From a virus, in the IMG/VR virus record IMGVR_UViG_3300011113_000475, positions 1 to 31,185 of that record: a stretch of DNA of 31,185 bases. The stretch is one strand, 5' to 3'. The notes beneath the pieces were generated by a model. The model had not been told where the DNA came from and searched no databases. It worked only from the letters and a program-made list of their open reading frames with translations. Of the stretch, positions 1 through 31,185 are shown piece by piece. Both the position numbers and the translations under genes were made by a program. Each line of letters starts with the position of its first letter. Position 1 is the stretch's first letter.

Positions 1-1
1 T

Positions 2-32
2 AGCGGCGCTGTCGCGAGGGAGCAGCGCCGCT
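2..32. terminator. GC-rich hairpin, possible terminator
   Basis: Positions 2-11 and 23-32 are a perfect 10-bp inverted repeat (AGCGGCGCTG / CAGCGCCGCT) with an 11-nt loop. It lies beyond the last visible minus-strand gene, so it could end the leftward structural transcript. The flank that would carry a U-run on the minus strand is outside the window, so terminator function is inferred. Confidence 0.4.
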
Positions 33-45
33 GTTGGTTATCGGG

Positions 46-105
46 TTAGAGCTGAATGCCGAAAGCGGCGCAAAGCTCGATGATGATGATGATAATCGGT
101 TCCAT
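46..105 (-). CDS. tiny ORF, 19 aa, doubtful
   Basis: An ATG at 105 opens a 19-residue frame (MEPIIIIIIELCAAFGIQL) ending in TAA at 46-48, just after the fibre-like gene and before the terminal hairpin. The run of six isoleucines comes from an ATC/ATT repeat. No clear ribosome binding site was seen. It may be a short hydrophobic peptide or chance; nothing identifies a function. Confidence 0.15.
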   Translation of the reverse strand: MEPIIIIIIELCAAFGIQL

Positions 106-109
106 GGAA

Positions 110-1372
110 CTAGTATAAAGCCGTCCATGCGTAAGCATTCGCGGCGTCTTTCCGGCACACCCGGAACGTGTCAGCCACCCCCGCCCCGCCCTGCACCATG
201 ACTACCTGCCCGCGCAGCGTAGCGTCGCAGGTGCCTTCGGTGCCGTTGGCCCAGGTGTGGATGCGGGCGATGATGGTGCCGTTGCTGTTGGCAGCGCCAT
301 CCCCCACCTGCAGCGTATTCGCCGAGGCGCGGGAGAGGGAGAGATCGGGGTTAGACGTACTCACGCTGGCAGCGTTGTTCCATCCAATCAGACTGCCGCT
401 TCCCAGCTTGAGTCCGGTCCCGGCATTCAGCAGGCCGGTATCGAGTGCCGACGATCCGATAGAAACCGAACCGCTGAATGACGCTCGGCCCCCGTCCGTA
501 ATAAACGCCAGCGTTGCTCCTGCCGCACTCTGCCACGTCGTCAAATTATTCCCCCCCTGCCCCGCCCCCGCCCGGACGACGAGGGAGGTGGAGCCGGTGG
601 TGGGGGTTTGGTCGTAGATACGGGCGGTGCCGGAGGAGCCGGAGGAGGCTACGTCGAGCTTGAAACCTCCGTCCGTGGTGGTGCCGATGGCGACGTTACC
701 CGTCTGAAAGGTCGAAAGCACCGCGAACAGATCACCGCTTGAGTTTGGTTGGCTCAGTAACTGCACTCCGCCCCCGAACGCGCCGTTCGAAGCAGTCTTC
801 CAGCCTCGAATACCGCCCACTCGAATGCTTACATTAGGATCGGCGTCCGCATAGCGCTGGGCAAATGTAATTTGCGCGCCAGCAACGCCAGCAACGCCAT
901 TTCCGGCGACATTGTTGGCAAGCCGCAAGGCCACTGCACCATCAGCTTGCGAGGGCGCTACTGTAGTATTTCCCGCCACACTCCCCGCCACCTGCAACCG
1001 ATTCGTCCCGTCGTCGGTGGTGGTGCCGACTACTAGATTTCCGGTCCCGGTAAAGAACCGAAAATTGGTATTCTGCCCCAACACCCCCGCCGACGTGACG
1101 AAGGGGACGGAGCCGACGGTGGTCAGGGCAGACGCGCCGCCCGGAGCCCCGCCGCGCAACTCCCATCCATACGTCCCGACCCCAGTCGCCCCGCAGACGT
1201 AGAACGTGGTGCCGACATCCGCGCCGTCTTTCCGCGCCCACACGAGGCCCACGTTATTTTCGACGGTACACTGCGCCGCAACGGGCGCACCGGTTCCGCT
1301 GAGGATGCGCGAGGCCGCGCCGAACTGCCCGAAGGCAGGGAGGGAGAGGAGGAGGAGGCAGAGATATTTCAT
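110..1372 (-). CDS. secreted or fibre-like structural protein, unknown function
   Basis: The 420-aa product starts at the ATG at 1372; a GTG at 1381 would add three residues. It begins with a leader typical of a signal peptide (MKYLCLLLLSLPAFGQ), which is odd for a virion protein. The rest is rich in Gly, Ala, Ser, Thr and Asn, with repeated short beta-type segments such as VGTTTDDG and IGTTTDGG, as in tail fibres and collar or surface proteins. Cysteines occur near the N-terminus (CTVENN, FYVCG) and again near the C-terminus (CDATLRG, FRVCRKD); the two ends share the pattern of a small domain that may be duplicated. It is the last visible gene of the leftward structural operon. A fibre or decoration role is inferred from composition and position only. 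Confidence 0.55.
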   Translation of the reverse strand: MKYLCLLLLSLPAFGQFGAASRILSGTGAPVAAQCTVENNVGLVWARKDGADVGTTFYVCGATGVGTYGWELRGGAPGGASALTTVGSVPFVTSAGVLGQNTNFRFFTGTGNLVVGTTTDDGTNRLQVAGSVAGNTTVAPSQADGAVALRLANNVAGNGVAGVAGAQITFAQRYADADPNVSIRVGGIRGWKTASNGAFGGGVQLLSQPNSSGDLFAVLSTFQTGNVAIGTTTDGGFKLDVASSGSSGTARIYDQTPTTGSTSLVVRAGAGQGGNNLTTWQSAAGATLAFITDGGRASFSGSVSIGSSALDTGLLNAGTGLKLGSGSLIGWNNAASVSTSNPDLSLSRASANTLQVGDGAANSNGTIIARIHTWANGTEGTCDATLRGQVVMVQGGAGVADTFRVCRKDAANAYAWTALY

Positions 1373-1406
1373 GGGAATCACGGTGTAATCATTGGGGCGG
1401 ATGGGG

Positions 1407-1476
1407 CTAAACGTCCATCTGAATCACGGTCGCAGGTCCACTTGGATCATTAAACGTCCATCTGAATAACCGTCGC
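1407..1476 (-). repeat. imperfect duplication of a gene 3' end
   Basis: Two 27-bp copies lie at 1407-1433 and 1450-1476 and match at 24 of 27 positions. On the minus strand each encodes the ending ATVIQMDV followed by a stop (TAA at 1450-1452, TAG at 1407-1409). The offset is 43 bp, so the outer copy is not in frame with the gene at 1450-1770. It looks like a local duplication or the remnant of a second gene end. Confidence 0.7.
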
Positions 1477-1770
1477 CGACACACTCCCGGCGCCAGCCGT
1501 CTGGTTGATCCGCACGGCGGTAACGGGCGCGGTGAACTCAACGATATCGCTGATAGTGGAGGCCGTCATCGAGGGGTGAGACTTCCAGTTGGCAGTCGCC
1601 GGCGAAAAATTCGGCGCGAACGGATCATCCGCAGTGAACTGCAAGGTGTAGGTCGCGCTTCCGGTGACGACGGTGTTCACGCTGACGTTGAAGCGACTGA
1701 CGAAGTGGCACAGAGGGGCTACCGAAGAAGCGGATATGCCGCTCGTCGTGAGGGTCATGGGGTGAGCCAT
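1450..1770 (-). CDS. small structural-type protein, unknown
   Basis: The 106-aa product (MAHPMTLTTSGISASS...) is rich in Ser, Thr and Val and reads as an all-beta domain, with a C-terminal half (VEFTAPVTAVRINQTA) like small phage surface or tail-associated proteins. A GGAG sequence precedes the ATG. It sits downstream of the capsid genes in the leftward head operon. The stop is followed by a second, out-of-frame copy of its own 3' end. No domain was recognised and function is unknown. Confidence 0.6.
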   Translation of the reverse strand: MAHPMTLTTSGISASSVAPLCHFVSRFNVSVNTVVTGSATYTLQFTADDPFAPNFSPATANWKSHPSMTASTISDIVEFTAPVTAVRINQTAGAGSVSATVIQMDV

Positions 1771-1787
1771 ATAAATCTCCTGAAGTA

Positions 1788-1809
1788 GGGGCGCCCCGTG
1801 GAGCGCCCC
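1788..1809. other. intergenic hairpin in structural operon
   Basis: GGGGCGC at 1788-1794 and GCGCCCC at 1803-1809 form a 7-bp GC stem with an 8-nt loop between two minus-strand genes. There is no U-run after it on the minus strand, so it is more likely a processing or attenuation hairpin than a strong terminator. On the plus strand it is followed by GTTTTG. Confidence 0.35.
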
Positions 1810-1815
1810 GTTTTG

Positions 1816-2316
1816 CTAGAACGCCCCGGCGCTCATCGAGTACACCGTGGCCGCCTCAGCCCCAGCTGTTACGTTGGTCAGCTGGATGCGGAAGCGCCTC
1901 TGGTTGCTTTGCGCGATGGTCATCGTTCCGTTCAGGGTAAGACCGGTGTTGGTGGTCATCGTGATGGTTTCAGCGGCGCCAGCAATGTTCCGGATCTCCA
2001 CGTCAAAACTCATATTGACGAAGGCACCGGGCAATGCTGCAACCAACTGCGCTGCCGTAGGGAAAAGATCAGACCGTGAAGCACCGTTCGTGTTGCGAAT
2101 GATGAACCCGGTTTTGACCTGAGCGGGCGTATAGGTTACTGCGGCCGCCGTTGTTACCGTCGGCGGGGAGCTGAGGAAGTAGGGCACGCTCGTTGTGAGT
2201 GAGACTACGCCGGTTCCTGCGCTCGCAAGCGGAAGGCTGACGTTGTCGACGTTTTCCTGGAAGGCCGCGAGCCCGGTGGAAGATGCCACCGGGCCGGAAA
2301 AGGTTGAGCGTGCCAT
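1816..2316 (-). CDS. structural-type protein next to capsid, unknown
   Basis: The 166-aa product begins MARSTFSGPVASSTGLAAFQ and is rich in Thr, Val and Ala. Its start lies only a few bases after the major capsid stop, so the two are translated together. The N-terminus (TFSGPVASSTG) resembles those of phage capsid-associated or decoration proteins, and the C-terminal half reads as beta strands (MTIAQSNQRRFRIQLTNVTA). A role on the virion surface is inferred from position and composition; no catalytic motif is visible. Confidence 0.6.
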   Translation of the reverse strand: MARSTFSGPVASSTGLAAFQENVDNVSLPLASAGTGVVSLTTSVPYFLSSPPTVTTAAAVTYTPAQVKTGFIIRNTNGASRSDLFPTAAQLVAALPGAFVNMSFDVEIRNIAGAAETITMTTNTGLTLNGTMTIAQSNQRRFRIQLTNVTAGAEAATVYSMSAGAF

Positions 2317-2317
2317 A

Positions 2318-3229
2318 CTAGTTCACCCCGGGCGAGCCGAACATCCCCAGCGGGTCAGACCAGCCGACAGAGAAACGCATGCGGGACTTGTACCGCATGT
2401 TGCCAGTCTCCCAGTCGCCGTCGTCGGACAGCTTCGGCGGCACGCGCTCGAAGAACTTCAGGCCGTCGGTGACGTCGGTTTTGAGGAACCAGGCGTTCGT
2501 GTCGGTCAGGCGGTTGTTGATGACGTATCCACCCGGAAGGAACTGCGTCGTAACGATGGCATTCGCATCATTGTCCGAGGTCCCAACTCGCAGAGTGGAC
2601 TTCATTAGCCGTTCCGCGGTCCAAGCGTAGTCAACCGGGATCACCAGCTTCGTCGGCTGGGACTGGATCAGCAGCCCGCACTCATCGGTCCACTTCGCAA
2701 TCTGGATGCGAGCGGCGTCGAGCGAGGTTTCGTTCAGGTCGGCGCCGGTAGTCGGGCGGTTGGAGTTCGTGCCGCCGTTCACCAACGGGTGAGCCGTCGA
2801 GAACAGGACCACGCCGTCGCCACCGAGACCGGAGGTGAAGCCGTTGTTGAGGATGCCGGCCGCCACGATCTCCTGCGTGTGAACCATCGAGCGGGACAGC
2901 GCCTTGGTGTAGCGACCGGCCAACGGGATGTACAGGTTGTCCTCGATGGCCTCTTCCGTAATGGCGAAGCCGAGGGCGTAGGTGATGTGGGTGTACCGAG
3001 CGGTGAAGGCTTCCTGGGCCGAGGCGAAGGCTACCGGGCTTCCTTCGGCCTTGACCGCTGCCAGACCGAACAGCGAGATCTTCTGCTCTTCCTCGAAGCT
3101 GCGCTTGGAGGTCTGCCGCTCAAAGATCTCAGGCCACTGAAGCGGATACTGCTTGTAGGTATCTCCCCAGATTTTGTTGAGTCCGGGAAGTAGCTGTTTC
3201 TGTTGTTGTGCTCTTGTGATGACTGGCAT
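2318..3229 (-). CDS. major capsid protein (HK97-fold, Mu gpT-like)
   Basis: The 303-aa product is predicted to build the capsid shell. The N-terminus (MPVITRAQQQKQLLPGLNKI, then WPEIFERQTSKRSFEE) and the central YTHITYALGFAITEEAIEDNLY segment match the pattern of Mu gpT-type major head subunits, including the E-loop-like part with the A-domain after it. The C-terminus (KSRMRFSVGWSDPLGMFGSPG) is also typical. The length is in the usual range for this family, and no N-terminal protease or scaffold domain is fused. Context supports the call strongly: scaffold, decoration-like protein and portal lie just upstream in the same operon. Confidence 0.88.
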   Translation of the reverse strand: MPVITRAQQQKQLLPGLNKIWGDTYKQYPLQWPEIFERQTSKRSFEEEQKISLFGLAAVKAEGSPVAFASAQEAFTARYTHITYALGFAITEEAIEDNLYIPLAGRYTKALSRSMVHTQEIVAAGILNNGFTSGLGGDGVVLFSTAHPLVNGGTNSNRPTTGADLNETSLDAARIQIAKWTDECGLLIQSQPTKLVIPVDYAWTAERLMKSTLRVGTSDNDANAIVTTQFLPGGYVINNRLTDTNAWFLKTDVTDGLKFFERVPPKLSDDGDWETGNMRYKSRMRFSVGWSDPLGMFGSPGVN

Positions 3230-3233
3230 TTAA

Positions 3234-3836
3234 CTAGACCCCCAAAATGTTGCGGTAGGCGTGGACGTTCTGGTTCCAGATGCAGATTACCTCGGTAAAC
3301 GCATCGCCGGCGGCGTTGCCCACGGTAGGGGCAATGTCAACGATACGAACGCCCAAGGTGTTCGTGGTTGCGATGGTCGTCCGATCCAACTGGACCCTGG
3401 ACGTTCCGTTCAGAGTGTTACCGTTTGAAAAGTTCGTCAGCGCAGCGTTCTTGCCGATGTCGGTATAGACTACCGTTCCATTGGCCTGAATCCTGAACTG
3501 CACGTCGGGATTGTCAGCCACGAAAATCAGAATCGGGCCGTTCGCGCTGAAATTGGTGAATGCGTTCGCGGGAAGAAAGTTCGCATTCTGGAACTGACGG
3601 TTCCCATCGAAATACGAGCACCCCATAAAGATTCCAGTTGGCGTGTTGCTGTTTCGGGTCGTCGTGGGAGTGGCAGTCACCGGGGTGATTACTCCGGCCC
3701 CAACATTGACGATGTCGCCGTTGAAGAATCCAGTTGTTGAGTTCGCCGTTAGAACGAAGGAACGCAGGGCTCCCTGCGGACTTCCGCCCGCCAGGAAAAC
3801 CGGTTCCAGCCCATACGGGGAGGAAATTGCAGACAT
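3234..3836 (-). CDS. capsid decoration or minor capsid-like protein
   Basis: The 200-aa product starts MSAISSPYGLEPVFLAGGSP. Starts of the form 'YGLEPV.L.GGSP' are common in small beta-rich proteins encoded directly before the major capsid gene of many environmental podovirus- and siphovirus-type phages, which are thought to cement or decorate the head. The rest reads as beta strands with many Asn, Thr and Gly, and ends AFTEVICIWNQNVHAYRNIL. The stop is five bases from the capsid start. GGAG lies upstream of the ATG. The decoration role is inferred. Confidence 0.65.
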   Translation of the reverse strand: MSAISSPYGLEPVFLAGGSPQGALRSFVLTANSTTGFFNGDIVNVGAGVITPVTATPTTTRNSNTPTGIFMGCSYFDGNRQFQNANFLPANAFTNFSANGPILIFVADNPDVQFRIQANGTVVYTDIGKNAALTNFSNGNTLNGTSRVQLDRTTIATTNTLGVRIVDIAPTVGNAAGDAFTEVICIWNQNVHAYRNILGV

Positions 3837-3869
3837 GTGTTTCTCCTGAAGTGGTTGGAGGAGATCCGG

Positions 3870-4337
3870 CTATTCGCCGCTGCCGAAGTCCAGCTGCCGT
3901 CCATAGGACTGGGTCAGCGTGGGCTGCGAGATAGCGCCGTAGCGACGGTCTCCTGATTGTGAAGCGAGGTCGCTTCTGACTCCCGCCATCTCCGTCCGGT
4001 TCTTGCGGTCGTAGTAGGCCTGTCTGGCGTCGGCCATTTCCTTCGGCATCCGGCATAGCGTCAGGCCACCGTATTCGATCTGGCCTTTGCCCGAGTGCCC
4101 GAAGACTCGGCTCGTCACCTCCGGGTACTCCTCAGCCTTCACCGGAATCCACCCCTGCTGGAGCGAGTTGTTCATCCCGGTTACGTGCGTCTGGCCGGTA
4201 ACGCTCGAAGCGCACCAGCGGTGTACCCAGCCTTCTCTTGGCGCAGGTTCCGGCAGCGATGCTGCGGGTTCCCAGGTCACAGGGCGCGAGCTTGCCTCGC
4301 GAGTTTCATCGGCGCGTGTGCGACGTGGTGCTTCCAT
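3870..4337 (-). CDS. head-module protein, unknown
   Basis: The 155-aa product is hydrophilic with an Arg/Glu/Pro-rich N-terminus. Its middle (HVTGMNNSLQQGWIPVKAEE) and the segment YGGLTLCRMPKEMADARQAY, ending in a polar tail (YGRQLDFGSGE), look like a conserved small protein found beside scaffold genes in marine-type phages, but I cannot name the family securely. The start overlaps the scaffold stop (ATG/TGA type at 4337), so expression is coupled to the scaffold. Possible roles include capsid completion or scaffold partner. Confidence 0.6.
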   Translation of the reverse strand: MEAPRRTRADETREASSRPVTWEPAASLPEPAPREGWVHRWCASSVTGQTHVTGMNNSLQQGWIPVKAEEYPEVTSRVFGHSGKGQIEYGGLTLCRMPKEMADARQAYYDRKNRTEMAGVRSDLASQSGDRRYGAISQPTLTQSYGRQLDFGSGE

Positions 4338-5272
4338 TATTGGGCTCCTTTCTGTAGGTATTCCGCGTATTCCTTGTAGGGAATACCGAGTCCATCAGCA
4401 ACCGCCGCTTCCGCGGCAGTCAACCGTATCACACGCTTGCCGGATGCGGCGGTGTTTACGCGAGAAGCGCCGGTAACCGCGGATACCGTTCGACTGGGTG
4501 CGGATGGAGAAACCACATCCGGGAATCTGCGACGAAGTTCTTCGTCGATTAAATCATAACACTTCCGCGACTGCGTATCGTGGCCCTGCATTGCCAGCAA
4601 CTTCTGGTAGTTGTTGGCATGCTGGTAAGCGGCCGCCGCTTCCGGGCTGTTGTTGACCTTCTGGAGCCAGCCGGTATTGCGCTGTGCCCAGTTGACCGTC
4701 TCGTGGTCGAGTTCTTCCTGAACCGGAGCCGGGGGAGGTGGCGGAGCTTCGGCAACAATAGGGACTTCGACCTGCTGGAGCGTAGCCGGGTTCCAGTTCT
4801 GGACCGTTGCCTTGGCGGCGGCGATCTCGGCCATCTCCTGGATGAGTTGCGCTTCCTTGTCGCTATCGCCGGTTTCTTTGGCTTTCGCGATTTCGTAGCG
4901 CAGCTGCGCGGAGCGGGCATCGCGGGAGCCGAGGGCCTCCTGCTTGAATCCAACCTGGAGTTCGTTCACCCGCGCAGCCAGCTGATTCTGGTGGGCGATT
5001 GCCATCTGCGCCAGCTTCATCGCCGCCAGGTGCTTCTGCTCGGCTTCGTGCGCTCGGCGCTCGGCTTCCTTCTTTTCGTAGGTGATCCGCGCAATGCGCT
5101 TTTGCACGCGAGGACCGACCTGCGACTCTTCTTCCGCCGTGAGTTCCGGCGCCTTGTTCTCGCTCCGTCGCTCCGGCTGTTTCAGTTCCTCCGGTGTTTC
5201 GTCTACGATCTCGATTTCTACTTGATCGGAATCCGGCTGCTGGTCGAGTTCGACTTCGATATCTTCAGGCAT
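4337..5272 (-). CDS. capsid scaffolding protein (predicted)
   Basis: The 311-aa product has the usual build of a phage scaffold. There is a very acidic N-terminus (MPEDIEVELDQQPDSDQVEI), a long helical, coiled-coil-like middle rich in Glu, Lys, Gln and Ala (about residues 50-160), a proline-rich linker (EAPPPPPAPVQEEL near residue 175), and a basic C-terminal part with helices (KRVIRLTAAEAAVADGLGI). It lies between the portal and the major capsid gene, the expected slot. Scaffolds assist procapsid assembly and leave before DNA packaging. No protease motif is visible in this product. Confidence 0.75.
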   Translation of the reverse strand: MPEDIEVELDQQPDSDQVEIEIVDETPEELKQPERRSENKAPELTAEEESQVGPRVQKRIARITYEKKEAERRAHEAEQKHLAAMKLAQMAIAHQNQLAARVNELQVGFKQEALGSRDARSAQLRYEIAKAKETGDSDKEAQLIQEMAEIAAAKATVQNWNPATLQQVEVPIVAEAPPPPPAPVQEELDHETVNWAQRNTGWLQKVNNSPEAAAAYQHANNYQKLLAMQGHDTQSRKCYDLIDEELRRRFPDVVSPSAPSRTVSAVTGASRVNTAASGKRVIRLTAAEAAVADGLGIPYKEYAEYLQKGAQ

Positions 5273-5634
5273 TATTCACCCCTCCGGATCATGTCGGGAT
5301 CGATCACGATGCCCTCGATGGCGTCGTCTACGATCATGCGATATTCTCTGTCGGACCCCTTGACGTTGACCTTCGTGCTGCCGGAATACGGTCGCACAAG
5401 GACGGTGTCACCTACCGCACACCGGGGAGTTCCCCTGCGGCGCGGAGGATTCGATTGGAGGTCCATGAAGCAATCCGGCCCCAAGGCCAAAACCTTCACC
5501 ATGGGTGACGCCTGGTCTTCTTTCGAGGCCCTCTCTTCCGGAATGGCAATGCCGCGGATCTCTCGCGGCGCCTTCACGACTTCAACGAGTATGTGGTAGC
5601 TGGTTGGTTTGATGATCTCTTCGATTGGTTTCAT
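5272..5634 (-). CDS. GroES-like co-chaperonin (Cpn10 fold)
   Basis: The 120-aa product shows a GroES-type plan: an N-terminal strand (PTSYHILVEVVKAPREIRGI), a central segment corresponding to the mobile-loop region (IPEERASKEDQA), then VKVLALGPD, and the C-terminal GDTVLVRPYSGSTKVNV with EYRMIVDDAIEGIVI, matching the family pattern 'vGd.Vl...ysGtevk..g.ey.i....di..iv'. It should cap a GroEL ring to help fold capsid protein, as T4 gp31 does. An insertion (SNPPRRRGTPR) separates the two halves. Placement between portal and scaffold supports a role in capsid protein folding. The stop overlaps the scaffold start. Confidence 0.75.
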   Translation of the reverse strand: MKPIEEIIKPTSYHILVEVVKAPREIRGIAIPEERASKEDQASPMVKVLALGPDCFMDLQSNPPRRRGTPRCAVGDTVLVRPYSGSTKVNVKGSDREYRMIVDDAIEGIVIDPDMIRRGE

Positions 5635-5816
5635 TCTTCTTGTTGGGTGCTCTTCGCGAAGTCGCGAAGGATGTTGATTGTGCGCCGGCAGGATTCAATC
5701 TGGCCGACGATATAGCGATACTCGTCATAGGACTTGGCTTGCCCTTTGGCGAGACCATCGGAAAGCTGCGAAATTTGCGTTTCGAGAATTTTTTGAAGAG
5801 ACAGTTCCTGCGTCAT
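5631..5816 (-). CDS. small helical head-module protein, unknown
   Basis: The 61-aa product (MTQELSLQKILETQISQLSD...) is predicted all-helical, with a Y.YIVGQIESCRRTINILRD segment. Small proteins with a 'Y....G.I.....' core are often found after the portal in environmental phages, but their role is unknown. Its ATG overlaps the portal stop (ATGA) and its own stop overlaps the GroES-like start, so translation is coupled on both sides. Confidence 0.6.
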   Translation of the reverse strand: MTQELSLQKILETQISQLSDGLAKGQAKSYDEYRYIVGQIESCRRTINILRDFAKSTQQEE

Positions 5817-8263
5817 AGCATCTGGTCGATTCGCGCCAAGATCTCAGCAACCTGGGCCTTCAGCTTCTCCACCTCAGCACGTTGCGCCGGGGCATTCAGC
5901 TTCGCTTCAGCGAGGAACAACTGGTTTCGGTCGATGGACCCTTCCTGTTGCATCCGCTCCTGCGACCGGATCCGCTCCATCTCGATGACGTTGCGGGCCT
6001 GTGCCGCCTGTGCGGTCTGCTGAATCTTCGCCGCTTCGGTCTGCGCCTTCAGCTGTAGCTTGGCCTGCTCCAGTTGCAGTTCGGCTTGCTGGAGTTGCAG
6101 GACCGGGTCCTGCGCCTTGGCCTGCGCTTCCTGCTGCTGTGCCTGTTGCTGGTTCTTCCGAAGCAACTGCTGACCGGCCTGCGCCACCAGAACACTGAGC
6201 TGCGACTCAATGTCGCCAGGGAGTTGCTGGTCGAGGCCGGGGAGCGGGACTCCGAGTTCTCGCTCGATGTTTGCCCGATACTGATAGGCGAAGTGCTCGG
6301 CGATGTGGGCCTGCGCTGCGGCAAACAGAGCCTGGGCCTGGGGGTTCTGCCCAATTGCAGCGGCAGTAGCCGGATCCTGGACGAACGCAACGTGCGTGGC
6401 GATATGGGCTGGATGATCTTGCCACTCCAACGCCTTCACTGGCTTACCCGTGATGATTGCCATGTTCTCAGCGACCGGATCCATCGGCTTAACATCCGTC
6501 TTGTCCGGGACTATGAGATTGACGTCCTTGATTCCGGCGATGGTCAGCATCTGCCGGTGGAGTTCGGCGAGATCGTAAAGTTGCGGCGCCTGTTGGGCCA
6601 GTTGGATCGCGACCTGGTAGAGCGTAATCCGCTGCGACAGCGTTGCTGCGTTCGGATCGCTGACCGGGATGATGTCGATGCGATTGTCAAAATCGGATTT
6701 CCTAATACTACGGCTTCCGCCCTCGACATCGTATTCGTACTCATCCGGGGTGAAGTCGCGCATCACCCGCGCCAAGATGCGGAGTTCGTCATGCAGCGAG
6801 GCGTGGAGTCGCGCCTGCACCGCCGACATCACCTTCATCTCGCGCTCCATCAGGGCGAGGACACTGCCCACCGGTGCGTTCGCGCTGGCGTCTCCCACCT
6901 GGATGTCGGAGATCGAGGCGAGGCGTCGACCGTTCTCCTCGATGCGCGTTAACAGCGTCAGCAGAGCACCGGACGGTTCCTTGTACGGCAGAGGGAAGAA
7001 TACGTCCCGCAGGTTCCCGACCGAAAGATCCACGTCCCGCCATTCGCCGGGCGAGATCGGGTCGTTCATGTCAGCGACACGCGCATCGCGCGTCTTGAAG
7101 CCGCCTGGAAGATTCGCGAGTGTGCCGGCGTCGATCAGCTGGCGCTCGATGCTGGTAGCTGCCTTCGCGCTCCCGCCGATCAGGTGAAGGACGCCGTATC
7201 CGTAGGGGCCCTCCGCCGGGATGTAGGAGTAAGCGGCATACCACAGCAGCTTCTGCTTGTTCGGGTCGCCCTCGCGCCAGTTGCGCCGAATGGCAACGAT
7301 AACGCCGGCGCGGTCGAACGTCACAACGTAGGGAATCGGGAGGCCGTTCGGGTGAGACTCCGGGTCGTCCTCGATATGCAGCAGCGTATGGCACTCGTAG
7401 AACGTCCCCGGATCGCCGTCCAGCGAGGAGGCCGTGCGTTCCGTTGCCTCGTCGATGGCTTCCTGGAGTTCGGAAACATCCGGCGTTTTGTCCACAGCCA
7501 CATCGCGCCAATCCCCGTTCACCTGGAGGCGCTTCACATCGGACGGGAACAGGTGCATGACCTCGGTGTACCGCGGCGCCGTCTGGAGCGAGGACGCCCC
7601 GTAGGGGATGATCATGTCCTGGGCGCGGATGTACTGAGCCGTGGGGCGTTCCAAGCGAGCATCAGGGTACACCTTGCGGAATGCACTGCCGATGAACGCG
7701 AGGCCGAACAGCAGCTTTTCCGTCTCCGGTCGATAGTCCGGGATCTCTTCGGTGAGCGCGTAGTTCATGCGCGACCGGACACGCTCGGCCTGTTCGATCC
7801 GTTCTTTCGTGATGCGGCCAACGATCTTCGCTTTTACCGGGCCATCCGGCGGGAAGATCTCCATGATGGCGTTAGACTGGAACCGCACCACCGCTTCGGT
7901 GATCATCGTTGACACGATGCCGCACGCGCCGGCCCACGGCTCAGTTCGCTCTTCCGGCTTAAACCCGAGCAGCTTGAGTCCGTCCCGGAACCCGTCCATC
8001 CAGTCTTCGCGAGACGCTTCGTCTTCGTGGATCTGCTCAAGCAGGTCGCGGCCAATGGCGTTCAGCGTCTCATCCGGCAAATACTCGGCAAGGTTCGCAT
8101 CGAAGCCGACCATGTCAAGCGTGGGATTCCCGGGAGCTTCTTCGATGGTGATCTCGATACTGCCATCGGGAAGTTCGACCTCGGTCGAGACGTTGAGCGG
8201 TGAAACCTCAACCGTCTGCTCAATCTGAATTTCCGGTTCACCTGGATTCACTCGCTCGATCAT
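5813..8263 (-). CDS. portal protein (large, P22-like class)
   Basis: The 816-aa product is predicted to form the dodecameric DNA entry ring between head and tail. The N-terminal 85 residues are acidic; the body begins around EASREDWMDGFRDGLKLLGF and continues with ERTEPWAGACGIVSTMITEA and VKAKIVGRITKERIEQ, a pattern shared by the large portals of many environmental podovirus-like phages. The last 130 residues are Gln/Ala/Lys-rich and coiled-coil-like (QQLLRKNQQQAQQQEAQAKA), as in portals with a long C-terminal barrel. It lies between TerL and the scaffold. An extended -10 box ends only nine bases before the ATG and no ribosome binding site is seen, suggesting a leaderless message. Confidence 0.85.
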   Translation of the reverse strand: MIERVNPGEPEIQIEQTVEVSPLNVSTEVELPDGSIEITIEEAPGNPTLDMVGFDANLAEYLPDETLNAIGRDLLEQIHEDEASREDWMDGFRDGLKLLGFKPEERTEPWAGACGIVSTMITEAVVRFQSNAIMEIFPPDGPVKAKIVGRITKERIEQAERVRSRMNYALTEEIPDYRPETEKLLFGLAFIGSAFRKVYPDARLERPTAQYIRAQDMIIPYGASSLQTAPRYTEVMHLFPSDVKRLQVNGDWRDVAVDKTPDVSELQEAIDEATERTASSLDGDPGTFYECHTLLHIEDDPESHPNGLPIPYVVTFDRAGVIVAIRRNWREGDPNKQKLLWYAAYSYIPAEGPYGYGVLHLIGGSAKAATSIERQLIDAGTLANLPGGFKTRDARVADMNDPISPGEWRDVDLSVGNLRDVFFPLPYKEPSGALLTLLTRIEENGRRLASISDIQVGDASANAPVGSVLALMEREMKVMSAVQARLHASLHDELRILARVMRDFTPDEYEYDVEGGSRSIRKSDFDNRIDIIPVSDPNAATLSQRITLYQVAIQLAQQAPQLYDLAELHRQMLTIAGIKDVNLIVPDKTDVKPMDPVAENMAIITGKPVKALEWQDHPAHIATHVAFVQDPATAAAIGQNPQAQALFAAAQAHIAEHFAYQYRANIERELGVPLPGLDQQLPGDIESQLSVLVAQAGQQLLRKNQQQAQQQEAQAKAQDPVLQLQQAELQLEQAKLQLKAQTEAAKIQQTAQAAQARNVIEMERIRSQERMQQEGSIDRNQLFLAEAKLNAPAQRAEVEKLKAQVAEILARIDQML

Positions 8264-8271
8264 TTGTTCAG

Positions 8272-8280
8272 ATTATAGCA
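8272..8280 (-). promoter_or_regulatory. extended -10 promoter before portal gene
   Basis: On the minus strand these bases read TGCTATAAT, a perfect TATAAT with the extended TGn element. No good -35 is visible 16-18 bp upstream, which is acceptable for extended -10 promoters. Transcription would start around 8265, two or three bases before the portal ATG at 8263. Confidence 0.5.
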
Positions 8281-8289
8281 GTATAAGAA

Positions 8290-9990
8290 TCAGTAATATG
8301 ATCGCCTGATTTTGGGAGCCCGCTCTTCCTCTTCGTAGTCATCGTGCAGCGGCATGAACCGACCGGACCGATACCGCATGAGCGCCATGATCACGGTGTC
8401 CACGTAGTCGTCGTGATCGGCCCGCGGGAACAGCGCCACTTCTTCGAGAACGGCGTCAGCCCAGTCGCGAGGCGGGTACCAGACAAAGCCCTGCTCAAAG
8501 ATCGGGCTTACCGAATTGAGCCGCATCGTCTTATCGCCGGTCTGCCAAGTCGGAGTGTACGCCTGGATCGACAGCCCCATCTGGCGAAGTTCCTGGATTA
8601 GGGGCATGCCTGTCGCCTTGGCTTCGATGATGCAGGCGTCAGGCTTCCATTGGCGGTATTTCTCATGGGCCTTTTTCTTGAGCGCCGGGAAGTCAACTTG
8701 TCCCCGCCAAGCGTCAAGCAGGATGATGCCGGCGTTGCGGCCGCCGTTCTCCTTTGGCATATCGAATACACCCCAGGTGGTGACCGCGGAGTAGTCTGAG
8801 AGCGTCTTGGCGCTGAACGCCGTGTCCCAAGTCTGGATGATGTAGGTGCAGATCGGAGGCTTGGCGTCGAAATCGATTTCCCCGTTTTCGTCCATCCCCC
8901 AGCAGCGCCACTGATCCCGCGGGACGATGCTGCTCGTCTCGAGAATCGGGTTCTGCATATACTGCGCGTTCCAGCGCCACTTCACCATCGTGTGCTTGAT
9001 CTTGAGCAGTTCCTCGACCTTCCAAAACTCCGGCCACAGCGACTTCCACACGGGCTCGTTGTTCTCATCGATCTTCGGATTTCCGTATTCGTCCTCGTCG
9101 ATCAGCAGCGCGGGGAACTCAATGATCTCGTACTTCTCCGCATTGGGGTCGTTCTTCATCCGCTCAACGATCCGGCCAGTCATGTCGAACGGCGCCCATC
9201 GCTGCATGACCACCACGATGGATCCTCCCGGCTGGAGTCGGGCCCGCGCCTGGTTGAACCAGTTCCAGACCTGCTCGAAGTCTTCCTTCGTGGGCATGAC
9301 GTTCGACTTTTCACTGCCAATCGCCGACTGTTCGCCGTGCGGGTCGTCAACGATCAGGACATCAGCGCCGAACCCAACGGCGGTCGCCGTGGTCGAGGTA
9401 CCAAGGTAGTAGCCGCCTTGGCGCGTCTTGAACTTCGTCTTGGCTTTTGTGTCAGTGGAGAGCTTGAAGTCCGGAAACACGTCCGCGTATTCCGGACGGG
9501 CAATGGTGTCCTTTACAGCCTGACCGAACTTCTCAACCAGCTGCATCGTACAAGATGCCTGGATGATCTGCTTGGTGGGGTTTTTCCCGAGATACCACGC
9601 TGGAAAGCGCACCGAGATCTGCTCGGACTTGCCGTGCCGGGGCGCGATGTTGATCACCACCCGGACCGGTTCACCGCGGTCAATGCGGTGGAATACATCG
9701 GCCAGCTTGCGAAGGTGAGGCCCGTCGATGTAGCCGGGGTAGACGTGCTTGACGAAAGCGTTGAAATCAACGATGCACTGGTCCCGCCGGTAGAGGGTGC
9801 GGAAGTTCTCCAGCTGCTGAAGAACCTCTCCACGCTTCTCCTCCGGCAAGGCGCGGAAGCGGGCGCTCAGTTCGCCGGCAGGGTTGCGGATCGCAGCATT
9901 CAGCCTTGCGATCATGCTGCGGACATTTTCCAGTCGCTTCTGCGCCTGCGCGTGCAGCGACAGTTCTGGCTCTTTCTTCTTGCGCTTCAT
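8290..9990 (-). CDS. terL: terminase large subunit (ATPase-nuclease)
   Basis: The 566-aa product is the motor that packages and cuts phage DNA. The ATPase domain has a Walker A variant APRHGKSE at residues 116-123 and a Walker B VLIVDDPH at 211-218, with a coupling-type segment around VVVMQRWAP (259-267). The nuclease domain has the RNase H-like acidic residues: TWDTAF with D389, EAKATG with E456, and DHDDYVD with D526/D528/D531. The N-terminal 60 residues are basic and helical. Length is normal for large terminases. It is the first gene of the leftward head operon; a TATATT box lies 11 bases before the ATG, with no clear Shine-Dalgarno. A TerS-like gene is not adjacent but at 25512-26159. 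Confidence 0.93.
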   Translation of the reverse strand: MKRKKKEPELSLHAQAQKRLENVRSMIARLNAAIRNPAGELSARFRALPEEKRGEVLQQLENFRTLYRRDQCIVDFNAFVKHVYPGYIDGPHLRKLADVFHRIDRGEPVRVVINIAPRHGKSEQISVRFPAWYLGKNPTKQIIQASCTMQLVEKFGQAVKDTIARPEYADVFPDFKLSTDTKAKTKFKTRQGGYYLGTSTTATAVGFGADVLIVDDPHGEQSAIGSEKSNVMPTKEDFEQVWNWFNQARARLQPGGSIVVVMQRWAPFDMTGRIVERMKNDPNAEKYEIIEFPALLIDEDEYGNPKIDENNEPVWKSLWPEFWKVEELLKIKHTMVKWRWNAQYMQNPILETSSIVPRDQWRCWGMDENGEIDFDAKPPICTYIIQTWDTAFSAKTLSDYSAVTTWGVFDMPKENGGRNAGIILLDAWRGQVDFPALKKKAHEKYRQWKPDACIIEAKATGMPLIQELRQMGLSIQAYTPTWQTGDKTMRLNSVSPIFEQGFVWYPPRDWADAVLEEVALFPRADHDDYVDTVIMALMRYRSGRFMPLHDDYEEEERAPKIRRSYY

Positions 9991-10055
9991 TAAATCGGAT
10001 TAATATACTTGCGGTACTTCATTCAGTATGAGACGATCTAACCATGAAGGACGGA
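9991..10055. promoter_or_regulatory. divergent promoter region between late and early genes
   Basis: This short AT-richer gap separates the leftward TerL and rightward early genes. On the minus strand it holds TATATT, a plausible -10, 11 bases before the TerL ATG. No convincing -35/-10 pair was found for the plus direction by eye. It is the only place from which both large transcription units could start, so it is a likely regulatory switch. Confidence 0.4.
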
Positions 10056-10184
10056 ATGATTAAACTGCAAGCGCCCATACCGGAGGCCCTGCAACACCAG
10101 CTTCGCATAGAAGCCGCAAAGCGCGGTATCCCGTTTTGGGAACTGATTCGCAGGATCCTGTGGAACTGGGAGAAGGCCATATGA
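10056..10184 (+). CDS. ribbon-helix-helix small protein, putative regulator
   Basis: The frame gives 42 aa from the ATG at 10056, preceded by AAGGA; an upstream ATG at 10044 would add four residues. The sequence MIKLQAPIPEALQHQLRIEA continuing with AKRGIPFWELIRRILWNW has the plan of a CopG/Arc ribbon-helix-helix domain: a short strand, helix, RGI-type turn, second helix. Such proteins bind DNA as dimers through the N-terminal strand. Its position at the divergent switch suggests it represses or activates early or late transcription. The next start overlaps its stop (ATATGA). The fold is read from pattern, not from a search. Confidence 0.55.
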   Translation: MIKLQAPIPEALQHQLRIEAAKRGIPFWELIRRILWNWEKAI

Positions 10185-10333
10185 CGGAGTTGATCCTCAG
10201 CGTTATCAGCATCGCAGTCGGATGCGGCGTGATGGCGTATGCTGCGGCAGAGACCCACAGCATATTGCAGGGGCTGGCCGGCGCCTTCTTGGCGGCTGCC
10301 GGTTGCGTGCTCGCAGGGAAAGCGAATGAATAG
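10181..10333 (+). CDS. small membrane protein, 50 aa
   Basis: The frame starts at the ATG at 10181, which overlaps the previous stop. MTELILSVISIAVGCGVMAY and a second hydrophobic stretch (LAGAFLAAAGCVLAG) suggest two membrane helices joined by AAETHSILQG. No holin-specific motif can be claimed, although two-helix small proteins include holins. Function is unknown. Confidence 0.55.
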   Translation: MTELILSVISIAVGCGVMAYAAAETHSILQGLAGAFLAAAGCVLAGKANE

Positions 10334-10484
10334 CCTTTCCGATATTGAGTGCGAGGAAACTCGCCGAACGATCCGTCGCGTGCTCCTGGACATGGAGCGC
10401 AAGAAGCACCAGAAGATTGTGTGCTCTCTCATCGGAATCATCCTGATTCAGTCAGCGGTTATCCTGATCCTCGCATTGCAGTAA
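10326..10484 (+). CDS. small single-span membrane protein, 52 aa
   Basis: The start is taken as the ATG at 10326 that overlaps the preceding gene by eight bases. The N-terminal 30 residues are charged (MNSLSDIECEETRRTIRRVL) and helical, and the C-terminus is one hydrophobic helix (IVCSLIGIILIQSAVILILA). It probably sits in the inner membrane with its N-terminus in the cytoplasm. Together with its neighbour it could form an accessory membrane pair; function unknown. Confidence 0.5.
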   Translation: MNSLSDIECEETRRTIRRVLLDMERKKHQKIVCSLIGIILIQSAVILILALQ

Positions 10485-10535
10485 CGCGAGGTGGCCGGCC
10501 AGATCTCAAACGGGTATACCCGGAGGAGAGGCGGC

Positions 10536-10631
10536 GTGGATTCCGCTGGCCGGCTTCTTGGCGTCACTGCCAGCCGTCCTATGGACGGTATCAAAAAAAT
10601 AAGGAGGATCCGGACGAAAAAACACGACTAG
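10536..10631 (+). CDS. possible 31-aa basic peptide
   Basis: A GTG at 10536 follows GGAGGAG with good spacing and opens a 31-residue frame rich in Lys and Arg at its end (DGIKKIRRIRTKKHD). The 214-bp gap in which it lies otherwise contains a GCCCCC/GGGGGC inverted repeat near 10655-10680 and the ribosome binding site of the exonuclease gene. It may be a small DNA- or RNA-binding peptide, or an upstream leader; support is only the ribosome site and composition. Confidence 0.2.
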   Translation: MDSAGRLLGVTASRPMDGIKKIRRIRTKKHD

Positions 10632-10698
10632 AACGATTGGCCGACCCGACTACCGAGCCCCCGGTCCCACGGCTGGGGGCAAATGAAGAGAGGAGATT

Positions 10699-11619
10699 AT
10701 GGACAGAAAAGGATTCATCGGTGGCTCCGACCTGGGCCACATCGTCAACGCCCCGCCCTACGGCTGCGCCCGCAAGCTCTGGTACCAAAAACGCGGAATC
10801 CAGCCGGACTACCAGGTGGAGTTTCGCGGCCATCTAATTCGCGGCACCAAACTCGAACCACTCATCGTCGAGGAGTACCAGGAGCGCACGGGCCGAAAGG
10901 TGCGGCGCACTGGCTCACGCTTCGGCGAGGAGGACTGGCAGGCCGGGGCGATGGACCGGATGATTATCGGCGACGAGCGCGGGCCGGGCGTCCTCGAATG
11001 CAAAACCGCAAATGAGCGGGCGTTCCGGTCGTTTATGCGGGAAGGGCTACCGCTCGGCTACCAGCTTCAGATCCAATGGTATATGGGTCTGGCTGGCTAC
11101 AAGTGGGGCGCGTTTGCGGTGTTGGAGCCGTCAAACTGGCGCTTCGAGACTTTCGAGGTGTCGTTCGATTCGGCGGCCTACGAATTAGTCCGCGAGATGG
11201 CAACGCAGTTCTGGGCCATGGTCGGCGGCTGCGGGGAACCGGATCGCCTACCGGTATCAGACAAGCGGTGCGGCAAGTGCGAGTACCGGCATAGCTGTCA
11301 AGGCGCCGCCTTATTGGAACGCGTTGACGTGGACGAGGACGCCGAGACCATCGCGGGCCTTGGTAGCATTGCCGCCGAGTATCTGGCCCTTCGCGACGTT
11401 CGTGACGAGGCGGAAGAGGCCATGGAGGCATTGAAGGCCGACGCGGCCGCCATGATCGGAGACGCGCCAGGCGGGGTGGCTCCGGGTTACCGGATCAGCT
11501 ACAAGCCGCAAATTTCGCAGCGGGTGGATACCGCTGCGCTCAAGAAGTTTTACCCGGACATCTACGCGAAGGTGATCAAGCCCAGCGTCAGCCGTCCGTT
11601 CCGCGTGTTCCCGGCGTGA
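10699..11619 (+). CDS. YqaJ/Cas4-like exonuclease with probable Fe-S cluster
   Basis: The 306-aa product is a predicted PD-(D/E)XK exonuclease of the viral recombinase type. Motifs in order: GGSD at 8-11; RGTKLEPLIVEEY with E53; D86; VLECK with E100 and K102; then YQLQIQWY with Q124 and Y128 (QxxxY motif of RecB-type nucleases). Four cysteines, C23 (YGCARKLWY) and C191, C194 and C200 (CGKCEYRHSC), match the one-plus-three arrangement that holds a 4Fe-4S cluster in Cas4 and AddB-like nucleases. The C-terminal 100 residues are an extra helical domain. The RecT-like gene follows at once, so it likely resects DNA ends to feed strand annealing. AGAGGAGATT precedes the ATG. Confidence 0.85.
   Translation: MDRKGFIGGSDLGHIVNAPPYGCARKLWYQKRGIQPDYQVEFRGHLIRGTKLEPLIVEEYQERTGRKVRRTGSRFGEEDWQAGAMDRMIIGDERGPGVLECKTANERAFRSFMREGLPLGYQLQIQWYMGLAGYKWGAFAVLEPSNWRFETFEVSFDSAAYELVREMATQFWAMVGGCGEPDRLPVSDKRCGKCEYRHSCQGAALLERVDVDEDAETIAGLGSIAAEYLALRDVRDEAEEAMEALKADAAAMIGDAPGGVAPGYRISYKPQISQRVDTAALKKFYPDIYAKVIKPSVSRPFRVFPA
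11171..11191 (+). repeat. 21-bp exact repeat, copy 1
   Basis: These 21 bases, inside the exonuclease gene where they encode AAYELV, occur again in the same orientation in the non-coding spacer at 27253-27273. Identity stops abruptly at both edges. See findings. Confidence 0.7.
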
Positions 11620-11635
11620 CGGGGAAGAGGAGAAC

Positions 11636-12340
11636 ATGAGCACACTCACAGAACAGATCCAGGCGGCGCAACCCGCTGCCGCGCCAGAGCAGACGAAGCG
11701 GTCGCTTTTGGATGACATCACCGACGCGACCCTGAAGAGCCGCGCCGACCAACTCCGCATCGATGCCTTTGAGGCCGGGCGGCGGGCGCAGGCGCTGGGC
11801 ATTCCTGCGCCGCAGATCGAGCTGAAGTATATGTATGGGCGGGACTACGGATTCAACGAGGCGCAGTCGCTTCAGTTCATCCACCTAATTCCGCAGGGCG
11901 GGATGCTAATTCCGGCCCTGCATTACAAGGGCCGCGCGGTCCTGCTGCGGCGCGGTGGCTACAACTGGAAGGTGGTCGAGCACACGGAGAAGGCGAGCGA
12001 GTACGCCTTCTATTTCATGGGCGAGCCCATGACCGACGAGGCCGGCAAGCCGCTGCGGATCCGGTACACGCTCGACGACGCCACGCGCAGCGGGCTGGTG
12101 GCGCGGTCGCGCGGCAAGGATAACAAACCCGGCACCTACGACCAGTTCGGGCACGAGATGCTGTTTGCGCGGATGCTGTCACGGTTCCACGCCTTCCACG
12201 CGTCCGAGGTCGCGGGCGGCGCAGCGGTCGATACCAGCGACTCGCTGATTCAGTCGGTGGTCGAGGAGACCGAATCCCGCATGGGAGCCGCCACCGTCTT
12301 GGCTGACAAGTTGGCCGAAATCAAGGGGGCCGCTGAATGA
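11636..12340 (+). CDS. RecT-like single-strand annealing protein
   Basis: The 234-aa product is predicted to coat single-stranded DNA and anneal complementary strands. The order of features fits RecT-type proteins: a Gln/Ala-rich start, ALGIPAPQIELKYMYGRDYG, a central LHYKGRAVLLRRGGYNWKVV beta unit, and a late helix GTYDQFGHEMLFARMLSRFH, corresponding to the family's 'K....mm.r.a..r'. It lies between an exonuclease and an SSB-like gene, the classic synexp pair plus helper. GAGGAG precedes the start. The C-terminal 40 residues (VEETESRMGAATVLADKLAE) are helical. Confidence 0.78.
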   Translation: MSTLTEQIQAAQPAAAPEQTKRSLLDDITDATLKSRADQLRIDAFEAGRRAQALGIPAPQIELKYMYGRDYGFNEAQSLQFIHLIPQGGMLIPALHYKGRAVLLRRGGYNWKVVEHTEKASEYAFYFMGEPMTDEAGKPLRIRYTLDDATRSGLVARSRGKDNKPGTYDQFGHEMLFARMLSRFHAFHASEVAGGAAVDTSDSLIQSVVEETESRMGAATVLADKLAEIKGAAE

Positions 12341-12744
12341 TCGCACGATCTCTGAAAGATAAAGAATGGTACGACATCCGCATCGTTGGACTGCGGAAGG
12401 TCGAAGTCGGTCACAACGCGAGCCCAGCGATCGAGGTCGTCGTGCGGTTTGCCGACGACTCGCAGAGCAGCACGAATCTGTTCCTGACGCCGAAGGCAAT
12501 TGCAGGCACGCGCAAGCGGCTCCAGGCCATCGGCGCGACCGATAGCGACCTCGCTGGCGACGACTGGCTACGGAAGCTGAATCTGCGACTGGCGGACGCG
12601 CAGGCATCAGTCGTGGCGAACGCCGACGAGTACGGCGTTAAGCTGAACGGCCCGTTCCCGCGCGGCGGTGGTTCGGCGGCGCGGGAAGTCGAGGCAGGGC
12701 CTTCGCCGTTCGCGGCGATTGGCGACCAGGACGTGCCGTTTTAG
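12337..12744 (+). CDS. SSB-like protein with acidic C-terminal tip
   Basis: The 135-aa product has a beta-rich N-terminal part (WYDIRIVGLRKVEVG, then AIEVVVRFADDSQSSTNLFL) and a helical middle, and ends GDQDVPF. That tip resembles the DDDIPF tail with which bacterial SSBs recruit partners. With the exonuclease and annealase just upstream, a single-strand binding or recombination-helper role is likely. The start overlaps the RecT-like stop (ATGA). The body is not a recognisable OB-fold by eye, so the tail and the context carry the call. Confidence 0.55.
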   Translation: MIARSLKDKEWYDIRIVGLRKVEVGHNASPAIEVVVRFADDSQSSTNLFLTPKAIAGTRKRLQAIGATDSDLAGDDWLRKLNLRLADAQASVVANADEYGVKLNGPFPRGGGSAAREVEAGPSPFAAIGDQDVPF

Positions 12745-12753
12745 GCACCCAGC

Positions 12754-12773
12754 CGGGGCGGGAAGCCGCCCCG
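12754..12773. other. hairpin after recombination genes
   Basis: An 8-bp stem (CGGGGCGG with CCGCCCCG) closes a 4-nt loop just after the SSB-like stop and before the AAGGAGG of the next gene. There is no U-run. It may protect or process the upstream message, separating the recombination genes from the small-gene series. Confidence 0.4.
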
Positions 12774-12789
12774 TATCCAAGGAGGAAAC

Positions 12790-12972
12790 ATGGAAATCAT
12801 CGGAGCGATTGCGGTCCTCGCCGTCTGCGCGTTGGCTCTTGCACTGCACCAGCACGGCCGGGCAAGCATCTGGCTAGTGATCGCCACACGCGCGAAGGCA
12901 AACTACGAAGCGGCGCTGCTGCGGGAGCGGCGCACGGCAGAACTGAAGGCGGAATGGGAGGTGGCGCGGTGA
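12790..12972 (+). CDS. small membrane protein with charged tail, 60 aa
   Basis: AAGGAGG lies seven bases before the ATG. The N-terminus is one membrane helix (MEIIGAIAVLAVCALALALH) followed by a second, weaker hydrophobic patch and a charged coiled-coil-like tail (LRERRTAELKAEWEVA). Spanin inner-membrane subunits look like this, but no partner lipoprotein is seen, so function is left open. Confidence 0.55.
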   Translation: MEIIGAIAVLAVCALALALHQHGRASIWLVIATRAKANYEAALLRERRTAELKAEWEVAR

Positions 12973-13139
12973 AGCCAGGGGACATTGCGATTGAGGCCGT
13001 GGGGTTTGCAATCCGCATGTGGCTGGCCGTGTTTGTTTTTTGCCAGATTGACTTGGTTAATGGCCGGCCATACGAGCAAGCGATGGGCGCCGGCATGATC
13101 TTTCTGTTGATGAACTCGGATAGAGGGGGCAAGGCATGA
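12969..13139 (+). CDS. small membrane protein, 56 aa
   Basis: The GTG at 12969 overlaps the previous stop (GTGA). The product MKPGDIAIEAVGFAIRMWLA contains a hydrophobic helix with aromatic residues (MWLAVFVFCQIDLV) and a second short one (MGAGMIFLLM). It is part of the translationally coupled series; function unknown. Confidence 0.5.
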   Translation: MKPGDIAIEAVGFAIRMWLAVFVFCQIDLVNGRPYEQAMGAGMIFLLMNSDRGGKA

Positions 13140-13390
13140 CCATCGACGACTGGAGAGCACGATATGACCAACTGAACGCCGAAACCGACCGGCTGCGGGC
13201 CGAGGTCGAGCGGCTGCGGGAGGACGCGGCGAGGAATAGGTGGTGCGAAGAGAAGAAGGCCACCGTATCGTACAACGGCATCACGCAGAAGTGGACGGTT
13301 ATCGCTGATGAGCCGATGCCGTGGCGTCGCCGCTACTTTGACTCGCCCGACCGCAACGCCGCCATCGATGCGGCGCGGGGGGTGAAATGA
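13136..13390 (+). CDS. coiled-coil protein, 84 aa, unknown
   Basis: The ATG overlaps the previous stop. Residues 5-35 form a leucine-zipper-like coiled coil (LNAETDRLRAEVERLREDAA), followed by a compact C-terminal part (ATVSYNGITQKWTVIADEPM). Similar short 'zipper plus small domain' proteins are frequent in early phage operons. Function is unknown; dimerisation is likely. Confidence 0.55.
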   Translation: MTIDDWRARYDQLNAETDRLRAEVERLREDAARNRWCEEKKATVSYNGITQKWTVIADEPMPWRRRYFDSPDRNAAIDAARGVK

Positions 13391-13785
13391 TGCACATAGC
13401 ACTGAGCGCCGCGCTGTTTGAGATTGAGCAGCTTCGGGCCGAGCGGGATGCGGCGCAGGCCGAGGCGGCGCGGGCGGTGGAGGCGCTGCGGCGGTGCCAC
13501 GAAGGCGCCGCGCGGCAACTGGCACAGCCCCGAGATAACGACAACGACCAGTACGCGCTGACGGCTATCGCGACCGATTGCGAGGCGGTCTTGGCGACTC
13601 AGGGTTCCGCCCTCTACTGGCTCACCCAGCAGCGCCGGGAGGCGGCGGTGGAGGCACTGGAGAAGCTGGTAACAGATCTTCGGCAGGATCCGTGGGGAAC
13701 AACACTGCATGATATCGATTCGTTGCGGAACATTCTTCGCACCCGCGCCGCCGCGCTTCGGGCTGGGGAGGTGCCGAATGAGTAA
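13387..13785 (+). CDS. helical protein, 132 aa, unknown
   Basis: Two adjacent ATGs (13387, 13390) overlap the upstream stop. The N-terminal third is a coiled coil (LFEIEQLRAERDAAQAEAAR), and the rest is helical with LVTDLRQDPWG near the C-terminus. The end of the protein overlaps the next gene. It resembles other hydrophilic helical proteins of this series and may share ancestry with the 13778 product. No domain recognised. Confidence 0.5.
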   Translation: MMHIALSAALFEIEQLRAERDAAQAEAARAVEALRRCHEGAARQLAQPRDNDNDQYALTAIATDCEAVLATQGSALYWLTQQRREAAVEALEKLVTDLRQDPWGTTLHDIDSLRNILRTRAAALRAGEVPNE

Positions 13786-14035
13786 CCACGCGGAGCGGCT
13801 GCGGGAGATGGCGGCGGGGTGGCAGCAATCTGCTCGTTACGAGGAGCAGCTTAATGCGGGTCTGAGCCTACACAGCGGCGCGATGATAAGCATGAAGCAA
13901 AACATCGCCCACTATCGAGCCCATGCCGCCGCCCTCCTCGCCGGAGCGGAGGCGCTGGAGCGGCTGGAGGCGATGGAATCAGCGAGTTCGACCATGTCAC
14001 CGAAGTCGGCTTCGGTGAGTGAGGAGGGGAAATGA
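13778..14035 (+). CDS. helical protein, 85 aa, unknown
   Basis: The start is the ATG at 13778, overlapping the preceding stop. MSNHAERLREMAAGWQQSAR and a later run AHAAALLAGAEALERLEAME are amphipathic helices. The opening 'HAERLREMAA' is echoed by 'KAARLEEMAA' in the next gene, which suggests the two neighbours are diverged duplicates or share a module. The C-terminus is Ser-rich. Confidence 0.5.
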   Translation: MSNHAERLREMAAGWQQSARYEEQLNAGLSLHSGAMISMKQNIAHYRAHAAALLAGAEALERLEAMESASSTMSPKSASVSEEGK

Positions 14036-14430
14036 CGAACGAACAGAAGGCCGCAAGGCTAGAGGAGATGGCGGCGAACCGTGAAGCCGACTCCCGAGGC
14101 CTGCACGACCTGCACGACCTAGCTGAGAAACTGGGGCTGTCTGAGCTACAGAAGCAAAAGGCGGTCACCATGGCCATGGCTGACGCCGACGCCGCCATCC
14201 TCCGCGAGGCGGCGGCTGTGATGCGGGAGCGGGGAACGGTGCAGTGGGACACGGAAGGCGGCGCTGCCAAGAACGGGCTATACCTCTGGGCTGGCCCAGT
14301 CCGCAATGGGTTTGCCTCGTTGGTGCTAAAAGGCAAGAAGCGACTCCATATGGACTGGCACCCCACCCTCAAAGCCGCCCAGATCGCCGCCGTGGCGTGG
14401 GTGGATGAGCAGGAGGGGACCCATGTCTGA
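14032..14430 (+). CDS. unknown protein, 132 aa
   Basis: The ATG overlaps the upstream stop. The N-terminal half is helical (KAARLEEMAANREADSRGLH, then SELQKQKAVTMAMADADAAI), and the C-terminal half is a small beta-type unit (GLYLWAGPVRNGFASLVLKG) ending in a helix with AVAWVDEQEG. No family was recognised. Genes of this series are typical accessory early genes of large GC-rich phages. Confidence 0.5.
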   Translation: MTNEQKAARLEEMAANREADSRGLHDLHDLAEKLGLSELQKQKAVTMAMADADAAILREAAAVMRERGTVQWDTEGGAAKNGLYLWAGPVRNGFASLVLKGKKRLHMDWHPTLKAAQIAAVAWVDEQEGTHV

Positions 14431-14779
14431 TCACGAACTTGACGACAGCACACGGCGATGGGCCGTTGGGATCAGTGATCGACTTGGCCTTTGCCCATGC
14501 GGAACAGGAAAGGAATGGTCGGTAGTTCACGCCATTCTTCTCCGCGCAAAAAATCGCAATGCGTCGTTTTACAACGAAATGGCCGGAGTGCCTGGAGAAT
14601 GGGTCGAGTTCGCGGCAAAAGTGCTGGACAAAGCAGATTTGCTGGAGCACGGCGGGTCTATCGCGTGGGCTTGGCTGACCGGGGACGGCGAGAGGCTGCT
14701 CGAATACCTCGACGCCAACAACGGCGAGTGGGTGGATTGTGACCAACTTTATCTGAAGCCGGGGGAGCGCGATGTCTGA
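14423..14779 (+). CDS. unknown acidic protein, 118 aa
   Basis: The start is the ATG at 14423, supported by AGGAGGGG six bases upstream and by overlap with the preceding stop. The product has a CPCGTG motif near residue 24, a helical middle (EWVEFAAKVLDKADLLEHGG) and many aromatic residues (SIAWAWLTGDGERLLEYLDA). Function unknown. Confidence 0.5.
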   Translation: MSDHELDDSTRRWAVGISDRLGLCPCGTGKEWSVVHAILLRAKNRNASFYNEMAGVPGEWVEFAAKVLDKADLLEHGGSIAWAWLTGDGERLLEYLDANNGEWVDCDQLYLKPGERDV

Positions 14780-15032
14780 CGACAGCATACTCACGCTTCG
14801 CAAACCGGGCGAGGGAATGTGGCGCTTGGCCGCAACTGGCTGGCTGCTAGTCGGCGTAACCGTGCCGCCGGAGCCGGACGCGCCTGAAGTGGACAGTCGG
14901 TGCGGTCGGTGTGAAAGCGCCTTGGCCCGTGCGGCTCTGACGCGGCCCTTCGTTTTGAAGGGGGTTCACTGCGGCCATTGTGGCCGGGTGAGTCGGGTGA
15001 AGTGGGCGGATGAGTGGGAGGGGGGTATATGA
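14772..15032 (+). CDS. zinc-ribbon-like small protein, 86 aa
   Basis: The ATG overlaps the previous stop. Two CxxC pairs (CGRC and CGHC), 23 residues apart, in the C-terminal half suggest one structural zinc site, as in zinc ribbons. The N-terminal part (MSDDSILTLRKPGEGMWRLA) is a short beta unit. The protein may bind nucleic acid or another protein; no family was recognised. Confidence 0.5.
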   Translation: MSDDSILTLRKPGEGMWRLAATGWLLVGVTVPPEPDAPEVDSRCGRCESALARAALTRPFVLKGVHCGHCGRVSRVKWADEWEGGI

Positions 15033-15253
15033 AAGCGACAAAGGTTGGCATCCGCGTAACGTGCGGCATCTGCGGGAGAACGAAGCAACCGCACGGACGA
15101 AGCGCTCCCATGGCGTCTAGTTATTGCGACGGCGATTGCGAGGGCTATAACGAAAATCCGAGGCCGGGATGCCTCTGGCCGGGGGAGACGGATGAGGACT
15201 TCGGGTTCCCGTGTTGCGACGCAGCGACTCGTCCGGTAGGCCAATGCGGATAA
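15029..15253 (+). CDS. cysteine-rich small protein, 74 aa
   Basis: The start is the ATG at 15029 overlapping the previous stop (ATATGA). Eight cysteines occur in CGIC, CDGDC, GCLW, CCDAA and the C-terminal GQCG, enough for one or two zinc sites. It follows another zinc-type protein and may be a partner. Function unknown. Confidence 0.5.
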   Translation: MKATKVGIRVTCGICGRTKQPHGRSAPMASSYCDGDCEGYNENPRPGCLWPGETDEDFGFPCCDAATRPVGQCG

Positions 15254-15375
15254 GTGACGACCGCCACACCGCCGCCGACCGCGACGATCTTGCGCGGGAG
15301 CAGCGGGAACAGAGACGGATGAGACAGGAGTATTTGGAGGATGAGCGAGACACATATGGAACAACAGAAGATTGA
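15244..15375 (+). CDS. small charged peptide, 43 aa
   Basis: An ATG at 15244 overlapping the previous stop opens MRISDDRHTAADRDDLAREQ..., almost entirely Arg, Glu, Asp and Gln, predicted as one long helix. It overlaps the start of the following gene by about 35 bases. Coupled starts make it plausible, but the composition could also arise by chance in GC-rich DNA. Confidence 0.3.
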   Translation: MRISDDRHTAADRDDLAREQREQRRMRQEYLEDERDTYGTTED

Positions 15376-15664
15376 GTTAGACGCGCTGGAGGCGGCGCTG
15401 GCGAAGGCTACGCCGGGCGAGTGGACCTTGGAGATGGACGGCCCAACCAACGACGATTCGCCGTGCGACGTGATTATCCCGGAGATCAACCGGATACTGC
15501 ACAGCACGGAGTGGGCCGACCCTGAGGACTTCGAGCAGGACGTAGCCAATGCTGAGTCCATCGTTGCCGCCCATAACGCCCTCCCCGTCCTCATCGCCGA
15601 GTTGCGGGAGTTGCGGGCCTACCGCGCTCAGACTGAGGCCATATTTGCCCCGGAGGCTCAGTGA
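15341..15664 (+). CDS. Ead/Ea22-like phage protein
   Basis: The 107-aa product shows the plan of Ea22-like early phage proteins: an opening helix (ELDALEAALAKATPGEW), a variable beta part, and an ending with ANAESIVAAHNALPVLIAEL. The latter pattern ('...fiaaa...~p.li~~L') is typical of that group, whose function is not established. The start may be the ATG at 15341 or the one at 15356. It belongs to the coupled early series. Confidence 0.55.
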   Translation: MSETHMEQQKIELDALEAALAKATPGEWTLEMDGPTNDDSPCDVIIPEINRILHSTEWADPEDFEQDVANAESIVAAHNALPVLIAELRELRAYRAQTEAIFAPEAQ

Positions 15665-15855
15665 GACCGCCCGACCAGGCGCGGTGGAATCCGCGACCGG
15701 GGGACGTGGCGCGGAACGGGAAGGCCGAGCGGACGGTTGTGGACCGATGGCTCCAGTCGGTGACGTATCGTTGCCCGATGACTGGCCGGCTGGCGACCTG
15801 CACGCTGCGGGCTTGGATTGATTGGGTCGAGGAGGTGGTTCATGTCGAGCAGTAA
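15661..15855 (+). CDS. unknown protein, 64 aa
   Basis: The GTG at 15661 overlaps the upstream stop (GTGA). The product is rich in Arg and Trp: ARWNPRPGDVARNGKAERTV, then YRCPMTGRLATCTLRAWIDW. The two cysteines could be structural. The look is of a compact SH3-like or small beta protein that could bind nucleic acid, but this is a guess. Confidence 0.45.
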   Translation: MRPPDQARWNPRPGDVARNGKAERTVVDRWLQSVTYRCPMTGRLATCTLRAWIDWVEEVVHVEQ

Positions 15856-15892
15856 GGGCCAGCGCGTGATCCGGCGCGGGGAGAGCGCATGA
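15842..15892 (+). CDS. possible 16-aa coupling peptide
   Basis: An ATG at 15842, after GGAGGTGG, gives MSSSKGQRVIRRGESA, with a stop overlapping the start of the next gene (ATGA). It may serve only to couple translation across the gap. Confidence 0.2.
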   Translation: MSSSKGQRVIRRGESA

Positions 15893-16068
15893 AGACGGCG
15901 ATTGAAATCGCGCATTTGCTTTGTCTTTCTGCGGTGGTAATGCTTTTGGGGCGATACGTGTTGTCGTCTGAGCACGGGCTGGCAGTCAAGATACTGGCGG
16001 TGATATGCGTCGCCTGGGTGGCCGCGGCGGGCGCGGTAGTCGGCATATGGATCAAGAACACCTTCTAG
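15889..16068 (+). CDS. two-span membrane protein, 59 aa
   Basis: The ATG at 15889 follows GGGGAGAG and overlaps the preceding tiny frame. Two hydrophobic helices are clear: IAHLLCLSAVVMLLG and [20 protein letters not shown], separated by RYVLSSEHGLAVK. The size and topology would also fit a class II holin, but it is far from any lysis gene, so function is unknown. Confidence 0.5.
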   Translation: MKTAIEIAHLLCLSAVVMLLGRYVLSSEHGLAVKILAVICVAWVAAAGAVVGIWIKNTF

Positions 16069-16385
16069 CTCACGCCCGCACCGAGCAACTGCGCTGCGCG
16101 GAACAATTTGCGGACCCCGGCGCACGCTTGGGACTGCATGACTGGTTCGCAGAGGAATATCTGATGGAGGAAGAGATGAGGAAAACGAAACCGCCGCTGA
16201 CCTTGGAGCAGCAGCGGGCATTGGTAGGCACGCGGCGCACGGCCACGCTGGCTGCGCTGTCGCTGATTCACCCGGCGTCGACGCCGAAGGACCTGCACGA
16301 GCGGATCCGGGCAGCGGAGGTGGAGTGCGGGTTGTGGGTGGATGCGGTGGAGAGGCTGAGGAAGATGGAGGCGAAGAATGATTGA
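16047..16385 (+). CDS. helical protein, 112 aa, unknown
   Basis: The start is set at the ATG at 16047, inside the end of the membrane protein gene; a later start at 16164 is possible. The product is mostly helical ([20 protein letters not shown], then [20 protein letters not shown] and [20 protein letters not shown]). It overlaps the next start by eight bases. No domain was recognised. Confidence 0.45.
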
Positions 16386-16953
16386 GATTAAAAACACAAA
16401 CGGCGTTGTCCTTCGGACGGTGGACGCCGATACGCTACGCGAGGCGGACTTGTCCGGGGCGGACATGTCCTGGGCGAAACTGAGCGGGGCGGACTTGTCC
16501 GGGGCGGACTTGTCCGGGGCGAAACTGAGCGGGGCGGACTTGTCCGGGGCGGACTTGTCCGGGGCGAAACTGATCGAGGCGGACTTGTCCGGGGCGGACA
16601 TGTCCTGGGCGAAACTGAGCGGGGCGGACTTGTCCGGGGCGGACTTGTCCGGGGCGAAACTGAGCGGGGCGGACTTGTCCGGGGCGGACTTGTCCGGGGC
16701 GAAACTGAGCGGTGCGAAACTCGCTGCGAAGCAGTACATCTGCCAGATCCACGCCAGCCGCCACGCCATCGTAGCGATCGACGACGATGTGCGGATCGGA
16801 TGTGAGCGGAAGCCACTGGCCAAATGGCTGGAGACGTTTGATGCCGTGGGGCGGGAGAACAAATACTCAGAGGCCGAAATCGCTGAGTACGGGGGCTGGC
16901 TCAGGCAGATTGCGGCGGTGCTGGCAGCGCGGCGGGGGGAGGTGGCCGGATGA
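16378..16953 (+). CDS. pentapeptide-repeat protein with C-terminal domain
   Basis: The 191-aa product has an N-terminal lead ([20 protein letters not shown]), then about 20 pentapeptides of the A(D/K)LSG type (residues 22-117), which should fold into a right-handed quadrilateral beta helix. A 70-residue C-terminal domain follows ([20 protein letters not shown] and later [16 protein letters not shown]). DNA-mimic pentapeptide proteins such as Qnr and MfpA bind gyrase, but this helix is short and no specific target is visible. The repeats are nearly identical at DNA level, so length may vary between relatives. It lies in the coupled series and its ATG overlaps the previous stop. Confidence 0.8.
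16441..16710 (+). repeat. hierarchical 15/45/135-bp coding repeat
   Basis: The pentapeptide region is made of 15-bp units such as GGGGCGGACTTGTCC. They group as D-D-K triplets of 45 bp. Two whole 135-bp blocks, 16441-16575 and 16576-16710, differ at a single base (T at 16574, G at 16709). The near identity implies very recent tandem duplication. Confidence 0.9.
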
Positions 16954-17111
16954 CCCTCCCCCAACTCCACATCGAAGCCGCCCTGGCCTCGCCCGCCGTG
17001 AAGGCCGAGATTATCGACCTCGTCTACCGGAACGTGGCGGACTGGGCGTGGCCGGCGGCGTACACGAAGCTGGCGACGCCGGAGGAATGGCGGAAGGCGG
17101 TGAAGGGATGA
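16950..17111 (+). CDS. small helical protein, 53 aa
   Basis: The ATG at 16950 overlaps the previous stop. [20 protein letters not shown] and [16 protein letters not shown] suggest helices with Trp contacts ([10 protein letters not shown]). The stop overlaps the next ATG. Unknown function; support comes from coupling at both ends. Confidence 0.45.
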
Positions 17112-17389
17112 CCCCCGCTGAGAAAGCCGCGCTGCTCGACCAGTACGCCGGGCCCGTCGCCGCCGAAGCCGCCGCCCACTTCCGCGCCCTTATCCCCGAC
17201 GAGAACGGCCTGCTGCCGTGTCCCATGTGCGGGCCGGGGACGCCGATAAAAGTGCTCGAGCAGAAATACCGGGGCATGGTCTGGAGGCGCATCCAGTGCC
17301 GTGAGTGCGCTCTGTACACGCCCATGAGGCGCACGGAGATCGAGGCGCGGCTGGCCTGGAACCGCCGGGGAGGGGTGGCGCATGAATGA
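17108..17389 (+). CDS. Lar-like restriction alleviation protein
   Basis: The 93-aa product ends with the Lar-family pattern: LLPCPMCG (C38, C41), a strand, then IQCRECALYT (C64, C67) and EIEARLAWNRR. This is the 'PCPFCG...C..C.......A...WN.R' zinc ribbon of phage and prophage restriction alleviation proteins, in which Lar of Rac relieves type I restriction. The first 30 residues are an added helix. It overlaps neighbours at both ends and lies just before a TGT-like gene and a DNA methyltransferase, a context fitting anti-restriction. Many proteins with this ribbon have no tested function. Confidence 0.65.
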   Translation: MTPAEKAALLDQYAGPVAAEAAAHFRALIPDENGLLPCPMCGPGTPIKVLEQKYRGMVWRRIQCRECALYTPMRRTEIEARLAWNRRGGVAHE

Positions 17390-17588
17390 GTACACGATTG
17401 TGGTGCCAATGGACCACTGGAAGGCCCTCGAGGTGGTTGCGGACGCGATCAACGACCCGGACTCGCTGCACGACATGGTCTACGCGGCCTTCCGGGGGAA
17501 GGTTCCAGACTGGGCCGAGCATGGGTGGGAGTTGCGGGCGGTGGCGGGGGTGAACAAGATTACTGTGACGGCAAGGAGGAAAACATGA
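17382..17588 (+). CDS. unknown protein, 68 aa
   Basis: The ATG overlaps the Lar-like stop. The product has a beta start (MNEYTIVVPMDHWKALEVVA), a helix, and a beta end (AVAGVNKITVTARR). A GAAHGWE-type turn (WAEHGWELRA) lies between. It is hydrophilic and single-domain; no family was recognised. Confidence 0.5.
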   Translation: MNEYTIVVPMDHWKALEVVADAINDPDSLHDMVYAAFRGKVPDWAEHGWELRAVAGVNKITVTARRKT

Positions 17589-18328
17589 TCCATTACCACG
17601 GAGGGCCGATTACGCCGCGCTCGGTCGCAATCCAAGCGTACGCAAGACGCCACGCTTGTGTATCGTTCGCCAATCCAGAACAGATCGAACTTGCAGCGGA
17701 AATCTGCCAGTCTTTCATTGTCGACAACGGAGCGTTCCCCCTTTTTACGGCAGGCAGGGGCGACGTTGACGTTCCGGCCTACTCGGATTTTGTGGCTTCT
17801 TGGGTACTGCATCCAGGCTTCGATTGGTGCCTCATTCCCGACAAGATCGACGGCGACGCCAAGCAGAACGACGTCCTGATCGAGCAGTGGACGTTTCCAC
17901 GGCACATATCCGTCCCCGTGTATCATATGCACGAGCCGCTGGAGCGGTTGGCTGGGCTGGTGAAAGGCTGGCCGCGCGTTGCCCTCGGAAGCAGTGGCGA
18001 GTTCTGGGAGATCGGCTCAGTCAGATGGTGGGGCCGAATGCACGAAGTCATGATGACTGCGTGCAATGACCAGGGAATGCCGCTTTGCAGGCTGCACGGG
18101 CTGCGGATGTTGGACCCCACCATCTTTAGCCACCTGCCGCTATCGAGCGCCGATTCTACGAACGTGGCGCGAAACGTTGGACTGGATGTTCGATGGAGCG
18201 GGCCGTATCAACCTAAGAGCAAGGAGACGCGGGCGCTGATTTTAATTGACCGTATCGAAGCGCACGCAAGCGCGACAACGTATAGAGGCACAATGGGGAC
18301 GCAAATGAATTGGGGGCTTTTCGGATGA
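17585..18328 (+). CDS. TGT/DpdA-like protein (predicted base-exchange fold)
   Basis: The 247-aa product starts at the ATG at 17585 behind AAGGAGG. The order of motifs resembles phage proteins related to tRNA-guanine transglycosylase and DpdA: IHYHGGPITP, SFIVDNGAF (D47), CLIPDKIDGD (D86), PVYHMHEP, RVALGSSGEFWEIGS, then CRLHGLRMLD (H171) and PLSSADSTNVARN (D190). Conserved Asp residues at the DNGAF and DST motifs would be the catalytic candidates. The zinc site of true TGTs (CxCxxC) is absent, as in DpdA-type enzymes, which insert 7-deazaguanine into DNA. No preQ0 synthesis genes are seen here. The downstream methyltransferase fits a DNA-modification role. The family call is from pattern memory. 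Confidence 0.5.
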   Translation: MIHYHGGPITPRSVAIQAYARRHACVSFANPEQIELAAEICQSFIVDNGAFPLFTAGRGDVDVPAYSDFVASWVLHPGFDWCLIPDKIDGDAKQNDVLIEQWTFPRHISVPVYHMHEPLERLAGLVKGWPRVALGSSGEFWEIGSVRWWGRMHEVMMTACNDQGMPLCRLHGLRMLDPTIFSHLPLSSADSTNVARNVGLDVRWSGPYQPKSKETRALILIDRIEAHASATTYRGTMGTQMNWGLFG

Positions 18329-18495
18329 CAGTCGAGGAACAGTGGAACCTGATTGCCGCATTCGTCGAGCCTGAGCATCGAAGAGTGGCGCAGGCCGCGT
18401 ACTTCGCCGGATACGCAGCGGCGTTAGGCGATCAGGATCGGTTTGAGGAGGCTCGGGCGGTAAGGGATCAGTTACTGGAGATTAAATGTGGCTGA
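18325..18495 (+). CDS. small helical protein, 56 aa
   Basis: The start at 18325 overlaps the TGT-like stop (ATGA). MTVEEQWNLIAAFVEPEHRR and AAYFAGYAAALGDQDRFEEA form two helices in a tetratricopeptide-like hairpin. Its last codons overlap the start of the methyltransferase locus, so it is translationally coupled to it. Function unknown. Confidence 0.5.
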   Translation: MTVEEQWNLIAAFVEPEHRRVAQAAYFAGYAAALGDQDRFEEARAVRDQLLEIKCG

Positions 18496-19655
18496 GAATA
18501 CCTACGACAATACCTACATCTCACTCTTCTCCGGCTACGGAGGACTCGACCTCGCCGTCCGATGCGCTTTGCCAGAGGCTCGCTGCATCTGTTTCGTGGA
18601 GAGGGAAGCTCCTGCGGCCGCAATCCTGGCGGCTCGCATGGAGGACGGAGGGCTGGAGGAATCGCCTATCTGGTCTGACATTACCACCTTCCCAAGCAAA
18701 CTCTTCCGTGGCCGCGTGGCTGGACTCGTTGGTGGGTTTCCCTGCCAGGACCTCAGCGTTGCAGGGCGACAGGCCGGAATCGAGGGAGAGCGGAGCGGAC
18801 TGTTTTTTGAGATCGTTCGACTCGTTCGCGAGCTGGAGTCCGTCGAGTGGCTGTTTCTTGAGAACGTCCCGCCAGTTCTCAATTTTCCAGCAGGAACAAC
18901 CCTTCTTGGAGAGCTTGCCAAAATCGGGTTCGATGCGGAATGGGGAACTTTACGAGCGTCCGATGTTGGCGGATCGCACCGGCGAGAGCGGGCGTTTGTG
19001 TTGGCCTACCGCAGTGGTTACCGATTGCAATGGAGCGCGGAACAAGACGAGCGGCAGGTCTATGGCGTCGCAGCATCACAGCGGAACGACATTGAACGAT
19101 GCGATTATCAACTGGCCTTCCCCTCGCTCCGAGGACTCGGAAAGCTGTGGGAATCATCCGGGGGCGGTGGATTCGTTGACGGGGGCGGCGCGGATGTGGC
19201 CCAACTACCAAAAGCCGCTGCCTTATTTCCGGCCAAAGCCCGTCTATCAAACGCGCCTACCCAACGAGACATCGAGCGAATACTGGGAACGCATGACGGA
19301 TTACGAGACCGAGAACGGCATCAACCCGGCGGAGGGCGGGATGCACTGTCCTACGCCAGCCGCCCGCGATTACCGGAGCCCGAATGCTGCGAGCCACATG
19401 GATCGCTCGACGGGGGCGAAGCATCTGGATCAACTTCCGAATTTCATCGAGCACTGTTTCCTCCCGGACCCGCCGACCTCGACGCATGGCGGCAAGTCCC
19501 TGTGTGGCTCCACCCGGCGGTTGAACCCGGACTTCGTCGACTGGCTGATGGGACTGCCGCCAGGATGGACCGACTACGCGCCGCTGGAAACGGCGTCGTA
19601 CCTCTCCAAGGTGCGGTCGCTCTTGCGCTCCTTCTTGGGAGGGCACGCTAAATGA
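18486..19655 (+). CDS. overlapping long frame inside methyltransferase locus
   Basis: This 389-codon frame is open across the whole methyltransferase gene, one frame away, starting at ATG 18486 (two bases before the GTG of the other frame) and ending four bases after it. The first 120 residues look like a by-product, rich in Ser, Arg and Leu. The rest reads as a real protein: LPKSGSMRNGELYERPML, three repeats of the type W/C-P-T/S-x-x-x-x-D (CWPTAVVTD, NWPSPRSED, HCPTPAARD), a Tyr/Asn-rich middle, and STRRLNPDFVDWLMGLPPGW. The last motif is one I know from phage methyltransferase-associated proteins. Third-position GC, judged by eye, favours this frame in the 3' half. Dual coding, or a frameshift fusion, is inferred. 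Confidence 0.5.
   Translation: MWLRIPTTIPTSHSSPATEDSTSPSDALCQRLAASVSWRGKLLRPQSWRLAWRTEGWRNRLSGLTLPPSQANSSVAAWLDSLVGFPARTSALQGDRPESRESGADCFLRSFDSFASWSPSSGCFLRTSRQFSIFQQEQPFLESLPKSGSMRNGELYERPMLADRTGESGRLCWPTAVVTDCNGARNKTSGRSMASQHHSGTTLNDAIINWPSPRSEDSESCGNHPGAVDSLTGAARMWPNYQKPLPYFRPKPVYQTRLPNETSSEYWERMTDYETENGINPAEGGMHCPTPAARDYRSPNAASHMDRSTGAKHLDQLPNFIEHCFLPDPPTSTHGGKSLCGSTRRLNPDFVDWLMGLPPGWTDYAPLETASYLSKVRSLLRSFLGGHAK
18488..19651 (+). CDS. DNA cytosine-5 methyltransferase (Dcm-like)
   Basis: The 387-aa product transfers methyl from S-adenosylmethionine to cytosine C5. Motifs: I, ISLFSGYGGLDLA (11-23); IV, GGFPCQDLSVAG with catalytic C86; VI, FLENV with E125; VIII, RASDVGGSHRRERAFVLA (156-173). 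The C-terminus carries motif X-like RLADGTAARMDRLRAAGNGV, then VPLQGAVALALLL. The region from about residue 178 to 340, the target recognition part, is Gly-rich and odd, which is where the overlapping frame looks better. The GTG start overlaps the ATG of that frame; GGAG lies upstream. It could protect phage DNA from restriction or alter host sites. Neighbours are Lar-like and TGT-like genes. Confidence 0.85.
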   Translation: MAENTYDNTYISLFSGYGGLDLAVRCALPEARCICFVEREAPAAAILAARMEDGGLEESPIWSDITTFPSKLFRGRVAGLVGGFPCQDLSVAGRQAGIEGERSGLFFEIVRLVRELESVEWLFLENVPPVLNFPAGTTLLGELAKIGFDAEWGTLRASDVGGSHRRERAFVLAYRSGYRLQWSAEQDERQVYGVAASQRNDIERCDYQLAFPSLRGLGKLWESSGGGGFVDGGGADVAQLPKAAALFPAKARLSNAPTQRDIERILGTHDGLRDRERHQPGGGRDALSYASRPRLPEPECCEPHGSLDGGEASGSTSEFHRALFPPGPADLDAWRQVPVWLHPAVEPGLRRLADGTAARMDRLRAAGNGVVPLQGAVALALLLGRAR

Positions 19656-20380
19656 CCCGCACCTGCCGGCACTGCGACCAGCCAGCGGTCAGCTACAGCA
19701 ACACTCCGCTCTGCCGCGCCCACTACAACCAGCGCCGGCGCAAGGGCCGCCCGCGCCAGCCGCGCCAGCCTTCGGCGGTCTGCCGGGAGTGCGGAGCGCC
19801 GCGCAAGCAGGGCGTGAGCATCGCGCGCTGCGAGGAGCATTATCGGATCTACGCGCGGAAACAGGTCCGTCGCAGCCGGGGCATGGACCCGGACGCGCCG
19901 GTCAAGGTGGTGGACACCTCGAAATGCCGCCTATGCGACGAGCCGCGCCTGCCCTACGGGGTCATGTGCCGCCAGTGCCTCCGCAACTACGAGGCCGAGC
20001 GGCGGCGGAAGGCGGGGGCGAAGCCACGGTCTACGGTTTGCGAGTCGCCGGGATGCGGCCAGCCGAAGGCCACGCCGCATGGGAAGTTTTGTCGGACCTG
20101 CTACGACCAACGGCAGGAGGCGAAGGTCAAGGCGAGCAGCCGCGCGAAGATGACGACGGCGGCGAAGGCGACAGAGAAGCAGATCCCGCGCCGCTGGAAC
20201 ACGGCCTTACCGGGGCGTGGCGTGGCCGAGCCGGTCGTCGGGGCGGAGGTGTTTGCCAAGCCTGAGCCGATCCAGCCGACGCGGCCCGTGACGCGGATTC
20301 GGGCGGCGGATGCGGACGAGCGGGAGGCGCGGGAGCGGGAGTGGGCGGAGTGGTTGAGTAGGAGGAGGAGGGATGCGTAA
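19652..20380 (+). CDS. protein with four tandem zinc-binding modules
   Basis: The 242-aa product starts directly after the methyltransferase stop. It has four similar modules: C5/C8-C21/H24, C44/C47-C60/H63, C92/C95-C106/C109 and C130/C135-C147/C150, each ending in a Tyr-containing helix (CRAHYNQR, CEEHYRIY, CRQCLRNY, CRTCYDQR). Single modules of this form occur at the start of phage HNH endonucleases; four in a row without a nuclease domain is unusual. The linkers are very basic and the C-terminal 80 residues are disordered and charged. Nucleic-acid binding is likely. It sits between modification and nuclease genes. Confidence 0.65.
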   Translation: MTRTCRHCDQPAVSYSNTPLCRAHYNQRRRKGRPRQPRQPSAVCRECGAPRKQGVSIARCEEHYRIYARKQVRRSRGMDPDAPVKVVDTSKCRLCDEPRLPYGVMCRQCLRNYEAERRRKAGAKPRSTVCESPGCGQPKATPHGKFCRTCYDQRQEAKVKASSRAKMTTAAKATEKQIPRRWNTALPGRGVAEPVVGAEVFAKPEPIQPTRPVTRIRAADADEREAREREWAEWLSRRRRDA

Positions 20381-20711
20381 GGTGACCGAAAACGACGTAG
20401 AAGCCGACATTCTACGGTTCCTCGTTCGCAACAATTGGATCGTGCGGCGCCAGCACAGTGGCATCTTCCGCACCCAGGCCGGCCATCCGATCCGTCTGGG
20501 CGAGCCGGGGATGTGCGACTGGTCGGCGATGCGGCCCACCGGCGGCCGCGTGGTGCAGTATCTGGAGGTCGAGGCCAAGGCGCCGGGGAAGAAGCCTGAC
20601 CCGAAGCAGCGGGAGTACATGGCGAAGCGGAAGCACCAAGGCATCCTGTGCTGCTGGGCGGATTCGGGGGCGGCATTCGAGACGTGGTACTACGGGGAGG
20701 GATTTGAGTGA
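20373..20711 (+). CDS. VRR-NUC family nuclease
   Basis: The 112-aa product matches the stand-alone phage VRR-NUC form. It shows ENDVEADILRFLVRNNWIVR, then RRQHSG, GEPGMCDW (D49), VQYLEVEAKAPG (E67 and K69, the ExK of the PD-(D/E)XK fold) and KQREYMAKRK (Q79), ending with the usual GILCCWADS strand. Such enzymes cut branched or structured DNA and are typically encoded beside helicases and primases. It overlaps the stop and start of its neighbours; the helicase starts at its end. Confidence 0.82.
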   Translation: MRKVTENDVEADILRFLVRNNWIVRRQHSGIFRTQAGHPIRLGEPGMCDWSAMRPTGGRVVQYLEVEAKAPGKKPDPKQREYMAKRKHQGILCCWADSGAAFETWYYGEGFE

Positions 20712-22348
20712 CCGACAGTATCCGAGATCACCAGAAGTCGATGGAGGATCGAGCCGCCCTGGTCCGCTGCTCTTTGCGCCACCAGACCCTCCGCCCCTAC
20801 CAATCCCAGGCCATCGCCGAGGCCCGTGACGCCCTGCGCGTTCATCACCGCGTGCTGATCGTGGCGCCGACCGGCGCGGGGAAAACGACCATCGCCGCCG
20901 ACATCATTCGGCGAGCCGTCGAGCGCGGTGGGGTCGTGTGGTTTCTTGCGCATCGCAAGGAACTCATCGACCAGGCCTCCGCCCGTCTCGACCAGTTCGG
21001 CATTGCCCACGGCGTCATCATGGCGCAGCACTGGCGCGATCGGCCGCACGAACGGGTCCAGGTGGCGTCTGTGCAGACGCTCGTGAACCGCGACGTGGAT
21101 ATCCGGCCTTCGCTCATCATCATCGACGAGGCACACCGCGCAACGGCCAACTCCTACCAGACCGTCATCGAGAACGCCGGCAAACCGCGCGTCATCGGCC
21201 TGACGGCTACGCCCATCCGCGGCGACGGCAAGGGGCTCGCGTCCATGTTCGACGCGATGGTCCAGTGCCCCACCATCGGGGAACTGATGCGCGATGGGTA
21301 TCTCGTGCCGGATCGGGCCTTCGCGGGGAAGCGGGTGGACTTGGCCGGCGTCGAGGTGCGTGGCGCCGACTACGATCCCACGCAGCTAAATGACGCCATG
21401 AACAAGCCGCATTTAATCGGCGACGTGGTCAGCGAATGGCGTCGGCTGGCATCAGGGCGACCAACCATGGTGTTCGCCGCGGGCGTGAAACACTCGCGCA
21501 CCATCGTTGAGGCGTTCCTGGCGGCGGGCATTGCCGCGGCACATCTCGACGGCGAGACGCCGAAGCAGGAGCGCGAGGCGATCCTGAAGCGCCTCGCGGA
21601 TGGCCGTCTGACGGTCGTCAGCAACGCCATGGTGCTGACCGAGGGGGTAGACGTCCCCGTGGTGTCCTGCGTCGTCCTGGCGCGTCCGACGAAGTCAAAG
21701 GGCCTATACCTCCAAATGGCGGGACGCGGGCTGCGGACGGCGCCGGGGAAAACCGACTGTCTGATCCTCGACCACGGCAACTGCACCATGGAGCACGGCC
21801 TCGTGCGGCGCGACCAGAACTGGCAGTTGACGGAGGACGCACAGCGCCGGCGGGGAAAGCAGGTCAGCTACGCGGAGACGTTCAAGGTGTGCCCGGACTG
21901 CGGCGCCGTCCACGAGCTCCAGGACGAGGCGTGCGAGTGCGGGTATCGGTTCGCGGCGCGGGCCAAACAGAAGCCGCTAAAGGTCTACAATGGGGTGCTC
22001 GAGGAGGTCACCGAGCAGCGCGTGCGGGAGTACAGTGAGAGCCAGCGCAAGGCGAAGTATTTCCGGTTGCTGCATGAGCAGCACACGGGCACGAAGAAGG
22101 ATGGGAGTCCGTTCTCGAAGGGGTATGCGTTTGTGAAGTACGAAGCGATGTTTAAGATCAGGCCGGAGAGCGGATGGCGGGAGGAGTGGAATCAGAAAAA
22201 TCAGGATCTGATCGACTCTTATGCCCGCCAGTGGCGGATATGGAACGCGCAGTTTGAGCCGCAATCCTGCACCTGCCACATGGGTCACCCACCTTGCGGA
22301 TGGTGTACTTCGCCGAATCGTACGGAACAGGACTTCACCCATGTCTAA
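20708..22348 (+). CDS. SF2 DEAH-type DNA helicase with zinc motif
   Basis: The 546-aa product starts with a GTG overlapping the nuclease stop. Helicase motifs in order: Q-like LRPYQSQAI (28-36), Walker A VAPTGAGKTT (52-61), Ia WFLAHRKEL, DEAH at 140-143, GLTATP (164-169), then NAMVLTEGVDVP (306-317) and YLQMAGRGLR (334-343). A four-cysteine zinc site follows (C395, C398, C409, C411: CPDCG...CECG), and more cysteines lie at the C-terminus (SCTCHMGHPPCGWC). It should unwind DNA using ATP in replication or recombination, similar to SSL2/RadD-like phage helicases. It ends inside the primase gene start. Confidence 0.9.
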   Translation: MTDSIRDHQKSMEDRAALVRCSLRHQTLRPYQSQAIAEARDALRVHHRVLIVAPTGAGKTTIAADIIRRAVERGGVVWFLAHRKELIDQASARLDQFGIAHGVIMAQHWRDRPHERVQVASVQTLVNRDVDIRPSLIIIDEAHRATANSYQTVIENAGKPRVIGLTATPIRGDGKGLASMFDAMVQCPTIGELMRDGYLVPDRAFAGKRVDLAGVEVRGADYDPTQLNDAMNKPHLIGDVVSEWRRLASGRPTMVFAAGVKHSRTIVEAFLAAGIAAAHLDGETPKQEREAILKRLADGRLTVVSNAMVLTEGVDVPVVSCVVLARPTKSKGLYLQMAGRGLRTAPGKTDCLILDHGNCTMEHGLVRRDQNWQLTEDAQRRRGKQVSYAETFKVCPDCGAVHELQDEACECGYRFAARAKQKPLKVYNGVLEEVTEQRVREYSESQRKAKYFRLLHEQHTGTKKDGSPFSKGYAFVKYEAMFKIRPESGWREEWNQKNQDLIDSYARQWRIWNAQFEPQSCTCHMGHPPCGWCTSPNRTEQDFTHV

Positions 22349-24392
22349 ACTCATCGACGCCGCCCTCCACTACGCCCGCCGGGGCTGGCCCGTCCATCCG
22401 CTCAAGCCTCTGTCGAAACTGCCCGCATCGAAGCACGGCTGCAACGATGCCACAACCGACGAGCAAATTATTCGCGCCTGGTGGGCCGAAAACCCGGACT
22501 ACAACATCGGTCTCCGCACCGGTGTGCTGTGGTTCGTTCTCGACGTCGACTCGAAGCACCGGGACGCCGCCGAGTGGCTCGAATCGGTCAGCCTGCCGGA
22601 AACCATCACCGCCATCACCGGCACGAACGGCAGGCATTTCCTGTTTCGCTCGCCAGACTTCCCGGTGACCAACTCGACCTCGAAAATCGGCCCGCACATC
22701 GACATCCGCGGCGCCGGCGGCTACATCGTGGCCGCGCCGTCGATCCACCCGGAAACCCGGCAGGAATACGCCTGGGACTGCGTTGACGAATTCCCTACCG
22801 GACACCCAGCTGAGGCCCCGCAATGGCTTCTCGACCGGCTGATGCCGACCGGATCGCAGCGACTCGGCCCCGCGCCCAACATCATTCCGCACGGCGTCCA
22901 GCACACGACGCTGTTTAAGTACGCCTGCTCGATGCGGTCAAAATACGGCATGACTGAGGAGGAGATGCTACCAGCCGTCGTGGCGCTGTCCAAGCGTTGC
23001 GAGATCGTTCCGCCTGAGCGGAACATGGTCAAGCTGGTCGCCGACGTCTGCAACCGGTACCCGCCGGGGGTGTCGGCTGAATACGCGCAGCCGCAGGCCC
23101 AGACACCCCAAACCATCGAACCCGAATACGAATCAACCGATGTCGAGGTACCAGCGAAGCTCACCCCGAATGCCCACGCCGACCGGATCATGCAGCAGCA
23201 CGCCTTCCTCAACCACAGCGGGGTGCTATACCAATACAACGGCACGCACTGGGCGCAGATCGACACTGGGACGCTGAAACATCTGGCGCTGCGAGCCGAG
23301 CCCAAACACTCCAATATGAAGCGCCGGTCGGAGATCGCCAACCGCATCGTGGACGAGTCGCGGAACGACAACGTGCGCTGGCGCAACCTGGAGAAGTACG
23401 AGATCCCTCTCCTCAACGGAGTAATCGACGTGCGGTCGATGGCTCTGCGGGCGCACCGCAGAACCGACTACCTTCAGTCGTGCGTCCCGCACGAATACGA
23501 CTCGTCTAGCACTTGCCCCGTCTGGCAGGAGTGCATGGATACCTACTTCGGCGGCGACCCTGACCAGGACGCGAAGCAGGACGCGCTACAGGAGTTCTTT
23601 GGCTATTGCCTCATGCCCCACGCCACCTACAAAAAGGCCCTCCTCTGCAAGGGCGAATCCGACTGCGGCAAGTCCACCATCCCGTATCTGCTGCGCGTCC
23701 TGGCTGGCCAGCAGAATTGCTGCGCGGTGGGCGTCGAGTCCATGGACGATCCGCGCAAGCGGGCTCCGCTGCGTGGCAAGCTGGTCAATCTGCTCACCGA
23801 GCTTACCAGCGACGCCATGATTGCCGACGGCGGCTTTAAGACGCTCGTATCGACCGAGGAGCCGATTTTGTTCGACGAGAAATTCCTGCCGCCCGTCCTC
23901 GACGTACCCATCGCCAAGCACGTCATCGTCACAAACGTCCTGCCAACGATCAACGACCGCAGCCGCGGAACCTTCAACCGGCTGCTCCTGATCTCGTTCA
24001 ACCACGTCATACCGCTGGCGCAGCAGGACCGCTCCATCTGGGACAAACTGCGCGGCGAGATCAAGGGCATCTTGCACTGGGCGCTCTACGGAGCGCAGCG
24101 GCTGTACCTAAGCGGTGGTACCTTCACCAGCGTGGGCCGGGTGGAGGTCGAGGAATACCGGGCGAGCCAGAATCCGCTGGTTGAGTGGATCGAGGAGTCT
24201 TGCGAAACAGATCAGGATGCCAAGGCACTGTTATCTGAGATGAGGGATCGGTACAACCGCTGGGCAGGCAGACCTGTCAGTCCAGCCTATTTTGTTTCAT
24301 GTCTCCAGAGCGCCGGCTTCAAGACAACAAAAAACCCAATCAGCGTTGGAGCGAAGAGAGGCCGAGCCTGCATCGGACTCCGCCTCCTGTGA
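22341..24392 (+). CDS. bifunctional primase-polymerase / SF3 helicase
   Basis: The 683-aa product is the likely replication initiator. The start is the ATG at 22341, overlapping the helicase stop. An N-terminal PrimPol domain spans about residues 1-170: RRGWPVHPLKPLSK, IGLRTG, FVLDVDSK with D68/D70, GTNGRHFLF with H99, and DIRGAGGYIVAAPS with D121. A D5/P4-type linker region follows (LNHSGVLYQYNGTHW and EYDSSSTCPVWQECMDTYFG). The SF3 helicase has Walker A GESDCGKST (438-446) and Walker B-like LVNLLTE (481-487). P4 alpha-type proteins combine priming, unwinding and origin binding. The iteron-flanked AT-rich region 570 bp downstream fits as its target. Confidence 0.92.
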   Translation: MSKLIDAALHYARRGWPVHPLKPLSKLPASKHGCNDATTDEQIIRAWWAENPDYNIGLRTGVLWFVLDVDSKHRDAAEWLESVSLPETITAITGTNGRHFLFRSPDFPVTNSTSKIGPHIDIRGAGGYIVAAPSIHPETRQEYAWDCVDEFPTGHPAEAPQWLLDRLMPTGSQRLGPAPNIIPHGVQHTTLFKYACSMRSKYGMTEEEMLPAVVALSKRCEIVPPERNMVKLVADVCNRYPPGVSAEYAQPQAQTPQTIEPEYESTDVEVPAKLTPNAHADRIMQQHAFLNHSGVLYQYNGTHWAQIDTGTLKHLALRAEPKHSNMKRRSEIANRIVDESRNDNVRWRNLEKYEIPLLNGVIDVRSMALRAHRRTDYLQSCVPHEYDSSSTCPVWQECMDTYFGGDPDQDAKQDALQEFFGYCLMPHATYKKALLCKGESDCGKSTIPYLLRVLAGQQNCCAVGVESMDDPRKRAPLRGKLVNLLTELTSDAMIADGGFKTLVSTEEPILFDEKFLPPVLDVPIAKHVIVTNVLPTINDRSRGTFNRLLLISFNHVIPLAQQDRSIWDKLRGEIKGILHWALYGAQRLYLSGGTFTSVGRVEVEEYRASQNPLVEWIEESCETDQDAKALLSEMRDRYNRWAGRPVSPAYFVSCLQSAGFKTTKNPISVGAKRGRACIGLRLL

Positions 24393-24393
24393 C

Positions 24394-24858
24394 CTAGATC
24401 CGTTCCCCCACCGATTCAAACCAGTCATACTTGTCCCGGTAGATATCCGGCCATTTGTCGCAATCTCCATTGAACCTGACGATGTATTCCGCTGCGGACT
24501 CGTTAGGTTTATTCCTTTTGACGTACCAAGTGCCGTCTTCAAGCGGACGGCGTGAGTAGTGCGTCATCCATAGACCGAACTGGGCCCGAGGATTTGCCCC
24601 GGTGAAATACGGAGTCAGAAGATTCTCCGGGACGGAGGATGCCTCAATCCATGTCCCAAATGGAGCCCATGTAAATAGCTTTTCAAGGAACTCCTGGGCC
24701 CAAGGGCGCTCGGCTCCCGTTGATGATGTTTCCCTACCGGAGGAAGGCATCGACGCGATGGCGGCCCTCAGGGCCTTCATATTGGCCCCCTTTAAATCGA
24801 GCAGCGACTCTTTGCCGCAATGCTCACATGTCAGATGGACGTGAAGGTTGATTTTCAT
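24394..24858 (-). CDS. unknown protein, 154 aa, convergent to primase
   Basis: The product starts MKINLHVHLTCEHCGKESLL, with one CxxC pair, followed by a Ser-rich linker and a C-terminal domain rich in Trp and Tyr (YFTGANPRAQFGLWMTHYSR, TWYVKRNKPNESAAEYIVRF). It ends two bases from the primase stop, so the two genes are convergent. Upstream lies the candidate origin. It is not recognised; it may regulate replication or be a moron gene. Confidence 0.6.
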   Translation of the reverse strand: MKINLHVHLTCEHCGKESLLDLKGANMKALRAAIASMPSSGRETSSTGAERPWAQEFLEKLFTWAPFGTWIEASSVPENLLTPYFTGANPRAQFGLWMTHYSRRPLEDGTWYVKRNKPNESAAEYIVRFNGDCDKWPDIYRDKYDWFESVGERI

Positions 24859-24957
24859 AAAATTTGTGATTGATGCGAAATGCCCGATCCTCCCATGGCA
24901 CCAAGATCAGGAATCTACCCCATGGACTCTAAAATTCCAGATTCTCCAGTGATCCCG

Positions 24958-25176
24958 GCACGGGTGACACGGATGACACGGACAGTTTCTATTTTATACT
25001 ACTTTTTATAATTATACCACTTTTTTATATACTACACTCTATCATATTAACACTCTCTGCTCTTTATATATTTACTGTGTCAACCGTGTCAAGGGATATA
25101 AGAGTATATAGAATCAATAGTTTAGGCCGGCACGGATGGGCTTTTTTCATCCGTGCCGCATCCGTGCCATCCGTGT
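24958..25176. other. candidate replication origin: iterons around AT-rich core
   Basis: Three direct 9-bp repeats lie at 24958-24984 (GCACGGGTG, ACACGGATG, ACACGGACA). To the right, GCACGGATG lies at 25130-25138 and the inverse CATCCGTGC at 25148-25156 and 25159-25167, with CATCCGTGT at 25168-25176. Two related GTGTCAACC/GTGTCAAGG units lie at about 25077-25094. Between them, 24985-25075 is strongly AT-rich in an otherwise GC-rich window, as expected of an unwinding element. It lies next to the PrimPol-helicase gene. Origin function is inferred; a promoter or operator array is the alternative. Confidence 0.55.
25128..25158. other. hairpin within candidate origin
   Basis: CGGCACGGATG (25128-25138) and its exact complement (25148-25158) form an 11-bp stem with a 9-nt loop ending in six Ts. 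The arms are themselves iterons. The T-run lies in the loop, not after the stem, so it is not a standard terminator. Confidence 0.6.
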
Positions 25177-25511
25177 CGGATATAGGGGGTGTTGCCCACA
25201 ACTCAGGGGTGGTGTTTGTTTTGGTAGGATTTTTCTGAAGGGGGGTGGGGGTCCGGGGAATTTTCGGCGAGGGGGGCAGCCCAGCGGATTCCCGGTGCCA
25301 AGGCGGGGGCCGGGGAATTTTCGGGGCGTGGCTCAACGGGGGATTCGTGGCGCTGTCAGGGTCCCCAGCTGAAAAGTGGGAGTGTGGGGTCATATGCTTC
25401 ACGCGGGCGGGCGGCCGCGGGCATAGATGGGGGGTGGCCGGCCGGTGGGGGTCGCGCGCGCGCGGATTTAGGAACGCGCGTCCGGGGGCGCGCACGCGCG
25501 CGCCTGGCGCG
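25177..25511. other. G-rich non-coding tract with repeats
   Basis: No convincing gene was found here. The plus strand has many runs of four to six G, and CCGGGGAATTTTCGG occurs twice exactly (25253-25267 and 25310-25324, 57 bp apart). The last 70 bases are dense in CGCG/GCGC (for example CGCGCGCGCGCGG near 25452-25464), and GGCCGGCC occurs around 25435. Proline-rich frames on the minus strand are likely by-products of G-runs. It separates the iterons from the TerS-like gene and might contain a packaging or replication signal. Confidence 0.45.
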
Positions 25512-26159
25512 TCACGCGCGCCCGTCTTCCTCTATGGGCCGGCCGCAGGTGGGGCAGGATTTGCATGAAACGCTTATACTAGGCGCGAGAAGTGTTTTGT
25601 TTTCAGCAACTTGCGAGGATTCGTCGGGATGTTCCACGTGGAACATTGCATCGATGGTGTCGGAAACCCCCAAGTCTGCCATGAGCGCTTTGAGTTGCGC
25701 GTCGGCTTGGTCGAGGTCGAGGATGTGGCGGTGCGTCACCTCGGACCTGCTGACGAACAACCCAGCGGCCTTGGCTATGAGTTCGGTGGCGCGTAGGGCC
25801 TTTCCGCCGTCCTCCCCCTCTGCGAACTGAAGCCACTTGCGGAAACAATAGTCCGCTGCTTCGCTAGTATCAGCAAACACTCTCGCGTCCACCCAGTTCT
25901 GGATCAGTTTTATTGCCACTGAAACCTTTGGGTGTGAGTGAACGTGATAACACTCTATCGACAGAGCATCATCGGTACGAGCAGGGTCCACATCGTAGAC
26001 GCTACGGTAGGCAACAACTTTGGCGATTCCTGCGCCAACCATGACGGCAAAGCGGCGCTGCTTTACAGTGAGCTCCTCCAGCGCCGCATCGATATCCCGC
26101 GGATACCGGACAACCGTGTCCTCTTTCAATTGCCGGATAAGCGCGGCTGATGAGCTCAT
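25512..26159 (-). CDS. terminase small subunit-like protein
   Basis: The 215-aa product shows the pattern of Terminase_2-type small subunits: ELTVKQRRFAVMVGAGIAKV ('LT.KQ..F......G....A'), AYRSVYDVDPART, HPKVSVAIKLIQNWVDARVF, and a later helix GGKALRATELIAKAAGLFVS, like the 'al..l.k..gl' end of the family. It would recognise the packaging site for TerL. It is separated from TerL by over 15 kb, has its own minus-strand promoter region and a C-terminal zinc-like end (CKSCPTCGRPIEED). Its codons for MFHVEH contain a perfect parS site. A TATATT box lies six bases before the ATG and no ribosome site is visible. Confidence 0.6.
   Translation of the reverse strand: MSSSAALIRQLKEDTVVRYPRDIDAALEELTVKQRRFAVMVGAGIAKVVAYRSVYDVDPARTDDALSIECYHVHSHPKVSVAIKLIQNWVDARVFADTSEAADYCFRKWLQFAEGEDGGKALRATELIAKAAGLFVSRSEVTHRHILDLDQADAQLKALMADLGVSDTIDAMFHVEHPDESSQVAENKTLLAPSISVSCKSCPTCGRPIEEDGRA
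25630..25645. promoter_or_regulatory. parS: parS-like centromere site (16-bp perfect palindrome)
   Basis: TGTTCCACGTGGAACA is an exact 16-bp palindrome (18 bp including flanking A and T) identical to a well-known chromosomal parS variant bound by ParB/Spo0J proteins. It is inside the TerS-like coding region. No second copy and no parA or parB gene was found in the window, so host ParB would have to act on it. Confidence 0.75.
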
Positions 26160-26300
26160 AAGAACAATATATTGAAAAAAAGCTTGTAATCAGGTGAGTA
26201 GTTGGAGTATCGTAAAAGAGTAAGGCAGTTCGAGACTGCCCCCGATCAGAAGGGGATTCCCAAAGGGAACAACCAACCAATTTTTACCAGGAGACAAACA
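26160..26300 (+). promoter_or_regulatory. divergent promoter and structured leader
   Basis: This AT-richer gap separates the leftward TerS-like gene from the rightward small-gene cassette. On the plus strand three short hairpins follow each other: GGCAGT/ACTGCC (26224-26240), CCC/GGG (about 26241-26255) and TTCCC/GGGAA (26257-26269), then an unstructured AC-rich stretch and AGGAG before the ATG at 26301. TTGTAA near 26183 could be a -35 but no good -10 was found. Confidence 0.4.
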
Positions 26301-26798
26301 ATGACTTTCAAAACAAGAAGCGAAAAGACAGGGAACGTAGTCCAGGTGCAGGTATGGAAGAGCAGCAGCTTCAACTACCAGGTTCACATTGATGGGGAGT
26401 TTTACTGCGATGCTTCATCCTTGATTGAGTCGGGGGATACCGAGGAGAGCGAAGCGGCTCACCAAGCCGAAATGGTCATCCGGGATCTCGAATCGGATCG
26501 GCTTGTCCAGATCAATGGGGACTGGATTCTTCTTGAGGAAAAGGAGACCAAAGAGCAGCTGCGGGAGGAGATCCGGGACAAAGTCCTGGGGGCAATCGAA
26601 CGCTCCCGCTGCGAGGATGTGACCGTTGATATCCTCCGGGAGCCGGGGATTCGCGGGGAGCTTCTCGTCCAGTGTGATGACCACTGCGATGCAGGAGACG
26701 GGCGGGAGGAGTTCTGGGGGTTGCAGGAAGGGGAGGACGAGGGAGAGGGCTCCCGGATGGTTTGGAAGGTGGAGTTGCTTGCGAAGGGGGTGCGGTAG
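26301..26798 (+). CDS. unknown acidic protein, 165 aa
   Basis: The start is the ATG at 26301 behind CCAGGAGAC. The product opens with a beta-type unit (MTFKTRSEKTGNVVQVQVWK, NYQVHIDGEFYCDASSLI), then a Glu-rich helix (WILLEEKETKEQLREEIRDK) and a second beta unit (VTVDILREPGIRGELLVQCD), ending acidic and basic (VELLAKGVR). It is the first gene after the structured leader and may be highly expressed. No family recognised. Confidence 0.55.
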   Translation: MTFKTRSEKTGNVVQVQVWKSSSFNYQVHIDGEFYCDASSLIESGDTEESEAAHQAEMVIRDLESDRLVQINGDWILLEEKETKEQLREEIRDKVLGAIERSRCEDVTVDILREPGIRGELLVQCDDHCDAGDGREEFWGLQEGEDEGEGSRMVWKVELLAKGVR

Positions 26799-27025
26799 TG
26801 CTTCGTCGTAGGGTCATTTATACCATTGAGATCACCTACGAGAATCGTCCCACTGAGGTGATTCCCCTCTCGGCCAAAACCGACAAGGGGGCAATGCGGC
26901 AGGTTAAGGAGTACCTGCCTCGCGAGGACGGTGGGAAGGTGTTCCTGCACTTCCACCACCACGGCAACGGGGAGGCGTACCTTGACCGGGATGGCAATGC
27001 GTGCTATCCGGGGAGGGCTTGGTAA
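26798..27025 (+). CDS. unknown protein, 75 aa
   Basis: The GTG at 26798 overlaps the previous stop. The product reads VLRRRVIYTIEITYENRPTE... with a helix (KGAMRQVKEYLPREDGGKVF) and a His-rich turn (LHFHHHGNGEAYLDRDGNAC). The pattern beta-helix-beta suggests a small alpha/beta fold. Function unknown. Confidence 0.5.
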   Translation: MLRRRVIYTIEITYENRPTEVIPLSAKTDKGAMRQVKEYLPREDGGKVFLHFHHHGNGEAYLDRDGNACYPGRAW

Positions 27026-27240
27026 TGCCACGCACCACCCCCACCCTCGGAGACACTGCCAGCTTCCCCGACCCCAACGGGGTGCCCATCATCGGCACCG
27101 TAGTCGCCGCCGGTGCCAGCACCATCACTATCGCCACCCTGTACGGCACCACGCACACGGTGCCGATGACATCCTGCCGGGTGCATACCGCGCCCGGCAC
27201 CCGCCTCGCCCAGACTCCTCAGAGCTGGTCCTGGCACTAA
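27025..27240 (+). CDS. unknown beta-rich protein, 71 aa
   Basis: The ATG at 27025 overlaps the previous stop (TAATG). The sequence PTLGDTASFPDPNGVPIIGT followed by VVAAGASTITIATLYG and THTVPMTSCRV looks like a small SH3-like beta barrel. A KOW- or Sm-like fold is possible but not supported by a motif. The non-coding spacer after it holds a ribozyme remnant. Confidence 0.5.
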   Translation: MPRTTPTLGDTASFPDPNGVPIIGTVVAAGASTITIATLYGTTHTVPMTSCRVHTAPGTRLAQTPQSWSWH

Positions 27241-27252
27241 CCTCAGCCCGTC

Positions 27253-27273
27253 CGGCGGCCTACGAATTAGTCC
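27253..27273 (+). repeat. 21-bp exact repeat, copy 2
   Basis: These 21 bases are identical to 11171-11191 in the exonuclease gene, in the same orientation, but here lie in a spacer between small genes. No reading frame is preserved. Confidence 0.7.
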
Positions 27274-27279
27274 TAAATG

Positions 27280-27331
27280 CCCGCGGCTCTCGCGCAGCGG
27301 GGCCAACAACACCACCCCACCCCCAAGGAGA
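27280..27331 (+). ncRNA. hammerhead remnant plus AC-rich leader
   Basis: CCCGC (27280-27284) and GCGGG (27297-27301) match the two stem I halves of the decayed hammerhead at 28426-28475, and the 47 bases 27285-27331 match 28459-28505 at 45 positions. The catalytic core (CUGANGA, stem II, GAAA) is missing, so this copy cannot cleave. The AC-rich part ends in the AAGGAG ribosome site of the next gene. Confidence 0.45.
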
Positions 27332-27336
27332 CCACC

Positions 27337-27576
27337 ATGAGACTGCCACCGAAGAAGGCCCAGGACATCGCCGAGGTCATCGAGCACCTCGCCAAGCACG
27401 AGACGATTTACTACCAGGGGCCGATGGATCACAGGCCTTGGCGTTGCCAAGTGATTCGGTTCCTGGTGAATCGCCTGCACCCTGAGCGCTCCAAGGTCAC
27501 GATCGAATGCGACGGGATCCGGTTCCACGACCTGGGCCTGATCGATCACCTCGACCGATTCTGGCTGCACCAGTAA
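27337..27576 (+). CDS. unknown protein, 79 aa
   Basis: The start is the ATG at 27337, six bases after AAGGAGA. MRLPPKKAQDIAEVIEHLAK is helical, followed by ETIYYQGPMDHRPWRCQVIR and FHDLGLIDHLDRFWLH. The mix of basic and aromatic residues would suit nucleic-acid or protein binding. A hammerhead ribozyme begins eight bases after the stop. Confidence 0.55.
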   Translation: MRLPPKKAQDIAEVIEHLAKHETIYYQGPMDHRPWRCQVIRFLVNRLHPERSKVTIECDGIRFHDLGLIDHLDRFWLHQ

Positions 27577-27583
27577 CCCGCCC

Positions 27584-27642
27584 CGCCCTGATGAGGCCCG
27601 GGGGCTCCGGGCCGAAACGGCACCCCCACCGTGCCGTAGGCG
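27584..27642 (+). ncRNA. hammerhead ribozyme 1
   Basis: All core elements are present in order. Stem I is CGCC (27584-27587) with GGCG (27639-27642). CUGAUGA is at 27588-27594. Stem II is GGCCCGG (27595-27601) with CCGGGCC (27607-27613), loop GGGCU. GAA is at 27614-27616. Stem III is ACGGCAC (27617-27623) with GUGCCGU (27631-27637), so A15.1 pairs with U16.1. The cleavage nucleotide is A27638 (GUA motif), and cleavage would fall between 27638 and 27639. Stem I is open, so this is type I topology. Cleavage would separate the 27337 gene message from that of the TTG-started gene at 27694, leaving the latter a 55-nt 5' leader. Confidence 0.88.
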
Positions 27643-27693
27643 AGCAGCCCCGCGCACCAGCGCAGCACCACACCACCCCCAAGGAGAACGGCC

Positions 27694-27918
27694 TTGAAGA
27701 TCGAACTGATTCACAGATACCGCATCACAGAACTTTCGGATGGCAAGCCAACGGTCACGATCATGGATTTCATTCCGGTCGCGAACGTACCTGGGTACAC
27801 CCATCGGGTCGCGATCAACAACGCACTCACGACCTATTACCTGAGCGATCTCTTCGCACCGAATAAGCGGAACGCGATGGCAATGTTGGAGATCGCGCGC
27901 GAAGGCTCAAAAGACTAG
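27694..27918 (+). CDS. unknown protein, 74 aa
   Basis: The start is a TTG at 27694, seven bases after AAGGAG, in a leader that begins at the hammerhead cleavage site. The product (MKIELIHRYRITELSDGKPT) continues with strands VTIMDFIPVANVPGYTHRVA and a helix NALTTYYLSDLFAPNKRNAM. No family recognised. The spacer after it has a GGGTCG/CGACCC hairpin before the next ribosome site. Confidence 0.5.
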   Translation: MKIELIHRYRITELSDGKPTVTIMDFIPVANVPGYTHRVAINNALTTYYLSDLFAPNKRNAMAMLEIAREGSKD

Positions 27919-27949
27919 ACGGGTCGAGGCCCGACCCAAGGAGACGACG

Positions 27950-28129
27950 ATGTACACGACCGACCAGTACGAAAGCCTGATGCGAGCCCAGCGCGAGGCC
28001 AACGAGCTTTTTGAGCGCCTTGAGACCGCCCCGCCTACCGAGGACGAGATGGCCTTGCAGGAGCGCTATCCGGAGACGCCCCGCACCCAGATCCTGCGGA
28101 TGGTGGTGCGCCAACGGCTGAGCGCCTGA
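27950..28129 (+). CDS. helical protein, 59 aa
   Basis: The ATG at 27950 follows AAGGAGACG. MYTTDQYESLMRAQREANEL, LETAPPTEDEMALQERYPET and TQILRMVVRQRLS are mostly helical and charged. It has a good ribosome site and the same compact style as its neighbours. Function unknown. Confidence 0.5.
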   Translation: MYTTDQYESLMRAQREANELFERLETAPPTEDEMALQERYPETPRTQILRMVVRQRLSA

Positions 28130-28176
28130 GACGCGCACGGGCCGCCCACCAGTCCAGCGAAACGAGGAGATTCCCG

Positions 28177-28434
28177 ATGCGTTCCCCCATCAACCTGTAT
28201 TCGATTACGACCCTCGACGAGCCCAACGAGTGGGCTACCGAGACCCTTTGCGCGCCCGATTACGCAGGGCGCAGCGACGCCATCGTTGGCTTTGAGGCGG
28301 CGCTGGCTGCCGCGATCCGGTTGGCGGACCGCTACGAGGCCAGGGTTGCGATTCTGGGCGACCCGGGACCGGAGGATATCTCGGGCCGCCCCTGGGAATG
28401 CGCCAGCGTACTGCCGCCGGTGCCACCCGCCTGA
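28177..28434 (+). CDS. unknown protein, 85 aa
   Basis: The start at 28177 lies behind CGAGGAGA. MRSPINLYSITTLDEPNEWA is followed by a helix (SDAIVGFEAALAAAIRLADR) and a strand (EARVAILGDPG), ending proline-rich. The plan suggests a small alpha/beta fold. Its stop codon UGA is part of the CUGACGA of the decayed hammerhead. Confidence 0.5.
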   Translation: MRSPINLYSITTLDEPNEWATETLCAPDYAGRSDAIVGFEAALAAAIRLADRYEARVAILGDPGPEDISGRPWECASVLPPVPPA

Positions 28435-28475
28435 CGAGGGCCTCAACGCGCGCGCCATGGCGCTCGCGCAGCGGG
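28426..28475 (+). ncRNA. decayed hammerhead ribozyme
   Basis: Stem I (CCCGC at 28426-28430 with GCGGG at 28471-28475), CUGACGA (28431-28437) and a long stem III (about 28447-28468, loop AU) are kept, and A28470 sits where the cleavage base should be. However, the conserved GAAA is UCAA here, stem II is reduced, and position 16.1 is C69 rather than U, so activity is unlikely. The 47 bases at 28459-28505 are nearly identical to those at 27285-27331. Confidence 0.5.
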
Positions 28476-28510
28476 GCCGACAACACCACCCCACCCCCAA
28501 GGAGAACGAA

Positions 28511-28693
28511 ATGCCAAAACGAAGCAAAAAGGCGGAACAGGAGCATCTCCTGCATCTTGCCATCGAAGCCCAGCACCATTTCTGGGACGTCGCCCGCCAA
28601 CTGGAAGAAGCTCTGGGCTTCGACATCGACGACCTGAGCCAGGATCTTTCGACGGTCAGCATCGCCGACCTACGGAAGCAGGCCAACAGCTGA
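28511..28693 (+). CDS. helical protein, 60 aa
   Basis: The ATG at 28511 follows AAGGAGAACGAA. MPKRSKKAEQEHLLHLAIEA and HHFWDVARQLEEALGFDIDD make two helices with basic start and acidic end. It is preceded by the duplicated AC-rich leader. Function unknown. Confidence 0.5.
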   Translation: MPKRSKKAEQEHLLHLAIEAQHHFWDVARQLEEALGFDIDDLSQDLSTVSIADLRKQANS

Positions 28694-28720
28694 CCAGCCA
28701 CCCACGATCAAGGAGACTTT

Positions 28721-28969
28721 ATGACAACCACGAAGCCCAAGTACGAACCGCCTTTTGAGCAGGCCGTCCGGAAGAAGGCCCGCGAAATCTACCACGAGGA
28801 AGGCACCCTCGAAATCGACGACGACGCCATCGTCTCGCAATCGGAGGGCGGCTGCTACGTTGCCGCCTGGGTCTGGGTGCCTGACGAAGACGAATCCGAC
28901 GCCGACGCCGAGACGCCCGAGACGACGAACGAATGGATGTGGACGCCGGACGCCAAAAAGACCGCCTGA
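28721..28969 (+). CDS. very acidic protein, 82 aa
   Basis: The ATG at 28721 follows CAAGGAGAC. The N-terminus is basic (MTTTKPKYEPPFEQAVRKKA), the middle has a strand-turn-strand unit (GGCYVAAWVWVPDEDESDAD) and the rest is highly acidic. DNA-mimic or inhibitor proteins can look like this, but it is also a general feature of small phage genes. The UGA stop is embedded in the CUGACGA core of hammerhead 2. Confidence 0.5.
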   Translation: MTTTKPKYEPPFEQAVRKKAREIYHEEGTLEIDDDAIVSQSEGGCYVAAWVWVPDEDESDADAETPETTNEWMWTPDAKKTA

Positions 28970-29009
28970 CGAGGCCCAGGCCGGGCCGAAACGCCGAGAG
29001 GCGTCGCGG
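28962..29009 (+). ncRNA. hammerhead ribozyme 2, overlaps stop codon
   Basis: The full core is present. Stem I is CCGC (28962-28965) with GCGG (29006-29009). CUGACGA is at 28966-28972; position 7 may be any base. Stem II is GGCCC (28973-28977) with GGGCC (28983-28987), loop AGGCC. GAA is at 28988-28990. Stem III is ACGCC (28991-28995) with GGCGU (29000-29004), loop GAGA. The cleavage base is C29005 (GUC). Cleavage would fall between 29005 and 29006. The stop codon of the 28721 gene (28967-28969) lies inside the core, so ribosomes reaching the end would compete with folding. Confidence 0.88.
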
Positions 29010-29038
29010 GGCCCCCCCCGAAGATTAAAATCCGATTA

Positions 29039-29066
29039 ACGCCGAACACCATGTGATTTTCGGCGT
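29039..29066. promoter_or_regulatory. 8-bp inverted repeat, possible operator
   Basis: ACGCCGAA (29039-29046) and TTCGGCGT (29059-29066) are exact inverse copies around a 12-base spacer containing CACCATGTG. The area is AT-richer, lies after hammerhead 2 and before the gene at 29118, and has possible promoter elements nearby. A second hairpin, CGGGCG/CGCCCG, lies at 29079-29096. They may be an operator and leader hairpin for the last transcription unit. Confidence 0.4.
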
Positions 29067-29117
29067 ATGCTGACAACACGGGCGTTTAGCCGCCCGAAAA
29101 AGATAGGAGATTAGGAT

Positions 29118-29513
29118 ATGCGTTACACTTTACAGATCCAGATCGGACCCCGGACCTGGTCCGCCTTGCAGGAGGCCGATACCGTTGCGGGTTTGAAGCC
29201 CTACGCGCAGAACATGTGCGCCCGGTACCGGGTCATCGACCACCGGCGCCACCGGGTCGCCCGCCTGGATGTGGCCCGCTCGTGGTGCCGCATTGAGGGC
29301 GGCTGGATGGACCGGGAGAGGCTCGCCGCCCTCGAGGGCATCTGCGACCTCCTCGGGTACGACGCCGCTATCGGGTTCGTGACCCTCGAGCGGGGTCGGG
29401 TTGGGTTCTCGTTCGGGAAGCCGGGGGAGATTCGGGCGCTGGCGCGCCGGGCCACCGAGGCCGGGTACGCGCTGACGGCGGGGTTGAGGCGGGCTCTGCG
29501 GGGGGTGCGGTAA
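29118..29513 (+). CDS. unknown protein, 131 aa
   Basis: The ATG at 29118 follows TAGGAGATTAGG. The product opens MRYTLQIQIGPRTWSALQEA, and has an Arg/Trp-rich centre (DHRRHRVARLDVARSWCRIE) and a helix near the end (PGEIRALARRATEAGYALTA). The opening beta unit and the RxxVxxHR core recall small phage proteins with an 'expand on request' nucleic-acid role, but I cannot name a family. It overlaps the next start. Confidence 0.5.
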   Translation: MRYTLQIQIGPRTWSALQEADTVAGLKPYAQNMCARYRVIDHRRHRVARLDVARSWCRIEGGWMDRERLAALEGICDLLGYDAAIGFVTLERGRVGFSFGKPGEIRALARRATEAGYALTAGLRRALRGVR

Positions 29514-29764
29514 TGCGCGTCACGCAGAAGTTCCTGACCTGGGCCCGGAGCGTTGAGCCGGATCTGAATGCATCCGCAGGTGAGCAGTGGGACGATGAGT
29601 CCATGTGGGTTCCGCTGCCCGGTGGTGGGTACGCAGGCTATGATGCTGGCCCCGAGGCCGCTGAGGCCATCCAGCACGCCCGCGCATGCTGGGACCGATT
29701 CCATGCGGGCGACCTGACCGCTGCCGCTGCTGCGCTGAGGTCGGCAAAGGCGGCGATCGAGTAG
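29513..29764 (+). CDS. unknown protein, 83 aa
   Basis: The start overlaps the previous stop (TAATG). MRVTQKFLTWARSVEPDLNA, then a turn-rich segment (WVPLPGGGYAGYDAGPEAAE) and a C-terminal alanine-rich helix (AAAAALRSAKAAIE). No family recognised. A strong GC hairpin follows its stop. Confidence 0.5.
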   Translation: MRVTQKFLTWARSVEPDLNASAGEQWDDESMWVPLPGGGYAGYDAGPEAAEAIQHARACWDRFHAGDLTAAAAALRSAKAAIE

Positions 29765-29773
29765 GCACCACCG

Positions 29774-29794
29774 GGGGCGGCCAAGCGCCGCCCC
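29774..29794. terminator. GC-rich hairpin, possible processing signal
   Basis: GGGGCGGC (29774-29781) pairs exactly with GCCGCCCC (29787-29794) over a 5-nt loop, just after a stop codon. No U-run follows, so it may protect the message end or pause transcription rather than terminate. Confidence 0.35.
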
Positions 29795-29841
29795 ATCCCC
29801 GACTAGAAGGGGGCCGCGATGCGGCATAAGGAGAGATAAGG

Positions 29842-30051
29842 ATGACACTGTACATTTACAGCGCCGAGACCGGCGAAGTCGTTGAGAAGGTCACCGGCGG
29901 AACACAGCAGGAGCAAATGGATTACGCCGACTCCAACTACGACTCGGCTGACTACGGATGGACCTATAGCCCCGCGTGGGGTATGGCCGATGAACTGATC
30001 GACAACGGCAACGCCAAGCGCACGGCGCTGGCCGCGCAGGAGGTGCGCTAA
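29842..30051 (+). CDS. unknown acidic protein, 69 aa
   Basis: The ATG at 29842 follows AAGGAGAGATAAGG. MTLYIYSAETGEVVEKVTGG and DYADSNYDSADYGWTYSPAW have a Tyr/Asp-rich, beta-type look, ending in an alanine helix. The spacing 'E.GE.V....G' recalls small phage proteins that carry a YodL-like core, but this is weak. The stop overlaps the next start. Confidence 0.5.
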   Translation: MTLYIYSAETGEVVEKVTGGTQQEQMDYADSNYDSADYGWTYSPAWGMADELIDNGNAKRTALAAQEVR

Positions 30052-30344
30052 TGGCCCGAATCACCGCTTACGTCACGTCCGAGACCTGCCGATCCCGCGA
30101 TGCCGTGCGACCCGGCACCTGGATCGGGGAGCGACGCGTGTCCCGCCACGGGGACTGGCAGCCGTGGTACTACGCCAAGCGCGAGACAGTGGCAATGGCC
30201 GACCACGGACAGACCGCGTACCTGCGCGGCTCAGCGCGGGCCGTCGCGCGGCTGATGGGGTGGCCAGTGCCTGAAGAAGGCGCGGTTGACCCGGAGCTGG
30301 TGGTGGAATTCAGCGCCGCCAAGAATCTGATAGGAGAAATTTAG
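30051..30344 (+). CDS. unknown protein, 97 aa
   Basis: The ATG overlaps the previous stop (TAATG). The product is Arg- and Trp-rich in the middle (IGERRVSRHGDWQPWYYAKR), with GSARAVARLMGWPVPEEG and a C-terminal acidic beta end. No family recognised. It is spaced one base from the next gene. Confidence 0.5.
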   Translation: MARITAYVTSETCRSRDAVRPGTWIGERRVSRHGDWQPWYYAKRETVAMADHGQTAYLRGSARAVARLMGWPVPEEGAVDPELVVEFSAAKNLIGEI

Positions 30345-30345
30345 T

Positions 30346-30591
30346 ATGACCGTCCGAATCACCCACTTTACCGAAATCGTCGAGGAGACCTGGCACAACG
30401 TGCAGGTCGAACTTCCCGACCTCCGACCAGCCACGATCCGCGCGGCGTTCAACGTCGACGTTCGCTCGCGCCGGCGATTCACCCGCGCCGATGGCGGGAT
30501 CGACTGGTACTACCCGATCTACGTCGATGGCGAGCGGTGCTTCCTCGACGGGGCGCTGCGGTACCTGCGGGCGCAGGAGGTGTCGGCATGA
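30346..30591 (+). CDS. unknown protein, 81 aa
   Basis: The product MTVRITHFTEIVEETWHNVQ is beta-rich, then RSRRRFTRADGGIDWYYPIY and DGERCFLDGALRYLRAQEV. It could be a small alpha/beta fold. It is coupled to the membrane peptide gene at its end. Confidence 0.5.
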   Translation: MTVRITHFTEIVEETWHNVQVELPDLRPATIRAAFNVDVRSRRRFTRADGGIDWYYPIYVDGERCFLDGALRYLRAQEVSA

Positions 30592-30683
30592 TCATGGACG
30601 TTATTGCCGTAGCCTTCCCGTTTGCGGCGCTGGCAGTGGTGCTCGGCACCTATTGGTGGGCGCTGTTTGGGGGTCAAGAATGA
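30588..30683 (+). CDS. single-span membrane peptide, 31 aa
   Basis: An ATG overlapping the previous stop (ATGATC) gives MIMDVIAVAFPFAALAVVLG and TYWWALFGGQE, one membrane helix with a short polar tail. The stop overlaps the next ATG (AATGA). Coupling on both sides supports it. Confidence 0.4.
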   Translation: MIMDVIAVAFPFAALAVVLGTYWWALFGGQE

Positions 30684-31185
30684 CCCTCCAAAGTGACGGC
30701 ATGAACAATGCAGAACTGAGAGCGTTTCTGACTGCCAGATCTGCCTGCCGAGACGCCATGGACTGGCTCAGCGACCGTGATTCGGATCAGATGTGGGCTG
30801 AATGCCAGCGCCCGGACTGGTTGCTCTGGTGGGCCGGGCAAACAGTCCCGCGTCGAGATCTGGTCCTCGCTGCCTGTGACTGCGTGGAAACGGCGCTGCA
30901 ATTTGTGCCTGCGGATGAGCACCGGCCACGGCTAGCGATTGAAACCGCTCGGCGATGGGCGAACGGAGAAGCAACGATTGAAGAGGTGGAGGCTGCTGCC
31001 CGCGCTGCTGCCGCTGCTGCCGCTGCTGCCCACGCTGCCCACGCTGCCCACGCTGCCTACGCTGCCCGCTCTGCTGCCGCTGCTGCCGCTGCTGCCCACG
31101 CTGACCACGCTGACCACGCTGCCCGCTCTGCTGCCGCTGCTGCCGCTGCTGCCCACGCTGCCCACGCTGACCACGCTGCCTACGC
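30680..31185 (+). CDS. alanine-repeat protein, 3' end cut by window edge
   Basis: The ATG at 30680 overlaps the preceding stop. The first 100 residues form a helical domain: NNAELRAFLTARSACRDAMD, WAECQRPDWLLWWAGQTVPR, then DEHRPRLAIETARRWANGEA and TIEEVEAAARAA. This 'dW..W......RP..AI..A..W..G.at..e...A' form is common in phage and bacterial proteins of unknown or predicted immunity role. From about residue 101 on it is almost only Ala with His, Tyr, Asp and Arg-Ser punctuation. No stop codon is reached before 31185, so the length is unknown. Confidence 0.65.
   Translation, partial: MTLQSDGMNNAELRAFLTARSACRDAMDWLSDRDSDQMWAECQRPDWLLWWAGQTVPRRDLVLAACDCVETALQFVPADEHRPRLAIETARRWANGEATIEEVEAAARAAAAAAAAAHAAHAAHAAYAARSAAAAAAAAHADHADHAARSAAAAAAAAHAAHADHAAY
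30985..31185 (+). repeat. GCTGCC-based tandem repeat in alanine region
   Basis: Units such as GCTGCCCAC, GCTGACCAC and GCTGCTGCC recur, and blocks of about 60 bp containing GCCCGCTCTGCTGCCGCTGC are repeated two to three times with small changes. The array runs off the end of the window. Confidence 0.75.

Follow-up and report, generated by a model that had tools for sequence, protein, structure and literature searches.

How does a phage genome come to carry an exact copy of a bacterial chromosomal parS site, and does the copy serve the phage? The question arises from the IMG/VR virus record IMGVR_UViG_3300011113_000475, a linear contig of 31,185 bases that is itself a fragment and is called the window below. 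The parS–ParB pair is among the most conserved DNA–protein pairs of bacteria, and chromosomal parS lies near oriC. A motif scan of the window located the exact 16-mer, a palindrome of the form TGTTNCACGTGNAACA with the CACGTG core. It has A at position −1 (A/T at both flanks), and the palindrome extends to 18 bp. The two nested features are:

25630-25645, no strand: parS, perfect 16-bp palindrome TGTTCCACGTGGAACA, an exact match; identical to Pseudomonas aeruginosa parS2/parS3 and to the mnmG-parA parS of an Acidobacteriaceae metagenome-assembled genome (MAG)
25629-25646, no strand: extended 18-bp palindrome ATGTTCCACGTGGAACAT, with the preferred flanking A; identical to the invariant run in a four-way alignment of the window with contigs C17, C157 and C254

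Three statements of the initial annotation held up: that this is an exact parS palindrome, that it lies inside a gene as codons for MFHVEH, and that a chance match in 31 kb is very unlikely. Read on the minus strand, the 18-bp palindrome is ATG TTC CAC GTG GAA CAT, near the end of the open reading frame (ORF) at 25512-26159. In P. aeruginosa, parS2 and parS3 are the highest-affinity ParB sites (PMC4368675). The 16-bp site is the only perfect palindrome of that length in the window. The search for more sites that had been proposed at the outset was run on the 31-kb window and gave no second match even with up to three mismatches allowed; at that threshold 100 dinucleotide shuffles gave a mean of 0.10 matches. 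An occurrence of the 16-mer by chance gains some ground from the very many windows and motifs read at the outset, and from a control palindrome that still gives 12 occurrences across IMG/VR, but the expected count of the exact 16-mer is only ∼5e-6 per 31,185 bases, three relatives keep the site and the 16-mer is enriched across IMG/VR. The chance reading is largely refuted by this conservation, and we regard it as extremely improbable.

The minus strand of the window encodes the terminase large subunit (TerL), portal, a GroES-like protein and the major capsid protein (MCP), and the plus strand YqaJ, a C5-methylase, a helicase and a prim-pol/D5 protein. The features that bear on the site are:

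2318-3229, minus strand: major capsid protein (Phage_capsid_4, 1e-15)
5813-8263, minus strand: portal protein (PHROG 1216, 5e-29)
8290-9990, minus strand: terminase large subunit (PHROG 38, 1e-92)
20708-22348, plus strand: superfamily II helicase (ResIII, 3e-29)
22302-24392, plus strand: prim-pol/D5-type helicase, likely the replication protein (Prim-Pol 9e-42, D5_N 1e-9)
24955-25179, no strand: putative replication origin, an AT-rich core between inverted iterons ACACGGATG and CATCCGTGTC (found as repeats; GC dips to 28%)
25410-25511, no strand: GC-rich non-coding block, 92-94% identical to C17, C157 and C254, with invariant runs of 41, 20, 11 and 18 nt
25512-26159, minus strand: gene of 215 aa resembling the terminase small subunit (TerS), with the site in the part that codes for its C-terminal linker; homologs hit the 'terminase small subunit' families PHROG 51 and 2606 (best 1e-6)

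The site-bearing gene is assigned through its relatives: profile searches gave no significant family match for the window protein itself, and PHROG 51 was matched by three of the five TerS family members (best 1e-6). In an alignment, MFHVEHP falls in a C-terminal linker gap of four homologs with 31-41% identity, so that the site is placed where the protein is least constrained. Directly after the TerS stop lies the CGCGCG-rich block, almost invariant in the parS-bearing relatives, which could be a cos site, a pac or other packaging element, or an origin element. The distance from parS to the putative iteron origin is ∼450 bp. Relatives show the same layout downstream of prim-pol with other iteron words (GACACAG in L329, ATGGAACGC in L214, ATGAATTCC in L226 and TATGGAACA in L230). 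Because the layout is kept while the words differ, co-evolution of iterons and initiator is suggested, and this is the pattern expected of a putative origin whose iterons follow their initiator. The same replication module is followed by other TerS/TerL types in four relatives (L216, L217, L228 and L232), where packaging modules appear to have been exchanged right downstream of prim-pol. Neither a tRNA nor a match to a tyrosine integrase was found in the window record; an integrase is present in 7 of the 14 relatives examined, and part of the lineage is therefore probably temperate.

With the window TerS protein as the query, there was no match in phage GenBank records or viral contigs, and relatives were reached only via prim-pol, a TerS profile and a MAG. 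The prim-pol search led to JADCJL010000113, a contig in an Acidobacteriaceae MAG with 89% prim-pol identity, which carries a TerS ortholog (93% identity) and the exact site. Within one MAG bin, the exact site is present in C17, C157 and C254, whose TerS proteins are 93%, 62% and 62% identical to that of the window. An earlier reading, in which TerS relatives have no site, was dropped once the MAG contigs were found. The TerS core of C157 and C254 has strongly diverged (about 61-62% identity to the window), and the four-way DNA alignment shows an invariant run there that covers the 18 bp of the extended palindrome and no more: the columns on either side vary, and the CG centre is retained in 4/4 sequences.

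The initial annotation had proposed to check whether relatives keep the site while the surrounding codons drift. Among the closest relatives the expectation was upheld, with all three contigs keeping the 18 bp while the gene diverges; deeper relatives do not keep the site. The site is missing from the TerS homologs at 31-41% identity, and the DNA examined for the 80 closest MCP and the 80 closest TerL relatives holds nothing within one mismatch of TGTTYCACGTGRAACA. Among 29 related whole records, 28 gave no match within two mismatches and one has a single one-mismatch site. In the mosaic relative L232, an unrelated TerS-like gene has TGTTCCACGTGGAACG, one mismatch away from the site, at its 5' end. 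A mismatch at an end position (AACC), the same end as in L232, leaves P. aeruginosa ParB binding nearly equal to that of the perfect site (PMC4368675). The parS trait is rare within the lineage.

Retention in 3/3 of the closest TerS relatives has to be read against the block in which the site lies, which is conserved overall. From the C-terminal end of TerS into the GC-rich block, coding and non-coding DNA are conserved alike. For the more distant pairs, synonymous differences amount to ∼50% in the TerS core and ∼5-20% in the C-terminal part. The absence of change at five degenerate codons has P ∼0.02 at the gene-wide rate and a higher value within the conserved block; this codon test is weak because the C-terminal block is conserved at the DNA level anyway. 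C17, C157 and C254 come from one bin, and their TerS ends may have recombined. The site could accordingly have arisen once and been carried passively inside a recombining, packaging or origin block conserved for other reasons, an explanation that also accommodates the deeper TerS homologs without the site. It does not account for an invariant run that coincides exactly with the extended palindrome and is flanked by variable columns, nor for the presence of the 16-mer at other places in independent phages, where it exceeds one control by at least 10-fold. We consider passive carriage quite improbable.

The initial annotation had also stated that the phage has no parAB, and within the 31-kb record this was confirmed: neither HTH_ParB (PF17762) nor the ParA-type AAA_31 (PF13614) gave a match in this linear fragment, and neither was found in 14 relatives, whose records are fragments too. 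No self-encoded ParABS system, with parB (and parA) in cis, was thus detected in the window or in these relatives.

A candidate source of ParB is the Acidobacteriaceae MAG that bins the three related contigs. It encodes one HTH_ParB protein (4e-35) in an mnmG-parA-parB neighbourhood, and the gap between mnmG and parA holds the very 16-mer of the window, with a near-parS starting 27 bp away. If this MAG is the host, the phage parS would be the host parS. The host link consists of one MAG, and it is a lead rather than a result because phage contigs cannot be binned reliably and, among 257 genomes of the order, a single one was found to carry this TerS.

As the site is an exact parS, occurs without partition genes in the known 31 kb and is kept by close relatives, the phage probably loads host ParB. 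The suggestion of the initial annotation that the phage borrows host ParB was thereby supported in one part, a host-type parS without parAB, which three contigs keep and which is identical in the MAG; ParB binding, the identity of the host and the benefit to the phage are what we infer from it. From sequence comparison, we judge it likely, by a clear margin over even chances, that the phage keeps the 18-bp palindrome as a true parS of the chromosomal type, serving as a loading site for host ParB. The broader statement, that it is a host-ParB site with some function, is held with greater confidence and seems very likely.

Whether such sites recur among phages was assessed across IMG/VR. The 16-mer occurs in at least 120 contigs and a control palindrome in 12, an over-representation of at least 10-fold relative to this one control, which was composition-matched and had the same CACGTG core. 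The loci analysed were the matches listed, taken in scan order, and are not a random sample. Among the matches listed (98 non-redundant loci), the site lies inside an ORF in 59 of 90 cases against 78.7 expected (p ∼1e-7). Base −1, also among the matches listed, is A in 93 and C in 8 of 196 flanks (p 6e-16; inside ORFs alone, p 2e-11). Chromosomal-type parS sites of Acidobacteriaceae have A at 22 of 34 flanks, and at −2 the A/G preference is similar. This flank signature, common to phage and chromosomal sites, points to ParB as the probable reader of the phage 16-mers.

Host contamination was rejected as the source of the enrichment: HTH_ParB was found in 0 of 50 parS-bearing virus records among the matches listed, against 9 of 14 genomes for the positive control of that search, and the identifiable nearest genes are largely those of phages. 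Of the 120 loci listed, 31 (about one quarter, with some redundancy among them) have matches to genes of the window's broad TerL/portal/capsid lineage; their sites lie upstream of TerL, close to portal or behind a capsid gene. A general adjacency of parS and terminase was not upheld; TerL and portal are the commonest named class among the genes nearest the 98 sites listed, but they are few. In five loci (L049, L071, L099, L108 and L109) the canonical variants TGTTCCACGTGGAACA and TGTTTCACGTGAAACA stand in tandem, 8 bp apart, upstream of TerL, and one record of 28.9 kb (G079, locus L105) has five exact parS sites in ∼6 kb and no HTH_ParB match. It is plausible, and we put it forward tentatively, that phages lacking partition proteins have repeatedly come to borrow host ParABS by means of a bare consensus parS, gained at different positions in unrelated phages, with the host ParB-CTP clamp used for positioning, replication or segregation.

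Similar palindromes occur in a related group of phages. In the slot after the MCP gene of 80 cluster-1 relatives, the CG centre was found in 3 and a CA/TG centre with intact arms (TGTTCCACATGGAACA or TGTTCCATGTGGAACA) in 12, while several others have unrelated inverted repeats there. Between terminator and next gene, this slot (L333-L412) contains variable inverted repeats, often TGTTCCAYRTGGAACA and elsewhere unrelated stems. A CA/TG centre is not core parS, and the cluster-1 palindrome may be a stem-loop or hairpin, or another operator. These intergenic palindromes had been considered as proof of selection for parS; since in an unbiased sample the centre is usually CA/TG and different inverted repeats may occupy the slot, they were dropped as evidence.

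The cluster-1 result warns against calling every such palindrome parS, and by analogy the window site itself might be a stem-loop or the operator of another protein that coincides with parS. What sets the window-type element apart is its CG centre in 4/4 sequences, which the warning leaves unaffected. The candidate host has the same 16-mer as its parS, the flank preference equals that of chromosomal parS, and the tandem CC/GG and TT/AA forms seen in other phages are both canonical parS variants. A coincidental stem-loop or operator is in our estimate improbable, although less so than passive carriage.

The reading as a host-ParB loading site implies a sequence of three steps. The exact consensus parS, kept in three related contigs with partition proteins not found in the window or its relatives, was observed directly and constitutes the first. 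One parS loads ParB-CTP clamps, which spread over kilobases. From this known biology of ParB, host ParB-CTP would in the second step bind the phage site, close into clamps and spread over the neighbouring kilobases, including the putative origin and terS. In the third and least certain step, the phage replicon would become cargo of host ParA/ParB, and its genomes would be positioned or segregated in an extrachromosomal phase. A plasmid can be stabilised by parS2 together with parAB (PMC4368675). That partition or positioning is the main benefit is possible, and we hold this a little more tentatively than the recurrence of the strategy among phages.

Host ParB might instead be loaded for a benefit other than partition, with terS or its neighbours silenced or timed, SMC recruited, or ParB titrated away from the host origin. 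Such a regulatory or decoy role fits a site that lies within terS and beside the putative origin; in other phages, where parS stands upstream of TerL or of portal, late-gene control would suit it. On test plasmids, parS-bound ParB represses nearby promoters (PMC7022226), which lends the regulatory role further support. Against it, one decoy site can absorb little ParB, and the positions in other phages are scattered, with no consistent target gene. We think a benefit of this kind unlikely, if less so than a coincidental operator.

The proposed loading of host ParB can be compared with known systems. With the parS of bacterial chromosomal ParABS the window site shares the identical 16-bp palindrome, the flank preference and the origin-proximal position; it differs in lying on a phage genome, in single copy, without parA/parB in cis and inside a terminase-small-subunit-like gene. 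Phage-plasmids of the P1, N15 and mycobacteriophage RedRock type encode their own ParA/ParB and have a private parS. They resemble the window in being phage replicons with a centromere near the replication region, whereas no ParA/ParB domain was detected in the 31-kb record and its site is of the host type. Test plasmids bearing P. aeruginosa parS2 show that one perfect palindromic parS is enough once ParA/ParB are supplied (PMC4368675), but those are engineered, while the window site is natural and its proteins would presumably come from the host. Searches of the open PMC full texts turned up no account of a host-type parS in a phage lacking parAB. If the proposal is true, a single 16-bp site would account for the positioning or inheritance of a phage genome without partition genes of its own, and ParB-GFP foci or ChIP would give a ready handle for tracking phage DNA in cells. 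The enrichment across IMG/VR makes the idea testable already in cultured phages.

Several minor features of the window were recorded. A Chaperonin-10 (GroES)-like protein is encoded at 5275-5634, between the portal and scaffold-like genes. A 47-bp repeat (27285-27331 and 28459-28505, 96% identical) ends in CACCCCCAAGGAGA ahead of small ORFs and is a putative duplicated leader or ribosome-binding region. Two plus-strand ORFs of near-equal length, 18486-19655 and 18488-19651, overlap almost completely in different frames, and one of them is the C5-cytosine methylase.

Follow-up and report, generated by a model that had tools for sequence, protein, structure and literature searches.

What is the role of a predicted hammerhead ribozyme whose catalytic core contains the stop codon of the gene in front of it? 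The case considered here lies in a virus record of IMG/VR (the window, analysed over its full 31,185 bases), which is the entire record, possibly itself a fragment, and encodes terminase, portal, primase and helicase genes. Hammerheads flank genes in prophages, and tandem phage arrays cleave in vitro, with a triple array from A. tumefaciens doing so in E. coli also (Perreault et al. 2011, PMC3088659). The biological role of the phage and bacterial hammerheads has been described as an open question (PMC6155905).

Elsewhere in the window two ORFs of ~390 aa, in different frames of the + strand, overlap over their whole length (18486-19655). Each resembles phage methyltransferases, the frame at 18488 matching Pfam DNA_methylase (E 1.7e-33) as well as phrog_363 and the frame at 18486 matching phrog_1008 (E 1.9e-25), and they may be a fully overlapping gene pair. 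A repeat protein with pentapeptide-repeat-like units is encoded at 16378-16953 (+), its repeats also giving long open reading frames in the opposite (-) direction, and short tandem GCTGCC-type repeats at 30980-31185 reach the end of the record.

Two type I hammerheads with a predicted pseudoknot

The coordinates of all the elements are listed in Table 1. HHR2 is a complete type I hammerhead, recovered by descriptor and by covariance model at exactly the position where the first-pass annotation had placed it. It has the core CUGANGA...GAA, the A15.1-U16.1 pair (A28991-U29004) and an H17 that is not G (C29005). Stems I, II and III comprise 4, 5 and 5 bp respectively; stems II and III are closed by loops while stem I is open. 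The tertiary contact between loop II and the stem I region is present as a predicted pairing with the tail that follows stem I. In hammerheads the cut falls after position 17, and this rule applied to the HHR2 sequence gives the predicted cleavage site. The stop codon of the upstream gene had been noted as bases 2-4 of CUGACGA, and this is confirmed in the sequence. No IMG/VR relatives of the 82-aa protein encoded by that gene were found.

Table 1. Positions of the hammerheads and neighbouring elements within the window
Feature	Position	Strand	Evidence
HHR2, type I hammerhead ribozyme	28962-29009	+	descriptor; independent covariance model, E 4.1e-15; conservation in L250, L241 and L231
HHR2 stem I 5′, CCGC	28962-28965	+	sequence
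HHR2 catalytic core CUGACGA, UGA stop within	28966-28972	+	sequence
HHR2 stem II 5′, GGCCC	28973-28977	+	sequence
HHR2 loop II, AGGCC	28978-28982	+	sequence
HHR2 stem II 3′, GGGCC	28983-28987	+	sequence
HHR2 GAA	28988-28990	+	sequence
HHR2 stem III 5′, ACGCC	28991-28995	+	sequence
HHR2 stem III loop, GAGA	28996-28999	+	sequence
HHR2 stem III 3′, GGCGU	29000-29004	+	sequence
HHR2 C17	29005	+	sequence
HHR2 stem I 3′, GCGG	29006-29009	+	sequence
HHR2 predicted cleavage site, after C17, 36 nt 3′ of the stop codon	29005/29006	+	hammerhead rule
GGCC tail, predicted pseudoknot partner of HHR2 loop II GGCC (28979-28982)	29010-29013	+	
Upstream gene, 82 aa, stop UGA 28967-28969 in ribozyme core	28721-28969	+	ORF; phrog_6739, E 2.3e-5
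HHR1, complete first hammerhead	27584-27642	+	descriptor; covariance model, E 4e-14; ortholog in L250
Stop UAA upstream of HHR1	27574-27576	+	
AGCCC tail, predicted pseudoknot partner of HHR1 loop II GGGCU (27602-27606)	27646-27650	+	
Degenerate hammerhead-like remnant, core CUGACGA and stem I	28425-28476	+	covariance model, 11.7 bits, E 0.12
Separate conserved leader element with inverted repeats, before gene 29118	29016-29116	+	found elsewhere in L231 and L241

A descriptor search of the window gives exactly two matches, HHR1 and HHR2, against a mean of 0.01 in each dinucleotide-shuffled window; when stems II and III are both required to have at least 4 bp there are none in 100 shuffles. The covariance model was based upon 76 hammerheads from other phages, with the window excluded, and returns E-values of 4e-15 for HHR2 and 4e-14 for HHR1. 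A chance motif is ruled out by the shuffles taken together with these E-values. Neither copy matches Rfam at the gathering score, and nothing was reported at E<=5 within 27.2-29.2 kb. Eight loci with other perfect phage hammerheads also had no match at the gathering score, so this silence reflects a limit of the Rfam models and is uninformative; an Rfam match is not a defining feature of a type I hammerhead ribozyme.

With tertiary energy left out, a rival fold is predicted to be more stable than the isolated HHR2 hammerhead by 1.4 kcal/mol, and by 2.9 kcal/mol when the flanks are included, the latter being the median for phage hammerheads. MFE folding alone did not recover the hammerhead as the best fold.

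The remnant at 28.4 kb consists of core and stem I without GAAA, and its UGA is the stop of the gene at 28177-28434. It may be a match by chance, and was not accepted as a third full hammerhead. The two copies and the remnant lie amongst small genes on one strand of a tailed-phage genome, as a gene-flanking array.

The stems of the two copies had been said to covary. This holds for stems I and III, where pairs 2-3 of stem I and one pair of stem III are changed on both sides with pairing kept; in stem II the first five pairs are identical. In 76 other phage hammerheads both-side changes occur in 13 of the 15 pairs. The percentage of pairing in this set is circular because the sequences were partly chosen for pairing, a problem that does not affect the variety of pair types.

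The predicted contact of loop II is enriched across the set. Among the listed matches loop II and the 3′ tail can form at least four Watson-Crick pairs in 48 of 134 hammerheads, compared with 14 in shuffles (0 of 500 as high). Both copies in the window have the pairing with different sequences, GGGCU with AGCCC in HHR1 and GGCC with GGCC in HHR2. No enrichment is seen in the same set of hammerheads for a pseudoknot on the 5′ side of stem I.

Conservation and borders of the hammerhead blocks

Relatives of the upstream gene are present in three contigs (L250, L241 and L231) of one Acidobacteriaceae metagenome bin, which derive from relatives of the window phage. In all three the conserved HHR2 block starts with stem I and ends with the pseudoknot partner (28962-29013), and both flanks differ. 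Differences within the 48 nt of the ribozyme are confined to the loops and H17. The gene in L250 has a 17-codon in-frame indel, yet its stop is still the core UGA, and a diverged homologue in L231 also stops there. The L241 homologue stops 19 nt earlier, and its hammerhead is intact.

The homology between the window and L250 starts at 27581, the edge of HHR1, with a different gene upstream. A further contig, L155, has only 27581-27690 (HHR1 plus leader) in common with the window in this region, and homology around HHR2 is limited to 28961/2-29013. In the window HHR2 is joined directly to the leader element that precedes gene 29118, and this junction looks like a point of gene loss or exchange. 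The leader element has no match to the sigma-70 consensus. A DNA similarity search of the phage collection gave nothing for the region, and no hammerhead was found in 80 terminase-relative loci, most of which are short and lack this region. A repeated leader (ACACCACCCC...CCCAAGGAGA) stands before several small genes at 27285-27331, 27643-27690 and 28455-28502, and is common to the window, L155 and L250.

Stop codons are docked at hammerhead cores in the sampled loci

A pattern scan of viral contigs gave at least 120 stretches. This first scan contains at least about 126 distinct type I hammerheads, the window included, with frequent arrays of up to eight per locus. Another two scans, based on different stem II sequences, added at least 231 hammerheads in 160 loci. 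Stop offsets were taken from samples based upon three chosen stem II sequences, with the upstream gene selected by codon model and similar contexts removed; all the counts cover the matches listed, and the gene calls on metagenomic contigs are our own.

Amongst the matches listed the upstream stop lies at -20 to +1 of the core in 76 of 116 non-redundant hammerheads in the first sample, and in 88 of 145 in the second. It is the core UGA itself in 19 and 15 of these hammerheads, and lies past the core UGA in 4 and 5 respectively. At control CTGANGA sites in the same loci that are not hammerheads, the stop falls at -20 to +1 in 45 of 560, 24 of them at +1. Docking at -20 to +1 is thus the rule in the sampled loci. 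Within the matches listed, 42 of the genes running into the motif end on the core UGA and 11 continue past it (one third expected), and the stop is no more than about 12 nt from the core in 171 of the 220 hammerheads with an upstream stop at -60 to +1. N7 is C more often where the gene stops at the core UGA (27/42 versus 62/155 of the matches listed, P = 0.008), a weak effect.

Intrinsic terminators from loci of this kind are placed differently, starting mostly 15-30 nt 3′ of the stop. Only 19% of terminators lie within 12 nt of the stop, compared with 82% of the hammerheads in the matches listed, 40% of which overlap it (Fisher P = 3e-27 for the difference in stop spacing). Compactness alone is therefore not an obvious cause of the docking, because terminators, which also depend upon folding, avoid the reach of the ribosome; compaction is still an option for a ribozyme that folds late.

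The arrangement also occurs in a cultured phage. The covariance model finds three hammerheads in Caulobacter phage S2B (MN857473.1), a phage of a laboratory Caulobacter strain, on the minus strand at 43065-43135, 42486-42548 and 44965-45020 of the record. For two of them the core UGA is precisely where a deposited gene stops (gp062c and gp060c). In Salisaeta icosahedral phage 1 and Rhizobium phage RHEph01 the hammerheads lie 13-34 nt 3′ of annotated stops. Hammerhead-like motifs in Haloarcula tailed viruses (L495 1204 and L498 1204) precede the next annotated start by ~45 nt, a placement that differs from that of the stop-docked hammerheads.

Proposed processing of the message and its relation to translation

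Our answer is that HHR2, a type I hammerhead docked on a stop codon, most probably cuts itself and thereby processes the polycistronic phage mRNA at a gene junction. After a cut at the predicted site the upstream message would retain its stop codon together with two hairpins and would end in a 2′,3′-cyclic phosphate, and the downstream RNA would have a clean 5′-OH leader. It counts against mRNA processing that a new leader element, not a short leader, comes after HHR2 in the window, so that the next gene may be transcribed separately; the more stable rival fold predicted for HHR2 also counts against it.

Since the gene ends where the 5′ strand of stem I and the core are placed, HHR2 should fold only when no ribosome occupies the last codons, and therefore cutting would compete with or follow the termination of translation. 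This competition is a physical expectation, not an established regulation. When its A site contains a stop codon, a ribosome reaches roughly 12 nt beyond it; one terminating at HHR2 would thus cover the 5′ strand of stem I, the core and the first part of stem II. Brief masking of HHR2 by the terminating ribosome is likely, by analogy with E. coli, in which ribosomes at a stop codon repress the folding of intrinsic terminators that begin a few bp downstream (PMC4824070).

The first-pass annotation had gone further, suggesting that self-cleavage could depend on translation, with the RNA cut when ribosomes are few and intact when they are many. As a selected function, this would mean that ribosomes terminating at the core UGA keep the ribozyme unfolded and the transcript whole, and that at low translation the cut separates the downstream gene. 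The geometry on which this was based has proved to be widespread, in both samples of listed matches and in the annotation of S2B. The short distances from stop to core, the closeness to the stop of hammerheads as against terminators (which have to fold ahead of ribosomes), the repression of nearby hairpins in E. coli (PMC4824070) and the retention of the core stop despite the indel in L250 all speak for such a switch. However, the argument for a functional role is one of geometry, and the form with UGA in the core accounts for only about 13% of the sampled hammerheads. At HHR1 the upstream stop is found at -14, and the earlier stop in L241 leaves the hammerhead intact. Zero spacing would also be expected from genome compaction if the ribozyme may fold late. 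Moreover, ribosome occupancy is transient and cleavage irreversible, so most transcripts could eventually be cut. Selection of the docking as a translation-controlled switch is possible, and the data do not require it; we consider the switch unlikely at HHR2, and equally doubtful the broader proposal that phage hammerheads form a widespread termination-coupled class in which self-cleavage would be a read-out of ribosome traffic and the translation load of the preceding gene would decide whether a junction is cut.

There is about an even chance that the ribozyme does no more than process mRNA, with phage genomes sparing space and the masking by ribosomes without consequence. The stems abut the stop codons with zero spacing and the downstream leaders are short too (median 39 nt in the matches listed), as simple compaction would have it, although terminators from such loci are packed differently. 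This reading overlaps with mRNA processing as we propose it, the sole difference being whether translation matters. The borders described above might also mark a shuffling cassette of hammerhead plus leader, in which conserved border DNA allows small genes to be exchanged and the cut insulates them in the manner of RiboJ. The homology that starts at the edge of HHR1 in L250, the segment shared with L155 and the narrow homology at HHR2 agree with this, as does the identity between copies at the same locus, which is at the level of chance ~8-10 nt upstream of the core and decays over ~25 nt downstream. The same borders could arise as a side effect of selection for the ribozyme itself, and we regard the cassette as a tentative and rather unlikely idea. 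Processing, compaction and the cassette are not mutually exclusive, and so our confidences in them overlap. Multi-copy arrays would also free segments with ligatable ends, from which circular or ligated RNAs might be formed; these were looked for by Perreault et al. and none detected (PMC3088659), no RNA ligase was found in the scanned subset of window proteins, and such products are very improbable.

The positional rule provides a concrete handle on the role of the hammerheads, in that the ribozymes occupy the zone of the terminating ribosome that terminators avoid, and it offers a prediction of whether and when they cut. The stop-docked arrangement was already present in the deposited annotation of the cultured phage S2B. 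In the open-access literature we found no earlier report of this stop-codon geometry, which may have been described elsewhere.

RiboJ is an engineered hammerhead insulator used in 5′ UTRs. Like HHR2 as proposed here, its cut creates a standard 5′ leader for the downstream gene, whereas HHR2 is natural, lies at the end of the upstream gene and occurs in an array. The ribosome-repressed terminators of E. coli resemble HHR2 in that a ribosome at the stop masks RNA structure just downstream; there it is termination that is affected, while in HHR2 the structure is a ribozyme and the masking is predicted (PMC4824070). The HDV-like theta ribozymes of gut phages are likewise a self-cleaving class in tailed-phage genomes, but they have a different fold and are tied to tRNA 3′ ends, and those not tied to tRNAs are mostly >200 nt from ORFs (PMC10879173). 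Closest are the prophage hammerheads, which have in common with HHR2 the core, the type I topology, a pseudoknot-type contact and copies flanking small phage genes. The text describing them makes no mention of stop codons (PMC3088659), whereas in HHR2 the UGA of the core is the stop codon of a gene.
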